Shown here: positions 1-52,065 of the stretch, piece by piece
How the letters are laid out: the number at the start of each line of letters is the position of its first letter
Numbering within the stretch: position 1 is the first letter of the stretch
Source of the DNA: an uncultured Bacilli bacterium
GTDB lineage: Bacteria; Bacillota_I; Bacilli_A; RFN20; CAG-826
DNA: 52,065 nt
Assembly: GCA_944336335.1 (NCBI GenBank)
Contig: CALVLC010000082.1
Coordinates: forward strand, 1-52,065
Direction: 5' to 3'
Program-made: the position numbers and the translations under genes
The notes under the pieces: generated by a model
Databases searched by the model: none
Seen by the model: the letters and a program-made list of their open reading frames with translations, nothing else
Told to the model about the DNA's origin: nothing

Positions 1-1545
1 TGTAGCTATTGAATTGATGTCAAAAAGTTTTTGTGCTAAATCTGTATATAAAAATTTCTTAAATTCATCTGCTTCTACTGTTTTATCTTCTATACAATTA
101 TTTAATATATTGTCATAGTTATAATCAGAATAATTATTTGTTATTCTTTTAATCATATTTAAGTAATTAATATTAAGCCTGTTTTCTATGCTGAATAAAG
201 AAGAAACTAAATTATCTATAGTAATTCTATCAATAATTGTATTTCCTGTTAATATTGAAGGACATTCTTTACTATCAATATTTTTAACCTTCATATTACC
301 ATAAGCTAAATCTAACACAAACTGATCCGCATTTTTTCCTATAATAACAACTTTATCATTTGGGTACATAACAAGAACATTTTTAATTTCATTCTTAATA
401 ACCTGTCTTCTTATATTTTCATCGTCAGCTAAGACATAGCCGCTATCTTTTCTATCATATAATAGTAATTTATTAGAATATCTTTCCAAACCGTATATAC
501 AGCCACGTTTAGCAGGATCTACTTGTTTTGCAAGTGTAGCCTGAATATCTGTGCTATCAATTACTTTATATGAAGGTATTTTACAAAATCCAAAAGGTAA
601 TAGACTACCATAGCCAGAAGTTTGTTGATGATATAATTCGGATATACTTACATAATATTTTCTACATATAGATTTTATTATTTTTGTATATGAATTAATT
701 TTATCTAAATCACTTGCTACTACTGCGATAAAAACAGAACAATGGTAAAGATTTTGTTCTTCATTAAGTTTTTTTCTAATTATAGTTTTATTATTTTCAT
801 CTTTAATGCTGTCTATCATTTCTAAGCACTTATTTTTATTAACTTTTTTTAAGAATGTGCTACACATAAGATCTGGTGAAACTGTCATTATTTGTGTAAG
901 TAATTCAGGATATATATTATTTGAAAATAATTGAACAGTCAGCATCCGAACATATTTATTCTTAAATTGTAAGTACGTTTCATTTGATTTAAATTTAGGG
1001 CCAATCTGTTTTTTATTAAATTTCTTAACATCTACATATTCTTGAAAAGACATTTTACAAATCAATTCTTTTAATTGTTTAAAACCTAATCTTATAAAAT
1101 GGAACAAATCAGTTTTTAAATATATTTTACTAAACTGTTCTTTTACATCATCAATAAATCCTTTCATAGAAATTATAATATAAGTATTATGACTTACTGA
1201 ATTTAAGTTTTGATTATATTCTTTTATTTTATCACTAAATGAATTTCTTAAAGTTGTCAATGAATCATTTGGAATTATTGGAACTTGTATTGTATCGCTT
1301 ATTTCTAATTCATAATTACATATTAAAATTTGGACTGTAACATCTTCATTTAAATCACTAATAATATCCATAATTCCATCATTAACAGTATTGGCATCAC
1401 CATTTAATTCTATTACTATAAAATACCTGTTTTTATCTTTAAATATATTATATTCATTATAATATCCATCAAAAGCTAACAACCTGGTATTTACAGAATA
1501 AATCTGTTCCGTTTTCTTTTTATTTAATTTATTTACTTTTTTCAT
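1..1545 (-). CDS. VirB4/TraE-like conjugation ATPase, partial at left edge, P-loop degenerate
   Basis: This is an open frame from the ATG at 1545 to the window edge (515 codons, no stop), and its start overlaps the PrgI stop as ATGA. The position after PrgI and the general pattern fit the VirB4 family, the T4SS energiser at the inner face of the membrane. A stretch around residues 355-372 (YSNKLLLYDRKDSGYVL) matches the strand that normally leads into Walker A. Here it continues ADDENIRRQ where GxxGSGKS would be expected, and then KNEIKNVLVMYPNDKVVII resumes the family pattern. So the nucleotide-binding loop appears lost while the fold is kept. The C-terminal half with Walker B lies outside the window. 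It may be a catalytically dead paralogue or a diverged VirB4. The family call is fairly secure and the loss of the P-loop is read directly. Confidence 0.72.
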   Translation of the reverse strand, partial: MKKVNKLNKKKTEQIYSVNTRLLAFDGYYNEYNIFKDKNRYFIVIELNGDANTVNDGIMDIISDLNEDVTVQILICNYELEISDTIQVPIIPNDSLTTLRNSFSDKIKEYNQNLNSVSHNTYIIISMKGFIDDVKEQFSKIYLKTDLFHFIRLGFKQLKELICKMSFQEYVDVKKFNKKQIGPKFKSNETYLQFKNKYVRMLTVQLFSNNIYPELLTQIMTVSPDLMCSTFLKKVNKNKCLEMIDSIKDENNKTIIRKKLNEEQNLYHCSVFIAVVASDLDKINSYTKIIKSICRKYYVSISELYHQQTSGYGSLLPFGFCKIPSYKVIDSTDIQATLAKQVDPAKRGCIYGLERYSNKLLLYDRKDSGYVLADDENIRRQVIKNEIKNVLVMYPNDKVVIIGKNADQFVLDLAYGNMKVKNIDSKECPSILTGNTIIDRITIDNLVSSLFSIENRLNINYLNMIKRITNNYSDYNYDNILNNCIEDKTVEADEFKKFLYTDLAQKLFDINSIAT

Positions 1546-1940
1546 TTTATTCTTACCACCTTATATTTAACTTTTGATTTACGTTTCTTTGCTTTTTCTT
1601 TATGTTTAGAATCATAAAGTTTTTCTAATTTTTCATATTGATTATACCTTTTATAACACCTAAATTTAGCATTTTTAGTTTTGTCAAATATCAGCTTATA
1701 AAAATATGTATAAGCATACATCTTATATCGTTTAAAAAACACACAGATTATAAAAGGTATTGCTAATATACCTGATATAACAATACGGTAATCAAGACCT
1801 ATTGAATCAGGAATAATGAAGAAAGCGGCAGCCGCTACCGCTATTCCAGCACAAATAAAAGCAAACTGCCTTAAACTAAATTTACCAACTGATGATAATT
1901 CCTTATCACCAATTTCTTTTGGAATCTGTCTTTCTATCAT
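1542..1940 (-). CDS. PrgI-family T4SS membrane protein
   Basis: A protein of 132 residues beginning MIERQIPKEIGDKE. I chose the ATG at 1940 because AAAGGTGA lies just upstream; a GTG three codons earlier sits inside that ribosome binding site. Two hydrophobic segments follow (about residues 24-44 and 53-70), then a long basic C-terminal tail (KHKEKAKKRKSKVKYK). N-terminal IPKEI plus two membrane spans is the signature of PrgI proteins of Firmicutes conjugative elements, which occupy the VirB3 position next to VirB4. The stop overlaps the start of the downstream VirB4-like gene, implying translational coupling. Confidence 0.85.
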   Translation of the reverse strand: MIERQIPKEIGDKELSSVGKFSLRQFAFICAGIAVAAAAFFIIPDSIGLDYRIVISGILAIPFIICVFFKRYKMYAYTYFYKLIFDKTKNAKFRCYKRYNQYEKLEKLYDSKHKEKAKKRKSKVKYKVVRIK

Positions 1941-1986
1941 AAAAATCACCTTTATTTAATTAGAAGTAATCAATTATTTAAATTAA

Positions 1987-2928
1987 TTAATGACTTCCAA
2001 ACATTTCTTTTGCTAATTGTGCAGACTTCATAACCATAGTAGCCTGAACCAATTTAGCCACAACAACCAAAACAATTTGGCTATTTGTTATATCTTTTAA
2101 GGAACCTACACCATTTAGAAATGTATTTGGATCAAGTATTGCTAATGTTATTTGGTTTGTTATCCAGAAAACAGCAATAATAATGATTGATTGAAAACAT
2201 ATTGCAGCAAACGTTTTAAGGTATTCAAATCCACGGGATCTGACACCACCAAGGTAAATATCAGAAAGTGCCACTGGTGCAAATATAGCCCTTAAAATCA
2301 ATTCAGCTTGTCTGCTATACACCGCAAAGAAAGTTAATGCTGTACATACCCAAGAAACAAGATATGCTATTAACATAAGGAACTTACTTAATAATTGAAT
2401 AAAAGGCTGTATTTGTGCTAAAAAGCCACCGATTAAAGCTATTTTTGCTGTTTCATCACATTCCTGACCTAATTCAACTATATATTCGTCTACCATTGTT
2501 TCTATAGCAGCTTGACCCGAAGATGTAGAATCTAAAGCAGCACTTGCATTTGAAAAAATAGCATTTGATACATTAAATATTCCCTTAGTAAACGTAATCA
2601 TATTTACAATAATGATAAATACAAGCAATAACTTAATTAAAGAAGATACAAATATTTCTGGTGTTAGTTCTTGACCTGGGCCTAATTTATCAGTAATTAA
2701 ATCATATGCAAAATAAATTAATGTAAATAGAATTCCTATACCGATACAAATTTGTATGAAACCGCCAGCCGATTCAATAATTTGATTAAAACTTGCTAGT
2801 ACACCAGATTTTCCAGAAATCCAATCTTCTATTGTTTCCATAGCATTATTTTGACCAAATACTGTAATGTAAATTTCCCTTATAAAACTTAATAAGCCAT
2901 ATTTATCACAATATTCTAAAGCTGTCAT
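1987..2928 (-). CDS. VirB6/TrbL-like polytopic T4SS membrane protein
   Basis: 313 residues with an N-terminal polar part, then about five or six hydrophobic spans (roughly residues 52-75, 88-110, 163-205, 210-225, 235-262 and 282-300) and a short polar C-terminus. Location between the pilin-like gene and PrgI, size and topology match the VirB6/TrbL-type channel component in Firmicutes conjugation systems. A proline-serine-leucine patch (FAPVALSDIYLGG, near residue 215) is typical of this group. It starts at the ATG at 2928 behind AGGTGATGAATT. A strong hairpin terminator lies between it and the upstream pilin gene, so its expression probably depends on read-through. Confidence 0.75.
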   Translation of the reverse strand: MTALEYCDKYGLLSFIREIYITVFGQNNAMETIEDWISGKSGVLASFNQIIESAGGFIQICIGIGILFTLIYFAYDLITDKLGPGQELTPEIFVSSLIKLLLVFIIIVNMITFTKGIFNVSNAIFSNASAALDSTSSGQAAIETMVDEYIVELGQECDETAKIALIGGFLAQIQPFIQLLSKFLMLIAYLVSWVCTALTFFAVYSRQAELILRAIFAPVALSDIYLGGVRSRGFEYLKTFAAICFQSIIIIAVFWITNQITLAILDPNTFLNGVGSLKDITNSQIVLVVVAKLVQATMVMKSAQLAKEMFGSH

Positions 2929-2954
2929 AATTCATCACCTGTTTTTATATAATA

Positions 2955-2982
2955 AAACGCCTTCGTTTAAATGAAGGCGTTT
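2955..2982 (-). terminator. Attenuator-like terminator between pilin and VirB6-like genes
   Basis: On the minus strand a ten-base stem (AAACGCCTTC with GAAGGCGTTT) closes an eight-base loop and is followed by TATT. It lies inside the T4SS operon, so partial termination would give more pilin than downstream channel proteins. Confidence 0.75.
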
Positions 2983-3003
2983 CTATGAAGTGTATCATTC
3001 TAA

Positions 3004-3345
3004 TTAGCTGAATTGTAAATAAGAAGCTACATAACCAGCAAAAATTGTAGAAACAGCCTTTAAAGCAATTAAAGCTACACCAACTGCAATTTTCTTAGTA
3101 CCCTGTTCTTTTCTTTCACTGTTTTCGCTATCTTGTGAAGAAACCAAGTCTATAATTCCTTGAATTAATTTGAATACACCAAGGATCGCAACAATGTTAA
3201 AAATCCAGCCAATTACTTTTTCAACTATTCCTGTTAAATCACCGCCTGCATTAGCATATGCAGTCATTGGAAATAGTGTAGTTGTCGAAAACACTGTTGT
3301 AGCTAATTTTACACTATTTAACTTATTTATAATTTTATCTTTCAT
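3004..3345 (-). CDS. Small pilin-like membrane protein (VirB2/TrbC or Maff2 type)
   Basis: 113 residues from the ATG at 3345 (AAAGGTGG ribosome site). A basic N-terminus is followed by a hydrophobic signal-like stretch ending in TAYANAGG, a likely signal peptidase site. Two further hydrophobic segments are separated by a polar loop (SSQDSENSERKEQGTKK). Size, two-span topology and the position directly downstream of VirD4 match the small VirB2/TrbC-like or Maff2-family proteins of clostridial conjugative elements, presumed pilus or channel subunits. The exact family cannot be settled by eye. Confidence 0.7.
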   Translation of the reverse strand: MKDKIINKLNSVKLATTVFSTTTLFPMTAYANAGGDLTGIVEKVIGWIFNIVAILGVFKLIQGIIDLVSSQDSENSERKEQGTKKIAVGVALIALKAVSTIFAGYVASYLQFS

Positions 3346-3442
3346 ATAAACCACCTTTAATATTATACTTTATACTATTTTCTAATTACATAATTAATAT
3401 AATTCACTTTTAAATAAATGTAACATAAATCTAAAACAATTT

Positions 3443-5656
3443 TTAATCACCAAATCTATCAAGTAAATCTTTATATTTATCTTCATATTCTTTTGGAATT
3501 TCTGTTTCTTGAATAGGATTAGATACTGATACCAATTTAATTTCAGACGGATTTTTCATTTTGTCAATCACATCAAAAGCTGGTGTAGCTTCTACTTTAT
3601 TTACCTGTTGTGCATTTACTAAAACTGAATTTGAATTAGTATTAGTATTTTTATTCTTTTCACCAACTATAACAGGTTTATATCCTTTTGGTTTAATTTC
3701 TTGCATATGTGAATGTTTCAAAGCATATTTTTCACTTTCAGCAGTAATAAAATTATCTGAAGCATAATAAATAGGCCCACCGGCATCTTTACACATCCAG
3801 AAATTAGGATGCTTTTCTAATTGATATTTTTTTGTTTTGAATGGATTAACACCACGAACTATTACTATTTCTTGATCACCTGGCATACGAAGTAATTCAT
3901 CAGGTGTCATTAATTTTCTACCAATTTTAGAATATCCACTACTTATATGATCTTTACTATCCCTATTTTGTGATTTTGTGGTAATAGTTGCTTCACCTAA
4001 TTTCCCTGAAATATAATTTAATGTTGATTCTGGATTATCCTGACCATTCGCACCTAAAAAGACTGTACTATCACAGTTATCCATTATAATCTGGGCTTTT
4101 TTATCATATATTGCTTCTAATTGTTGTTTCGACTGTAAAATAATTGTTGCGCTTATATTTCTTGAACGCATTGTACTTATCTTTTCTGCAAAATCTGGAA
4201 TCTGACCTATATTTGCAAATTCATCAAGAATAAATCTTACGTGATATGGTAATCTTTTTCCAGGACAGTCTTCATCAGCGTGATTATAAAGGTAAGAAAA
4301 CATTTGTGTATATAAGATAGCTGTTAAGAAGTTATAACTTTTTTTATCATCAGGCATTACACAGAAAAGTGCTGTCTTTTCATCACCAACGGTTCTAAAA
4401 TCAATAGAATCACTTGAAGTAAGTAATTTTATATCATCAAGTGTAAATAATGCTAAATCATTCATAGCCGTAGTGATAATTGAAGAAGCAGTTTTTTCCG
4501 ATCCGGCTGCCGCTTTAAAAGTTGCGTATTGTACAACAGCCGGGTGTCCATCTTTAAGTGTAGAATTTTCCTTTAAGTCTTCCATTAAAAAACCATATTC
4601 AGATTGATCTGCACCTTCTTCTGGCATACAAAAACCTAATAACTTATATACTTGCGCCCAAGTCCTTTCTTTTGGCCTACATTCATAACAAAGGTAAAAG
4701 CATATTGAAAGCAAAATACTTCTTTCAGCCTTTTCCCAGAAAGGATCACCACCTTTAGAATCACCCTTCATATTAGCAATTAAAGCGTCAACTAATATAA
4801 GAATATCTGCAGCTTCATTTAAATAAGCGAATGGGTTATATGTATCGGAATATTTTGTATTCTTAGTATTAAATACTTTAATCTTATATCCATTCATTCT
4901 AAGGAAATCACCTAAATCTTCTAAAAGTTCGCCCTTTGGATCTGTTATAACAAAGCTGCAGTTTGCTTGAAGTACATTCGGTTTTACAAAGAACCTTGAT
5001 TTACCTGCACCAGAACCACCAAATACTAAAACATTCGCATTTCGATCATTCAAACTAGACCTTTTTAATTTACTTACTAATTTTTTATTTAATTTTAATT
5101 CTTCATCCAATTTTTTACGTAAATTAACACTTTCATTTTCAGGTAATAATAAAATCTGATTTTGTAAATCACGCATTTTTTGATCTTGTTCCGCTATTTG
5201 TTTTTCAAAATTAACTACTTTTTTAGATTTATCTAGTTTAATTCTTTCCAATGAAAGTTTTACGTTGTCAGAAAGAATAACATTCATATCAGGTCTATTT
5301 TTTAGCTTCTTCGATACAAATTTTTTATTATAGTCTTCTAAGTTATCATTCCATTTAGCAGTACCGTGTTCTTTTCCAGGCATTGACGCTTTTAAATTAG
5401 TTTTACTGCTTGCAAAAATAAATAATACGACAGATAAATAACATAATATCCAAACCGGCATCTGTGAAAATTCAAGCGGAAATATATCGAATGGTTTTAA
5501 TTGAATTCTTTCTTGTAAAGATCCGAACAAAACAACAAAATCATCTGTCCCTAATTCAACACTTAACCTGCCTAAATGTAAACACACAAAACAGACTGCA
5601 AATAATCCAAGTAAAAATAATATAAAATATATAATAAAAGTTTTCTTATTTTTCAT
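3443..5656 (-). CDS. VirD4/TraG-type T4SS coupling protein
   Basis: 737 residues from the ATG at 5656. Two N-terminal membrane spans (about residues 5-30 and 55-75) are followed by HGTAKWND, then Walker A GGSGAGKS (about residue 212) and Walker B LDEFANIGQ (about residue 490), plus IILQSKQQL and the MTPDELLRMP stretch. These are hallmarks of the coupling ATPase that recruits the relaxosome and protein substrates to the channel. Unusually, about 60 charged residues with coiled-coil character (around 138-203, KQIAEQDQKMRDLQNQI within it) are inserted between the membrane part and Walker A. The C-terminal 110 residues are low-complexity and polar. It sits upstream of the pilin in the T4SS block. 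Confidence 0.95.
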   Translation of the reverse strand: MKNKKTFIIYFILFLLGLFAVCFVCLHLGRLSVELGTDDFVVLFGSLQERIQLKPFDIFPLEFSQMPVWILCYLSVVLFIFASSKTNLKASMPGKEHGTAKWNDNLEDYNKKFVSKKLKNRPDMNVILSDNVKLSLERIKLDKSKKVVNFEKQIAEQDQKMRDLQNQILLLPENESVNLRKKLDEELKLNKKLVSKLKRSSLNDRNANVLVFGGSGAGKSRFFVKPNVLQANCSFVITDPKGELLEDLGDFLRMNGYKIKVFNTKNTKYSDTYNPFAYLNEAADILILVDALIANMKGDSKGGDPFWEKAERSILLSICFYLCYECRPKERTWAQVYKLLGFCMPEEGADQSEYGFLMEDLKENSTLKDGHPAVVQYATFKAAAGSEKTASSIITTAMNDLALFTLDDIKLLTSSDSIDFRTVGDEKTALFCVMPDDKKSYNFLTAILYTQMFSYLYNHADEDCPGKRLPYHVRFILDEFANIGQIPDFAEKISTMRSRNISATIILQSKQQLEAIYDKKAQIIMDNCDSTVFLGANGQDNPESTLNYISGKLGEATITTKSQNRDSKDHISSGYSKIGRKLMTPDELLRMPGDQEIVIVRGVNPFKTKKYQLEKHPNFWMCKDAGGPIYYASDNFITAESEKYALKHSHMQEIKPKGYKPVIVGEKNKNTNTNSNSVLVNAQQVNKVEATPAFDVIDKMKNPSEIKLVSVSNPIQETEIPKEYEDKYKDLLDRFGD

Positions 5657-5717
5657 ATCATTCACCTATCAAAAATAATTCTATCAATAATTTCAAACAT
5701 AAACAAAAAAGTGTAAT

Positions 5718-5746
5718 AAAAAAAGAACCGGTATGAAACCGATTCT
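5718..5746 (-). terminator. Rho-independent terminator after the 5746-6432 gene
   Basis: On the minus strand AGAATCGGT pairs with ACCGGTTCT (one mismatch) and is followed by TTTTTTT. It separates the tagged unknown gene from the VirD4 gene. Confidence 0.8.
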
Positions 5747-6432
5747 TAACGTTCAATATCCTTAGATTTTGTATTTTCTTGTGTTTTCTTAATATTCTTT
5801 TCAGCAACTTCAATTTTTCTATCTATGCTTTCAACAGCAATATTATTGTAATCCTTATCTGTTAAATCGTGTATTCTACTTTTTTCATTAATTAAGTCAG
5901 TAATTTTATCTATATCTTTTTTATAAGCTACTATTGCAAATCCATCACCATAATAAATTGATGTAAAATTAAATCTGTCTTCTTTTGCCATATTCTTTAC
6001 ATCTTCCCTAAACAGATTTATTTCATCAACTGTTTTAAATCCTTCTACTACAATCAATGGTTCATCATTCGCAACATTCATAAATTCAGTAGGATTAAGT
6101 TCCATATCTAAGGAATTATATTTACAATTATTAGCACATCTTTGTGCAACATCTAAATCACTATCCCTAAATAATACATAATCCTTTCCTTCATTTTGAA
6201 ACCTGATACATAAAAGCCCTTCTTTATCAGCAAGATCCATAAATTCATCATTAGCTGGAAACGTTAGGAAATTCCCTTTATGTTCCTTAAATACATTAAC
6301 AACACTTTTTTCTTGGTCAGTCTTAGATTCTTTTTCAAATAGTTTTATCAAAGCTGCTAATATTCTTGAAACAAAATCCATTGAAGTATTAACCATAGTC
6401 ATTGAACTATCATATGCTACTTTATTTTCCAT
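5746..6432 (-). CDS. Unknown cytosolic protein with shared C-terminal SLDxKL...IER tail
   Basis: 228 residues, starting at the ATG at 6432 after AAGGTGATTGAT. No signal peptide, no membrane span and no domain I recognise. The middle (FKTVDEINLFREDVKNM...FTSIYYGDGFAIVAYKKD) looks like a compact alpha/beta fold. The last 27 residues, beginning SIDRKIEVAEKN and ending KSKDIER, match the tails of at least four other proteins in this window (16372, 18658, 24844 and 25372), one of which is ArdC-like. Being placed immediately upstream of the VirD4 gene, it is a candidate transferred or T4SS-associated protein. That role is inference; the shared tail is seen directly. Confidence 0.8.
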   Translation of the reverse strand: MENKVAYDSSMTMVNTSMDFVSRILAALIKLFEKESKTDQEKSVVNVFKEHKGNFLTFPANDEFMDLADKEGLLCIRFQNEGKDYVLFRDSDLDVAQRCANNCKYNSLDMELNPTEFMNVANDEPLIVVEGFKTVDEINLFREDVKNMAKEDRFNFTSIYYGDGFAIVAYKKDIDKITDLINEKSRIHDLTDKDYNNIAVESIDRKIEVAEKNIKKTQENTKSKDIER

Positions 6433-6442
6433 ATCAATCACC

Positions 6443-6730
6443 TTATTCTATCACATCAAATTTAATATAGCTTTTTGGACTAATAATAATGCGATAAATC
6501 GGATCATCAGTACTATTTGGATAAAACCTTGATAGAACTTTAATTACATCAAAAATATCCTTTTTAATCTTTGACATACCAAATTCTTTTAAGTCTGATA
6601 CCCTACCTAAGAAATATCTTAAATTATTGTCTTCATCTACCTGAACAACCGTTTCATACTTATTCCCAGGTATCTTAAATCCAATTCTATATAATTCATT
6701 ACCTAAAAATTTAATACAAATATTTTCCAT
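6443..6730 (-). CDS. Small unknown protein upstream of the T4SS block
   Basis: 95 residues from the ATG at 6730 (start chosen over an in-frame ATG/GTG inside the ribosome site). It is soluble, rich in aromatic and basic residues, with the pattern ENICIKFLGNELYRIGFKIP at the N-terminus. The gene ends 10 bases before the next one starts, so the two are probably co-translated. No family recognised. It resembles in general character the other short unknowns at 46061-46300 and 21162-21635, but I cannot claim homology. Confidence 0.65.
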   Translation of the reverse strand: MENICIKFLGNELYRIGFKIPGNKYETVVQVDEDNNLRYFLGRVSDLKEFGMSKIKKDIFDVIKVLSRFYPNSTDDPIYRIIISPKSYIKFDVIE

Positions 6731-6823
6731 ATAAATCACCATTCCATTATTAAATTATATTTACATTCTTTTAATCACCCTATTCTTCCTAAGTTCTTCT
6801 AATTAAACAAATCAATTTTGTAC

Positions 6824-7169
6824 TTATACTTCATCTGCAGGAATCTTAACACAATTGTCGATTCCTTCTAATTTAAAATATACATAATCTTTATCAATCA
6901 GAATAGTATTATTTGAATAATTATTTTCTATTGCTTCTTTTTGCAAATCATTATTATTAGAAAAAAAGTATAGTACAGACACTATGTCCATAAAGTAATA
7001 TAGTAGCACCAAATATACAAAGAACAGCGGCTAGGATATTTGAATAGGCCGATTCTTTTTTATATGTTTCATCAAACATAATATAAGAAATTATGTCAAA
7101 AAATGTTAATAAAATAAATACTACCGTCATAACAACTAATATATAAAAAAATATTTTAATAACATTCAT
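6824..7169 (-). pseudogene. Frameshifted paralogue of the 7191-7508 membrane protein
   Basis: The frame starting at 7169 (MNVIKIFFYILVV) runs through two membrane spans and stops at 6957. A second frame covering 7012-6824 continues with SVLYFFSNNNDLQ and ends KLEGIDNCVKIPADEV. Joined, they match the neighbour at 7191-7508 end to end, including its ending ELEGIDSYVKIPVDEL. The frames meet at a run of seven T (minus strand, CTTTTTTTC, about 6962-6970), where one base too many breaks the gene. It could be a dead copy, a homopolymer sequencing error, or slippage-corrected expression. Confidence 0.75.
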
Positions 7170-7190
7170 AAAATGACCATCTTTTTATAT

Positions 7191-7508
7191 TTAATTTTGT
7201 AATTGCAGTTCGTCAACAGGAATCTTAACATAACTGTCGATTCCTTCTAATTCAAAGTAGTAATAACCATCTTTATAAAACGAATCTTCAACGACAATTT
7301 CATTATAGTTTGAATCCAAAATAGACTTTTTATTATCTATAATAGAAAAAGCAGTTAAAATCAAACTAATAATAATACCAATAAAGAAAGCATAATTTAA
7401 ATAATGTGTGCGGAAATTATTTTTCACATCAATAATAGCGCTAATACCTATAGCCATTATAAATAGTACTAATAATCCATATCCTATAACATAACGTATT
7501 ACATCCAT
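7191..7508 (-). CDS. Small two-span membrane protein, function unknown
   Basis: 105 residues with two hydrophobic helices (about 5-27 and 40-58), then a soluble tail with the repeated-looking pattern FYKDGYYYFELEGIDSYVKIPVDEL. An intact paralogue of the broken gene just downstream. It starts at 7508, with the element's recurrent promoter motif 30 bases upstream (7538-7557). No known family. The tail might face the outside and bind a ligand, but nothing in the sequence proves it. Confidence 0.7.
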   Translation of the reverse strand: MDVIRYVIGYGLLVLFIMAIGISAIIDVKNNFRTHYLNYAFFIGIIISLILTAFSIIDNKKSILDSNYNEIVVEDSFYKDGYYYFELEGIDSYVKIPVDELQLQN

Positions 7509-7537
7509 AACATAAACATCCTTTATTTATATTTTTT

Positions 7538-7557
7538 CTACTTATATTATGTCAGAA
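7538..7557 (-). promoter_or_regulatory. Recurrent element promoter motif, upstream of 7508
   Basis: The minus strand reads TTCTGACATAATATAAGTAG, matching the element-wide motif TTCTTACATAATATTATTAG. No TTGACA-like -35 is visible at the usual distance. Confidence 0.6.
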
Positions 7558-7593
7558 GCACTACCCTAATAATTGAAAAATATGGTTTTTGAC

Positions 7594-7626
7594 AAAAAAA
7601 TAACTGCCGTAAAAATACGACAGTTA
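7594..7626 (-). terminator. Rho-independent terminator of the LRR protein gene
   Basis: On the minus strand AACTGTCGTA pairs with TACGGCAGTT (one wobble) followed by ATTTTTTT, just after the stop at 7644. Confidence 0.85.
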
Positions 7627-7643
7627 AATAATATACATTTTAA

Positions 7644-9758
7644 TTAAGATATTTTTGTAAGTGTTTGTCCTACTGCTGGAATTTTACTTATATAACTACC
7701 ATGGAAATCATCTGGATTTGTAGATTGCCATTCAGATTTATTACGAAGTATTTGATTAATCCATAATGTGTTTTCATTATTTGGTAATGTTATTGTATTT
7801 AATGAATCAGATAAACAATTAAGATTTGTTAAATTTTCTAAGTTTGATAAATCTAATTCTTTAATTTGATTATTTCCACACGTTAAATTTGTAATATTAG
7901 GATTATTACTTACATCTAATTCTATTAAATTACAATTAGAACAGCTTAATGTTTCTAATAATGTATTTTCCTTAATATCTAATTCTACTAATTCATTTCC
8001 GTGGCAATTCAAATTTTTTAATTTAGTATTTTTACTTACATCTAATTCTGTTATATTATTTTCATAACAGTTTAATGTTATAAGTTCAGCACAATTTGAT
8101 AAATCTAAATCTTTTATATTATTTCCATTACAAGTTAAACTATATAAACTTTCTTTATTCGATAAATCTAATTCTGTTAAATTGCAATCATAACAATTCA
8201 ATGTTGTTAATTTAGAACAACTTAAAATATTTAATGAAGATAAATTAGTATTTCTATAACAATTTAAATTTATTAATTCTTTGTTATTAGATAAGTCTAA
8301 TTCTGTTATATTATTTCCATTACAAGTTAATTCTTTAAGATTTTCAAAATATCCTATACCTGTTAAATCACTTATACCCTTGCTACTTAAATTATTTATT
8401 GTTTCAACAGCTAATCTTTCCGGATCACATAATTGATTATCTTTATTGGTATCTATATTATCTAATACATATTGTCTAAAAACTTCGTCTGGAAAATGTT
8501 CTTCATCTATAGGAATACATTGTACATCAGGCTTTAAAGTAATAGTCTGTCCATTAGCACTTGTACCTTCATTAACATCATTTTCACCGTCTGTCCAAGT
8601 AGCATCACCAAAATCTTTTAATAAATCATTTACATTAACACTATCACTTACAGGTAATTTAATTTCAGTAATATTAGAATCAGAACCAACACTTAAATCT
8701 TTAATATTAGTATTATTAGAAAGATCAAGTGAAGTCATACCAGTATTGCCAGTAATATTTAATGAAGTAAGTTTATCATTATTACTTAAATATATTTCAG
8801 TAAGATTATTATTCTTAACTTCTAATACTTCAAGATTAGTAAGATCATCTACTACTACTTCATTTAATCCCATATCATTTGCAATAACTTCTGTAATATC
8901 AGCAGCTTCATTTACATTAAGTGAATTTTCTTGATTTGTAATAACTAATTTATCACTTAATTTATCTGCACCTTTAAAACTATCATTTACAGAAGCAGAA
9001 GGTGTATAAGATTCTTGTTTTTCATCTACACTAATTTTTCCATCTTCATTAACATCAAATTCTACTGCATCTGCCATAATTACCGAACTAGGAAAGTTTG
9101 TACTATTAATTTCATATCCATCTGTTTCAGGAATATCGATTTCTTCATCATCACCAGGTTCACCAATTACAGTATCAATTAATTCAGCCCAATCAGAATC
9201 TTCGGTATTTCTATGCTGTTTTGCATATACAGTATAATTAACAACTACATTATCATCCTGGAAAGCATTTTTACTGTCTATATCAAATGTAAAAACAAAT
9301 GACTGATCAGAAGAAGTACCGTTTGCTTCAGGTTCGGTTTCGATAGTACCATTAATTACAACAGGATCAACTTCATAATTAATAGTTTTGCCGTCTTCTG
9401 AAAATGTAGGTTCTTTTGTTATTCCTTCGCCGGATAATGTATATTCAGGATCTTCTTGATTAAGAATATTGTCAGAAGTGATACCAATTAATGTTTTTGC
9501 GTCAATAGATTTAGAACCAATATTTTCAATCGTATATGCCAAAGTTCCTGTATCACCAGGGTTTAGAATACCATCACCATCTGAATCTAAATTCGACTTA
9601 TCTGTTAATTGAATATCAACAGTACCGGCAGTTGCCCTTACAGTTTTACTTTCTACATCAGTGAAGAACGCACTTGCTAATATAGCACTTGCACCTATTG
9701 CTAATATAGAAATACCAGCAATCACCTTTTTGTTTTTAAAAACATTTTTTAAATTCAT
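7644..9758 (-). CDS. Secreted LRR protein with SipW/TasA-type signal region and Ca-binding motifs
   Basis: 704 residues. The N-terminus (NKKVIAGISILAIGASAILA, then FFTDVESKT) resembles the signal region of SipW-processed TasA/camelysin proteins, and an acidic DSDGDGILNPGD loop follows. A beta-sandwich-like region leads to an EF-hand-like loop (DVNEDGKISVDE, about residue 235). A first set of short leucine-rich repeats covers about 295-385, a second calcium-like loop is DTNKDNQLCDPE (about 440), and a second run of about ten 21-residue repeats has the form LxxLxCxxNxLTELDLSNNxx. There is no sorting motif or C-terminal membrane span, so it is secreted or matrix-associated. The FPDxxFR-EF-hand-LRR module recurs in the protein at 50644. 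A role in adhesion is plausible inference. Confidence 0.85.
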   Translation of the reverse strand: MNLKNVFKNKKVIAGISILAIGASAILASAFFTDVESKTVRATAGTVDIQLTDKSNLDSDGDGILNPGDTGTLAYTIENIGSKSIDAKTLIGITSDNILNQEDPEYTLSGEGITKEPTFSEDGKTINYEVDPVVINGTIETEPEANGTSSDQSFVFTFDIDSKNAFQDDNVVVNYTVYAKQHRNTEDSDWAELIDTVIGEPGDDEEIDIPETDGYEINSTNFPSSVIMADAVEFDVNEDGKISVDEKQESYTPSASVNDSFKGADKLSDKLVITNQENSLNVNEAADITEVIANDMGLNEVVVDDLTNLEVLEVKNNNLTEIYLSNNDKLTSLNITGNTGMTSLDLSNNTNIKDLSVGSDSNITEIKLPVSDSVNVNDLLKDFGDATWTDGENDVNEGTSANGQTITLKPDVQCIPIDEEHFPDEVFRQYVLDNIDTNKDNQLCDPERLAVETINNLSSKGISDLTGIGYFENLKELTCNGNNITELDLSNNKELINLNCYRNTNLSSLNILSCSKLTTLNCYDCNLTELDLSNKESLYSLTCNGNNIKDLDLSNCAELITLNCYENNITELDVSKNTKLKNLNCHGNELVELDIKENTLLETLSCSNCNLIELDVSNNPNITNLTCGNNQIKELDLSNLENLTNLNCLSDSLNTITLPNNENTLWINQILRNKSEWQSTNPDDFHGSYISKIPAVGQTLTKIS

Positions 9759-9839
9759 AAATTTTTTACCACCTTTTTAATAAAGTGAAGTAATCATTAC
9801 TTCTGTTACATACATAATATCAACAAATTATTTTTGTTT

Positions 9840-9859
9840 TCAAATATATTATGATAGAA
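9840..9859 (-). promoter_or_regulatory. Recurrent element promoter motif, upstream of the LRR gene
   Basis: The minus strand has TTTCTATCATAATATATTTG, about 85 bases before the start at 9758. It matches the motif found ahead of the transglutaminase-like genes. A T-run (CCTTTTTTG) lies about 15-20 bases upstream of CATAAT, as at other copies. Confidence 0.55.
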
Positions 9860-9915
9860 ACGATCACAAAAAAGGCTTATTTTATAAATTTTATAGTAAA
9901 AAATCGATTCTAATG

Positions 9916-9936
9916 TTAATTATAATATTACTAGAA
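9916..9936 (+). promoter_or_regulatory. Possible plus-strand promoter for the coiled-coil gene at 10032
   Basis: The sequence TTATAATATTACTAG is close to the second half of the element motif, with a perfect TATAAT. It lies about 100 bases ahead of the 10032 start. No other good promoter is visible in this gap. Confidence 0.4.
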
Positions 9937-10031
9937 CAAAAAATTTTAAATTAATTTCTATTTTTAGATTGACTGTAGTAATTAAATGTGTTATTTTTAA
10001 ATCAGAAAAATTTTTAGAAAGGACTGATATT

Positions 10032-10361
10032 ATGAAACTTGATACTGCTGAAAAAATCCAGAAGAAATTAGATTCTACATTAGCAAAAATCGAAACAACA
10101 AAACAGACATTAGCAGATCTTGAAAAAGAAGCAAAAGATCTGCAGGAAAAATTAGAAACTGCTAAATTAAATGATGTAGTTTCCGGCCTGGAAAGGAAAG
10201 GATTAAGCATTTCTGATTTTGAAAATTGGCTTAACACACACGAAGATGTTGTAGTTGAAGAAGCACCTAAGAAACGCCGTGGCAGAAGAAAAAAATCTGA
10301 AATTGAAGCCGAAGCCGCTGCTGAAGCTGAAAACACAACAGAAACAGAATCACAGGAATAA
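10032..10361 (+). CDS. Small coiled-coil protein with basic-then-acidic tail
   Basis: 109 residues from the ATG at 10032, with AAAGGA 11 bases upstream; longer readings lack a ribosome site. Residues 1-50 form a heptad-rich coiled coil (LDTAEKIQKKLDSTLAKIET and onward). A short alpha region follows (GLSISDFENWLNTHE), then a basic patch KKRRGRRKK and an alanine/glutamate-rich tail. The basic patch could bind nucleic acid. GC content and codon choice look slightly higher than in the neighbours, as expected for a well-expressed gene. A small accessory or nucleoid-type role is possible, but no family is recognised. Confidence 0.75.
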   Translation: MKLDTAEKIQKKLDSTLAKIETTKQTLADLEKEAKDLQEKLETAKLNDVVSGLERKGLSISDFENWLNTHEDVVVEEAPKKRRGRRKKSEIEAEAAAEAENTTETESQE

Positions 10362-10402
10362 TAAAAAAGGGCTTATGAAAATTTCATAGGCCCTTTTTTA
10401 TT
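10360..10402. terminator. Bidirectional terminator between convergent genes
   Basis: GGGCTTATGAAA pairs with TTTCATAGGCCC, flanked by A-runs on the left and TTTTTT on the right. It serves the plus gene ending at 10361 and the minus gene ending at 10432. Confidence 0.8.
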
Positions 10403-10431
10403 ATTGTTTTTAATATTTAGAATATTATGAA

Positions 10432-11400
10432 TTATGAAGGTATAAGCGTATCGCAAATATGTTTAAAGAAATTTGTTATAAAATTAATATATGAAAAAGA
10501 ACCAGTTCCATATTCATCTTCCCATTTATATATTGTACTGTTCAGTAATATATCATCTATATTAAAAGGTATGACAGAATTAGTAAAATATGTATTTTTT
10601 ATATAGAACGTTGTATCTATTATTTCAAGTAAATCATCTGGACAAGTTATACTATATACTTCTTTATTAGTTGTTTTATCTTCATATTCAGTTATACACA
10701 CTAATTTGGGTTCAGGACTAATTTTTAAATATTTATCAAAATCTATTCTATTAAAATAAGCCATAAAATAATCATATCCAAATTGAAAATATGATCTTTC
10801 TTTTGTTATACTACTATGCTTGCTATAAATTTGCTTTATTATAAACTTATTTAAATCAACTTCATTATTAAAACAAGCGATTTGATTATCTTCATCACAG
10901 TTTAACAGCAGTTTATCATTTACAACAGGAATATATTTGCCATCACATACAATAGTATAATTGTTTCGCTTTAAAAAACCAATTTTTAAATAAAATTCAT
11001 AGAAATTAGATTTTGAAAAGCAATCACCTATATTGATTGAAAAAGAAGTTTCACAATCTTTTATCTTTTTATATAAAAGTCTTAAAGTAGGAAAAGAAAC
11101 TAAAGATAAATGTCTGTTTCTAGTGCCAGAAATTGGTTTTGATATAAAATCTGATTCAAATAATCGTCTAAAATCGTAATATGATATTACAGATTTGTTC
11201 TTTAATAAAAATTCCGCTGAATCATCAACTTCAATCCCGGTTTCCGCTTCAAATACTAAAGATTTATCTTTAGATGAAGAACATAGAATATTAAAACTTA
11301 ATGCAAATCCCTTCCGTGGTCTTGTTAAATCGTGTGTTTTATTTCCTGTCATTTTAGTATCTTCAATATCTAAAATATAAAAATTGAATTTTTTAGCCAT
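10432..11400 (-). CDS. Unknown protein, paralogue A of a tandem pair
   Basis: 322 residues, soluble. It is clearly homologous along its length to the next gene (11498-12451). The shared N-terminus has the form xLDIEDTxxTGNKxxDLTRxRKGF, then SSxxDKxLxF, and later the common strings YFMAYFNRIDF and PFNIDDILLN. The first 40 residues, with conserved LDIEDT and basic DLTRPRKGF, look like a catalytic or ligand-binding core, but I recognise no family. The upstream region is duplicated together with the gene. It starts at 11400 after GAAAGGGCG. The gene pair lies between the surface genes and the recombinase module. Confidence 0.75.
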   Translation of the reverse strand: MAKKFNFYILDIEDTKMTGNKTHDLTRPRKGFALSFNILCSSSKDKSLVFEAETGIEVDDSAEFLLKNKSVISYYDFRRLFESDFISKPISGTRNRHLSLVSFPTLRLLYKKIKDCETSFSINIGDCFSKSNFYEFYLKIGFLKRNNYTIVCDGKYIPVVNDKLLLNCDEDNQIACFNNEVDLNKFIIKQIYSKHSSITKERSYFQFGYDYFMAYFNRIDFDKYLKISPEPKLVCITEYEDKTTNKEVYSITCPDDLLEIIDTTFYIKNTYFTNSVIPFNIDDILLNSTIYKWEDEYGTGSFSYINFITNFFKHICDTLIPS

Positions 11401-11423
11401 TGTATCGCCCTTTCAAATAACTA

Positions 11424-11492
11424 TTAACTTATCAGTACATATATTGTTTTATATATCTTTTATGATTAAACCTAATAAAAATTAAGCTTTTT
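11424..11492 (+). ncRNA. Degenerate copy of a possible divergent small RNA
   Basis: Upstream of paralogue A the plus strand has TTAACT, a 17-base spacer that is identical in the copy upstream of paralogue B, and then TTTTAT. An imperfect hairpin (AAACCTAAT / ATTAAGCTT) with TTTTTT follows. It is shorter and weaker than the copy at 12473-12593 and may be a decayed duplicate. Confidence 0.25.
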
Positions 11493-11497
11493 TGTTA

Positions 11498-12451
11498 TCA
11501 ATCCTTTTGTTCATATTTATTTATAAAGGTATCACAAATATATTTAAAGAAAGATTTATATTCGTAATTCCAATCATACAGTTTCCTATTAAGTAATATT
11601 TCATCTATATTAAACGGCATAATAGGAACAGTAAAATAGGCTTTCTTAAAATAAAAATATGTGTTTATTAAATCAATAAAATCATCAGGGTCAGTTATTG
11701 CAAATGCATCATCAACAGTTGACTTTTCATCATCTTCAAATACACATACCAATTTTAGTTCAGGAACTATTTCTAAAAGTCTATTAAATTCTATTCTATT
11801 AAAATAAGCCATATAAAATTCATAACCCAACTGGTTATTATTATAACTTTCTATTAATCGTTTATACTTATAAATAATTTTCTTATACAAAAAATCATTC
11901 AATTCAATTTCATTATCAAAAGAAGCAATTTTATTGTCTTCATTTGAAAGAAATAATAACTTACCATCTACAACAGGAATAAGTTTATCAATACATATAA
12001 TTGTAAAATTATTTCGTCTTACAATTCCTGTTCTTAAAAACAATTCATAAATATCAGACTTATTAATATCATTACCTACAAAGAAAGAAAAAACATAATT
12101 ACGATCTTCTATTTTTTTATATAATGATCTTAATGTATTAAATGAAGATAAGTCTATTTCTTCTTTTATATACTTAGAACCTTTTCTTTCAACAAAATAT
12201 CCTTTAAAATACTGTTTAAAATAATTATAAGATATTACACCATTATTATTTTTTAATATTAAAGCCATTGAATCGTCAACTTCTTGTGCTGATCGTTTAC
12301 AAAAATACAAACACTTATCATTAAATGAAGAAGCATCTGCAACAAAACTTACAAAAAATCCCTTTCTTAACCTTGTTAAGTCGTATGCCTTATTTCCTGT
12401 TTTTTCAGTATCTTCAATATCTAATACGCAAATTTTTAACATTCTTGCCAT
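11498..12451 (-). CDS. Unknown protein, paralogue B of a tandem pair
   Basis: 317 residues, start at 12451 after GGAAGGTG. Same architecture as the 10432-11400 protein (CVLDIEDTEKTGNKAYDLTR at the N-terminus, FYMAYFNRIEF and PFNIDEILLN later), so the pair arose by tandem duplication. It has no signal peptide, membrane span or known motif. The C-terminus differs in being more lysine-rich (INKYEQKD). It lies directly beside the recombinase control region, facing away from it. A function in element maintenance or defence is possible but unsupported. Confidence 0.75.
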   Translation of the reverse strand: MARMLKICVLDIEDTEKTGNKAYDLTRLRKGFFVSFVADASSFNDKCLYFCKRSAQEVDDSMALILKNNNGVISYNYFKQYFKGYFVERKGSKYIKEEIDLSSFNTLRSLYKKIEDRNYVFSFFVGNDINKSDIYELFLRTGIVRRNNFTIICIDKLIPVVDGKLLFLSNEDNKIASFDNEIELNDFLYKKIIYKYKRLIESYNNNQLGYEFYMAYFNRIEFNRLLEIVPELKLVCVFEDDEKSTVDDAFAITDPDDFIDLINTYFYFKKAYFTVPIMPFNIDEILLNRKLYDWNYEYKSFFKYICDTFINKYEQKD

Positions 12452-12472
12452 TTATAACACCTTCCAAATCAC

Positions 12473-12593
12473 TATTGACTTATCAGTACATATATTGTAA
12501 AATTTTAGTAGACATAAAAGAATTATCTTCTTTTTTCAATTTAACATATATTTTATATTCTTTTATGGCTAAGCCTGATGAAAATCAGGCTTT
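12473..12593 (+). ncRNA. Candidate small RNA divergent from paralogue B
   Basis: TTGACT, a 17-base spacer and TAAAAT (about 12475-12503) form a good housekeeping promoter on the plus strand. Some 80 bases on, AGCCTGAT-GAAA-ATCAGGCT followed by TTTTTAT (12573-12593) is a strong terminator. No reading frame with a ribosome site lies between, so a short RNA of about 85 nt is the simplest reading. It could instead be a leader or an antisense regulator of the divergent gene. Confidence 0.45.
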
Positions 12594-12777
12594 TTATATT
12601 TTTAGTTTACAATATAAAAAATATTATTACAACCACTATTTTTCTTCCAGGAAGTGCTTAAACACGCCTTCTAAAAAGCCGTATAAGCCGTTTTCTAATA
12701 CTTAATCAATATTTCTATCTAAAACGGTACAATAGCCAAAATTAGGCCCTTTTTGTGCGTCTAAAAGGCATAGTAGG

Positions 12778-13023
12778 TTTAGGTACAATATTTCATTTAC
12801 GAAAAATAATCCAATCTGGTAAGTATATCGGTATAAATTTAGGTACAAATCTAAAATAAAATTTTGAAATTATCCCATAAAATAAGGTTTTTAAAGATGT
12901 GGTAACGCAAAAGCCGGGCAATTACGTTAAGGGTTTAAAACCGCATGAAATCAGGCTTTTTAACACAATATATGCTTTACTTTAGGTACAAAACACTATA
13001 TAATGAACACATATAAGGTACAA
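12778..13023 (+). repeat. TTTAGGTACAA direct repeats ahead of the recombinase operon
   Basis: Identical 11-mers TTTAGGTACAA lie at 12778-12788, 12838-12848 (exactly 60 bases apart) and 12981-12991. ATAAGGTACAA is at 13013-13023, with partial copies at 12724 and 13027. One copy overlaps the spacer of the recombinase promoter. They are candidate arm-type sites for the recombinase or operators for a regulator. Confidence 0.65.
12976..13004 (+). promoter_or_regulatory. Promoter of the recombinase operon
   Basis: TTTACT, a 17-base spacer and a perfect TATAAT, about 130 bases before the first start. A TTTAGGTACAA repeat covers the spacer, so whatever binds the repeats should control this promoter. 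Confidence 0.7.
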
Positions 13024-13131
13024 ATCAAGGTATAAAAGCCTTAATCCTACTAGTTTATACGATCTTCTTTATACCTTACATACCATAATGAACGGAACTA
13101 CTAATATATAATAGGAAGAAAGGTGGTTTTA

Positions 13132-13518
13132 ATGATCATTCCAGAAGAAAGATGGTTAAAAGCAATCAAATGGGCTAAGGACAACGAAGACACAGATGTT
13201 TATGAAATTGACTACAACGGAAAAACAGTCTATAAGAACAGAAACAAGATCAAATGTAAAAACAAGTATGAACAGTTAGTATATCGTTTTAAACTTGAAA
13301 AACTTCTGCCTGAAGGTATTTGTTTCCTTACAATACATACCAGAACACACAAAACCGGAAACATCTACAAAACTTATTTATTTTCGTTTAAGGGAAAAAG
13401 AACTTTTAGAAATGCAAAATTCCGTACTGAAAAAGCAGATTTAGCAAGTGCCATTTATGCTGGCTATATATGTGATAAAGAATTACCAGACGCATTTATT
13501 TCTGCAAATACATTATAG
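13132..13518 (+). CDS. Small protein homologous to the recombinase N-terminal domain
   Basis: 128 residues from the ATG at 13132, with GAAAGGTGG upstream. Its first 60 residues (IPEERWLKAIKWAKDNEDTD, then KNKYEQLVYRFKLEKLLPEG) align by eye with the start of the 769-residue recombinase just downstream (LTDKDWEKAIDWAKRNAGKS, then GEQLIMHFFREKVLDPKELG). The remainder is basic and beta-rich, as in arm-binding domains. It is probably co-transcribed with the recombinase, 14 bases apart. A DNA-binding accessory factor or excisionase-like partner that recognises the same arm sites is a reasonable inference. Confidence 0.75.
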   Translation: MIIPEERWLKAIKWAKDNEDTDVYEIDYNGKTVYKNRNKIKCKNKYEQLVYRFKLEKLLPEGICFLTIHTRTHKTGNIYKTYLFSFKGKRTFRNAKFRTEKADLASAIYAGYICDKELPDAFISANTL

Positions 13519-13532
13519 AAAGGAAAAAGGTT

Positions 13533-15842
13533 ATGCTGACAGATAAAGATTGGGAAAAAGCTATAGACTGGGCTAAAAGAAATGCTGGTAAATCCACAAT
13601 GATGTATGAATACTTAAAAGACGCCAACGGAAAATATACTTTAAATCCAGAAGGTGAACGTATTCAAATTCAAGTAACGAAAGATAACAAGCCTATTTTT
13701 TGTAATGATGAAGGTGAACAATTAATAATGCACTTTTTCCGTGAAAAAGTATTAGATCCAAAAGAATTAGGTTCATTAATACTTGTTAAGGTAGGAAAAT
13801 ATCAGTATTACAGAATCAAAAAGGTAGTTCAATTAAATAACGGTGATAAAAAAGAAATTAAAGTCCAGGATAAAAATTTAGCAAAAACTTTATCAAATAT
13901 GCAAAATACAATTCGTGCCTATCAAAATCAAACTTACGTAGGCGATACTGTATTTTCACCTGATGATACCTTATATGATGCTTGTTTAAAATGGTATTCA
14001 CATTATTCTAAAGTAAAAAAATGTAAAAATAGTACAATAACAAATTTTAGCAGTAAAATTGGTATTCTTGAACGTGAAGAATTAAATCAATACAGTAAAA
14101 TGCCTATTAAAAACTTTACATATAAAGATTTCCAGGCATTAGGCGATCTGTTACAAAGGGTTCCAAGATTAATTGTTGGAAAAGGTAAAACTAGAATAGT
14201 TGGAACAGAAACATATGCCGAATCAACTATCGCTTTATTATGGTGGTGTATAAGAAGAACATATCAATATTTACGTGAAAATTTTCCAGGGTATTCAGAT
14301 ATTTTTGAAAATGTAGAAGCACCTTATGATACAGAATGGAAAAAGAAATTTAAGCGGTATAATGTATTTGATGAAATTTCAATGTTAATTTTTGAAAAAG
14401 TCGCAACTGCTACTTATGGAAATGGAATACCCTATTTTAAACACGGTGAAGCCCTTGTATTTTTAATGTATTCCGGTTTAAGAAAAGGCGAATTTGCAGG
14501 CTTAACAAAAAAGGACTTCACAAAATTTAATGATAATACAGGCAAAATAAGAATTAATAAACAGATTAAAAATGATCCAGAAATAAGATTTGACGAAAAT
14601 GGTTTGCCAATTACAACGCCAAACGGAAAGCCCAAAAAATTCACAAAAATGGTGTTATCACCAGGCTTGAAAACGTTAGGGTCAGAACGAACAGTTTCAT
14701 TAGGAACAGAAGCAACCTTAATAGCAAACAAGAAATTAAATCAAAGTAAAACAGATAAAAATGATTTCTTATTTAAGCCATTTTACCGGCACGAAGATGC
14801 AGAAAAACAATTAAATTTTGAAATTGATCAAAGATTACTTCCAGAATACAAATGCCTTAAAGGTAAATTATTTCTTGATCCGCAGCACTTAAATAAAACT
14901 TTGGAATCAATATTAAAAAATTGTATTAAGCACCCAACATTTAATAAATATAATGATTTCAATCCAGAAACATTTACTGTTCACGATCTGCGACATACTG
15001 GAATTTCACACGCACTTAGAATGGGTATGGCTATTCAAGATGTTGCACTATGGGCCGGACATAATGATCTAAGTACAACTATGACTTATTACAACCAAAT
15101 TGTAGCACAGCAAAAAGAACACGCTAAATTATTATCATCTTCTACCACTACAATAGATCGTTCAGAAGTCAGGAATGTTGATTTAATGTTTGAAATAAAC
15201 GGTGTAGTAAGACATTATGATAACAGAAATGGATTAATTGATCCTAAAGACTTTGAAGAAATGTTAAATGGTTTTGTAGAATTACAGAAAGATAAAACTT
15301 TTCTACGTGGCACACCAGGCAAACCGGCTAATGACACTTTAAACCTTCATTCTGCAAAGAATTTGCCTTTAAAACATACAAAAGTAATGTTTCCAGCAAA
15401 AGGTGATTTTACTATTGAATACAGTGAACTTAAATCAAATAATACATTAACACAAGTTTTTGGAATAGAATCTTTGCTTCGTATATGTGATAATATGATA
15501 AAATTACATAAAATCAATTTTACTACAGAAGAAATATATAAATATATCCTATCTAATGTAGATGAAGTAGATGATATGAAAAAGGTTTTATTCGTAGAAT
15601 TTATTACAAACAGACCAGACGCATATAAAGAAATGTTGAATCTGGAATATGCTGGAATACAAACAGCAGAATTTACAGAAGCTACTAAAAAAATTTATCT
15701 TGAAGATTGGGAAACTAACAAAAAAAGATATATTGTAAAAATCTTAAAAGTTTTTGTTGAAAAAGGTAATGCTTGTGAAGACGATGCAGAAAAATTATTA
15801 CTATTAAAAATCATAGGCAATATAGAACAATTGAAAATTTAA
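13533..15842 (+). CDS. Tyrosine recombinase/integrase with long C-terminal extension
   Basis: 769 residues. Catalytic signatures are visible: first arginine in YSGLRKGEFAGL (about residue 313), HDLRHTGISHAL (about 487), WAGHNDLSTTMTYY with the nucleophile tyrosine about residue 525. An N-terminal region of about 130 residues resembles arm-binding domains, followed by a core-binding SAM-like region (residues 150-260). Typical integrases end shortly after the catalytic tyrosine; this one carries about 240 extra residues, with no recognised domain, rich in lysine and glutamate. It probably integrates and excises the element. The candidate attachment sequence follows 170 bases downstream. Confidence 0.92.
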   Translation: MLTDKDWEKAIDWAKRNAGKSTMMYEYLKDANGKYTLNPEGERIQIQVTKDNKPIFCNDEGEQLIMHFFREKVLDPKELGSLILVKVGKYQYYRIKKVVQLNNGDKKEIKVQDKNLAKTLSNMQNTIRAYQNQTYVGDTVFSPDDTLYDACLKWYSHYSKVKKCKNSTITNFSSKIGILEREELNQYSKMPIKNFTYKDFQALGDLLQRVPRLIVGKGKTRIVGTETYAESTIALLWWCIRRTYQYLRENFPGYSDIFENVEAPYDTEWKKKFKRYNVFDEISMLIFEKVATATYGNGIPYFKHGEALVFLMYSGLRKGEFAGLTKKDFTKFNDNTGKIRINKQIKNDPEIRFDENGLPITTPNGKPKKFTKMVLSPGLKTLGSERTVSLGTEATLIANKKLNQSKTDKNDFLFKPFYRHEDAEKQLNFEIDQRLLPEYKCLKGKLFLDPQHLNKTLESILKNCIKHPTFNKYNDFNPETFTVHDLRHTGISHALRMGMAIQDVALWAGHNDLSTTMTYYNQIVAQQKEHAKLLSSSTTTIDRSEVRNVDLMFEINGVVRHYDNRNGLIDPKDFEEMLNGFVELQKDKTFLRGTPGKPANDTLNLHSAKNLPLKHTKVMFPAKGDFTIEYSELKSNNTLTQVFGIESLLRICDNMIKLHKINFTTEEIYKYILSNVDEVDDMKKVLFVEFITNRPDAYKEMLNLEYAGIQTAEFTEATKKIYLEDWETNKKRYIVKILKVFVEKGNACEDDAEKLLLLKIIGNIEQLKI

Positions 15843-15850
15843 GACATAAG

Positions 15851-15880
15851 AAAAGGACTATTGTTTTAATAGTCCTTTTC
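15851..15880 (+). terminator. Terminator of the recombinase gene
   Basis: AAAAGGACTATT pairs with AATAGTCCTTTT around a six-base loop just after the stop; the descending arm supplies the U-run. Confidence 0.85.
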
Positions 15881-16371
15881 TGTTGTAAGATGCTAAAATA
15901 AAAAATTATAGTGCTTGAAACAAGTCAAAATTATTACTATTCGTTTAATATCAATATAAAAAGGTTTTTAATATTTGTTTGTCAGATTTCCTATAAAAAT
16001 AGGAAGTGGTATTGGTATGAATCGAACATACATTACCCAATATAACGAATAATCATTTTACAATACCAAATAAATGGGTATTACTTCATTAAACAACCAA
16101 AATCTTAATCACCAACTAACTTTAAATCAAACCTACCAACACAAAACCAAATTAGAAGTAATACCCTATATAAACCGGTTATTAGAATAGTTTATGGAAA
16201 ACCGGAAACCATTTAAACCATTTTTCAAACCCACCAAAAATAATACTGTCCCGTTTCAATATTATTACATTCCCGAATTAAATTCATATTAATCCACAAC
16301 CAAATATAGTATATTTATAAAGGAAGATTTTACCACCATACCGATTATATAAATAATCACACCAACTTAAA
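15881..16371. other. Gene-free region: hairpin, tRNA-like site and A/C-rich stretch
   Basis: Between two convergent genes. It contains a perfect hairpin (TTCCTAT / ATAGGAA, 15988-16005), the tRNA-like sequence at 16007-16067, and a 12-base inverted repeat (GGGTATTACTTC near 16076 with GAAGTAATACCC near 16154). The stretch at about 16085-16370 is strikingly poor in G on the plus strand with many ACCAA units. No gene seen. Confidence 0.7.
16007..16067 (-). other. tRNA-like sequence next to integrase, candidate attP core
   Basis: Read on the minus strand, GGTATTG at the 5' side and CAATACC at the 3' side form a perfect seven-base acceptor stem. Between them is a textbook T-arm: GTATG, loop TTCGATT (fits TTCRANY), CATAC. 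A discriminator A follows. T and A occupy positions 8 and 9. The middle is only 29 bases, so D and anticodon arms are missing and this is not a working tRNA. Integrases of this type commonly target tRNA 3' ends, and the sequence lies 165 bases past the recombinase stop. An attachment site is the best reading. Confidence 0.55.
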
Positions 16372-17568
16372 TTACTTTTCATAAATAATATCTGATCTAT
16401 TTTTGCTTTTTGTAATATTATTTTTTGCAAAATTCAGTTTATCATCTAAAGACTGTTCATAATTGTCAACTTCCATAATAGATAAATCAGGGTTATCTTT
16501 TATAGCTGCTTCAATACAATCTTGTCTGGTAAAGTTGTCATCATATTCATAAATCTTAAAATTATCCACATATGATTGATATTGTTTACTAAAATAATTA
16601 TCTAACAATTCTTTAACTTTTTCATTATCTTTTGGAATTATGATAGCCTTTGCTTCTATAAGATTAATAGCCCTATTAGGCTTTGCTTCTAAATATGATA
16701 CAGGTAAATCGTGTACTTCTTTCGCTAATTCTTTAATGCATTTTATATCATCATCATTAATATCGTAGTCTTTAAAAATCTTATAAATCGTAGACTTACT
16801 TGAATTAATCCTAACCTTATTTAAATCCTTTCCTACTAAATGGCTATATTCATTACCTTTATACTTACATTTTAAATCATTACATAAATCTTTAAATTTT
16901 TGTTCGCAATTTTTATATAATTCATCTGCCGAATCTTTACTTACAATCCTATCAATATCAATTTCAGAAAACAAAAACAATCTTTTACTTAAAAGTGCTT
17001 TCCAAGAATTCATAGTAGAAAAGCCATTAGTTTGTTCTTTTCCTTTTCCAGCTTTCATAGCTTTATGAATCGTATTTAAATTATAATCTTCTGTTATAGA
17101 ATCAAAATTTTTAACTTCACCAGGCTTTTTTAAAATATCATTTGTCTTTTTAATACCTTTTTTAGAAATACATTCATTAAGTCGTTCTGAAACATAATCA
17201 TATTTAGAACTATCAAAATTGGAATAAACAATATGTCTAACTGTTTCACCGAAGTCATATTGGCCTATATTATCAATTTCATACTGACTAAAATTTGTTC
17301 CAAGAACTTCATTAATTTTATCTGCATCAAACTTATATAATATTTTAGGAAACCTAGCAGAATAAGCATCGGCTTCATAAATTAAATTATCACTATTTTG
17401 TTCTGGATCAACACTACACTTATTAAATAAAAAACTTATTTCACCAAATTCATTATAATCAAAATCAGAATTAGTAATTGCTATTGAAGGCGCAGGCCAA
17501 CCGCCTAAATCTAACACCTTACTTAAATTTGATATTTTTTCATTATGTACTGCAATTAAATTACCCAT
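16372..17568 (-). CDS. Polyvalent-type ICE protein with shared C-terminal tail
   Basis: 398 residues, start 17568 after AAGGCGG. The N-terminus (VHNEKISNLSKVLDLGGWPA, then PSIAITNSDF and FGEISFLF) resembles, from memory, the opening domain seen in large multi-domain 'polyvalent' proteins of Firmicutes conjugative elements. The rest is alpha-rich and unrecognised. The tail, starting SLDDKLNFAKNNITK and ending DIIYEK, belongs to the group shared with the ArdC-like neighbour and others here. It lacks membrane features. Two copies of the element promoter motif lie upstream. A role in protecting or establishing transferred DNA is inferred from the company it keeps. Confidence 0.72.
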   Translation of the reverse strand: MGNLIAVHNEKISNLSKVLDLGGWPAPSIAITNSDFDYNEFGEISFLFNKCSVDPEQNSDNLIYEADAYSARFPKILYKFDADKINEVLGTNFSQYEIDNIGQYDFGETVRHIVYSNFDSSKYDYVSERLNECISKKGIKKTNDILKKPGEVKNFDSITEDYNLNTIHKAMKAGKGKEQTNGFSTMNSWKALLSKRLFLFSEIDIDRIVSKDSADELYKNCEQKFKDLCNDLKCKYKGNEYSHLVGKDLNKVRINSSKSTIYKIFKDYDINDDDIKCIKELAKEVHDLPVSYLEAKPNRAINLIEAKAIIIPKDNEKVKELLDNYFSKQYQSYVDNFKIYEYDDNFTRQDCIEAAIKDNPDLSIMEVDNYEQSLDDKLNFAKNNITKSKNRSDIIYEK

Positions 17569-17595
17569 CTTAATACCGCCTTTTATCTTTAATTT

Positions 17596-17615
17596 CTAAT
17601 AATATTATGTCATTT
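17596..17615 (-). promoter_or_regulatory. Recurrent element promoter motif, proximal copy before 17568
   Basis: The minus strand has AAATGACATAATATTATTAG, 28 bases upstream of the start, with the full CATAATATTATTAG core. Confidence 0.6.
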
Positions 17616-17647
17616 AATTTTAATAATAACTGTAAAAATTAATCTTT

Positions 17648-17667
17648 TCGCTTATATTATGACCGAA
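17648..17667 (-). promoter_or_regulatory. Recurrent element promoter motif, distal copy before 17568
   Basis: The minus strand has ATTCGGTCATAATATAAGCG, about 50 bases upstream of the proximal copy. Tandem copies occur only here in the window. Confidence 0.5.
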
Positions 17668-17692
17668 TTAATTTAAAATGACAATATAAAAA

Positions 17693-18517
17693 TTAATGTT
17701 TTTTCCATAACATAATATCAAACATTTTTTGTTTTAATTCTTTTTCCGAACTTTTGTGATCATTCAAATCAACATAACCCTTAATCATTCTTAATTTATC
17801 TAATGTGTTTAAATTTTTGTTTCTATATTTTAAAACATCGCTAAACTTATTCAATTTAAACTTTCTTAAATAAAAAGCCGGAACTTTGTAAAGCGCACTT
17901 TCATAAGAATCACAATTACCTGTATCTTTTTTCATATTAATTCTTAATGGGATGTATTTAACACAAAAATCTTTTAAGAAGCATTTTTTCATTAATTGAA
18001 AATCAAATCCTTCTACATAGTCAATATTACCCATATCGTCTTTATGCCAGAATAAAAGAACATCAGAATTACAGTAATCAATCTTACCTGATTTTTTTAA
18101 ATTAATATGTTTTAAAAAGTCTTCATACTGTTCTGGTTTAATCAGCATACCACGTTTATATGTATCATCATTAAAATAAAATACCGAAATTGCATCTAAG
18201 TTAATTTTTCTAAATTTATTGCCTGGATCATAATGTCGATCTTCCTGAACTTCAAATAATATTGTTTCACCACTTTCTAATTTAACAACTACATCGCCGT
18301 CCGAAAAACATTCTTTACTACCGCAACGTTCCGATAATAAGTCATCTGCATCGAATTTATATTCAACGCCCAAATCATCAGCCCATTTTTTACAAACCAT
18401 AACTTCATCTTCTTCCATACACCATTTTCTAATTGCTTTAAACTTTATTTTATTTCGATCCAGGTATTTAACTACTGCCGCAATTTCTTGATCAGCAAAT
18501 ACCTGAAATTTAGTCAT
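17693..18517 (-). CDS. Unknown soluble protein, possible PD-(D/E)xK-like fold
   Basis: 274 residues; start set at 18517, eight bases behind GGAAG, rather than at upstream codons that would include the ribosome site. The segment DGDVVVKLESGETILFEVQE (about residues 80-99) has the strand-turn-strand form with D and E-x-Q seen in some PD-(D/E)xK nucleases, and DLGVEYKFDADDLLSE precedes it. The later part is lysine-rich with paired cysteines. The missing lysine of E-x-K makes the nuclease reading weak. It could be a DNA-handling or defence-related protein. It is expressed from its own motif-type promoter through a leader with a hairpin touching the ribosome site. Confidence 0.6.
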   Translation of the reverse strand: MTKFQVFADQEIAAVVKYLDRNKIKFKAIRKWCMEEDEVMVCKKWADDLGVEYKFDADDLLSERCGSKECFSDGDVVVKLESGETILFEVQEDRHYDPGNKFRKINLDAISVFYFNDDTYKRGMLIKPEQYEDFLKHINLKKSGKIDYCNSDVLLFWHKDDMGNIDYVEGFDFQLMKKCFLKDFCVKYIPLRINMKKDTGNCDSYESALYKVPAFYLRKFKLNKFSDVLKYRNKNLNTLDKLRMIKGYVDLNDHKSSEKELKQKMFDIMLWKKH

Positions 18518-18532
18518 TTTTTTACTTCCTTT

Positions 18533-18549
18533 CGCAAGCCACACTTGCG
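18533..18549 (-). promoter_or_regulatory. Leader hairpin abutting the ribosome site of 18517
   Basis: The minus strand has CGCAAG-TGTGG-CTTGCG, a perfect six-base stem. GAAAGGAAG follows immediately. Its closeness to the Shine-Dalgarno suggests translational control or message stabilisation. Confidence 0.45.
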
Positions 18550-18587
18550 TGAATACTATATTGAAAAGAAATTATTTATTTTCTTTT

Positions 18588-18607
18588 CTAATAGTAATAT
18601 GTAAGAA
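18588..18607 (-). promoter_or_regulatory. Recurrent element promoter motif variant before 18517
   Basis: The minus strand has CTTCTTACATATTACTATTAG-like sequence (CATATT for CATAAT), 71 bases ahead of the start, with a T-run upstream. Confidence 0.5.
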
Positions 18608-18657
18608 GCGTTATTAAAAAATGGCTATTTTTGCAGTTTTAGAACAAGTTTTTTAAA

Positions 18658-19596
18658 TTATTTTTCTATTTCATTATATTTTTGTTTATTATTATGTTGA
18701 ATTTTTGAAGCCACAATATTTAATTTTTTATCAAGTGAATTATTAAATTCTAAACCTTTAATTTGTTCAAGTTTACTGTCAATTTTATTAATTAAGTTAT
18801 CAGAAACCGACTTAATAACTTCCATATTTTCCTTTAATGTTTTAGTGTCATTTCCGTGTGTCCAACCAGCAACATACTTAAATGTATAATCAGAAGTATC
18901 TAAATTTAAATGATCACAAACAATAAAAGCGATTGATTCAGCACGCACTTCTTTTGTGCTTCGATCTGCCTTACTATATTCAGAAGCAGGATTATCTACG
19001 ATAGAATGTGCTATTTCGTGAACCATAGTTTTTAGTGTTTGTGTTTCCGGCAAATCGTTTTGTATTTTAATTTCATTAGTAAAAGGCATATAATAACCAT
19101 TTGGGCCATTTAAATTAGCATATGAAATAGGAACATCACTTATTTCAATAAGAATATCTTTTAATGTGTCATAATTATTAACATTAGCAGTTAGTAATTC
19201 AGGTTTAAATTCAGGTAATTCCTTACCGTGTGTTTGTGATACATCGAAAACATAAGCCTTTTTAAAATTCAGAAAAGTATGTTCTTCTGTTTCTGATACA
19301 GATTCACCATCTACAATTTTTTCAACTTCAATTTGTTTTTTATAAGGTGTAGGGCTTATAATCATAATGCCCTTTTCATTCTTATTAATAAAACGACCTA
19401 ATTGTTTCCATTTCGTAAAGCCAGCGACTTGTGTTGCATCTGGTTTTTGTAAATATATTAGCAACTGATTATTTAAACTATAATTATGAAATTTAGAACA
19501 AAAAGAAAGCCAATTTTTGTATTCATAACTATCCAAAGCCTTTTGAACACCCTGTTCTAATTTTTCTGTTATTTCTTTATACAATTTTTTATCCAT
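18658..19596 (-). CDS. ArdC-like antirestriction protein (ssDNA-binding domain plus zincin)
   Basis: 312 residues. The N-terminal domain (about 1-125: NNQLLIYLQKPDATQVAGFTKWKQLGR region) matches the ArdC/TraC-type ssDNA-binding fold, and the second domain has the zinc metallopeptidase motif HEIAHS (about residue 193) with a downstream glutamate-rich helix RAESIAFIVCDHL. ArdC proteins protect incoming plasmid DNA from type I restriction, and relatives are carried with the DNA into the recipient. The last 26 residues, beginning SLDKKLNIVASKI and ending YNEIEK, are the tail shared with several unrelated proteins in this element. That makes this gene the functional anchor for the translocation-tag idea. 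Confidence 0.85.
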   Translation of the reverse strand: MDKKLYKEITEKLEQGVQKALDSYEYKNWLSFCSKFHNYSLNNQLLIYLQKPDATQVAGFTKWKQLGRFINKNEKGIMIISPTPYKKQIEVEKIVDGESVSETEEHTFLNFKKAYVFDVSQTHGKELPEFKPELLTANVNNYDTLKDILIEISDVPISYANLNGPNGYYMPFTNEIKIQNDLPETQTLKTMVHEIAHSIVDNPASEYSKADRSTKEVRAESIAFIVCDHLNLDTSDYTFKYVAGWTHGNDTKTLKENMEVIKSVSDNLINKIDSKLEQIKGLEFNNSLDKKLNIVASKIQHNNKQKYNEIEK

Positions 19597-19733
19597 AAAA
19601 TTACCGCCTAATTAAATATTTTATATAAGAAATATCAGTAAAAATTCTTTATAAAAAGAATCTACATTTTTCTTCAAATATTAAATGTAATTAATTTTCT
19701 ACGCTTTTAGTTAGTCGTATCTAACTTAATTGC

Positions 19734-19763
19734 ATAAAAAAAGACCGGGAATTAATCCCGATC
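19734..19763 (-). terminator. Terminator of the cell-wall-binding protein gene
   Basis: The minus strand pairs AGATCGGGA with TTCCCGGTCT, followed by TTTTTT, directly after the stop at 19768. Confidence 0.85.
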
Positions 19764-19767
19764 TAAA

Positions 19768-21051
19768 TTATTTTTTTGATACATTATAAATTCCATCTGT
19801 TTCTTCGACTACCCAATAATCATCATTTCCATCACGATATGTACCAGAATCCATAACTTTACCAGATCTGTTTACAAGATAATTTTGTCCGTCTACAGTA
19901 AACATTTCATATTTCATATCAGAATCAGCTTTAATTAAAAGTCCATTATCATATAAATAACCTTTTTTAACACCAGTAATAGCCTGTCCTTTTTCACCTA
20001 CTTTACCAGAAGCAGAAAAATAGAATGTTTCATCAGCCCAGTCAGAATCAGAATCTTCATCAATTCTTACCTTACCAGTCTTCATATCACCATTATCTAT
20101 ATCAAAATAATAAAGACTTCCATCATATCCTTCTACAAAGTCTGTAATCATCTGTCCATTTTCGTCAAAGCCATAATATTTTCCATTAATCTTAGCAACA
20201 CCGATTTTATCAGAAATTTTAGTAGTCTTCTGATCTGCGGATAACATTATTCCATTTTTAAAATAGAACCAAGAATCATCATCAACATCTTTACCGATTT
20301 CATCATAATCGTTTGATTCTACATAATACCAGCCTTCTATCCTATCACCATTTCCAGGTCGATAAAATTTATAAGCAATACTTGAAGCATTAGACGATGT
20401 GGCTACATCGGTTTGAAATTCAACAAATCCGTCTAACATTAATCCATCATCATTAAACACGTAATAATATCCATTGATTTTCTTTTCAGTACCAGAAACC
20501 ATTTTTCCATTCGTTCCAAAATAATACCAGCCTTCTTCGTCTACTATCGAATCATTACCTATATCATCTACATAAGCCCAACCGGTTTTTATAGATCCAT
20601 AAGTCCCGTCGTGAATTGGATTTGTATAATAAGTATCATCGTCAATTTGAATCCAACCTTCATCCATTCTACCATCAGTAAAGTGATATTTAACACCATC
20701 AACAGTTAAAAAACCGTTTTCTTTTGCTTTACCATTACTTTGAAAATAAAACCAGTGAAATTCATTATCATCATATTCATCTTCTAAATACTGCCATTGA
20801 TTAGTAGCCATTTTACCAGACTGATCCACATAGTAATAATCGCCATCATCATATATAAGTTTATCAGTAGCCATATTTTCATCGTAATCTAAGTAATACC
20901 AGTCATTACCGGATTTTTGCCATTCATCAGATACGGCATAACCATCATTATCATAATATTTCCAGTTATCATTTTGATACTGCCATCCGGCAAATGATGT
21001 TATAGTCATTAGTACAGATAGAATTCCAGATAAAAGAATTACTTTTTTCAT
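19768..21051 (-). CDS. Secreted protein built of cell-wall/choline-binding-like repeats
   Basis: 427 residues with a signal peptide (KKVILLSGILSVLMTITSFA, cleavage after FAG or SFA). The rest is a chain of aromatic repeats of about 20 residues with the pattern GWxxxxxxWYYxDxxGxMxTxxW (for example WKYYDNDGYAVSDEWQKSG). These are CW_binding_1-type repeats, which bind teichoic-acid choline or other wall polymers. No catalytic domain is present, so it is a pure binding or spacer protein. Near residue 220 it carries DVATSSNAS, the ATSSN/ATPSN string also found in three other extracellular proteins of this element. It is a single gene with its own terminator. Confidence 0.85.
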   Translation of the reverse strand: MKKVILLSGILSVLMTITSFAGWQYQNDNWKYYDNDGYAVSDEWQKSGNDWYYLDYDENMATDKLIYDDGDYYYVDQSGKMATNQWQYLEDEYDDNEFHWFYFQSNGKAKENGFLTVDGVKYHFTDGRMDEGWIQIDDDTYYTNPIHDGTYGSIKTGWAYVDDIGNDSIVDEEGWYYFGTNGKMVSGTEKKINGYYYVFNDDGLMLDGFVEFQTDVATSSNASSIAYKFYRPGNGDRIEGWYYVESNDYDEIGKDVDDDSWFYFKNGIMLSADQKTTKISDKIGVAKINGKYYGFDENGQMITDFVEGYDGSLYYFDIDNGDMKTGKVRIDEDSDSDWADETFYFSASGKVGEKGQAITGVKKGYLYDNGLLIKADSDMKYEMFTVDGQNYLVNRSGKVMDSGTYRDGNDDYWVVEETDGIYNVSKK

Positions 21052-21120
21052 ATTATTACCTACCTTTAAATTAAAATCAAAATAGTAGCATAATTAATAT
21101 CTGTACTTTTCTACAAAAAA

Positions 21121-21152
21121 ATAAAAACGCCACAGTTTCCTGCAGCGTTAAA
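21121..21152 (-). terminator. Terminator of the 21162-21635 gene
   Basis: The minus strand pairs AACGCTGCAG with CTGTGGCGTT (imperfect), followed by TTTATTTTTTT. Confidence 0.8.
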
Positions 21153-21161
21153 TTAATTATA

Positions 21162-21635
21162 TTAAGCCTTATAAACAAAATTATCAATAGAATCATCTAT
21201 ATGATCATAATTAGTAAAAAATCTTAAATCCTTACATCCCATATTTTTATAATCACAAAATCTTATATAATCATCAGAAACTAGTTTTTGTTCTTCATTT
21301 AATTGTTGTAATAGTGTATAAAGTATATGTTCAACTGAAAAATATTTTATATCATCAGATTTAGAATAACCTATAGCCTTTAAGAATGAATTAAAATGTC
21401 TACCTGGACTTTTATTTTCTTCAATAGACACTTCTTTAACCAAAGAAAAATTGAATTCTGTTAATTTATATATAGAATAATGCCTAAATTTATCGTTTGA
21501 ATAAAATTCAACAAATGTATTATCAGGAAATTTTAGTCCAACCATTATAGATCTTCTACTTATACTAAATTGTGGATCTTTTGCATTAAAATCAAATTTT
21601 GGCAATACAGAAGTAAAATTATCTAAAGTTTTCAC
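21162..21635 (-). CDS. Unknown small soluble protein
   Basis: 157 residues with a GTG start at 21635 and AAGGG nine to thirteen bases upstream. No signal peptide or membrane span. The N-terminal half is beta-rich (SISRRSIMVGLKFPDNTFVE). A helix-rich middle (SVEHILYTLLQQLNEEQKL) follows and the C-terminus is acidic. No family recognised. It faces away from the XRE regulator gene and may be its target: the shared intergenic region has overlapping divergent promoters. Confidence 0.65.
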   Translation of the reverse strand: MKTLDNFTSVLPKFDFNAKDPQFSISRRSIMVGLKFPDNTFVEFYSNDKFRHYSIYKLTEFNFSLVKEVSIEENKSPGRHFNSFLKAIGYSKSDDIKYFSVEHILYTLLQQLNEEQKLVSDDYIRFCDYKNMGCKDLRFFTNYDHIDDSIDNFVYKA

Positions 21636-21657
21636 CTAAACACACCCTTCTTATTCA

Positions 21658-21702
21658 ATGATATTGACTTGTATAACTTCACTAATATAAGTGTATCAAA
21701 TA
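21658..21702. promoter_or_regulatory. Overlapping divergent promoters with dyad between 21635 and the XRE gene
   Basis: On the plus strand TTGACT, 16 bases, TATAAG; on the minus strand TTGATA, 17 bases, TTATAC. Both occupy the same 35 bases. The sequence is an imperfect palindrome (ACTTGTATAA ... TTATATTAGT-like arms), as expected for an operator of the adjacent regulator. A second plus promoter (TTGCAA, 17 bases, TATATA) lies at about 21761-21789. Confidence 0.45.
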
Positions 21703-21793
21703 GTAATATTTTGTCAATAATAATGCGTATGTTTTTACACGTAAATTTCGACACGCACAATTTTGCAACTTCATTTATGCAGCTATATATAGT

Positions 21794-22048
21794 ATGATCA
21801 GGCTAAAGAAGGATGTGATACCATTGTATAGGCTAAAACACGGCAAGATTATGATCAAACTAGATCGGCTTCTTCCAGAAAAAGGTATATCTAAGTCAAA
21901 ATTTGCACAGTATGCAGAATTACAACGAACACAACTAAATCGTTATATTAATAATGATGTAGAAATGATTAGTCTTGATGTTCTAGCCCGTATGTGTGCA
22001 GTTTTAGAATGTGATATTTCCGATATATTAGAATATGTTGAAGATTAA
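21794..22048 (+). CDS. XRE-family helix-turn-helix regulator
   Basis: The frame gives up to 84 residues. The helix-turn-helix is clear: LLPEKGISKSKFAQYAELQR, TQLNRYINND, then LDVLARMCAVLECDISDILE, the classic Cro/CI-like end. The start is uncertain. The ATG at 21794 has no ribosome site and would sit at the transcription start. TTG at 21824 follows AAGAAGG, and ATG at 21851 gives the usual short XRE form beginning MIKLDRLLPEKG. Its stop abuts the stop of the convergent gene ending at 22049. Likely a local repressor. Confidence 0.85.
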   Translation: MIRLKKDVIPLYRLKHGKIMIKLDRLLPEKGISKSKFAQYAELQRTQLNRYINNDVEMISLDVLARMCAVLECDISDILEYVED

Positions 22049-22402
22049 TTACCAGTTAGCATAGTTTTCTGATTCAATACCATCTATATTAGTATTGTTT
22101 TCAATAAGTTTATTTTTATCAGGATTTATAATATTTAAATCAGTTTCGTCTAAAATGATATTAAATTTATTTGCTGACTTCTGAATATCATTAATATAGT
22201 TTTTACGGTAATCTTTAATAAGTTTTTCCAGTTCACTTAATTCAACCTGTAAGTGAACTTTTTTATTGCCACGAATCAAATCAATATAGCATTCTGTCGA
22301 ATCCGAATCATAAATATAATTCATTCCTTCAACCAGTTTAAGTTTTTTATTTATATCTTGAAGCGCATTTAACTGTAAATCTGTTTTAATTATTTTAGCC
22401 AT
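22049..22402 (-). CDS. Unknown small protein convergent with the XRE gene
   Basis: 117 residues from the ATG at 22402 (GAAAGGAA upstream). Soluble, with heptad-like helices in the middle (LQVELSELEKLIKDYRKNY) and an acidic asparagine-rich tail ending ENYANW. The two convergent genes meet with no spacer and no terminator, so the messages may overlap at their 3' ends. No family recognised. Confidence 0.6.
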   Translation of the reverse strand: MAKIIKTDLQLNALQDINKKLKLVEGMNYIYDSDSTECYIDLIRGNKKVHLQVELSELEKLIKDYRKNYINDIQKSANKFNIILDETDLNIINPDKNKLIENNTNIDGIESENYANW

Positions 22403-22741
22403 ATAAATCAAATTCCTTTCATAAAATTATTACTTGAATAATATTATTCTAAAATTATATATGTTTGTGTATAATTATACACTATTATAAATCTATATTA
22501 AGACAAATTTTAATATAATCCATATCTTTATAAAAAAGTTATTTAAAATGTTATGATTCATAATAACCAGACTATGTTGCTTCTTCTATTATAAAAGTTC
22601 ATTCAATGAAGCGATAGCGAATTGAATGATATATTAAATACTATAATATTGAAGTAAATTATAAATAATTAATACCTAAATCAAGCCAGGTATTAATTCT
22701 TCAGTATTAAAATACAGCAAACGTTAAATTCTTTAGTATTT

Positions 22742-22911
22742 GTATTAAGCCAGTTAATTATATATTTCATCTTCTGTATTAAGCCAAGTAGTTATGTATT
22801 TTAATATTTTTATCTAGCCAAGTAGTAATGTAATTTATCTTCTATATCAAGCCAATTAGTTATATAGTTCTATATCTGTATTAAGCTAATTAGTTATTAT
22901 ATATATCTATA
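22742..22911. repeat. Five tandem degenerate 34-bp repeats
   Basis: The AAGCC-type core recurs at 22747, 22781, 22815, 22849 and 22883, exactly 34 bases apart each time. The unit is like GTATTAAGCCAAGTAGTTAT followed by an AT-rich half ending in TCTTCT. Units differ by substitutions but never by length. A looser copy lies at 22683. Candidates are protein-binding iterons (origin or partition site). No replication or partition gene is visible beside them. Confidence 0.75.
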
Positions 22912-23117
22912 TGTATTATATATAGTATTGTAAACATTTTATTATAATTTCATTATGTTAAGTTATTATTTTTTGTATTGTACTGACTTCCTGCATAATT
23001 GCCCTTAGCCAATTTAAAAATAGACTACTGCAAATAATTTTTGCTTCATTAAATATGAATTCTTATATGACACTTCTTAATATCTGTATTTGATATTTAC
23101 TGTTTTTCAAATCATAT

Positions 23118-23648
23118 AAAAAAAGCGGCGTTATTTCGTCCTGCCGCACATCCATTACTGGAATCATAAGTATGCCCTTCTTACACGCTAGAAATATAAG
23201 ACCGAAACTAAAACCATCCTTCTGCTTTTAATCACATAAAACCCATCACTGGTTATTGCTTTATGCCGAACAATGAAGATCTTTCATTGGAACTGTCAGG
23301 CTAAAACATAACTGCCTTAGACACGGGTATCAGAACTTTACCCAGAACTTAAGTCATATAAGATTTTGTACTGGTTATGTACAGTAAGGAATCAAAGTCT
23401 TATAAAACTTAGCAGCGGCTTGTTTTAATGGTGCTGACCCACAATTTACATTTTATACTGGAACGGGACCCAGATAGACCCGATCTTATCTAGCATAATA
23501 GATCGGTGCCACTTCTATGATTTGCATAGACACAATCAACTGATCATCCATTTGTGTGTAAGTACCGTTGACGCCTTACAACCACTATTTAATTGTAGAA
23601 TATGTGAAGAACATTCCTAATTCTTTTAATCACATATATTAATTGCTT
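23118..23648 (-). ncRNA. Large structured noncoding RNA (about 530 nt), possibly ROOL-like
   Basis: An island clearly richer in G and C than its surroundings, without reading frames. On the minus strand it begins after a CATAATAT promoter motif and ends in a strong terminator (GCGGC...GCCGC then seven T, 23118-23147). Many helices can be read: ATATGTGA/TCACATAT (23600-23637), CCGATCT/AGATCGG (23480-23506), TATAAGA/TCTTATA (23357-23404) enclosing TGTAC/GTACA, GGGTA/TACCC, and CAATGAA/TTCATTG (23271-23289). A 14-base direct repeat TATGTGATTAAAAG occurs near both ends. Length, ornateness and a mobile-element home recall the ROOL/GOLLD class, but I cannot confirm family membership by eye. Confidence 0.7.
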
Positions 23649-23667
23649 CGTATATATTATGACAGAT
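23648..23667 (-). promoter_or_regulatory. Recurrent element promoter motif of the large RNA
   Basis: The minus strand has GATCTGTCATAATATATACG, placing the probable RNA start near 23648. Confidence 0.6.
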
Positions 23668-23827
23668 CACTTTTAAAATAACTTAAAAAAATCACTTTTT
23701 TAAAAATATTTTTTAATCCACTTCATATATCATTATCGATCATTTTTTTGTATTTGTAATTCATATATAATATCTGTTATAAAAGTTAAAATGTAATATG
23801 GTTTTTATTTCAATAAATAAAAAAGGC

Positions 23828-23951
23828 ATATTCATATAGAATGAACATATTTTATCTGAATTTCAATTCTATATTTTAGACATATAAATTATTGCTTAAC
23901 ACTATTAAATTCAAAACAGCACTAAAATATATTCATTTAGAATGTACATAT
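23828..23951. repeat. Two copies of a 23-base dyad upstream of the large RNA
   Basis: ATATTCATATAGAATGAACA at 23828 onward and ATATTCATTTAGAATGTACA at 23929 onward, both continuing TAT, are nearly identical and roughly palindromic, 101 bases apart. A related dyad (ACATTACGAATGAATGT) is near 23990. Possible regulator-binding sites. Confidence 0.4.
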
Positions 23952-24091
23952 ATAATTAATCATTACTATTACTTCTGCTAAAACATACATTACGAATGAA
24001 TGTTTTTTAGCCAAATTCCAGTTTTTAGTTATTAAGTAATATAAATTATCCCTTATACAATAAAAGTATAAATTTAAAGGAAAAACACACA

Positions 24092-24116
24092 AAAAAAGAT
24101 CAGGTTAAACCTGATC
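24092..24116 (-). terminator. Terminator of the 24105-24752 gene
   Basis: The minus strand pairs GATCAGG with CCTGATC around a five-base loop, followed by TTTTTTT; it overlaps the last codons. Confidence 0.85.
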
Positions 24117-24752
24117 ATCATTATTCAAGTCTTTCTTAGGTTTATATATTTTAAAATAATAAATAGCGCCTAATATTCCAAATGGTAAAGTAAAAATCAA
24201 ATTTGCTTTGATAATATCTAACACTGAATTTTTTAATGTATCGCCAACTGTATTTTGGTTATTCAAATCTTCACTAGTTTCTACCTGAATATCGTTTCCA
24301 CCATCTTCAATAACTGAAGGTGTTGCTACTTCTGATTCTTCTATTAAACTTTCACCGGAATAATAAATATCTAAACTTGCAGCCTTTCCATTTCCTAAAC
24401 TAAAACTATTTACTGAAGTACTTAATGGAAAATCACCAAGATTATCACCGGCAGCCATTACTACGTCAACAGTATAAGCACCTGCAGGTAACGTTTCCCT
24501 GGCAACATACCCATTCTGCCTATAACAATAAACAGTGTAGAAATCACCCACAGTCTGATTATACACTTCTATAACGACATTATACCCAGGCCAACCTTCA
24601 GGTTCTTTAAAAGTTATTACAGCAGTTCCAGACCCAAGGCCAGGATCAGCGACAACAGTTTCTTCTACTTCTGCCGTTGAAGCAAATGTAGGTATAGTAA
24701 TACAAAAAATCATAAACAATGATATTAATATCTTTTTAAATCTATTTATCAT
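24105..24752 (-). CDS. Secreted protein anchored by a C-terminal membrane span
   Basis: 215 residues from the ATG at 24752. Signal peptide about residues 1-25 (ILISLFMIFCITIPTFAS). A beta-sandwich-like domain of about 100 residues follows (GTAVITFKEPEGWPGYNVVI, later LPAGAYTVDVVMAAGD), resembling carboxypeptidase-regulatory or Cna-B-type folds in general look. Then come an acidic linker containing EVATPSV and a C-terminal span (LIFTLPFGILGAIYYF) with basic KPKKD inside. So it is held on the outer face of the membrane. The ATPS string links it to other surface proteins of the element. Exact family unknown. Confidence 0.75.
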   Translation of the reverse strand: MINRFKKILISLFMIFCITIPTFASTAEVEETVVADPGLGSGTAVITFKEPEGWPGYNVVIEVYNQTVGDFYTVYCYRQNGYVARETLPAGAYTVDVVMAAGDNLGDFPLSTSVNSFSLGNGKAASLDIYYSGESLIEESEVATPSVIEDGGNDIQVETSEDLNNQNTVGDTLKNSVLDIIKANLIFTLPFGILGAIYYFKIYKPKKDLNNDDQV

Positions 24753-24820
24753 AATCATCACCTATTTCAAAAATAATTTCTTTAGGTAATATCAAATAGA
24801 ATTTAATTTATGTAATAAAA

Positions 24821-24845
24821 AAGGCCGGTATTAAACCGATCCTTT
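24821..24845 (-). terminator. Terminator of the 24844-26664 operon
   Basis: The minus strand pairs GGATCGGT with ACCGGCC (imperfect), followed by TTTTTT. Confidence 0.75.
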
Positions 24846-25353
24846 ATCTTTCTATTTCGTTAGCTTTGTCATTACCCTTTTGAATAGCTTTATCAGCAAC
24901 CGAAAGTTTTTCGTCTAATGATTGACATTCGGCTTCAAGTATTGGCCCATTACAATAAACCTGACCGTCAGTTTTACCTTCATAAACTATTTCATTAAAG
25001 ACAAAATCTTTAGCGTCTTCTGACAGTTCAGTAAATTTTGCTTTCCTATTATTTTCAGCACCAGCTTCTTGAACAATTAAATCTACATTGAAATCGTAGT
25101 TTAAGTGTCCCTTACTTCCATCATAAGTAAAATTACTATTTATATTTCCATCGTTATATATAAAATCAATTAGGTAATTTTTTGTTTTATCGTTCAAACA
25201 ATCAAAAGGAATGTTTCCTTCCCTACGTGAATTGTCAATATCTTCCATTGTAATTTTACTAGAATCGAAAAAGTTTTTAAAATCTTCTTCTGACATAGGC
25301 CCATAAAAATTTATATTCATAGAACCCTGTCCATACCAACCAACTGTATTCAT
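24844..25353 (-). CDS. Unknown soluble protein with shared C-terminal tail
   Basis: 169 residues, start 25353 after AAAGGTAGG, 18 bases past the stop of the upstream gene, so one operon with it. The body has no known domain: glycine-poor beta elements (GSMNINFYGPMSEEDFKNFF) and an acidic middle. The final 25 residues begin SLDEKLSVADKAIQKG and end KANEIER, almost the same as the tail of its operon partner (SLDSKLSVAENNITK, ending DITIER). The two bodies are unrelated by eye, which argues that the tail is a portable signal rather than a trace of whole-gene duplication. Confidence 0.75.
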   Translation of the reverse strand: MNTVGWYGQGSMNINFYGPMSEEDFKNFFDSSKITMEDIDNSRREGNIPFDCLNDKTKNYLIDFIYNDGNINSNFTYDGSKGHLNYDFNVDLIVQEAGAENNRKAKFTELSEDAKDFVFNEIVYEGKTDGQVYCNGPILEAECQSLDEKLSVADKAIQKGNDKANEIER

Positions 25354-25371
25354 ATTTGTACCTACCTTTAA

Positions 25372-26664
25372 TTATCTTTCAATAGTAATATCTTTTGATT
25401 TAGAACATTTTGTTATATTATTTTCAGCCACACTTAATTTGCTATCTAGTGATTCACTTTGTTCTAATTCCAAATTAATTTCTTTAACATATTTATCAAA
25501 GTCCTGTTCTGATAATTTTAAATTATATATATCTGGTGTAATTAAATGACGATTACCAACAATCATACAATCAGAATTAGTACTATTTTCATTTACTATA
25601 CTTGGTGTAGAAATTTCAATCATCTGATCACTTTCTTTCAAGTCAAAAAATACCTTGACAGTGTATCTATCAAACATATCACGATTAACGATATTATTTA
25701 AATCTATACCTAATTTTTCAAAAACCAATTTTTCATTATCAGTCTTATTAATCAAATCTTGAATAGTATATTGTTTATAAGTATTTTTATCGTAAATAGT
25801 ATTTCTTCTAAAACTAACAGATTTAATACTATCTAAATTTATATTACTGTCAAATAATTCCTTAAATAATTTTTGGCTATTAGAATTAGCAATCACATTA
25901 GATGATATTCCATAACCAGAAGTAAGCATAGCACGAAACTGATCTGTATTAACTGGAAAAGAAATAGATTTAATAGTGCCGTATTGACTAACACCTTCAT
26001 AATAAATTTGTACCGTCTTCTTTCCTTCCATTGATTTATACAAATCTTGTTTCATTTTTAATGGTGTAGGCATATTAGCTTTAAACTGATCATAAACAGC
26101 TTTTGAATTAACCCAAGCAGCATAACAACCCAGCCAAGTATTATTCTTTTCATCGACCTTACTATTTACATAATCATTAACCATCTGTTCTGGATTTTGT
26201 AAATAGTCAACTACAGATTTTGCTTTAAAGTCAATATTATGTATAAAATAATTTGGCTTTTCTAATTCTTCATCTTTAATAATTAATTTTTCTGCATTAA
26301 ACACATCATAATGTGTGATAGGGCCTGTAGGCAATCCTTCAAAGTGTTCTGTTATCTTATCACAAACTTTATCTAATATTTCATTAGATACATCATTAAA
26401 GGATTTTACATACCTTTCATCTAATTGAAAATCACTTATATAACCAAATTTATAATCCAAATACAAAAGGTCATTTTCTTTATCTAACAGTCCCTTAAAA
26501 TTTAAATCATTAGAAATATGTCCATAACCATGTCCTACTTCATAAAGAACCTGGAATCTATCATTCAATTCAACAGCACATTGTTTATTAATTCTTCCAC
26601 GGACATCTTCAATATCAAAATAACCACCTTTCTTAATTAAATCAAAATATTTTTGTGTATCCAT
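25372..26664 (-). CDS. Unknown protein with shared C-terminal tail, paralogous to 26837-27676
   Basis: 430 residues, start 26664 after AGGTGATTAA. The N-terminal 150 residues are unrecognised. The middle resembles the neighbouring 279-residue protein: xxPxxLKxxxxLYxxxEGxKTxxIxY, then a stretch ending in the form DxIKxxxxxxNTIYxxx. The C-terminus ends in the shared tail (SLDSKLSVAENNITK...DITIER). It has no membrane features. In its operon it precedes the 169-residue tagged protein. Its untagged paralogue next door offers a natural comparison for what the tail adds. Confidence 0.72.
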   Translation of the reverse strand: MDTQKYFDLIKKGGYFDIEDVRGRINKQCAVELNDRFQVLYEVGHGYGHISNDLNFKGLLDKENDLLYLDYKFGYISDFQLDERYVKSFNDVSNEILDKVCDKITEHFEGLPTGPITHYDVFNAEKLIIKDEELEKPNYFIHNIDFKAKSVVDYLQNPEQMVNDYVNSKVDEKNNTWLGCYAAWVNSKAVYDQFKANMPTPLKMKQDLYKSMEGKKTVQIYYEGVSQYGTIKSISFPVNTDQFRAMLTSGYGISSNVIANSNSQKLFKELFDSNINLDSIKSVSFRRNTIYDKNTYKQYTIQDLINKTDNEKLVFEKLGIDLNNIVNRDMFDRYTVKVFFDLKESDQMIEISTPSIVNENSTNSDCMIVGNRHLITPDIYNLKLSEQDFDKYVKEINLELEQSESLDSKLSVAENNITKCSKSKDITIER

Positions 26665-26762
26665 TTAATCACCTATAAAAATTTATTCTATAGAAATATC
26701 GTTAAAATCATACACAAAAATTCATATTCTTAATTAAAATCATTATTATTGATATTATTTTA

Positions 26763-26786
26763 AAAGGCCAGGAAAACCTGACCTTA
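26763..26786 (-). terminator. Terminator of the 26837-27676 gene
   Basis: The minus strand pairs AAGGTCAGG with CCTGGCCTT around TTTT, followed by TTAAAA. Confidence 0.7.
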
Positions 26787-26836
26787 AAATTTATATTTTT
26801 ATAGATTAGTCTTAATGTTATTAGATTAAATAAAAA

Positions 26837-27676
26837 TTAATGAACTTCTATATTATCTACTTCAGGAACATAAATAGTGTTATGTCCATAAGTAGCAAAT
26901 TTTATATCATCAAAATTTATAGATGGTTCATTATCCCTATTAAATCCCATTTTTAAAAATGGATTATCTTTACTATTTAAAAATTCAAGCCAACCATTAC
27001 CATCTGCACAAATTCTTTGAATGCTTTCAGATAATGACCTACAGATAATTTGGGTTCCCTTATAATTAAATGCAATCTTAATTGTCTTACGACCTTCACA
27101 GGCATTATATAAAGTCATTCTGTTTTGAAGTTCAACAGGTGGATTTGTTTTATATTCTTCAAATGCCTTTTGTGCTGCTATTAGTTGATACCCAAGATCT
27201 AAATTTTTATCTATACTTGATTCAATAAAATGGTCTTTGTCTTTTATAGCATTAACCACATCGTTTATATTATGGAATGGATCCCGATTAAAACGATCCT
27301 TAGGTTTATCATATAACATTCCTTCAACAAGACTTTTAAATATCCAATGTTTATAATGCGTTATATTGTTATATCCTTCTGGAAAAGTTTTTTTTGCTTT
27401 AATAGCAATTCCATCTGCAATGCTTTCTGCAATTTCAACTTTATAATTTAACCACAAGATAAATTCATCACGATTAAATGGTAATAAGAAACTTAATGCA
27501 TAATATTTTCTTTTATCTAAATCTATAATTCCTAAATCACGATGTTCATCATCAAAATTTGAAACTAACAAAAATCGTTCATCAATATTAGATACAAATA
27601 CATTATAATTATCCACTTTCATAAAACGGTCTTTTTCAATAGTGTCAATAAATTCTTTTACACTTAACTTACCCAT
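26837..27676 (-). CDS. Unknown protein, untagged paralogue of 25372-26664
   Basis: 279 residues, start 27676. The second half (residues 150-275) matches the tagged neighbour: YNACEGRKTIKIAF and FDDIKFATYGHNTIYVPE correspond to YKSMEGKKTVQIYY and LDSIKSVSFRRNTIYDKN. It stops at DNIEVH right after this region and so lacks the SLDxKL...IER tail. The N-terminal half differs. No known family and no membrane part. Separated from the tagged gene by a terminator, so it is independently expressed. Confidence 0.7.
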   Translation of the reverse strand: MGKLSVKEFIDTIEKDRFMKVDNYNVFVSNIDERFLLVSNFDDEHRDLGIIDLDKRKYYALSFLLPFNRDEFILWLNYKVEIAESIADGIAIKAKKTFPEGYNNITHYKHWIFKSLVEGMLYDKPKDRFNRDPFHNINDVVNAIKDKDHFIESSIDKNLDLGYQLIAAQKAFEEYKTNPPVELQNRMTLYNACEGRKTIKIAFNYKGTQIICRSLSESIQRICADGNGWLEFLNSKDNPFLKMGFNRDNEPSINFDDIKFATYGHNTIYVPEVDNIEVH

Positions 27677-28594
27677 ATGTAATTACCTTCCCTTCATAAT
27701 AATTTTCTATATTTTACTATTATAGCTGATTTCACCTGAAGTGTAAATGTACTTTAAGAAAAAAGCAATTTACATTATTTACCAAAATCCAAAGCCTATC
27801 TTCATAAAGAATAATCATAAGAACGAACACTAACATTCTTATAATTCATCCTTATAAATTTAATGCAAATAGTAGCCTTTCTAATTAGTATCAATATTAA
27901 TGATATTTGTATCATTACCAATATTCATAATCAATTTTCAGTCTTCCAGCCCTGCAGCCGACCAGACAATCTAAGTTAATAACCAGACAAACGCAGAATT
28001 AAAATCCAAACAAAGTTCTAAAATTTATTAATACCAATAATATTGATATTTTTTAAATATTATTTTTCATTAAAAGAATTTCAATTCTACAAAAACAAAT
28101 TTTATAAAATCAAAAATCAAAATTATCAAAATTCAAATTAATAATTTCAAAAAACAGCAAAAAGGAAATGCAAAAAATCCAATACAAAAAATCATTTTTT
28201 ATCGATATTTTAAGTGTAATAAAAGTCTTCTATTTTTATTTACAAGCACTGAACCAATATTAATTGTTTCGCTTGTCAGGGTGCTACGCCCTGAACCAAA
28301 GCGGGTTTCACCCACACCCGACCTTCATAGAAGGCCACACTACCGCTAACGCTAATAAATAAATCGGATTATTACCACAATCCGATCAAAAAAATATTGA
28401 AATTATGATGATTTAATTTTCCATTTAATAGCAGCAAAAAAATAGGTTTATCAAAATTAGCAAAGTAAAAGTTTTCATTTTTATTATCAGTTATCCCTAT
28501 TTATCGTTTTAAATGCAATTTTCATCATTTTATTTTCAATAGTACTTATTACGCAATTTACTTTTTAACTATTTTGATAATACAGGTGATAGAT
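27677..28594. other. Gene-free region upstream of the mobilisation operon
   Basis: About 920 bases with no gene. It holds two ACCAGACAA repeats (27961 and 27982), several TATCA...TGATA-type dyads near 27890-28040, an extremely A-rich strand (about 28050-28200), and the hairpin-rich GC island at 28249-28386 that I propose as oriT. The last 200 bases are plain AT-rich leader. Confidence 0.7.
28249..28386. other. Candidate origin of transfer (oriT)
   Basis: A compact GC-rich island in very AT-rich DNA, 210 bases before the relaxase operon. It has hairpins CAGGGTG/CGCCCTG (28277-28293), GGGT/ACCC within a CGGG/CCCG outer stem (28302-28320), CCTTC/GAAGG (28322-28334) and ATCGGATT/AATCCGAT (28363-28386). 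Direct repeats CTGAACCAA lie at 28249 and 28291. Hairpins beside a relaxase gene are the usual oriT layout; the nick site itself cannot be named. Confidence 0.6.
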
Positions 28595-29320
28595 ATGTTA
28601 GACATAAACAAAATATATAACCAGGACTGTATGATTGGCATTAAATCTATTCCAGACAAATCAATTGATTTAATTATTACAGATCCACCATATTCATTTA
28701 GAAAAATAAAAAGTTCAGCCCAAACAAGATTATCAAATACAATTAATTCAACACAAGACAAATTAAATAAAAGTAATTTAGTTAAAGATTATGACCATAG
28801 AATTTGGGCCGAATTAATCCGTGTAATGAAGAAAATTAATATGTATATATGGTGCAGCAAAGACCAACTTCCAGAATTAATCCAATACTTTGTGATAGAA
28901 AATAAATGTTCCTATGACTTAATTATTTGGAACAAAACGAATCCGCCACCAACCTTCAATAACAAGTACATTACTGATAAAGAATTTTGTTTATATGTAA
29001 GAAAAGGTGGGTATTGCCAGCCAGTAAGTTATGAATCCGGAAAGACTGTTTACTACCAGCCGGCCAATGTTAAAGACAAAAAACAGTACAATCATCCAAC
29101 AATCAAGCCGCTAAATATCATAGAAAATCTAATAAAAAATTCTTCAAGGCCAGGTGATTTAGTCTTAGATCCTTTCATCGGATCAGGGACGACTGCTGTC
29201 GCTTCTATATTAAATAATAGAAACTATATTGGCTTTGAAACGAACAAAAAATACTATGATATTTGCCTGCAGCGCATTAATGATATAAAAGGTGAACGCT
29301 ATGAAAGTGTCGCTGTTTAA
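28595..29320 (+). CDS. Solitary DNA adenine methyltransferase (DPPY type)
   Basis: 241 residues from the ATG at 28595 (ACAGGTGATAGAT upstream). Motif IV IITDPPYSF (about residue 28) comes first, and the SAM-binding motif LDPFIGSGTTAVAS (about residue 187) near the end, the order of beta-class N6-adenine or N4-cytosine methyltransferases; DPPY favours adenine. HPTIKPLNIIENLI lies between. No restriction partner is adjacent. It opens the mobilisation operon and overlaps the next methyltransferase by 20 bases. A likely role is to mark the element's DNA against restriction in the new host. Confidence 0.9.
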   Translation: MLDINKIYNQDCMIGIKSIPDKSIDLIITDPPYSFRKIKSSAQTRLSNTINSTQDKLNKSNLVKDYDHRIWAELIRVMKKINMYIWCSKDQLPELIQYFVIENKCSYDLIIWNKTNPPPTFNNKYITDKEFCLYVRKGGYCQPVSYESGKTVYYQPANVKDKKQYNHPTIKPLNIIENLIKNSSRPGDLVLDPFIGSGTTAVASILNNRNYIGFETNKKYYDICLQRINDIKGERYESVAV

Positions 29321-30062
29321 TGATGATTGCATTAAGGCTATGAAGAAAATCCCATCCGGATCCATTGATTTAATACTAACAGATTTACCATATGGAACAA
29401 CTAAAAATGCCTGGGATATAGTAATTCCATTTGATGAACTATGGGCTGAATATGACAGAATACTAAAAGAAAATGGTGCTGCACTTCTATTTGGACAAGG
29501 ACTTTTTTATATAGATTTAGTGAATTCTAACAGAAAAAATTTCCGATACGATTTAGTTTGGGACAAGAAACTATCAACAGGATTTTTGAACGCAAACCGT
29601 ATGCCATTAAGACAACACGAACAAATAGCTGTATTCTACCGCAAACTACCAACCTATAACCCACAATTCAGTATAGGTCAACCATTACATGGTAAAGGGA
29701 CAAAATACCTTCAAACTGAACTAAAAAATAATAATTACAACAAATATAATCAACTGCCGGATATAAGAAAAGATTCAACGAAAAAACATCCAACTTCTAT
29801 TATTTCTATTCAGAAAATACACCCTTCAAAGACAATTCACCCAACACAAAAGCCAATTGAATTACTTACATATTTGATTAAAACATATTCAAATCCAGGT
29901 GATACTGTATTTGATTCCTGTATGGGAATTGGTTCAACTGGAATAGCCAGTATTAAATCACAAAGGAACTTTATTGGAATTGAATTAAACAAAAATTATT
30001 TCGATATAGCATATAAAAACATTACAGACTTATGCAAAACTGAAAACTTAAATTTAATTTAA
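29301..30062 (+). CDS. Second solitary DNA methyltransferase (DLPY type)
   Basis: 253 residues from the ATG at 29301; the apparent earlier start is inside the ribosome site. Motif IV is LTDLPYGTTKNAW (about residue 28) and motif I FDSCMGIGSTGIAS (about 206), with HPTQKPIELLTYLI between. Its sequence is diverged from its overlapping neighbour, so it probably recognises a different site. This DxPYGT subtype is common in phages and conjugative elements. The overlap implies coupled translation of both methyltransferases, and both precede the relaxase genes in the same transcription unit. Confidence 0.9.
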   Translation: MKVSLFNDDCIKAMKKIPSGSIDLILTDLPYGTTKNAWDIVIPFDELWAEYDRILKENGAALLFGQGLFYIDLVNSNRKNFRYDLVWDKKLSTGFLNANRMPLRQHEQIAVFYRKLPTYNPQFSIGQPLHGKGTKYLQTELKNNNYNKYNQLPDIRKDSTKKHPTSIISIQKIHPSKTIHPTQKPIELLTYLIKTYSNPGDTVFDSCMGIGSTGIASIKSQRNFIGIELNKNYFDIAYKNITDLCKTENLNLI

Positions 30063-30079
30063 AATTACAGGTGATTACT

Positions 30080-30472
30080 ATGAATACAAAAAAACATATA
30101 TTAATTGATGAAGAATTATATTTAAAAATAAAAGACGCTGCAAATAAACAGAATAAAACTATAGAAAGTTATGTGGCCCAAATCTTAAAAAATAATTTCA
30201 ATCCAATCCCGGATAAGATAGTAATTGATTATGACGATTTACAAGAAATATTATTTAACCAGACGCAGATAAAAAATAGAATTAATAAAATTATAGACTA
30301 TATGTTAAAGACAAATTCAATTACACAAACCGATATGGATAATATTTTAAAACAACAAAACATTATGACAGAACAGCTTAATAAATCCATTCAAGACTTA
30401 ATAGCAAATCAATCAAAAACAAAAACACAAATCAAAAAGTATATTACACAGCTAAAAAAGGATGTGAAATAA
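30080..30472 (+). CDS. MobC-like ribbon-helix-helix mobilisation accessory protein
   Basis: 130 residues from the ATG at 30080 (AGGTGATTACT upstream). The N-terminus (KKHILIDEELYLKIKDAANKQNKTIESYVAQIL) is a ribbon-helix-helix DNA-binding fold, and a long coiled-coil tail follows. It ends one base before the relaxase gene, the standard place for the MobC/relaxosome accessory factor that binds oriT and helps open it. The coiled coil probably makes it oligomeric or contacts the relaxase. Confidence 0.75.
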   Translation: MNTKKHILIDEELYLKIKDAANKQNKTIESYVAQILKNNFNPIPDKIVIDYDDLQEILFNQTQIKNRINKIIDYMLKTNSITQTDMDNILKQQNIMTEQLNKSIQDLIANQSKTKTQIKKYITQLKKDVK

Positions 30473-30473
30473 A

Positions 30474-33104
30474 ATGGCAATTACGAATATAAAACCAATT
30501 AAATCAAAAGAAGCCTTATCCAATTCCGAAAAATATATTGCCAATAAAGAAAAAACCTTATATATAAATAATGCCGTTAATTACATAGAAAATATGGAAA
30601 AAACTTTATTGGAAGAAGGAACTAGGTTAGTTTCTGGATATAATTGTGATCCTGCTTTATTTAAGACGCAAGCCCAAATGTTAATGGAAAATTACTACCA
30701 GAATAAGACAGAAGGAATCAGCAAATCACATTCTGCTAATTATGCTTTCCATATTCTTTTATCCTTCAAAGAAAGTAAAGACGAACTAGATCCACGCTTA
30801 GTACAGTCAATGGCACAGGAATTTTGCAGCGAACTATTAGGTGATAATTTCATAGCCCTAACTGCCATTCATATGAATACTGATAACTTACACGCACACA
30901 TTTTAATTCCGTCATTTGGTATTGATGGGCTGCACAAGTACTACGATAACAAGGCTACATTTAAACGCATGCGTAATATTGCAGATGAAATAGCATTAAA
31001 AAACGGGCTGGACATTATCATCAATCCCAAAGAAAAGACAGGCAAAAGTCATTATGAATATACCAAAGAACAAGAAGGTACAAGTTGGAAAAAACAAGTA
31101 CGTCAGGATATTGTGTCAATGGCTGCTGCTTCATCCAATTGGGCTGAATATGTTGAAAATATGAAGGGTTTAGGGTATGAATTATCTGTAAAGGAAACGA
31201 AGAATAAAGTTAAAAGATTTATCACATATACAAAAGATGGCCTATCAATTGGTGATTCAAGATTGCCATTAGAATGTAGAAGTGAAGGTATAAATAACAT
31301 TATATCAAAAGAACTTGAAAAGAAAGAATTAAATAAAAACAGGTCAAAGCAAAACAAATCTGAACCATACATTCCATTATATGTGCCTAAATATGATAGC
31401 ACTGGTAAGCGATTATCAAACCTTCAGCGGCTAATTGAATTAATGAAAAGCGTATTAACTACCTTTAAGGATTCTTTTTATTCTGCTTCAATGGAACAGC
31501 TTTATCCAAGTAGGGAATACTACAAATCATATACCGATAAATTAGAAAAAGTCAACGAAGTATCAGAACTAATTAATAAATATAATCTTTCTATAACAGA
31601 CGAACTATTAAAAAATATTAATGAAAATCGTAAAGATAAAATCCGTACTACTACCCTACTTGAACGGGAAAAAGGCATTACAACGAAGTTAAATGAAATA
31701 GATATATGTGTTAAAAGATACCTGGAATTAAAAACAAAAATTGATAGTTTAGGAATACAAGATGAACAACTTTATTTAAATAAGTCTTATGACGCAGAAC
31801 GCCGAAGAAATTTAGTTTCATTAGATCCGCCAAGTAAAAAACAGTTAAGCCAGCTGCACAAACTGCTTTCTTCATCTGATCTAAAACTAAAATATGATTA
31901 TGACCAAATCACCGCTTCACAACTAAAAAATGTCATAAGCTATATCAAAAATCCATCTTTACAAAAGCCAGACATTGTTATTACTGCAAAAGAATCAAGG
32001 CTGGAATATCTAAATAAAAAGTATACAAACTTCTATGATAAAAACCTATCTAAGCTATACGAAAAAGATTCACCGGCCACAAAATCGCAGCTAAAAAAAA
32101 TTGATAGTATTATAAAAGAAAATCCAGAACTATCATTTATTAATCCAGAAGAACTATCTAAAACAGATTCACTACGAATAATAAATAAGTATATGAAAAA
32201 TCCTTTGGAATCGAAAATAGTTTTAGATAAATCAAAAACAATTAACGCTAATAATTTAAAAGCGCTTAAGGAATTACAAGAATTATACCCAGATGAATTC
32301 AAAAATTGTTCCGTTGAATTAAAAGATTTTGATAAAAAATTATATCAGTCTATGTATAATTATCTATTAGCAAAAACAGACACAATCATTCCAGAACCAC
32401 AGCCGACTAAAACACATTCTAACAAAATTAAGTTTTCAAATTACGATAAAGAAACACAAAATATAATTAAGGAATATTGCAAATTATATCACTATCTGGA
32501 TTCATATGATATAAATAATTCAAACATAAAATCTTTTATAGACAAAAAAGCTGAACACGACAAAATGTTTTCAAAGTTAGAAGCTGAAGCCGAACACTAT
32601 CAGACTGTATTAAAAGAATTAAATTCCATTCAAACAGTAGTTAATAAAGCAACTGATAAAGGCTATTTATTTGGGCCGCTTTATCGTGGAAATACATTGA
32701 ATCTGAATGAACAAGTAAAGAATATATTAATGGCAGATTATCAATATAACAGCCTAATTCAAATTAAAAATGACTTACATTCAATTAGAAATAGTCGTGC
32801 CGAAGTAAAGAATTTTAGTTTAGATAAATTAGAAAAGTACAAAACAGACTATGAAGCAATTTCAAATACACAGAAAGAATTATTAAATAGACTTAGTAAT
32901 GTATATACGGAAATTAAACACATTGACATAGATGATTTATCTTTTAATTCCGCTGAAAAGTTGTTATCCTACATCGCTTACGAAGATAAGGATGATACAA
33001 AAATTAATAATGTAATACAGTCAGAATTAGAACGATTAAAGCGTGAAGAAGAAATTAAAAACATTCAAGCAGATAAGTCAAAACAGGAAACTATATATAA
33101 ATAA
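30474..33104 (+). CDS. Relaxase (MobA/MobL-like, HUH nuclease)
   Basis: 876 residues. The N-terminal 190 residues form the relaxase: SKSHSANYAFHILLSF, then the metal-binding histidine triad in AIHMNTDNLHAHILIPS (about 131-146). A candidate nucleophile tyrosine lies in the first 35 residues (KYIANKEKTLY) or near 54 (SGYNCD). HKYYDNKATFKRMRNIADEI is the post-HUH segment typical of MOBP-type relaxases. The remaining 650 residues are alpha-helical, lysine-rich and likely coiled coil, without helicase or primase motifs. It nicks oriT and pilots the strand to VirD4. Confidence 0.88.
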   Translation: MAITNIKPIKSKEALSNSEKYIANKEKTLYINNAVNYIENMEKTLLEEGTRLVSGYNCDPALFKTQAQMLMENYYQNKTEGISKSHSANYAFHILLSFKESKDELDPRLVQSMAQEFCSELLGDNFIALTAIHMNTDNLHAHILIPSFGIDGLHKYYDNKATFKRMRNIADEIALKNGLDIIINPKEKTGKSHYEYTKEQEGTSWKKQVRQDIVSMAAASSNWAEYVENMKGLGYELSVKETKNKVKRFITYTKDGLSIGDSRLPLECRSEGINNIISKELEKKELNKNRSKQNKSEPYIPLYVPKYDSTGKRLSNLQRLIELMKSVLTTFKDSFYSASMEQLYPSREYYKSYTDKLEKVNEVSELINKYNLSITDELLKNINENRKDKIRTTTLLEREKGITTKLNEIDICVKRYLELKTKIDSLGIQDEQLYLNKSYDAERRRNLVSLDPPSKKQLSQLHKLLSSSDLKLKYDYDQITASQLKNVISYIKNPSLQKPDIVITAKESRLEYLNKKYTNFYDKNLSKLYEKDSPATKSQLKKIDSIIKENPELSFINPEELSKTDSLRIINKYMKNPLESKIVLDKSKTINANNLKALKELQELYPDEFKNCSVELKDFDKKLYQSMYNYLLAKTDTIIPEPQPTKTHSNKIKFSNYDKETQNIIKEYCKLYHYLDSYDINNSNIKSFIDKKAEHDKMFSKLEAEAEHYQTVLKELNSIQTVVNKATDKGYLFGPLYRGNTLNLNEQVKNILMADYQYNSLIQIKNDLHSIRNSRAEVKNFSLDKLEKYKTDYEAISNTQKELLNRLSNVYTEIKHIDIDDLSFNSAEKLLSYIAYEDKDDTKINNVIQSELERLKREEEIKNIQADKSKQETIYK

Positions 33105-33122
33105 AATTAAGGTGGTAATAAT

Positions 33123-33692
33123 ATGACATACAATGAACATCTTTTAAATAAGTTGGTTTCGGATTATCCAATTACAGAATATCCGGAAACAAGTAAAAGT
33201 TATATTGAATTGAAGAAGGCAATAAAGGAAATTAATTTACAAATAGAATCTTTAAGAAAAATACTAAATTTTGTCAAGGTAAATAGCACAAATTCTATTA
33301 AATCAGATTTATTTAACAAGATATATCTTAAATATCTATCATCAAAAAAAGACTACAAAAACATATCAATCGAAAAATATTATAATATGAAATCAACAGT
33401 TTTATTTTGTGAAATAATCGAAACGATAGACCGATTAAGTTATAAAAAAGACTGTTTAATATCAGAATTTATTTATAAAATTATAGATTCCAAATGGCCC
33501 TTATCCAGTGAAGAATACCGTTCACATTTTGAAGGATTAATATTAGATAATGATATATTAGAAGATCTGGAACGTGTCTATTTTAATCTAACTGATAAGA
33601 AAATTTGTGAAAAGTTCATTAAACAAAAAGGGCTAACAGAAGAATTCAATAATTTTATTAATGCAGAAAGGCAGATTAAATTCAAAAAATAA
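33123..33692 (+). CDS. Unknown helical protein at the end of the mobilisation operon
   Basis: 189 residues, start 33123 behind AAGGTGG, 18 bases after the relaxase stop. Mostly helical and charged, with no known motif and no membrane span. Position at the end of the mobilisation operon suggests a relaxosome or transfer role. The C-terminus (NAERQIKFKK) is basic and does not carry the SLDxKL tail. Confidence 0.65.
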   Translation: MTYNEHLLNKLVSDYPITEYPETSKSYIELKKAIKEINLQIESLRKILNFVKVNSTNSIKSDLFNKIYLKYLSSKKDYKNISIEKYYNMKSTVLFCEIIETIDRLSYKKDCLISEFIYKIIDSKWPLSSEEYRSHFEGLILDNDILEDLERVYFNLTDKKICEKFIKQKGLTEEFNNFINAERQIKFKK

Positions 33693-33718
33693 GACAGGCA
33701 TTTGACCTGTCTTTTATA
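33692..33718. terminator. Bidirectional terminator between the mobilisation operon and the M50 gene
   Basis: AAGACAGG pairs with CCTGTCTT around a short loop, with A-rich and T-rich flanks on the two sides. A near-identical hairpin ends the sigma-like gene at 48565. Confidence 0.75.
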
Positions 33719-34436
33719 TTATCAGTCCAACTACAATATCTTTAACCAACACAAATACAGTAAGTCCCATTATGAAGCAATAGAAACATATATTGGCCTT
33801 CTGTACAAATTCTGGTTTTAAAGGTTTACCAAATACAGCCGGTAGATTCAACGCTATTTGACCACCATCCAACGCCGGTATAGGAAGAATATTAAATACA
33901 AACAAAGCCGCATTTAAGGCATAGCTTAACATAGAAAACTGATAGATCCATTCAGCACCATTACCTGCAGCACCTAAAACCTGATCAGCCAATACAAAAT
34001 TTTCTTTTAAAGTAGATTGTGAAAAGTCAAACACCACATCAAACATAGAAAGAAAAGAACCTAATAAAGCTACTATTCCATTCCATATAGTACTAATTAC
34101 ATTTATAAAATCAAAGTTTCCGTTCATCAAGTTTACGATTGAAATAAAAACAAACATAAGTAATAAATTGACTGCTGGCCCAGCCGCAAATATTAGTATT
34201 TGCTTTAATGGACTTATTTTTTCAAAAGATTTATCATTAATTGCACAACTACCGCCAAGTGGAATTACCCTTAAATTAAATTCAGTATCACTAATTTTAA
34301 AGCTACAAATCTTTTTCCAAAAGCCAATATTGAATGAATCAACTTTAACATTGAACGCCTTTGCTGCAAGAAAATGTCCAAATTCGTGAAGAACAACTGC
34401 TATTAAAATAATTAAAATAAACACTATATAATTCAT
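33714..34436 (-). CDS. M50-family (site-2-protease-like) membrane metalloprotease
   Basis: 240 residues, start 34436. Zinc motif HEFGH at residues 17-21 within the first membrane span, a second helix pair in the middle, and the third-ligand motif NILPIPALDGGQ (about 190) are diagnostic of intramembrane M50 proteases. It is short, without the PDZ domain of RseP. It follows a transglutaminase-like gene by 13 bases, so it is co-expressed with it. M50 enzymes cleave membrane-tethered regulators or leftover signal peptides. The membrane-tethered sigma-like factor at 47726 is one conceivable substrate, which is inference only. Confidence 0.88.
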   Translation of the reverse strand: MNYIVFILIILIAVVLHEFGHFLAAKAFNVKVDSFNIGFWKKICSFKISDTEFNLRVIPLGGSCAINDKSFEKISPLKQILIFAAGPAVNLLLMFVFISIVNLMNGNFDFINVISTIWNGIVALLGSFLSMFDVVFDFSQSTLKENFVLADQVLGAAGNGAEWIYQFSMLSYALNAALFVFNILPIPALDGGQIALNLPAVFGKPLKPEFVQKANICFYCFIMGLTVFVLVKDIVVGLII

Positions 34437-34449
34437 TTAGATACCGCCT

Positions 34450-35223
34450 TTATTCAAATATTTGTATTTTACTTCTATTATTATCATTAAAGTAAATATA
34501 CGATCCAGGCTTAGAAGTTTTTCTTTCATAAGATATATCAACACCAACCCAAGTATCGTTTATATATACTTCATTCCAACCGTGTGAATCATTTTCAATA
34601 ATTCTGCAAGGGATTCCTAATCTGTCCATACAAGCCTTAAATAGTTTAGAATCAGAATGACACATAGTAATTCCATAATCCCTAACGATTTTATAGCCAG
34701 GAATTCCTGAAAGTAATAAGTTGGTATAAGTAGAATCATCATATGTATATTGTTTTAAAATATTCACTATTTTTCTTATAACTTCATCTTGATTTATGTA
34801 ATCATTTATTCCTGCTGAACTTATTAAGTACAAAATAAAATCTTCATATTCCGAATTATCATTTGCAACCGTTTTATTATAAAATTCATTTGAAAAGTTT
34901 AAATAATATTTTGTTTTATCGCTACTTACATATACATCAACTAATCTAATATTATTTTGATCGTATTGATAATACCAGTCCTGAAAATATGCTTCAGGAA
35001 AATATTTATATAAAATTCTATCCATTATATACCATTTATTATCACTGTTAATTTCTGGAACATAAAACTGCAAAGAATTATTTGTCATATTATTAACTAC
35101 AATATTATCAGTTTCTACAGAAATATCCGTATTATGTTTTACTGTCATTTCGGCAGAATAAGATTGTATATTCATCGAAATAGTAGATATTAAAATTAGA
35201 ATTAAGCTACATATTTTTTTCAT
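34450..35223 (-). CDS. Secreted transglutaminase-like protein 1
   Basis: 257 residues from the ATG at 35223. Signal peptide about residues 1-27 (LILILISTISMNIQSYSA). The transglutaminase-like (cysteine protease fold) triad is readable: Cys in GITMCHSDSKLF (about 187), His in ENDSHGWNEVYI (about 216), Asp in WVGVDISY (about 227). The N-terminal 120 residues are unique. There is no wall anchor. Such domains in secreted bacterial proteins cleave or crosslink peptides or amines. It shares its operon with the M50 protease. It is one of four such genes here, diverged from each other outside the triad. Confidence 0.85.
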   Translation of the reverse strand: MKKICSLILILISTISMNIQSYSAEMTVKHNTDISVETDNIVVNNMTNNSLQFYVPEINSDNKWYIMDRILYKYFPEAYFQDWYYQYDQNNIRLVDVYVSSDKTKYYLNFSNEFYNKTVANDNSEYEDFILYLISSAGINDYINQDEVIRKIVNILKQYTYDDSTYTNLLLSGIPGYKIVRDYGITMCHSDSKLFKACMDRLGIPCRIIENDSHGWNEVYINDTWVGVDISYERKTSKPGSYIYFNDNNRSKIQIFE

Positions 35224-35256
35224 AATTATCACCTTTTATCAAAAAAATTTTTGTTT

Positions 35257-35276
35257 CTAATAATATTATGTAAGAA
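35257..35276 (-). promoter_or_regulatory. Recurrent element promoter motif before transglutaminase-like 1
   Basis: The minus strand reads TTCTTACATAATATTATTAG, the consensus form, 34 bases from the start. The T-run of the upstream gene's terminator ends about 13 bases before CATAAT. Confidence 0.65.
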
Positions 35277-35282
35277 GGGAAA

Positions 35283-35312
35283 TAAAAAAAGCCCTAATTT
35301 AAGGGCCAAATT
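35283..35312 (-). terminator. Terminator of transglutaminase-like 2, fused to the next promoter
   Basis: The minus strand pairs GGCCCTTAA with TTAGGGCT, followed by TTTTTTT. Confidence 0.85.
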
Positions 35313-36153
35313 ATTTTCTATATGGATCATTTATTGAAGATCTTTGATAACGATCAATAGTTGTGGTCTTATTAATTTCTGAATAAAAATCATAATAATT
35401 TTTCATAAAATCTTGATTTAAATTTCCAGAACCATCATTAAAAGTTACATCAAAATAATATGGTGTTCCATCTAATACTACCACTGACCAAGCGTGAAAA
35501 TTATCACCAATCATTTCTGCATCAAGATATGTAGGATTTGTAGCATTATAATTAACAACACCATTTTCAAAAGGTAAGTATTCAACCATAGCATTAAAAG
35601 CCCTTGAATAACCTTCACAAGAAATTCTTCCTGTAGTAAAAGCTGTTGAAGCCATACTTGAAATAGGTTGATTTACTTCATAAGTACAATTATTACAAAT
35701 CCACGTATTTATAAGCATTAATGCAGTATTTCGATCAGTCCCATTAGGTACGATATTTTGCATATTTGAATTTAAGAAATTTCTTATTACACTATATTGT
35801 TGGTTTAATTTACCTAAGTCTTCCTGACTAAAATACATACGATAGCCGCCGGTGCTTAGTATTTTATACTTATATTCATTTGACATCAAATTATATCGTT
35901 CCATTAAAGCTGCATTATCATTTTTAATATCAAGTGTAGATTGATATAATTTATTAGAAACATAATCGCCATCATCATAATAGAAATCGCCTAAATCAAT
36001 TGTTTCCGTAGAATAATTTGCAGAAACAGAATTATCAATTTGTTGTTCATAAGAAGCTGGAATAGTTGTTATATTTGTATTGGCCATTGTAGGTATTGCA
36101 AATGATAAACATAAACCTATAGCAGCAATAGTTTTAAATATTTTATTTTTCAT
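35311..36153 (-). CDS. Secreted transglutaminase-like protein 2
   Basis: 280 residues from the ATG at 36153 (AAGGATGG upstream). Signal peptide through about residue 28 (TIAAIGLCLSFAIPTMAN). Triad: Cys in GRISCEGYSRAF (about 178), His in NFHAWSVVVLDG (about 219), Asp in YYFDVTFNDGSG (about 233). The pre-catalytic region contains the YRMYFSQEDLGKLNQQY stretch, similar in plan to the fourth copy at 49764. Single-gene unit with its own motif-type promoter and terminator. Substrate unknown. Confidence 0.87.
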   Translation of the reverse strand: MKNKIFKTIAAIGLCLSFAIPTMANTNITTIPASYEQQIDNSVSANYSTETIDLGDFYYDDGDYVSNKLYQSTLDIKNDNAALMERYNLMSNEYKYKILSTGGYRMYFSQEDLGKLNQQYSVIRNFLNSNMQNIVPNGTDRNTALMLINTWICNNCTYEVNQPISSMASTAFTTGRISCEGYSRAFNAMVEYLPFENGVVNYNATNPTYLDAEMIGDNFHAWSVVVLDGTPYYFDVTFNDGSGNLNQDFMKNYYDFYSEINKTTTIDRYQRSSINDPYRK

Positions 36154-36216
36154 TTTAATTACCATCCTTATATAATATACTATTTTTTTAAAATAATTTG
36201 TTACAATTATTTTTAT

Positions 36217-36236
36217 CTAACTATATTATGTAAGAA
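36217..36236 (-). promoter_or_regulatory. Recurrent element promoter motif before transglutaminase-like 2
   Basis: The minus strand reads TTCTTACATAATATAGTTAG, 64 bases before the start, close behind the HsdS terminator. Confidence 0.62.
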
Positions 36237-36242
36237 GACATA

Positions 36243-36272
36243 ATAAAAAAGCCCTAAAACGGGCTTTTCATC
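36243..36272 (-). terminator. Terminator of the type I R-M operon
   Basis: The minus strand pairs AAGCCCG with the GGGCTT arm around TTTTA, followed by TTTT, just past the HsdS stop. Confidence 0.8.
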
Positions 36273-36277
36273 AAAAT

Positions 36278-37561
36278 TTATTTAAAAATTATTTGTCCTG
36301 TCATTAATAATGGCAAAAGATAATTTCTTAATTCTGTTAGTTTTTGATTTTCGTTAATTAATTTATTTTTAAACATAAAGATTTTTTTTACATTATCTGT
36401 AAAACAATCAATGACTTCTTTATTTGGAATAAGTATATCTACATCAAGTAAAGTTTTAATTCTTATACCGTCAAAAATACTTCCAGTACTTTTATTTGTA
36501 ATAGAATTTATAAAACTACTATCAGTAAAAAGTAAATATAAAAATTCAGAAGAAACAGTTTTTTTATTTGGTCTTATAGAAAATACTGATTCATTTATAT
36601 CATAATCTTCTGGCTGATCAATAATTAAATAACATCTTCCTAACGGTGCGATACTTGCAAATAAAATATCACCTATACTTATATCTGATCTTTTATGTAT
36701 TATATCCTTTTCTGTTTGTGTTATCTTATCGCACTTATTAAAATCAATATTTCCATTACTGGACAAATTCTTAACCGTAATATAATTAATATTACCGTCT
36801 TTTTGGAATGTAAAATTATCACGTGGATTAAGCCCAGTCTTAATTGATTCAATTAATTCTGACAGCTTACCAGCTTTCCAATGGACAGGAATATTTCTTT
36901 TTAACGTACTATCCCAACACATTTTTCCGGTATTTTTACGGTAAGATTTGCCACTTTTTCCAGGAAATTCAAATTGTAAAAACCAGTATTGATATGTTAG
37001 TTTAGTTAATTTATCAATCTTTTCTATTATTTTATTATTATTTCTGATCTTACATTCAATATTATAAAATAAATCACCTGCTTTGACTTGATGATCATAA
37101 TCTGGCAAGATAACCTTAATATAAGAAAAAATATCTTCGTTAAAGCTTGCCCTTAAAGTCATTACAGCTTTATAATCTATAATCTTTCTGAAGTACGCAC
37201 TTCTAAAATAATAAGCCATAAATTTATCATAAGTCTTATCATTTTGAATAGGTCTTAATCTTTTAGCGAATCCAGAAAAAGTAGATCCGGGATAATCTTT
37301 AATAGCAACACCAGACATAGCAAGTTCATTAAGTGTTTCACTTGTCCTGGTAAAGAAAACATCACCTTTTAGTATAGAATACTTATCTTGTTCTTCAACA
37401 GACGTATCCATTTTATCAGGTAATTCTTCCGGCAATATAGGATTATTAAATATTGTACTGAATGATAAAAAAGGGTTCCCGTGTCCTGCTTGTTCTTTTG
37501 TAGTATTAATACCGGAATCAATTTTATATAATTCATCAAGTTTATATTCAGTTAGTTTCAT
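36278..37561 (-). CDS. hsdS: Type I restriction-modification specificity subunit
   Basis: 427 residues, start 37561, overlapping HsdM by 14 bases. Two target-recognition domains are visible, each followed by a conserved helical region (NIECKIRNNNKIIEKIDKLT, and at the end FKNKLINENQKLTELRNYLLP). The half-junction WKAGKLSELIESIKTGLNPR opens the second domain. HsdS chooses the bipartite DNA site recognised by the complex. The C-terminal LLPLLMTGQI is the usual HsdS ending. Appears intact. Confidence 0.93.
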   Translation of the reverse strand: MKLTEYKLDELYKIDSGINTTKEQAGHGNPFLSFSTIFNNPILPEELPDKMDTSVEEQDKYSILKGDVFFTRTSETLNELAMSGVAIKDYPGSTFSGFAKRLRPIQNDKTYDKFMAYYFRSAYFRKIIDYKAVMTLRASFNEDIFSYIKVILPDYDHQVKAGDLFYNIECKIRNNNKIIEKIDKLTKLTYQYWFLQFEFPGKSGKSYRKNTGKMCWDSTLKRNIPVHWKAGKLSELIESIKTGLNPRDNFTFQKDGNINYITVKNLSSNGNIDFNKCDKITQTEKDIIHKRSDISIGDILFASIAPLGRCYLIIDQPEDYDINESVFSIRPNKKTVSSEFLYLLFTDSSFINSITNKSTGSIFDGIRIKTLLDVDILIPNKEVIDCFTDNVKKIFMFKNKLINENQKLTELRNYLLPLLMTGQIIFK

Positions 37562-39215
37562 ATTTTAAATGATTCAGCCTTTCATTCAATTCAGATATTA
37601 ATTTGTCATTATTAACAAATAATTTATTCAATTCATTTTTAATATCTGCTATGTTTTTATAATATTCTTCTTCACTAATTTCAACAAAATTTAACTTAAC
37701 ATCAAAATACTGACCAGCAGCCAAACTATATTTCCTATCGATAATTCTATCATAAGATACATAAGTACCAAATTCTTCAACATCATTTCTGTTTATAAAT
37801 GTATCTTCTATTAAACTTATTTCATCTGCTTCAAGTACAGTTCTTTGATTTTTACCAAGTTTAACTTTTTTACCCAGCTTAGTTGCATCAATTAAAATAA
37901 CTTTATCATCAGTATTAGCCTTATCAATAAATAAAACGCTAACATTTGTTCCAGTATTCGCAAAAATATTTGAAGGCATAGATATAACGCCTTTTATCCA
38001 ATGTTCGTCAATAATTTTTTTTCTTACAACAAATTCAATACTTTGATTCTTTGTTAAAAATCCAGTAGGAACTACAATAGCAGCTTTTCCATCATCTTTT
38101 AATGACCATAATATATGTTGTATGAAGCATAAGTAAATAGCCATACTTTCTTTTTTCTTATTAGGTATCTTAGGAATACCTGCAAAAAATCGTTCAGGAA
38201 CATTGGCCCATTTCTGTTCTATACTGTCCCTAGTAGCACTAAAATCCATATTAAAAGGTGGATTGCTTGTAATATAATCAAATTTCTTAAATCCAGATCC
38301 AGGGTCGTGTGCTGTGTTATAATGGGCCGGTGAATCCAGCGTATCACCTTCAATAATGTTATCAAGACTATTTGTAAGTCCATTCAACATCATATTAATT
38401 CTAAGAAATCTTGACGATTTTCCGCTAATATCCTGGGTGTAAACCTGGGCCTTACTTCCAAAAGTACCCTTTCCTAACGCATTAGCTAAATGAAGAACCA
38501 GCGATCCTGATCCTGCTGAAGGATCGTATATTTCATAGATCTTATCTTCTACTGGCGACATATTGACTAAAATTTTTGCAATAATGCCGCTGATAACCTG
38601 TGGTGTGAAATATTCAGCATATACACCTGCAGCAACATTATAATCCTTTATCAGATATTCAAAGATTCTGCTGTAAAAATCAAAGTTATTCTTAAAAGCT
38701 GGCCCAAAATCAAATCTATCCTGGCTTATAATTCCAAAAATACTTTTACACAGACTATTTTTCTTTTCATCAGGTATATCTTTTATGAAATTAGTAAACA
38801 AAAGTCTTTTAGATCCGCTTGCAGACTGAATACCAAATTTTTCATTTTCTGGATATTCTGAAATTCTGGTTAATGTTTCTTCAAACAACTTATAAAAATC
38901 TTTTTGGTTTACTTTATTAATTAAAAATTGTATTGTATCTTCATATCTAAAAGCAACATCTGCCGGATAAGAATCATAAAATCCTTCAAGTAGATTGTCT
39001 TCATCATTCAATATAACGTCTAAATCTATATCAATATCATTTGCAAATTCCTTAAGATTAGATACAAACTTATCATTAAGAAACTTATACAAAAAAACAT
39101 TAGTAATAATTTCTTCTTCACCTGATTGATTAGCAAGTCCTAAAGTCTGGCATAGTCCCTTTAAATCATCAATGATTTGTTCTATATTATGTTCTAATTC
39201 AGTAATTAAAGTCAT
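37548..39215 (-). CDS. hsdM: Type I restriction-modification methyltransferase subunit
   Basis: 555 residues. An N-terminal helical domain (HsdM_N, ending near residue 160) precedes the N6-adenine methyltransferase: SAM motif YDPSAGSGSLVLHLA (about 226) and catalytic NPPFN (about 318), then the GKAAIVVPTGFL strand. It overlaps hsdS and lies 12 bases after hsdR, so all three subunits form one operon (order R, M, S). Full length for the family. Confidence 0.95.
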   Translation of the reverse strand: MTLITELEHNIEQIIDDLKGLCQTLGLANQSGEEEIITNVFLYKFLNDKFVSNLKEFANDIDIDLDVILNDEDNLLEGFYDSYPADVAFRYEDTIQFLINKVNQKDFYKLFEETLTRISEYPENEKFGIQSASGSKRLLFTNFIKDIPDEKKNSLCKSIFGIISQDRFDFGPAFKNNFDFYSRIFEYLIKDYNVAAGVYAEYFTPQVISGIIAKILVNMSPVEDKIYEIYDPSAGSGSLVLHLANALGKGTFGSKAQVYTQDISGKSSRFLRINMMLNGLTNSLDNIIEGDTLDSPAHYNTAHDPGSGFKKFDYITSNPPFNMDFSATRDSIEQKWANVPERFFAGIPKIPNKKKESMAIYLCFIQHILWSLKDDGKAAIVVPTGFLTKNQSIEFVVRKKIIDEHWIKGVISMPSNIFANTGTNVSVLFIDKANTDDKVILIDATKLGKKVKLGKNQRTVLEADEISLIEDTFINRNDVEEFGTYVSYDRIIDRKYSLAAGQYFDVKLNFVEISEEEYYKNIADIKNELNKLFVNNDKLISELNERLNHLKYETN

Positions 39216-39227
39216 ATATTATCCTTT

Positions 39228-42200
39228 CTACTTAAATAACTGTATATTCGTATATAGATCTTTAAGTAAGTAATCGTAGTAATCTTTAATATTAGAATAC
39301 AACTTTTCCTTAATTAAAATCTTCGTAATTTTAGATTTAACTGAATTAACAAAGTTCACCTGTCCCTGAATTGATATAGAATCAGTATTAAGAATATCCT
39401 TAATAGCATTATAGGTAATTAATAAAGTATTTTCAATAACAGTTCTATCTACATTATATTTTTCTATGCTATCCTGATAAGTTTTTACAAACGAAAAACT
39501 ACCGCCATATTTCATAGATAATCTATCGTTTTCTTCGTTAATACCTTTTGCTATATTTAATGCTTCAAGTAATTCATCACTAATTGCATCTAATTCATTT
39601 AAATCTTTTATATCTAATTTATTAAATATCTTTTGCAGTAATTCATCAAGTTTTTTAATCTTAATATTATCCCTGTTCTTATTATTTTTTATTTCATTTT
39701 GAACCAATTTAACAGTTTCAGAAAATCTTTTAAATTCAGGACTGTCAGGTGATACCTTACCTAAATTTAATATAACAATTTGTGTTTTAACAAATTCATA
39801 CAGTATTTCAACAACTTCTTTATCTGATAAAATATCCAGGGTTTCAATGCTTTTATTTGACAAATTAATAAAATCAATACGATCTTGTGTTATTTTTCTT
39901 AGAAGTCTAATTTTTCTTGAATCAATTTGTAAAGCAAAATCAGACGCACGTGAAATAATAAATTCTGTTTCACATTCCAAAATACCATTAAGCAATCTTC
40001 TAATTCTTAACAGGGTATCTTTATTATAATAAGTTAATTGCTTTGAATATTTTTCTAAATTATCAGTATCTACAACATCATCAAGTTCAGATTTATAATT
40101 TTTATACTTCTGATTAATATAATTTTTATCTATAACTAACCCACTTAAAGAATCTTCATCTTCACCATTATCATTTAGGTCTTGTTCTAATTCTTTAATA
40201 TAAGCGTCAATAGTCCTGTCATATTCTTGTCCAATATCTACAAAATCGACTATATAACCATATCTATATATCTTTCCAGTTTTAGATTTATACGGCCTAT
40301 TTACCCTACTGATAGTCTGTAATAAAGATTGTGCGTGCGGCCCACGTAACAGATACATTTTCTTAAGTCTTTTAACGTCATATCCGGTAGTAAGCATTAA
40401 ATTTACAATCAACATATCAGGAACAAATGAATTTTTAAATTCATTTTGATTGTTTTTATTAATAATATCTTGTTTTGGCCCTTCATCAGAAATGACTAAA
40501 CCTGTTATCAATTTAGATTTTTTTTCAAACCAACTATGAATCTTCTTAGCCTGTAAATTAGATCTGCATACGACCATACCGCCGATTGTAGGATCCGAAT
40601 TTTGCAATCTAAAATTTAAAAAGTCTTTTTCAATAAAATTACACAAACAATTAACATAATCATCTGATTCAAAGACTTCCGGATCATTAAACTTATCCGC
40701 TTCTATTTCCAGATTATTATGAATTTCTTTCCTTGCTACTGTATCAATATTTTCCTTTTTAATCCTTAATGTATAACCATCAGCAATAGATTTATCGTAA
40801 AAATACTTATGGATATAATCACCAAACTTTAAATTAGACCGTTCCTTTTTACTAAGTAAAGGTGTTCCGGTAAGTGCGATATATATTCCATTAACATCAC
40901 AAGTCATTAAGTTTTTAAAAAATTCACCTGTACTGCTATAACTTCTATGTGCTTCATCAATAAAAAATATTCTTTGGACATTTACATTATATTCATTTTT
41001 TGCTTTTGGTAATTCACCTTCAATTTTATGAATATTAACAACACACACTTCGCCATTATTACTATCGCTATAATTCTTACTTACATTAACATTTAATGCC
41101 TTTCTAAAATCTTTCTTATCACGGCAATTTTCAACGATTAGTCCACGGTTTGTAAATTCGGAACTTGCCTGTCTTAACAATTCAAGCCTATCAACTATAA
41201 AGAAAAACCTTGTAATTATATTCTTCTTAGCGTAATAATCCCTGATTATTCTATTTGAAAAAGCCGCTAGGGCAGTTTTACCACTACCTTGTGTATGCCA
41301 AATAATTCCACCCTTACCGCCATTATCTAATCTTTCAATAATTTTCCTGGTAGCAAAAAACTGTGGATAACGCATTATATGTTTTTGTGGTACTGTTTCC
41401 TTAATGTACATAATTCCATACTTAATAAAAAACAAAAATCGTTCTTTATCAAATACAGAAGTAATAAATCTATTACAAGGTGTATCTACATTCAGATTAA
41501 ACAAAAATTCTTCTTTTTCCGTTTCATCTGCATTATACCCATTATCTATTACTATATTTTTAATAATATTTTCTGATATATTTCTATACTTATATTCAGT
41601 GTAATAATTAAAATTATCTTCCCTAAAGAAAGAAAATGATGTATTACTACCATTTGGCGTTGTATAAAAAGAACCCGCTTTTACATCATCAGGATCATCA
41701 AGTATATCAGAATCTTCATATTCCATATTATTACTAAATGATATAAATTGTAATAGGTTAAAAAATTTTCTGAAATCAGAATTTTTAAGTCTTTGGTTTA
41801 TCATTCTATCAAATTCTGCTTTAATACCATTTTCATTATTAGGTTTTTTTACTTCTAAGAATCCCAAAGGAATTCCATTAATAAGAATAGTAATATCAGG
41901 CCTAAAAGAACCTGCGTCTGTACCCTTAACAATTTCAAAAGGTAATTCATTTACAACACAAAAATCATTTTTAGAATTATCCAGATCATCTAAATCAATT
42001 AATTTTATTCTATTCATGGGATTAATCAACCAATCATAAAATTCTTTTCCAAGATCATTATTTTTTATAAATTGGTTAATTTCACTTAAAATTGATTTAA
42101 TTTCATCATAAGAAAAAGACCTGTTATTTATTCTTTCAATAGCAGGTTTAAATCTATTAACAAAAATCTTTGTATTAAAATCTATATCTACATCTTCATT

Positions 42201-42281
42201 ATGTAAAGACTGATAATTATAGCCAAGTCTTAGAAAATGAATAGTAGCCGGAATTTTTACCCTGGTATCTTCATTAAACAT
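39228..42281 (-). CDS. hsdR: Type I restriction endonuclease/translocase subunit
   Basis: 1017 residues, start 42281 after AAGGATG. The N-terminal nuclease has PDITILINGIPLGFLEVKKP (PD...ExK, about 127-146). The translocase has Walker A TQGSGKT (about 330), DEAH in FIDEAHRS (about 442) and later LTTGYDVKRLKKMYLLRG, QTISRVNRPY. All catalytic motifs are present, so the system should restrict unmodified DNA and could act as an addiction or superinfection-exclusion module. A promoter with an embedded 16-base palindrome lies just upstream. Confidence 0.95.
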   Translation of the reverse strand: MFNEDTRVKIPATIHFLRLGYNYQSLHNEDVDIDFNTKIFVNRFKPAIERINNRSFSYDEIKSILSEINQFIKNNDLGKEFYDWLINPMNRIKLIDLDDLDNSKNDFCVVNELPFEIVKGTDAGSFRPDITILINGIPLGFLEVKKPNNENGIKAEFDRMINQRLKNSDFRKFFNLLQFISFSNNMEYEDSDILDDPDDVKAGSFYTTPNGSNTSFSFFREDNFNYYTEYKYRNISENIIKNIVIDNGYNADETEKEEFLFNLNVDTPCNRFITSVFDKERFLFFIKYGIMYIKETVPQKHIMRYPQFFATRKIIERLDNGGKGGIIWHTQGSGKTALAAFSNRIIRDYYAKKNIITRFFFIVDRLELLRQASSEFTNRGLIVENCRDKKDFRKALNVNVSKNYSDSNNGEVCVVNIHKIEGELPKAKNEYNVNVQRIFFIDEAHRSYSSTGEFFKNLMTCDVNGIYIALTGTPLLSKKERSNLKFGDYIHKYFYDKSIADGYTLRIKKENIDTVARKEIHNNLEIEADKFNDPEVFESDDYVNCLCNFIEKDFLNFRLQNSDPTIGGMVVCRSNLQAKKIHSWFEKKSKLITGLVISDEGPKQDIINKNNQNEFKNSFVPDMLIVNLMLTTGYDVKRLKKMYLLRGPHAQSLLQTISRVNRPYKSKTGKIYRYGYIVDFVDIGQEYDRTIDAYIKELEQDLNDNGEDEDSLSGLVIDKNYINQKYKNYKSELDDVVDTDNLEKYSKQLTYYNKDTLLRIRRLLNGILECETEFIISRASDFALQIDSRKIRLLRKITQDRIDFINLSNKSIETLDILSDKEVVEILYEFVKTQIVILNLGKVSPDSPEFKRFSETVKLVQNEIKNNKNRDNIKIKKLDELLQKIFNKLDIKDLNELDAISDELLEALNIAKGINEENDRLSMKYGGSFSFVKTYQDSIEKYNVDRTVIENTLLITYNAIKDILNTDSISIQGQVNFVNSVKSKITKILIKEKLYSNIKDYYDYLLKDLYTNIQLFK

Positions 42282-42303
42282 AACTAAACATCCTTTTCCA
42301 TAA

Positions 42304-42335
42304 TAGTATAATTATACTACAGAATCAAAGTGTAA
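42304..42335 (-). promoter_or_regulatory. R-M operon promoter with perfect 16-bp palindrome
   Basis: TAGTATAATTATACTA (42304-42319) is a perfect palindrome containing a TATAAT -10 on the minus strand. TTGTTT lies 18 bases upstream. A dimeric repressor could occlude the promoter, but no controller gene is adjacent. Confidence 0.55.
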
Positions 42336-42373
42336 AACAACTGACTTTTAACATCTTTTGTAATTTAAAAGCA

Positions 42374-42402
42374 ACAAAAAAAGCCCACCAGGGCTTTTGT
42401 GT
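42374..42402 (-). terminator. Terminator of transglutaminase-like 3
   Basis: The minus strand pairs AAAAGCCC with GGGCTTTT around TGGT, followed by TTTG. Confidence 0.85.
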
Positions 42403-42413
42403 GTACAATTCAT

Positions 42414-43193
42414 TTATTTATACATACCGTGTGATAAATTAAATGTGTCTTCGTCAATCAACAAGTATAGATCTTTATCAGCACTTTCTAAATTCCAGGT
42501 AGTATCAACATATAATGTTTGTCCATTTAATACCACCCTATTCCAGGCGTGTCCGGTAGATGAAAGTTCATTATAACCACTTACATAATCACATTCTATT
42601 CCACAAGAATCACATAAACTTTCAAATAATACAGCAAAATGTCTACATACGCCTTTCTTATCATTTAGAAATTTAATGAAATCATTATTATTAGTATATG
42701 TTAAATCATATGTAAAATTATTACAAATATATTGGTTGAATAAATAAATGGCTTCTTCTTTTGTTGTGCTATTATTAATTCCTAATTCAGAAATTATTTG
42801 TTGAACATATCTATCATAATCATCAATATTATAATTTATATTTGGAAAAACTTTATAATATACAACATTATCATTTCTTGACATAGTATAACTATTAATT
42901 GGACTAAAACCATATTTATTATTTACAGAATATATATCAGATGGTGAAACGCTGATTATTCCATTATTATTTACAACTTCTGTTCCTAAAAATTCAGCAA
43001 ATTCATAAGCACTAAAACTTACGCCATCAGGATTAAGATTTAGAATCTTATCAACTATTTCCATTTCTTTATCAGCATAAATTGTTCCTGTTAATTCAAC
43101 CATATTTTGATTATTTATATCAGCACGCGCAGGATTAATAAATAAATTCATTGTTATAATTACAGTTAAAAATAATCCAAATAATCTTTTCAT
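42414..43193 (-). CDS. Secreted transglutaminase-like protein 3
   Basis: 259 residues, start 43193 with AAAGGAAG upstream. Signal peptide to about residue 24 (LFLTVIITMNLFINPARA). Triad: Cys in KKGVCRHFAVLF (about 182), His in STGHAWNRVVLNG (about 214), Asp in LYVDTTWNLES (about 229). CRHFAVL with a following CDSCGIEC is the classic bacterial transglutaminase-core form. Single-gene unit between R-M and the surface-protein cluster, expressed from a motif-type promoter. Confidence 0.88.
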   Translation of the reverse strand: MKRLFGLFLTVIITMNLFINPARADINNQNMVELTGTIYADKEMEIVDKILNLNPDGVSFSAYEFAEFLGTEVVNNNGIISVSPSDIYSVNNKYGFSPINSYTMSRNDNVVYYKVFPNINYNIDDYDRYVQQIISELGINNSTTKEEAIYLFNQYICNNFTYDLTYTNNNDFIKFLNDKKGVCRHFAVLFESLCDSCGIECDYVSGYNELSSTGHAWNRVVLNGQTLYVDTTWNLESADKDLYLLIDEDTFNLSHGMYK

Positions 43194-43219
43194 AATATCT
43201 ACTTCCTTTAAATAAATTT

Positions 43220-43239
43220 CTAATAATATTATGATAGAT
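43220..43239 (-). promoter_or_regulatory. Recurrent element promoter motif before transglutaminase-like 3
   Basis: The minus strand has AATCTATCATAATATTATTAG-type sequence with the full core, 27 bases from the start, right after the terminator of the FPKTG protein gene. Confidence 0.62.
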
Positions 43240-43243
43240 TACA

Positions 43244-43277
43244 ATAAAAAAGGCTTTAAAATTTATTAAAGCCTTTT
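43244..43277 (-). terminator. Terminator overlapping the end of the FPKTG protein gene
   Basis: The minus strand pairs AAAAGGCTTTAA with TTAAAGCCTTTT, followed by TTATT; it includes the stop codon. Confidence 0.8.
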
Positions 43278-44030
43278 CTTTTTAATAAACCAAATTATTG
43301 TTATTCCAATTCCAGATAGCCCAAACAAATATATAATATTATTTATATTATCACCTGTTTTAGGAAAATTAGTTTCCTTATCAATTTTAATATCATCTGG
43401 ATATTTAATATTATCTGTTTTTTCCCAATGTCCTGTATTGGGATTAAATACTTCATCTGGAACTGTTTTATCATAATCTTTATCATAGTATGCATCTATT
43501 TTTCCTATCTTATCTTCTTCTGCGGGAACATAATGAACTGGTGTTTTTGTTTCATCATTAGTATCGTTAGTTCCATTCCATCCGCCATTTATAGGTTTAT
43601 CAGGTACAAAAGGTGTAGCAACAGGTTTATCTTCGATTGGCTTTTCATCTGGAATATGTGTATTTATTATATCTATTGTGATTACTGTTATTTCCGGCTT
43701 TTGTGCGTCTGAAGGTGTTGCTACTTTATCAGCATCAGAAGGTGTGGCCACTTTAAATTTATCATTATCTTCGTCTTCTACTTCTGAAGGTGTGCTAATT
43801 TCTATATCTTCATCAGGATTTGTTGCATCGCTGGATGTTGCAATATCAGAAGGAATATCTGGAACAAAACTTTCATCACCAGCATCATTTGTACTAAATA
43901 AAGATATTTCTGTACCATTAGATCGTTTAACATTAGAAGAAGTGGCTATATCATTTGCAAATACAGAATTCAAGTTAAAAATAAGAAAAGATATAATCAA
44001 TAAGATACATAATTTATTTTTTCCTTTCAT
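43266..44030 (-). CDS. Wall-anchored surface protein with FPKTG sorting signal and ATPSD repeats
   Basis: 254 residues; start at 44030 because its ribosome site spans the end of the upstream gene. Signal peptide to about residue 25 (LLIISFLIFNLNSVFAND). The mature part is a low-complexity, acidic, proline-rich stalk with repeated AT(P/S)S(D/N) units (IATSSNV, IATSSDA, VATPSDADK, VATPSDAQK). The C-terminus is a sorting signal: FPKTG, a hydrophobic span, then KKKRL. Sortase would attach it to peptidoglycan. No folded domain is obvious. It shares STNDAGDESFVPDIPS with the Cna-B protein two genes upstream. Confidence 0.85.
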   Translation of the reverse strand: MKGKNKLCILLIISFLIFNLNSVFANDIATSSNVKRSNGTEISLFSTNDAGDESFVPDIPSDIATSSDATNPDEDIEISTPSEVEDEDNDKFKVATPSDADKVATPSDAQKPEITVITIDIINTHIPDEKPIEDKPVATPFVPDKPINGGWNGTNDTNDETKTPVHYVPAEEDKIGKIDAYYDKDYDKTVPDEVFNPNTGHWEKTDNIKYPDDIKIDKETNFPKTGDNINNIIYLFGLSGIGITIIWFIKKKRL

Positions 44031-44031
44031 A

Positions 44032-45282
44032 TCAATCACCTTCATTTATTGTATAACCACTAACAGGTTTTTCTGAAAACATATTTATATTCCAATAACA
44101 TTTTGTTGTCTTAGTCCAATTTTCATTATTATTTACAGTAATTTCATAGGTATGAATTAATGCTTTTTCTTCATCGGTTAATTCGTTATAAGACTTATCT
44201 GAAACTAAAACACAAGGTTTAACTACGTTCCTACCAAAACTTATATCTGATTGCGATAAATTTATATCTTCAGCAAGGATTAAATAATAATTATCGTACC
44301 CATTTAATTCTTCATCAAAGTTAAATGCAGATTTATAAAGCGTTTTATTATTTCCTATATCATAATCTGTTCCAAAAGGTATATTCAGATATATATAAGA
44401 ATCATCATAATTGAAATAATAATATTTATCTTCATACTTATAACATTCATAACCGATTAAAGTTATTTCATCAGGTCTTATTCCATCCCTGTCGTTATCA
44501 TCATTCCAGGTTTTATTTATTTCTAAATTATAATTTCCTTCGTATTTATTAACAAAAATAAACACATTTGAATCAATATCAGATATAATATATTCCTGTG
44601 TAACACTATATCCATCAGGTACAACTTCTTTTATATATTTTTTATATCCGTCAAAAAAGAAATTTATAAAATCTTTGTATTCATATTCACTTGAATCCGG
44701 TAAAGTTGTGTCATAAGTACTTTTAATTAAATCATATCCATCACTAAAACTATCGCCAGTAATATAATGAAACATTGTAAATGGATAATAATAACCGATC
44801 CAATCTTGTATTTGATTATGAATTTCTTTACCTTCTTCATAAACGGTAAATGTATGTGTATAATTGTCTATATTATCAAAACTGTCTTTTTCTACCTTTA
44901 ATAAGTACCAAAAATCAGGATCAGGATTATCTACATACTTAACAGGAATTCCAGTAGTTCCATCTTTTAAAGTAAGTAATCGTGTATTTAGATTCCAGGT
45001 TGCTTTTTTTAAATAATCTTCATCATATGGTATCTTTTCAAAATCTATAAAATAGCAATTTTCTTCATCTATTTGTTTAAAATAGCACACTTTAAAATCT
45101 AAAGAATCAGGTCTTTTATTATATTTATCATTATCGTCGTCCCATACTTTTTTTACTGCAAAACGATAAGGATCTGCACTATAGTCTGGTACACCAGGCG
45201 CACCAGCAAAAGAAATTATTGTAGGAATTAGCATTAAACAAATCAAACATAAGGATAATAATTTTTTAAAATATTTTTTCAT
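44032..45282 (-). CDS. Secreted Cna-B-containing protein
   Basis: 416 residues from the ATG at 45282. Signal peptide to about residue 29 (LLSLCLICLMLIPTIISFAG). Two segments with Cna-B character: FAVKKVWDDDNDKYNKRPDS (about 40) and LEINKTWNDDNDRDGIRPDE (about 260), each followed by beta-rich sequence. There is no sorting motif; it ends in a short acidic tail, so it may be partnered or covalently attached by other means. It sits between the two-domain Cna-B protein and the FPKTG protein, forming a three-gene surface set. The 42 bases encoding the second motif are identical to those in the upstream gene. Confidence 0.75.
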   Translation of the reverse strand: MKKYFKKLLSLCLICLMLIPTIISFAGAPGVPDYSADPYRFAVKKVWDDDNDKYNKRPDSLDFKVCYFKQIDEENCYFIDFEKIPYDEDYLKKATWNLNTRLLTLKDGTTGIPVKYVDNPDPDFWYLLKVEKDSFDNIDNYTHTFTVYEEGKEIHNQIQDWIGYYYPFTMFHYITGDSFSDGYDLIKSTYDTTLPDSSEYEYKDFINFFFDGYKKYIKEVVPDGYSVTQEYIISDIDSNVFIFVNKYEGNYNLEINKTWNDDNDRDGIRPDEITLIGYECYKYEDKYYYFNYDDSYIYLNIPFGTDYDIGNNKTLYKSAFNFDEELNGYDNYYLILAEDINLSQSDISFGRNVVKPCVLVSDKSYNELTDEEKALIHTYEITVNNNENWTKTTKCYWNINMFSEKPVSGYTINEGD

Positions 45283-45299
45283 AATAATCACCTATTTAA

Positions 45300-45336
45300 T
45301 TTAGGACATAGATAATAAGTATCTATGCCCTTAGAA
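45300..45336 (-). other. Intergenic hairpin between the two Cna-B genes
   Basis: The minus strand pairs GGGCATAGATAC with TATCTATGTCC. No U-run follows, so it may be an mRNA processing or stabilising structure rather than a terminator. Confidence 0.4.
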
Positions 45337-46050
45337 TTATTCAACAACATATTCTGCTGTATAACCTTCAACTGGAACTTCCTGAACCGAATAAGTGATT
45401 AATTCACCGTCTTCATATTTAGGTAAATCAGCAAATTCATATTTCCAATTTGTATCTTCGCTTGCAGTAGCAGTTAATCCAGTATCTTCATTATCAGCAA
45501 ATAACTTAATAATTACTTCATCAGGTCTTATTCCATCCCTGTCGTTATCATCATTCCATATCTTTGTTCCTTCAATATTAAATGTGTCGGCTGTATGTGT
45601 GTTAGTAATAGTAAATCCATTTTCAACATCGCCGGTAATAACAGCCGTATATTCTGAAACAGTTTCTTCTTCTACAGTATAATTAATTTCATATCCGTTT
45701 TCATACTTATATAAGTCTTCAAAAGTATAAGTCCAGCCGGTATCTTCTGATAATGTTGTACTAGAAACTAAAGTTTCACCATTATAAAGATTTACAACGA
45801 CTTCATCAGGTCTAAATCCGTCCTGATCATCATTATCATTCCAGACTTTATTAACAGGAATATCAATTAATTCAGGGCTATGGGTATTTGTTATATTAAT
45901 AACCTGTGTATCATCTGTTTCGATATTAGAAGGAATATCCGGGACGAAAATTTCATCACCAGCATCATTTGTGCTTGCAAAAGCCGTAAAACCAGATGCA
46001 GCCATTACACCGGACATAATTAAAGCAAATATTTTTTTATTAAATTTCAT
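45337..46050 (-). CDS. Secreted protein with two Cna-B domains
   Basis: 237 residues from the ATG at 46050. Signal peptide to about residue 24 (LIMSGVMAASGFTAFAST). Two tandem Cna-B domains begin PVNKVWNDNDDQDGFRPDEV and EGTKIWNDDNDRDGIRPDEV and end GFTITNTHT and EGYTAEYVVE. Such domains form rigid stalks in Gram-positive adhesins and pilins, often stabilised by isopeptide bonds. No LPXTG; presumably held by interaction or linked to the FPKTG protein. The N-terminal linker STNDAGDEIFVPDIPS is shared with that protein. Confidence 0.85.
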   Translation of the reverse strand: MKFNKKIFALIMSGVMAASGFTAFASTNDAGDEIFVPDIPSNIETDDTQVINITNTHSPELIDIPVNKVWNDNDDQDGFRPDEVVVNLYNGETLVSSTTLSEDTGWTYTFEDLYKYENGYEINYTVEEETVSEYTAVITGDVENGFTITNTHTADTFNIEGTKIWNDDNDRDGIRPDEVIIKLFADNEDTGLTATASEDTNWKYEFADLPKYEDGELITYSVQEVPVEGYTAEYVVE

Positions 46051-46060
46051 ATTAACCACC

Positions 46061-46300
46061 TTATTTTAAAATTTTTAAACAGCGATTGTTTTTAATTCCA
46101 ATCACAATTCCATCGAAAGTATCATTAGCAGATAGAACTAAAAAATATTTATTTTTTAACTTGTCTACCAATTTATATATATCAGAATTTTTCATTATGA
46201 CATTTAAAATTTGAATAGGCTTCCTATCAATTACAATAGAAACTTTCTTTTCATTTCCCTTTGGTAATAATTTAAAGATCTTATCTAATTTGTATTTCAT
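46061..46300 (-). CDS. Small unknown basic protein
   Basis: 79 residues, start 46300 after AAGGTGGTAGT. Soluble and lysine-rich (LLPKGNEKKVSIVIDRKPIQ). It lies 10 bases upstream of the Cna-B gene start and 12 bases after the preceding gene, so it is within a run of closely spaced genes from 47589 downward. No family recognised. Confidence 0.6.
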   Translation of the reverse strand: MKYKLDKIFKLLPKGNEKKVSIVIDRKPIQILNVIMKNSDIYKLVDKLKNKYFLVLSANDTFDGIVIGIKNNRCLKILK

Positions 46301-46312
46301 ACTACTACCACC

Positions 46313-46705
46313 TTAATACCTTTTTAATTTTTGTTTTCCAGATTTATAGAATTCAATAACATCAGCATCTGAAAAAGTTAGTTTTAATACACCGTCTACC
46401 AATTCATAGCTATCAAGTACAGCCGTTATATAAGATAAATCTTCTATATTATTAATTTCATCTGACTTTGATTTAGGTATAATAATTAAGTCTATACGTT
46501 CTGAATGAATGTTTTTCAGCCAATTATAAACTTTTTCTATTTCATCTAATACTATATCGACTTTATATGTTTCATCAGAAAATATATAAGTTTTATTCCC
46601 ATCTATTGTAAGTTTTACGTATTTACCAATATCATTTTTATAAATCAATCTAACAATGCTATCAGACTGCAGTTTATCAAACACTTCAAAAATTTTATCA
46701 TTCAT
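46313..46705 (-). CDS. Small unknown protein in the same gene run
   Basis: 130 residues from the ATG at 46705 (TAGGTGATTTT upstream), a start that lies inside the end of the preceding gene. Beta-rich with a C-terminal half that looks like a small meander (LDSYELVDGVLKLTFSDADV). No signal peptide. The overlap implies coupled translation. No known family. Confidence 0.6.
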   Translation of the reverse strand: MNDKIFEVFDKLQSDSIVRLIYKNDIGKYVKLTIDGNKTYIFSDETYKVDIVLDEIEKVYNWLKNIHSERIDLIIIPKSKSDEINNIEDLSYITAVLDSYELVDGVLKLTFSDADVIEFYKSGKQKLKRY

Positions 46706-46713
46706 AAAATCAC

Positions 46714-47589
46714 CTACATTCGGCATACAGGGAAAACTGTAAGCCCATTTTTTAAATAATTTTGTAATTTACCTAATTGAAAACCATTTAAACTATCAAT
46801 CTTACCAACTAAATTCAAATCAAAATTTGCAAAGTAATCTACAATTTCTTCCTTAGTACCACAACAAGTATGTAATAACATAATTTCTTTCCAAGTAAAT
46901 CTTTTTTCATATAGATCCCATAAAGTAGTTAGTACAATATCTTGAATGCCATTTAACAATTCAATTAGTCTATCATCTGTAATATCTTTAATTTTAGAAA
47001 CAGCGACAGCCTTTAAATTATTTTTATCAGTGATAGATTTTACAACCAATCTACATAAAACACTTGTAAAAGTATCATCATAATCTTCTATCCTTTCAAA
47101 CAATAAGTTTTCTGCATAAGCTTGAATTACAGATAAATAAAATGTCCTAATACTTATATCTTTTTTTATTATCAAAACCTGATTTTCCAAATCCAAATAA
47201 AAGTCTGTACCTATATCATCTTCCATAATAGAAAAGCCAGTTTTTGATTTAAATTCATTAATCATAAGCAATTTTAAATCAGGTGTATTTAAAATCTTAT
47301 CAAAGCGTTCTTCTTTATCGGATTTAATATTATTAGACACATCAAATAGAATTACTTTATTCTTCTTTAATTCATCAGAAACAATATTATCTTGATATAC
47401 TACATACGGCTTACAGCTATTCGGGTCAACATTTAATTTCTGTAAGGTTTTAAATGTAGTCAATTGAATACCTGGACAACCGCCCTGTTTAAATAGTAAA
47501 AGAATATTATCTAAGTCAAAATATATTTGATCTGCCATAAAATCTAAAAATTCTATAAATCTATTACCTTCAATTATATTTCTAACCAT
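46714..47589 (-). CDS. Unknown soluble protein divergent from the sigma-like gene
   Basis: 291 residues from the ATG at 47589 (GGGTGATTACT upstream). No membrane part. Helical, with a cysteine pair in LLHTCCGTKEEIVDYF and a C-terminal CRM. It heads a run of small genes that leads into the Cna-B genes. The gene is divergent from the sigma-like factor and both promoters carry the element motif within 137 bases, suggesting co-regulation. It could be an accessory or anti-sigma-like factor, which is only inference from position. Confidence 0.62.
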   Translation of the reverse strand: MVRNIIEGNRFIEFLDFMADQIYFDLDNILLLFKQGGCPGIQLTTFKTLQKLNVDPNSCKPYVVYQDNIVSDELKKNKVILFDVSNNIKSDKEERFDKILNTPDLKLLMINEFKSKTGFSIMEDDIGTDFYLDLENQVLIIKKDISIRTFYLSVIQAYAENLLFERIEDYDDTFTSVLCRLVVKSITDKNNLKAVAVSKIKDITDDRLIELLNGIQDIVLTTLWDLYEKRFTWKEIMLLHTCCGTKEEIVDYFANFDLNLVGKIDSLNGFQLGKLQNYLKNGLTVFPVCRM

Positions 47590-47629
47590 AGTAATCACCC
47601 GTATAATTCTTACACTAATAATTTATTTC

Positions 47630-47649
47630 AATTTTAATAATATGTAAGT
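47630..47649 (-). promoter_or_regulatory. Recurrent element promoter motif variant before 47589
   Basis: The minus strand has ATTACTTACATATTATTAAA, 41 bases from the start. Confidence 0.5.
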
Positions 47650-47674
47650 AATTTTGCATTATTTCTAAAGCCAA

Positions 47675-47694
47675 TATTACATAATACTATTAGG
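47675..47694 (+). promoter_or_regulatory. Recurrent element promoter motif before the sigma-like gene
   Basis: The plus strand reads TATTACATAATACTATTAGG, 32 bases upstream of the start at 47726. This clear plus-strand copy of the motif precedes the gene whose product may read it. Confidence 0.6.
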
Positions 47695-47725
47695 TAATAA
47701 TTTAAATAAGGATATGGTGAATATT

Positions 47726-48562
47726 ATGAAATATAAAGCAAGTGAAAAATCATTAAAATTAACAGAATTAGCAGTTAAATATAGGGATGGTGATCAATCA
47801 GTAAAAGATGAATTCTTTTCAGAATTATACAAATATTTATATGTAATATGCAAAGGAAACGTGTTGAATCAAAATTTAAATGATACGATTTCAGATGTGC
47901 TTTTACAAGTACTACAAATTCTACCTAATTATGATGAAACAAGATCACAATTTACTACTTACATTCAATTTAGAATAATAGATTCAATAATAGCTACAAA
48001 TAAATCGACTGAACAACCAGGGCTATATTTAAGTAAATTAGCAAAATCAATTTTAAAAAACAATAAATTTATTGAATATCAATATAGTAATGATTCAAAA
48101 GATTATAACAGTATTAAAAATAAAATCAAAGAATTGTACCCTAATCTTTCAGAAGTACAAATAAAACACATACTGCCAAGCATATATAATTACATATATA
48201 ACCAAAACAGGATTAAAACGCCAGAAGACGGACAACTAACATTAGAAGCTATACCGGAACAAAAGACCACTGAAGATATAGTTATTGATAATGAAAATAA
48301 AAGAATGGCTTATAAATGTTTAAATTTGATGGAACCAGAAATAAGATCTGCTGTAATAAAAATTTTTGGAATAGATTGTGATAAGCAGACTATAACAAAA
48401 GTTGCTGCCGATATGAATTTTACAAGACCAGCTTTAACACAAAAAATCAATGCTGCTTTTGCTAAAATTCGTGATATAATTGAATTAGAACAAATATCAA
48501 ACATCATTAAGAAAGGGTTAGTATTTTCAGGAATTATTATTTTTATATCATTATTTATATAA
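47726..48562 (+). CDS. Sigma-70-like factor with C-terminal membrane anchor
   Basis: 278 residues from the ATG at 47726. Region 2 is recognisable (DTISDVLLQVLQILPNYDET, then RSQFTTYIQFRIIDSII, residues about 55-95) and region 4 near residues 205-255 (LMEPEIRSAVIKIFGI, then TKVAADMNFTRPALTQKINA and AFAKIRDII), a helix-turn-helix of the sigma type. The last 18 residues (GLVFSGIIIFISLFI) form a membrane span with almost nothing after it, so the factor is tethered to the membrane. That is unusual for a sigma factor and suggests activation by release. Its promoter carries the element motif, implying autoregulation. Confidence 0.72.
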   Translation: MKYKASEKSLKLTELAVKYRDGDQSVKDEFFSELYKYLYVICKGNVLNQNLNDTISDVLLQVLQILPNYDETRSQFTTYIQFRIIDSIIATNKSTEQPGLYLSKLAKSILKNNKFIEYQYSNDSKDYNSIKNKIKELYPNLSEVQIKHILPSIYNYIYNQNRIKTPEDGQLTLEAIPEQKTTEDIVIDNENKRMAYKCLNLMEPEIRSAVIKIFGIDCDKQTITKVAADMNFTRPALTQKINAAFAKIRDIIELEQISNIIKKGLVFSGIIIFISLFI

Positions 48563-48591
48563 TAAAAGACAGGAATTACCTGTCTTTTTCT
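48563..48591. terminator. Bidirectional terminator between sigma-like gene and the 48576 gene
   Basis: AAAGACAGG pairs with CCTGTCTTT around AATTA, followed by TT on the plus side and A-rich (T on minus) on the other; it overlaps the last codons of the minus gene. Confidence 0.8.
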
Positions 48592-49103
48592 ATATCCTTA
48601 TTCTTTTTAATTAGGCTTTCAAATTCCAGTTGATTTTCTACTGTTCTAGCAATATATTGTATGCGTTCGTCCCTTGCAATTCCAAGCATACCGCCTTTAC
48701 TTACCCAATCTTTCATTGATCTAATATCTTCTTCGACATTACGTTTATTTGATCTGGGATTATATGTTTCTTTTTCCTGACCGTTAGGAAATAATTTATA
48801 TACCCTAAATGGATTTGTCTTAGCTACTTCAAAACCGACCGGCAGCATACCCTTCCAAGTATAACCATATCTATACATATCATCATAAGTCAGATTAGGA
48901 TCTGGTGGCGTATCATATTTTTCTAAAAGCCCTACTACCCTATCTATATCATTATTGCCTGTATGTTTATATTTATCATATATACCATCAATCAAATCAA
49001 GTATAATAAGGTCACGTTTATTTTCATCAAATGGCCTTTTTGGTATAGTATCGGCTATACTTTGTGCTAAATAATAAGGGTAATCACTTAATAATTCAAT
49101 CAT
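48576..49103 (-). CDS. Unknown soluble protein, possible YodL-like segment, tag-like ending
   Basis: 175 residues, start 49103. The centre (GYTWKGMLPVGFEVAKTNPF then RVYKLFPNGQEK) recalls the YodL-type domain found in conjugative-element proteins, but the match is loose. A tryptophan-containing helical part follows, and the end FESLIKKNKDIEKDR resembles only the final part of the shared C-terminal tail (KDIER), lacking the SLDxKL half. No membrane span. Confidence 0.6.
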   Translation of the reverse strand: MIELLSDYPYYLAQSIADTIPKRPFDENKRDLIILDLIDGIYDKYKHTGNNDIDRVVGLLEKYDTPPDPNLTYDDMYRYGYTWKGMLPVGFEVAKTNPFRVYKLFPNGQEKETYNPRSNKRNVEEDIRSMKDWVSKGGMLGIARDERIQYIARTVENQLEFESLIKKNKDIEKDR

Positions 49104-49145
49104 AATTAATACCTACCTATAATTTATTCTATCTTAAATATCATA

Positions 49146-49176
49146 AAAAAAATAGCCTGATCGTAAGACCAGACTA
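49146..49176 (-). terminator. Terminator of the 49178-49393 gene
   Basis: The minus strand pairs AGTCTGGTC with GATCAGGCT (two mismatches), followed by ATTTTTTTT. Confidence 0.75.
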
Positions 49177-49177
49177 C

Positions 49178-49393
49178 TTATTTAACAATTAATTTCTTAA
49201 TAAATGTAAATGGCAGTTTAATAATCATAAAAGCCAAAAGAAATGCACCACCAATATAAAAACCAACAGCGCATATAATTGACCATACTAATTCCAGGAA
49301 AGAAAAAGCAACTTTTCCTATTTGAATTAGTATTAAAATAATCATTGTTATAAATACAACAGCCATTAAACCAATTAGAATATTTTCCAACAT
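49178..49393 (-). CDS. Small membrane protein with two spans
   Basis: 71 residues with two long hydrophobic stretches (about 5-28 and 33-58) and a basic end (FIKKLIVK). Start 49393 with AAGGTGATTTT. No known family. It could be a small regulator, holin-like or T4SS-associated membrane peptide; nothing decides between these. Confidence 0.65.
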   Translation of the reverse strand: MLENILIGLMAVVFITMIILILIQIGKVAFSFLELVWSIICAVGFYIGGAFLLAFMIIKLPFTFIKKLIVK

Positions 49394-49504
49394 AAAATCA
49401 CCTTACCCTTTTTAATAATTATAGATCATATAATTGATTAAATCCAGAACTTATTTCTTAAGTTTATCTAACTACAGGAATTTAGGATAAGATAATTTTA
49501 CAAA

Positions 49505-49690
49505 TTATGAATCCTGTTTTGCCTTAGATTCAATATAACGATTCTTCGCTTCTGTATATTGAAAATAGTTAAATAACGCTAAGTTGATCAAAGCTGATAC
49601 TGATACTGCCCTTTCCTTAGCCATAGTATTAAGTCTATCTTTTACAACTGGATCCGTCTTAAATGTAATTGATACTTTTTCTTCTACCAT
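49505..49690 (-). CDS. Small ribbon-helix-helix (CopG/Arc-like) DNA-binding protein
   Basis: 61 residues, start 49690 after GAAAGGAA. The pattern KVSITFKTDPVVKDRLNTMA then KERAVSVSALINLALFNYF is a beta strand followed by two helices, typical of CopG/MetJ/Arc repressors. Such proteins act as plasmid copy, partition or toxin-antitoxin regulators. No partner toxin is adjacent, and a possible palindromic promoter region lies just upstream. Likely an autorepressor. Confidence 0.8.
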   Translation of the reverse strand: MVEEKVSITFKTDPVVKDRLNTMAKERAVSVSALINLALFNYFQYTEAKNRYIESKAKQDS

Positions 49691-49763
49691 ATAGTATTCC
49701 TTTCTTAATCTTATATTGTCTTACATAGTCTTACTATATCGCATCTTAAACTTATTGTCAATA

Positions 49764-50564
49764 TCAACCTATAAATAATGAAGGATCAATATAAGGTCTA
49801 ATCCAATCACCATCAACTGTACCATATTTAATTCCATCATAAAATTCTTCTGTTGTTTTTAAAAAATAAGTAGAAGGATCAGTTTTTGTTTCATTAAATG
49901 TAGTATCAAAATAATACCAGCAGCCGTTAATATAAATTGCGTTCCAGGCGTGTCCATTACCAACAACAATTTTACTATCAAAATGCCAGCAATCCATTGT
50001 ATTTGAATAATCTGAAAGACCAGTATTACAATTAAAAGGAACATATTCGGCCATCATAGTAAATAGATTAGCAAATCCTAAACAGCTAAACTTTCTTGTA
50101 GTAAGCCCAGTTATAGCAAAGTTAGACGTTGGTAAATTCACTTCATATTCCATATTATTATAAATCCAGTCATTGATAAGTCTTAAAGCAGTAATTCCAT
50201 CTGTACCGGCAGGAACTATATCAGGCATATTAGCTTGAAGCCAATGTTCCATATAATCATTTTCATTAACAATCCTGTCTATATCATCATCATAAATAAT
50301 AAATGAATACTTACCATTATCATAAATACAAGTTGTATTATTAAAACTTGCTTTACTATATTTTTCATTTAACCAATTTCCTAAATCAACATATGCTTCT
50401 TCTACAGTTGAAAATTTATCATCTGTTCGCCAATAATCATAGCTTGAATTATAAATAAGTCCTGAATAATCAAATTCATCATTTGCAAACACAAAAATAT
50501 TGAAGCCAAACAACAATACAAAACACATTAAAATTGCACTAAATATATTTTTAATTTTTTTCAT
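49764..50564 (-). CDS. Secreted transglutaminase-like protein 4
   Basis: 266 residues from the ATG at 50564. Signal peptide to about residue 25 (FSAILMCFVLLFGFNIFVFA). Triad: Cys in TRKFSCLGFANLFTMMAEY (about 163), His in NGHAWNAIYING (about 203), Asp in WYYFDTTFNET (about 217). Closest in layout to protein 2 (both have a ...P.GTD...ALRLINDWI... type segment before the cysteine). Single-gene unit with a motif-type promoter. Confidence 0.88.
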   Translation of the reverse strand: MKKIKNIFSAILMCFVLLFGFNIFVFANDEFDYSGLIYNSSYDYWRTDDKFSTVEEAYVDLGNWLNEKYSKASFNNTTCIYDNGKYSFIIYDDDIDRIVNENDYMEHWLQANMPDIVPAGTDGITALRLINDWIYNNMEYEVNLPTSNFAITGLTTRKFSCLGFANLFTMMAEYVPFNCNTGLSDYSNTMDCWHFDSKIVVGNGHAWNAIYINGCWYYFDTTFNETKTDPSTYFLKTTEEFYDGIKYGTVDGDWIRPYIDPSLFIG

Positions 50565-50589
50565 AATAATCACCTGTTAAATAATTTAT

Positions 50590-50609
50590 CTAATAATATT
50601 ATGCAAGAT
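50590..50609 (-). promoter_or_regulatory. Recurrent element promoter motif before transglutaminase-like 4
   Basis: The minus strand reads CATCTTGCATAATATTATTAG-type sequence, 26 bases from the start, right behind the terminator of the LRR gene. Confidence 0.62.
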
Positions 50610-50611
50610 GG

Positions 50612-50642
50612 AATAATAAAAAAAGCCCTAATTAAGGGCTTC
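50612..50642 (-). terminator. Terminator of the right-hand LRR gene
   Basis: The minus strand pairs AGCCCTTAAT with ATTAGGGCT, followed by TTTTTTT. Confidence 0.85.
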
Positions 50643-50643
50643 A

Positions 50644-52065
50644 TTAAAATTCTTTTATAAAATTATCTACAACTGTTTTTGTATCATTTTTTATATAAAA
50701 ACCGTATTCAGAAACGATACTTGAATCGGAATATGTGCAGGCTTCTTGATCTGCTATAACAGATAGATTAATTATTTGTCCATCACTATTCTTTTCAGGC
50801 TTATAATTAAAAACAAAAATTAAATCTGTTTTATCTATGCTATATGGATCTACATTTTTTGAAATAGCACTAAATTTAAACCCAGTATGATATTTACCTG
50901 ATTCTGCTATTGATGTACGGATAAGATCATCTTCTGATTCAATATAATTTTCATAATCATAAATATCATTACTACCTACTAAATAAGCATAATATGATTT
51001 ACAATAACCTTCACTAAAATCAAAATTGAATATATTCTTTATATAACTTGCAACGCAACTACCATTATTTTCTGTATAATATGTTAATGGGAATTTTACT
51101 TTAATTAATTTGTATATAGTTTGTCCTTCAGCGGTAATACTAATATTGTTTATTTCTGAATCATCACTATAATTATACCAAGTATCATCATTAAAAACGG
51201 AACCCATATCATAAATATTGTTATTATCAGGAAAGGTTATTAAGTATAATGGATTATCTTTAATATTTAAACTGCTAAGATTAGTGCTACCACTTATATC
51301 TAATGTTTTAATATTATTATTAAAGCAAATTAAAGTGGATAAATTTAAAGCCGTTAAATCTAATTCTGTTAATTTATTATTAGCACAACTAAAATTTTCT
51401 AATTCAAAATTTTCATCAAAAACAATATTTTCTAATTCATTTGAATAACAGTATAATGTATTTAGTTTTTCTAATCCACTTATATCTAATGAAATTAAAT
51501 TATTTCCAGAACAATCTATAGTTTCCAGATTTTTATTATTTGATAAATCCAATTCGGTCAAACCACAATTTTTACAGTCAAGTTCAATTAAATTTGTATT
51601 ATTTGATAGGTTTAATTCAGTTAAATCACAATAATTACAGTCCAATATTTCAAGTGCTGTTAAATATTCAATCCCTGTAAAATCAGAAATATCACTTGCA
51701 ATTATATAAGTTCCATTATTACTTTCTATTTCATCTTGACTAAGCCAACCATCATGATCTTGGTCTAAAATTTTTATATCATCCCTAAAATTATTGTCTG
51801 GAAAGTTTACTTCATTAATTTCCACTATTTCTATTTTAAAATCAAAGCCGCTATCGTTTAGTAATGAAGTATCTGATTTTTGAACATTAGAAGGTGTAGC
51901 AATATTATTTTTTTCTAGAAATTGTGTTTTTATAATATTACTTTGTGTCGCTGTCCTATTTGCATCACCTTCAAATATCAAATTTAAAACAGTATCTTGA
52001 TCAGGATATGTTAATTCATCTTGTTCATCTACAAATTCAAAATCATTATTTTTATCTGATTTTAA
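50644..52065 (-). CDS. Secreted LRR protein with EF-hand, 5' end outside the window
   Basis: The frame is open to the right edge, so the start and any signal peptide lie beyond it; 473 codons are visible. The visible N-terminal part is acidic and contains NIATPSNVQK. A calcium-binding EF-hand loop (DQDHDGWLSQDE) preceded by VNFPDNNFRDD is followed by about ten leucine-rich repeats of the LxxLxCxxNxLTELDLSNNxx form (for example LTELDLSNNKNLETIDCSGN), then a 170-residue C-terminal beta-rich domain. The FPDxxFR-EF-hand-LRR module also occurs in the 7644 protein. There is no C-terminal anchor. Likely an adhesin or matrix protein. Confidence 0.82.
   Translation of the reverse strand, partial: LKSDKNNDFEFVDEQDELTYPDQDTVLNLIFEGDANRTATQSNIIKTQFLEKNNIATPSNVQKSDTSLLNDSGFDFKIEIVEINEVNFPDNNFRDDIKILDQDHDGWLSQDEIESNNGTYIIASDISDFTGIEYLTALEILDCNYCDLTELNLSNNTNLIELDCKNCGLTELDLSNNKNLETIDCSGNNLISLDISGLEKLNTLYCYSNELENIVFDENFELENFSCANNKLTELDLTALNLSTLICFNNNIKTLDISGSTNLSSLNIKDNPLYLITFPDNNNIYDMGSVFNDDTWYNYSDDSEINNISITAEGQTIYKLIKVKFPLTYYTENNGSCVASYIKNIFNFDFSEGYCKSYYAYLVGSNDIYDYENYIESEDDLIRTSIAESGKYHTGFKFSAISKNVDPYSIDKTDLIFVFNYKPEKNSDGQIINLSVIADQEACTYSDSSIVSEYGFYIKNDTKTVVDNFIKEF

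Follow-up and report, generated by a model that had tools for sequence, protein, structure and literature searches.

The window, a 52,065-nt stretch of DNA, carries a conjugative element and, within it, an island that is rather probably, to judge from its sequence, the gene of a real stand-alone RNA. Overall, the island is best explained as an untranslated RNA gene of the element, about 530 nt long, whose product would serve in trans as a folded scaffold, a reading that we give about an even chance; the scaffold mode of action, taken by itself, is a tentative suggestion drawn from analogy. A large noncoding RNA in a mobile element was what the initial annotation had proposed, and it is still the best-supported reading, since a shared promoter, a terminator, a missing frame, a global fold and an internal repeat are found together. 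We infer a scheme in which RNA polymerase would start near 23649 and stop near 23118, the transcript would fold back on itself with its 5' and 3' parts paired to each other, and the RNA would work in trans as a folded body rather than as a leader or an antisense RNA. The UAUGUGAUUAAAAG motif, repeated near both ends, may offer two identical points of contact, either to a protein or to another copy of the RNA; as a working analogy we take scaffolds or assemblies such as ROOL and GOLLD, to neither of which the island is held to be related.

By its gene content the element is conjugative, as it encodes a VirD4-type coupling protein, a tyrosine recombinase and a relaxase (Table 1); it also encodes an ArdC-like protein, two N6/N4 methylases and a type I restriction system. 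In a search of 84,980 species genomes the nearest relatives of the coupling protein were only 48% identical to it, and the element is thus without a close sampled relative. The contig comes from a 2.0-Mb draft genome, 80% complete and with 3.8% contamination, and in tetranucleotide composition it stands apart from the other large contigs that were sampled, as mobile DNA or mis-binning would lead one to expect. The island sits within a cluster of genes whose products share a C-terminal tail, S(L/I)DxK(L/I)xxAxxxIxK...(D/E)IxR/K; the tail occurs in five otherwise dissimilar minus-strand proteins, among them the ArdC-like protein and a protein with a PBECR5 nuclease domain, and may be a common signal for transit via the conjugation machinery.

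Table 1. Coordinates, along the window, of the proposed RNA gene, its predicted parts and genes of the element.
Feature	Position	Strand	Details
Proposed RNA gene	23118-23649	minus	about 532 nt; start inferred, end at the last U of the run
Promoter AAGTTATTTTAAAAGTGATCTGTCATAATA	23655-23684	minus	-10 CATAAT at 23661-23656
Predicted 5' hairpin, 8 bp + 5 bp with 5-nt internal loop, holding R1	23600-23637	minus	pair probabilities 0.95-0.96; -9.0 kcal/mol
Repeat copy R1 TATGTGATTAAAAGAATTAGGAATGTT	23610-23636	minus	81% identity over 27 nt to R2
Predicted long-range helix, 5' arm, 18 bp, bulged (UAUGCUAGA UAAGAUCGG)	23480-23497	minus	pair probabilities 0.94-0.96
Predicted 7-bp hairpin CAAUGAA-AGAUC-UUCAUUG	23271-23289	minus	predicted fold
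Repeat copy R2 TATGTGATTAAAAGCAGAAGGATGGTT	23212-23238	minus	81% identity over 27 nt to R1
Predicted long-range helix, 3' arm (UCGGUCUUA-UAUU-UCUAGCGUG)	23184-23205	minus	pair probabilities
Predicted hairpin UCCA-GUAA-UGGA, GNRA tetraloop	23151-23162	minus	predicted fold
Intrinsic-type terminator GCGGC-13 nt-GCCGC-UUUUUUU	23118-23147	minus	predicted fold -8.4 kcal/mol
HTH regulator gene near the island	21794-22048		
VirD4-type coupling protein	3443-5665		
Tyrosine recombinase	13533-15842		
Relaxase	30474-33104		
Proteins with the shared C-terminal tail	5746-6441, 16372-17568, 18658-19596, 24844-25353, 25372-26664	minus	

As the initial annotation had it, the island is GC-richer and free of reading frames: its GC content is 36.5%, against 23.6% in the window's other intergenic DNA, 27.9% in the genes and 27% in the window as a whole, and no frame of at least 45 aa lies between 22411 and 23937. 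Because this frame-free, GC-richer island combines fold statistics beyond those of shuffles with a promoter and a terminator at its ends, its span is proposed as an RNA gene. A GC content unlike the surroundings, in an island that is single copy in its own genome and without relatives, would also fit a decayed gene or a leftover insertion, in other words degenerate foreign DNA that is functionless at present. This objection, raised at the outset, is answered in part, in that stops run throughout the six-frame translations of the island and no decayed protein is visible in them by eye; promoter and terminator, moreover, are intact at the exact ends, and the fold statistics exceed those of shuffles. 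Decay is kept as a reading, albeit an unlikely one.

For the RNA gene itself, the putative promoter provides the best new evidence. The CATAATAT motif recorded earlier is present on the minus strand at 23661 and is better founded than was then known; the start near 23649 is placed from the position of its -10. Judged by its distribution, the CATAATA of the proposed RNA is the -10 motif used by the element's own genes, a chance match being excluded because 9 of the 11 intergenic minus-strand copies have a gene of the same strand starting within the next 100 nt (p = 4e-4). By a promoter matrix trained on eight gene promoters of the element, with the RNA's site excluded, this site ranks fourth among about 104,000 non-training positions, and two of the three sites that outrank it (18601 and 47680) are upstream of genes. 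Many CATAATA copies carry a common extension, CATAATATNATTAGAAA, which recurs before element genes (minus strand, 50603, 43233, 36230, 35270, 18601, 17661, 17609, 9853 and 7551; plus strand, 47680) and may be the recognition site of one dedicated sigma factor or regulator.

At the opposite end, the terminator that had been called strong is real, with its stem and seven U (Table 1), although the adjective was generous. It appears modest and, in the prediction, competes with the closing helix: when the whole RNA is folded to minimum energy, the 3' arm of the terminator is paired with the RNA's 5' part instead. A consensus terminator scan missed it because its 13-nt loop is too long.

With a minimum free energy of -137.3 kcal/mol, the full-length fold has its equal in 1 of 200 dinucleotide shuffles. 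It contains 59 pairs that bridge distances above 200 nt, where shuffles give 23 plus or minus 15 and 4 of 200 do as well; in ensemble spread, 7 of 200 shuffles are as tight. For most 150-nt sub-windows the difference from shuffles is not significant, so that the fold signal would reside in long-range pairing, chiefly the 18-bp bulged helix; the longest uninterrupted long-range helix, of 9 bp, is alone not unusual (82 of 200 shuffles). The helices described in the initial annotation, including the 8 + 5 bp hairpin at the 5' end and CAAUGAA/UUCAUUG, are present in the predicted fold. Folding energy alone cannot choose the strand, the complement having a good fold too (z -2.85); that choice falls to promoter and terminator. 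A known ROOL RNA reaches a z of only -0.69 under the same folding tool, which makes the island's values respectable. Stand-alone structured noncoding RNAs are generically recognized by a fold more stable than that of shuffles and by a promoter and terminator of their own without a frame, and the island appears to have both, the former in its predicted structure and the latter in its sequence signals.

The 14-base repeat noticed near both ends (TATGTGATTAAAAG) is there, and is part of a 27-nt repeat whose copies, R1 and R2, agree at 22 of 27 positions, a level reached by none of 300 shuffles (a 14-nt run arose in 1 of 300). Inspection of the predicted fold finds R1 and R2 paired in different registers, so the copies share sequence and not hairpin shape; this shared sequence suggests a recognition motif.

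The main rival to an RNA gene is a role at the level of DNA, in which the island together with adjoining 34-bp repeats would be a single-strand origin, a replication origin or a partition site, its hairpins forming on single-stranded DNA during transfer. It owes this rank to the repeats and to a bracketing inverted repeat: about five tandem copies of an AT-rich 34-bp unit (TGTATTAAGCCAATTAGTTATATATTTCATCTTC; 22741-22918) lie just beyond the RNA's terminator, 200-380 bp away, and a 30-nt inverted repeat (22536-22565 and 23655-23684; 24/30, 0 of 100 shuffles) encloses repeats and island alike. That both strands fold well and that the element is conjugative also suit such a locus. The promoter-terminator pair, however, coincides exactly with the span of the island, 530 nt would make a long single-strand origin, and a separate, oriT-like cluster of GC-rich hairpins (CAGGGTGCTACGCCCTG, GCGGGTTTCACCCACACCCG and GACCTTCATAGAAGGCC; 28250-28375) is found near the relaxase, upstream of the methylase-relaxase genes, and is the likely origin of transfer. 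A DNA-level role for the island is accordingly held to be rather unlikely. The 34-bp repeats themselves may be iterons, mark a partition site or encode a repeat RNA; a type III toxin-antitoxin system, with 34-bp repeats before a gene, was considered and set aside because the 120-aa product matches no family. The inverted repeat takes in both the RNA's promoter and a second, facing CATAATA on the plus strand at 22559, from which a convergent transcript is possible.

Such a convergent transcript would suit a regulatory RNA, whether a long antisense RNA acting in trans or in cis or an attenuator of element genes (22049-22411 or 24105-24761, for example), as would the HTH regulator gene close by and the position of the island between cargo genes with the same promoter type. 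A leader is unlikely, however, because the next same-strand gene starts at 22411, about 700 nt beyond the terminator. When 29 of the element's translation starts were compared, no preferred antisense target emerged, none pairing with the RNA clearly better than with shuffles (best z -1.9), which lends no support to antisense action on the element's own genes, and the island is far larger than is usual for regulatory RNAs of these kinds. We regard regulation of this sort as distinctly improbable, and a free-standing RNA working as a folded body is preferred to it.

What speaks against an RNA gene, and leaves it unproven, is the missing homologue, and with it the lack of covariation and of any trace of long-term selection. 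By blastn, none was found in sets of 26 genomes of the genus, 224 of the family, 395 of the class, 279 of the order and 392 of the phylum, which are nested or overlapping; only stretches of about 20-60 nt without extension were returned, and several that were checked lay in frames. Phages, plasmids and 84,980 species genomes likewise gave no homologue. Two scans of 2.9 million viral contigs with patterns of the repeat motif returned a single match, inside a reading frame, and nine matches without further similarity to the island, respectively; patterns from three other stretches of the island gave seed-limited matches in these contigs, mostly in frames where checked, and a pattern scan of genome contigs with the repeat motif gave zero matches. 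At 80 loci around related coupling proteins, the RNA was found neither by blastn, nor by nhmmer, nor by a covariance model of its 3' third. The lack of homologues in blastn argues only weakly for absence, since a real ROOL used as query in blastn had no phage relative either; a ROOL pattern run on the viral contigs retrieved no ROOL.

Among 4227 Rfam families none matched the window at gathering score, and sensitive scans of the island, with E up to 10, gave chance-level matches only. The best of these was the ribosomal protein L20 leader (L20_leader, RF00558), at 19 bits against a cut-off of 58.7 and with an E-value of 0.3-0.6; the match runs through the island's terminator, but no infC, rpmI or rplT genes follow the island and the match is one of chance. 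The resemblance to ROOL and GOLLD first suggested for the island did not hold up in the Rfam search, which gave no significant match. The ROOL covariance model (RF03087; membership cut-off 99.1 bits) has no match in the island, with E up to 10, or in the whole genome, whereas the lncRNA of L. salivarius pMP118, our positive control, scores 130.4 bits in the same kind of search; GOLLD is not among the island's Rfam matches at E up to 10, ROOL serving as positive control. Prompted by a visual likeness of parts of the island to ROOL, we built a ROOL-core model from the Rfam consensus (model positions about 200-345, filters off). This model ranked a real ROOL first in 49 kb, at 18.2 bits, and the island is absent among its 37 matches down to 6 bits. 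Membership of ROOL was rejected, as both models detect real ROOL and pass over the island. A far-diverged ROOL RNA would account for the similar size and mobile setting, for a similar layout of the 5' hairpin and for UAAGGCAGUU followed by GCCUGACAG, a hairpin and GGCAUAAAGCA, which by eye recall the ROOL core, and the ROOL of L. salivarius likewise sits near an HTH gene (PMC5643018). Given the silence of both models on the island, this reading is already largely refuted and has very little left to recommend it.

To our knowledge, only a handful of bacterial RNAs of such size and complexity have been described, and the island, as a single sequence, probably represents a new kind of large structured RNA. 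That it stands for a new large ornate class of gut Clostridia conjugative elements, unrelated to ROOL, GOLLD or OLE, which would form a multi-copy RNA body or be moved with the DNA in conjugation, is a speculation that we think unlikely. ROOL, GOLLD and OLE have recently been solved and are RNA-only assemblies of unclear function, ROOL being a homo-octameric RNA cage. With ROOL the island has in common a length in the range of about 520-660 nt, the lack of translation, a transcription unit of its own, a place in mobile DNA and a multi-helix architecture with long-range pairing, the transcription unit and the architecture being predicted for the island; it differs in having no sequence or covariance-model similarity, and whereas ROOL is an RNA of phages and prophages, often near tRNAs, the island lies in conjugative surroundings, in a window in which no tRNA gene was found. 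GOLLD, which like ROOL forms RNA-only cages, exceeds 800 nt in many members and is found near tRNA islands (PMC12286853). The island resembles GOLLD as a large untranslated RNA of mobile elements, but is about 530 nt long, away from tRNA genes and without an Rfam match. It resembles OLE and other large Rfam RNAs as a large structured RNA of Gram-positive anaerobes, but matches no Rfam family beyond chance. If the reading is true, an RNA of a conjugative element that is unrelated to these would mean that large RNAs of mobile DNA arose repeatedly, and the island would offer a system for measuring loss and transfer.
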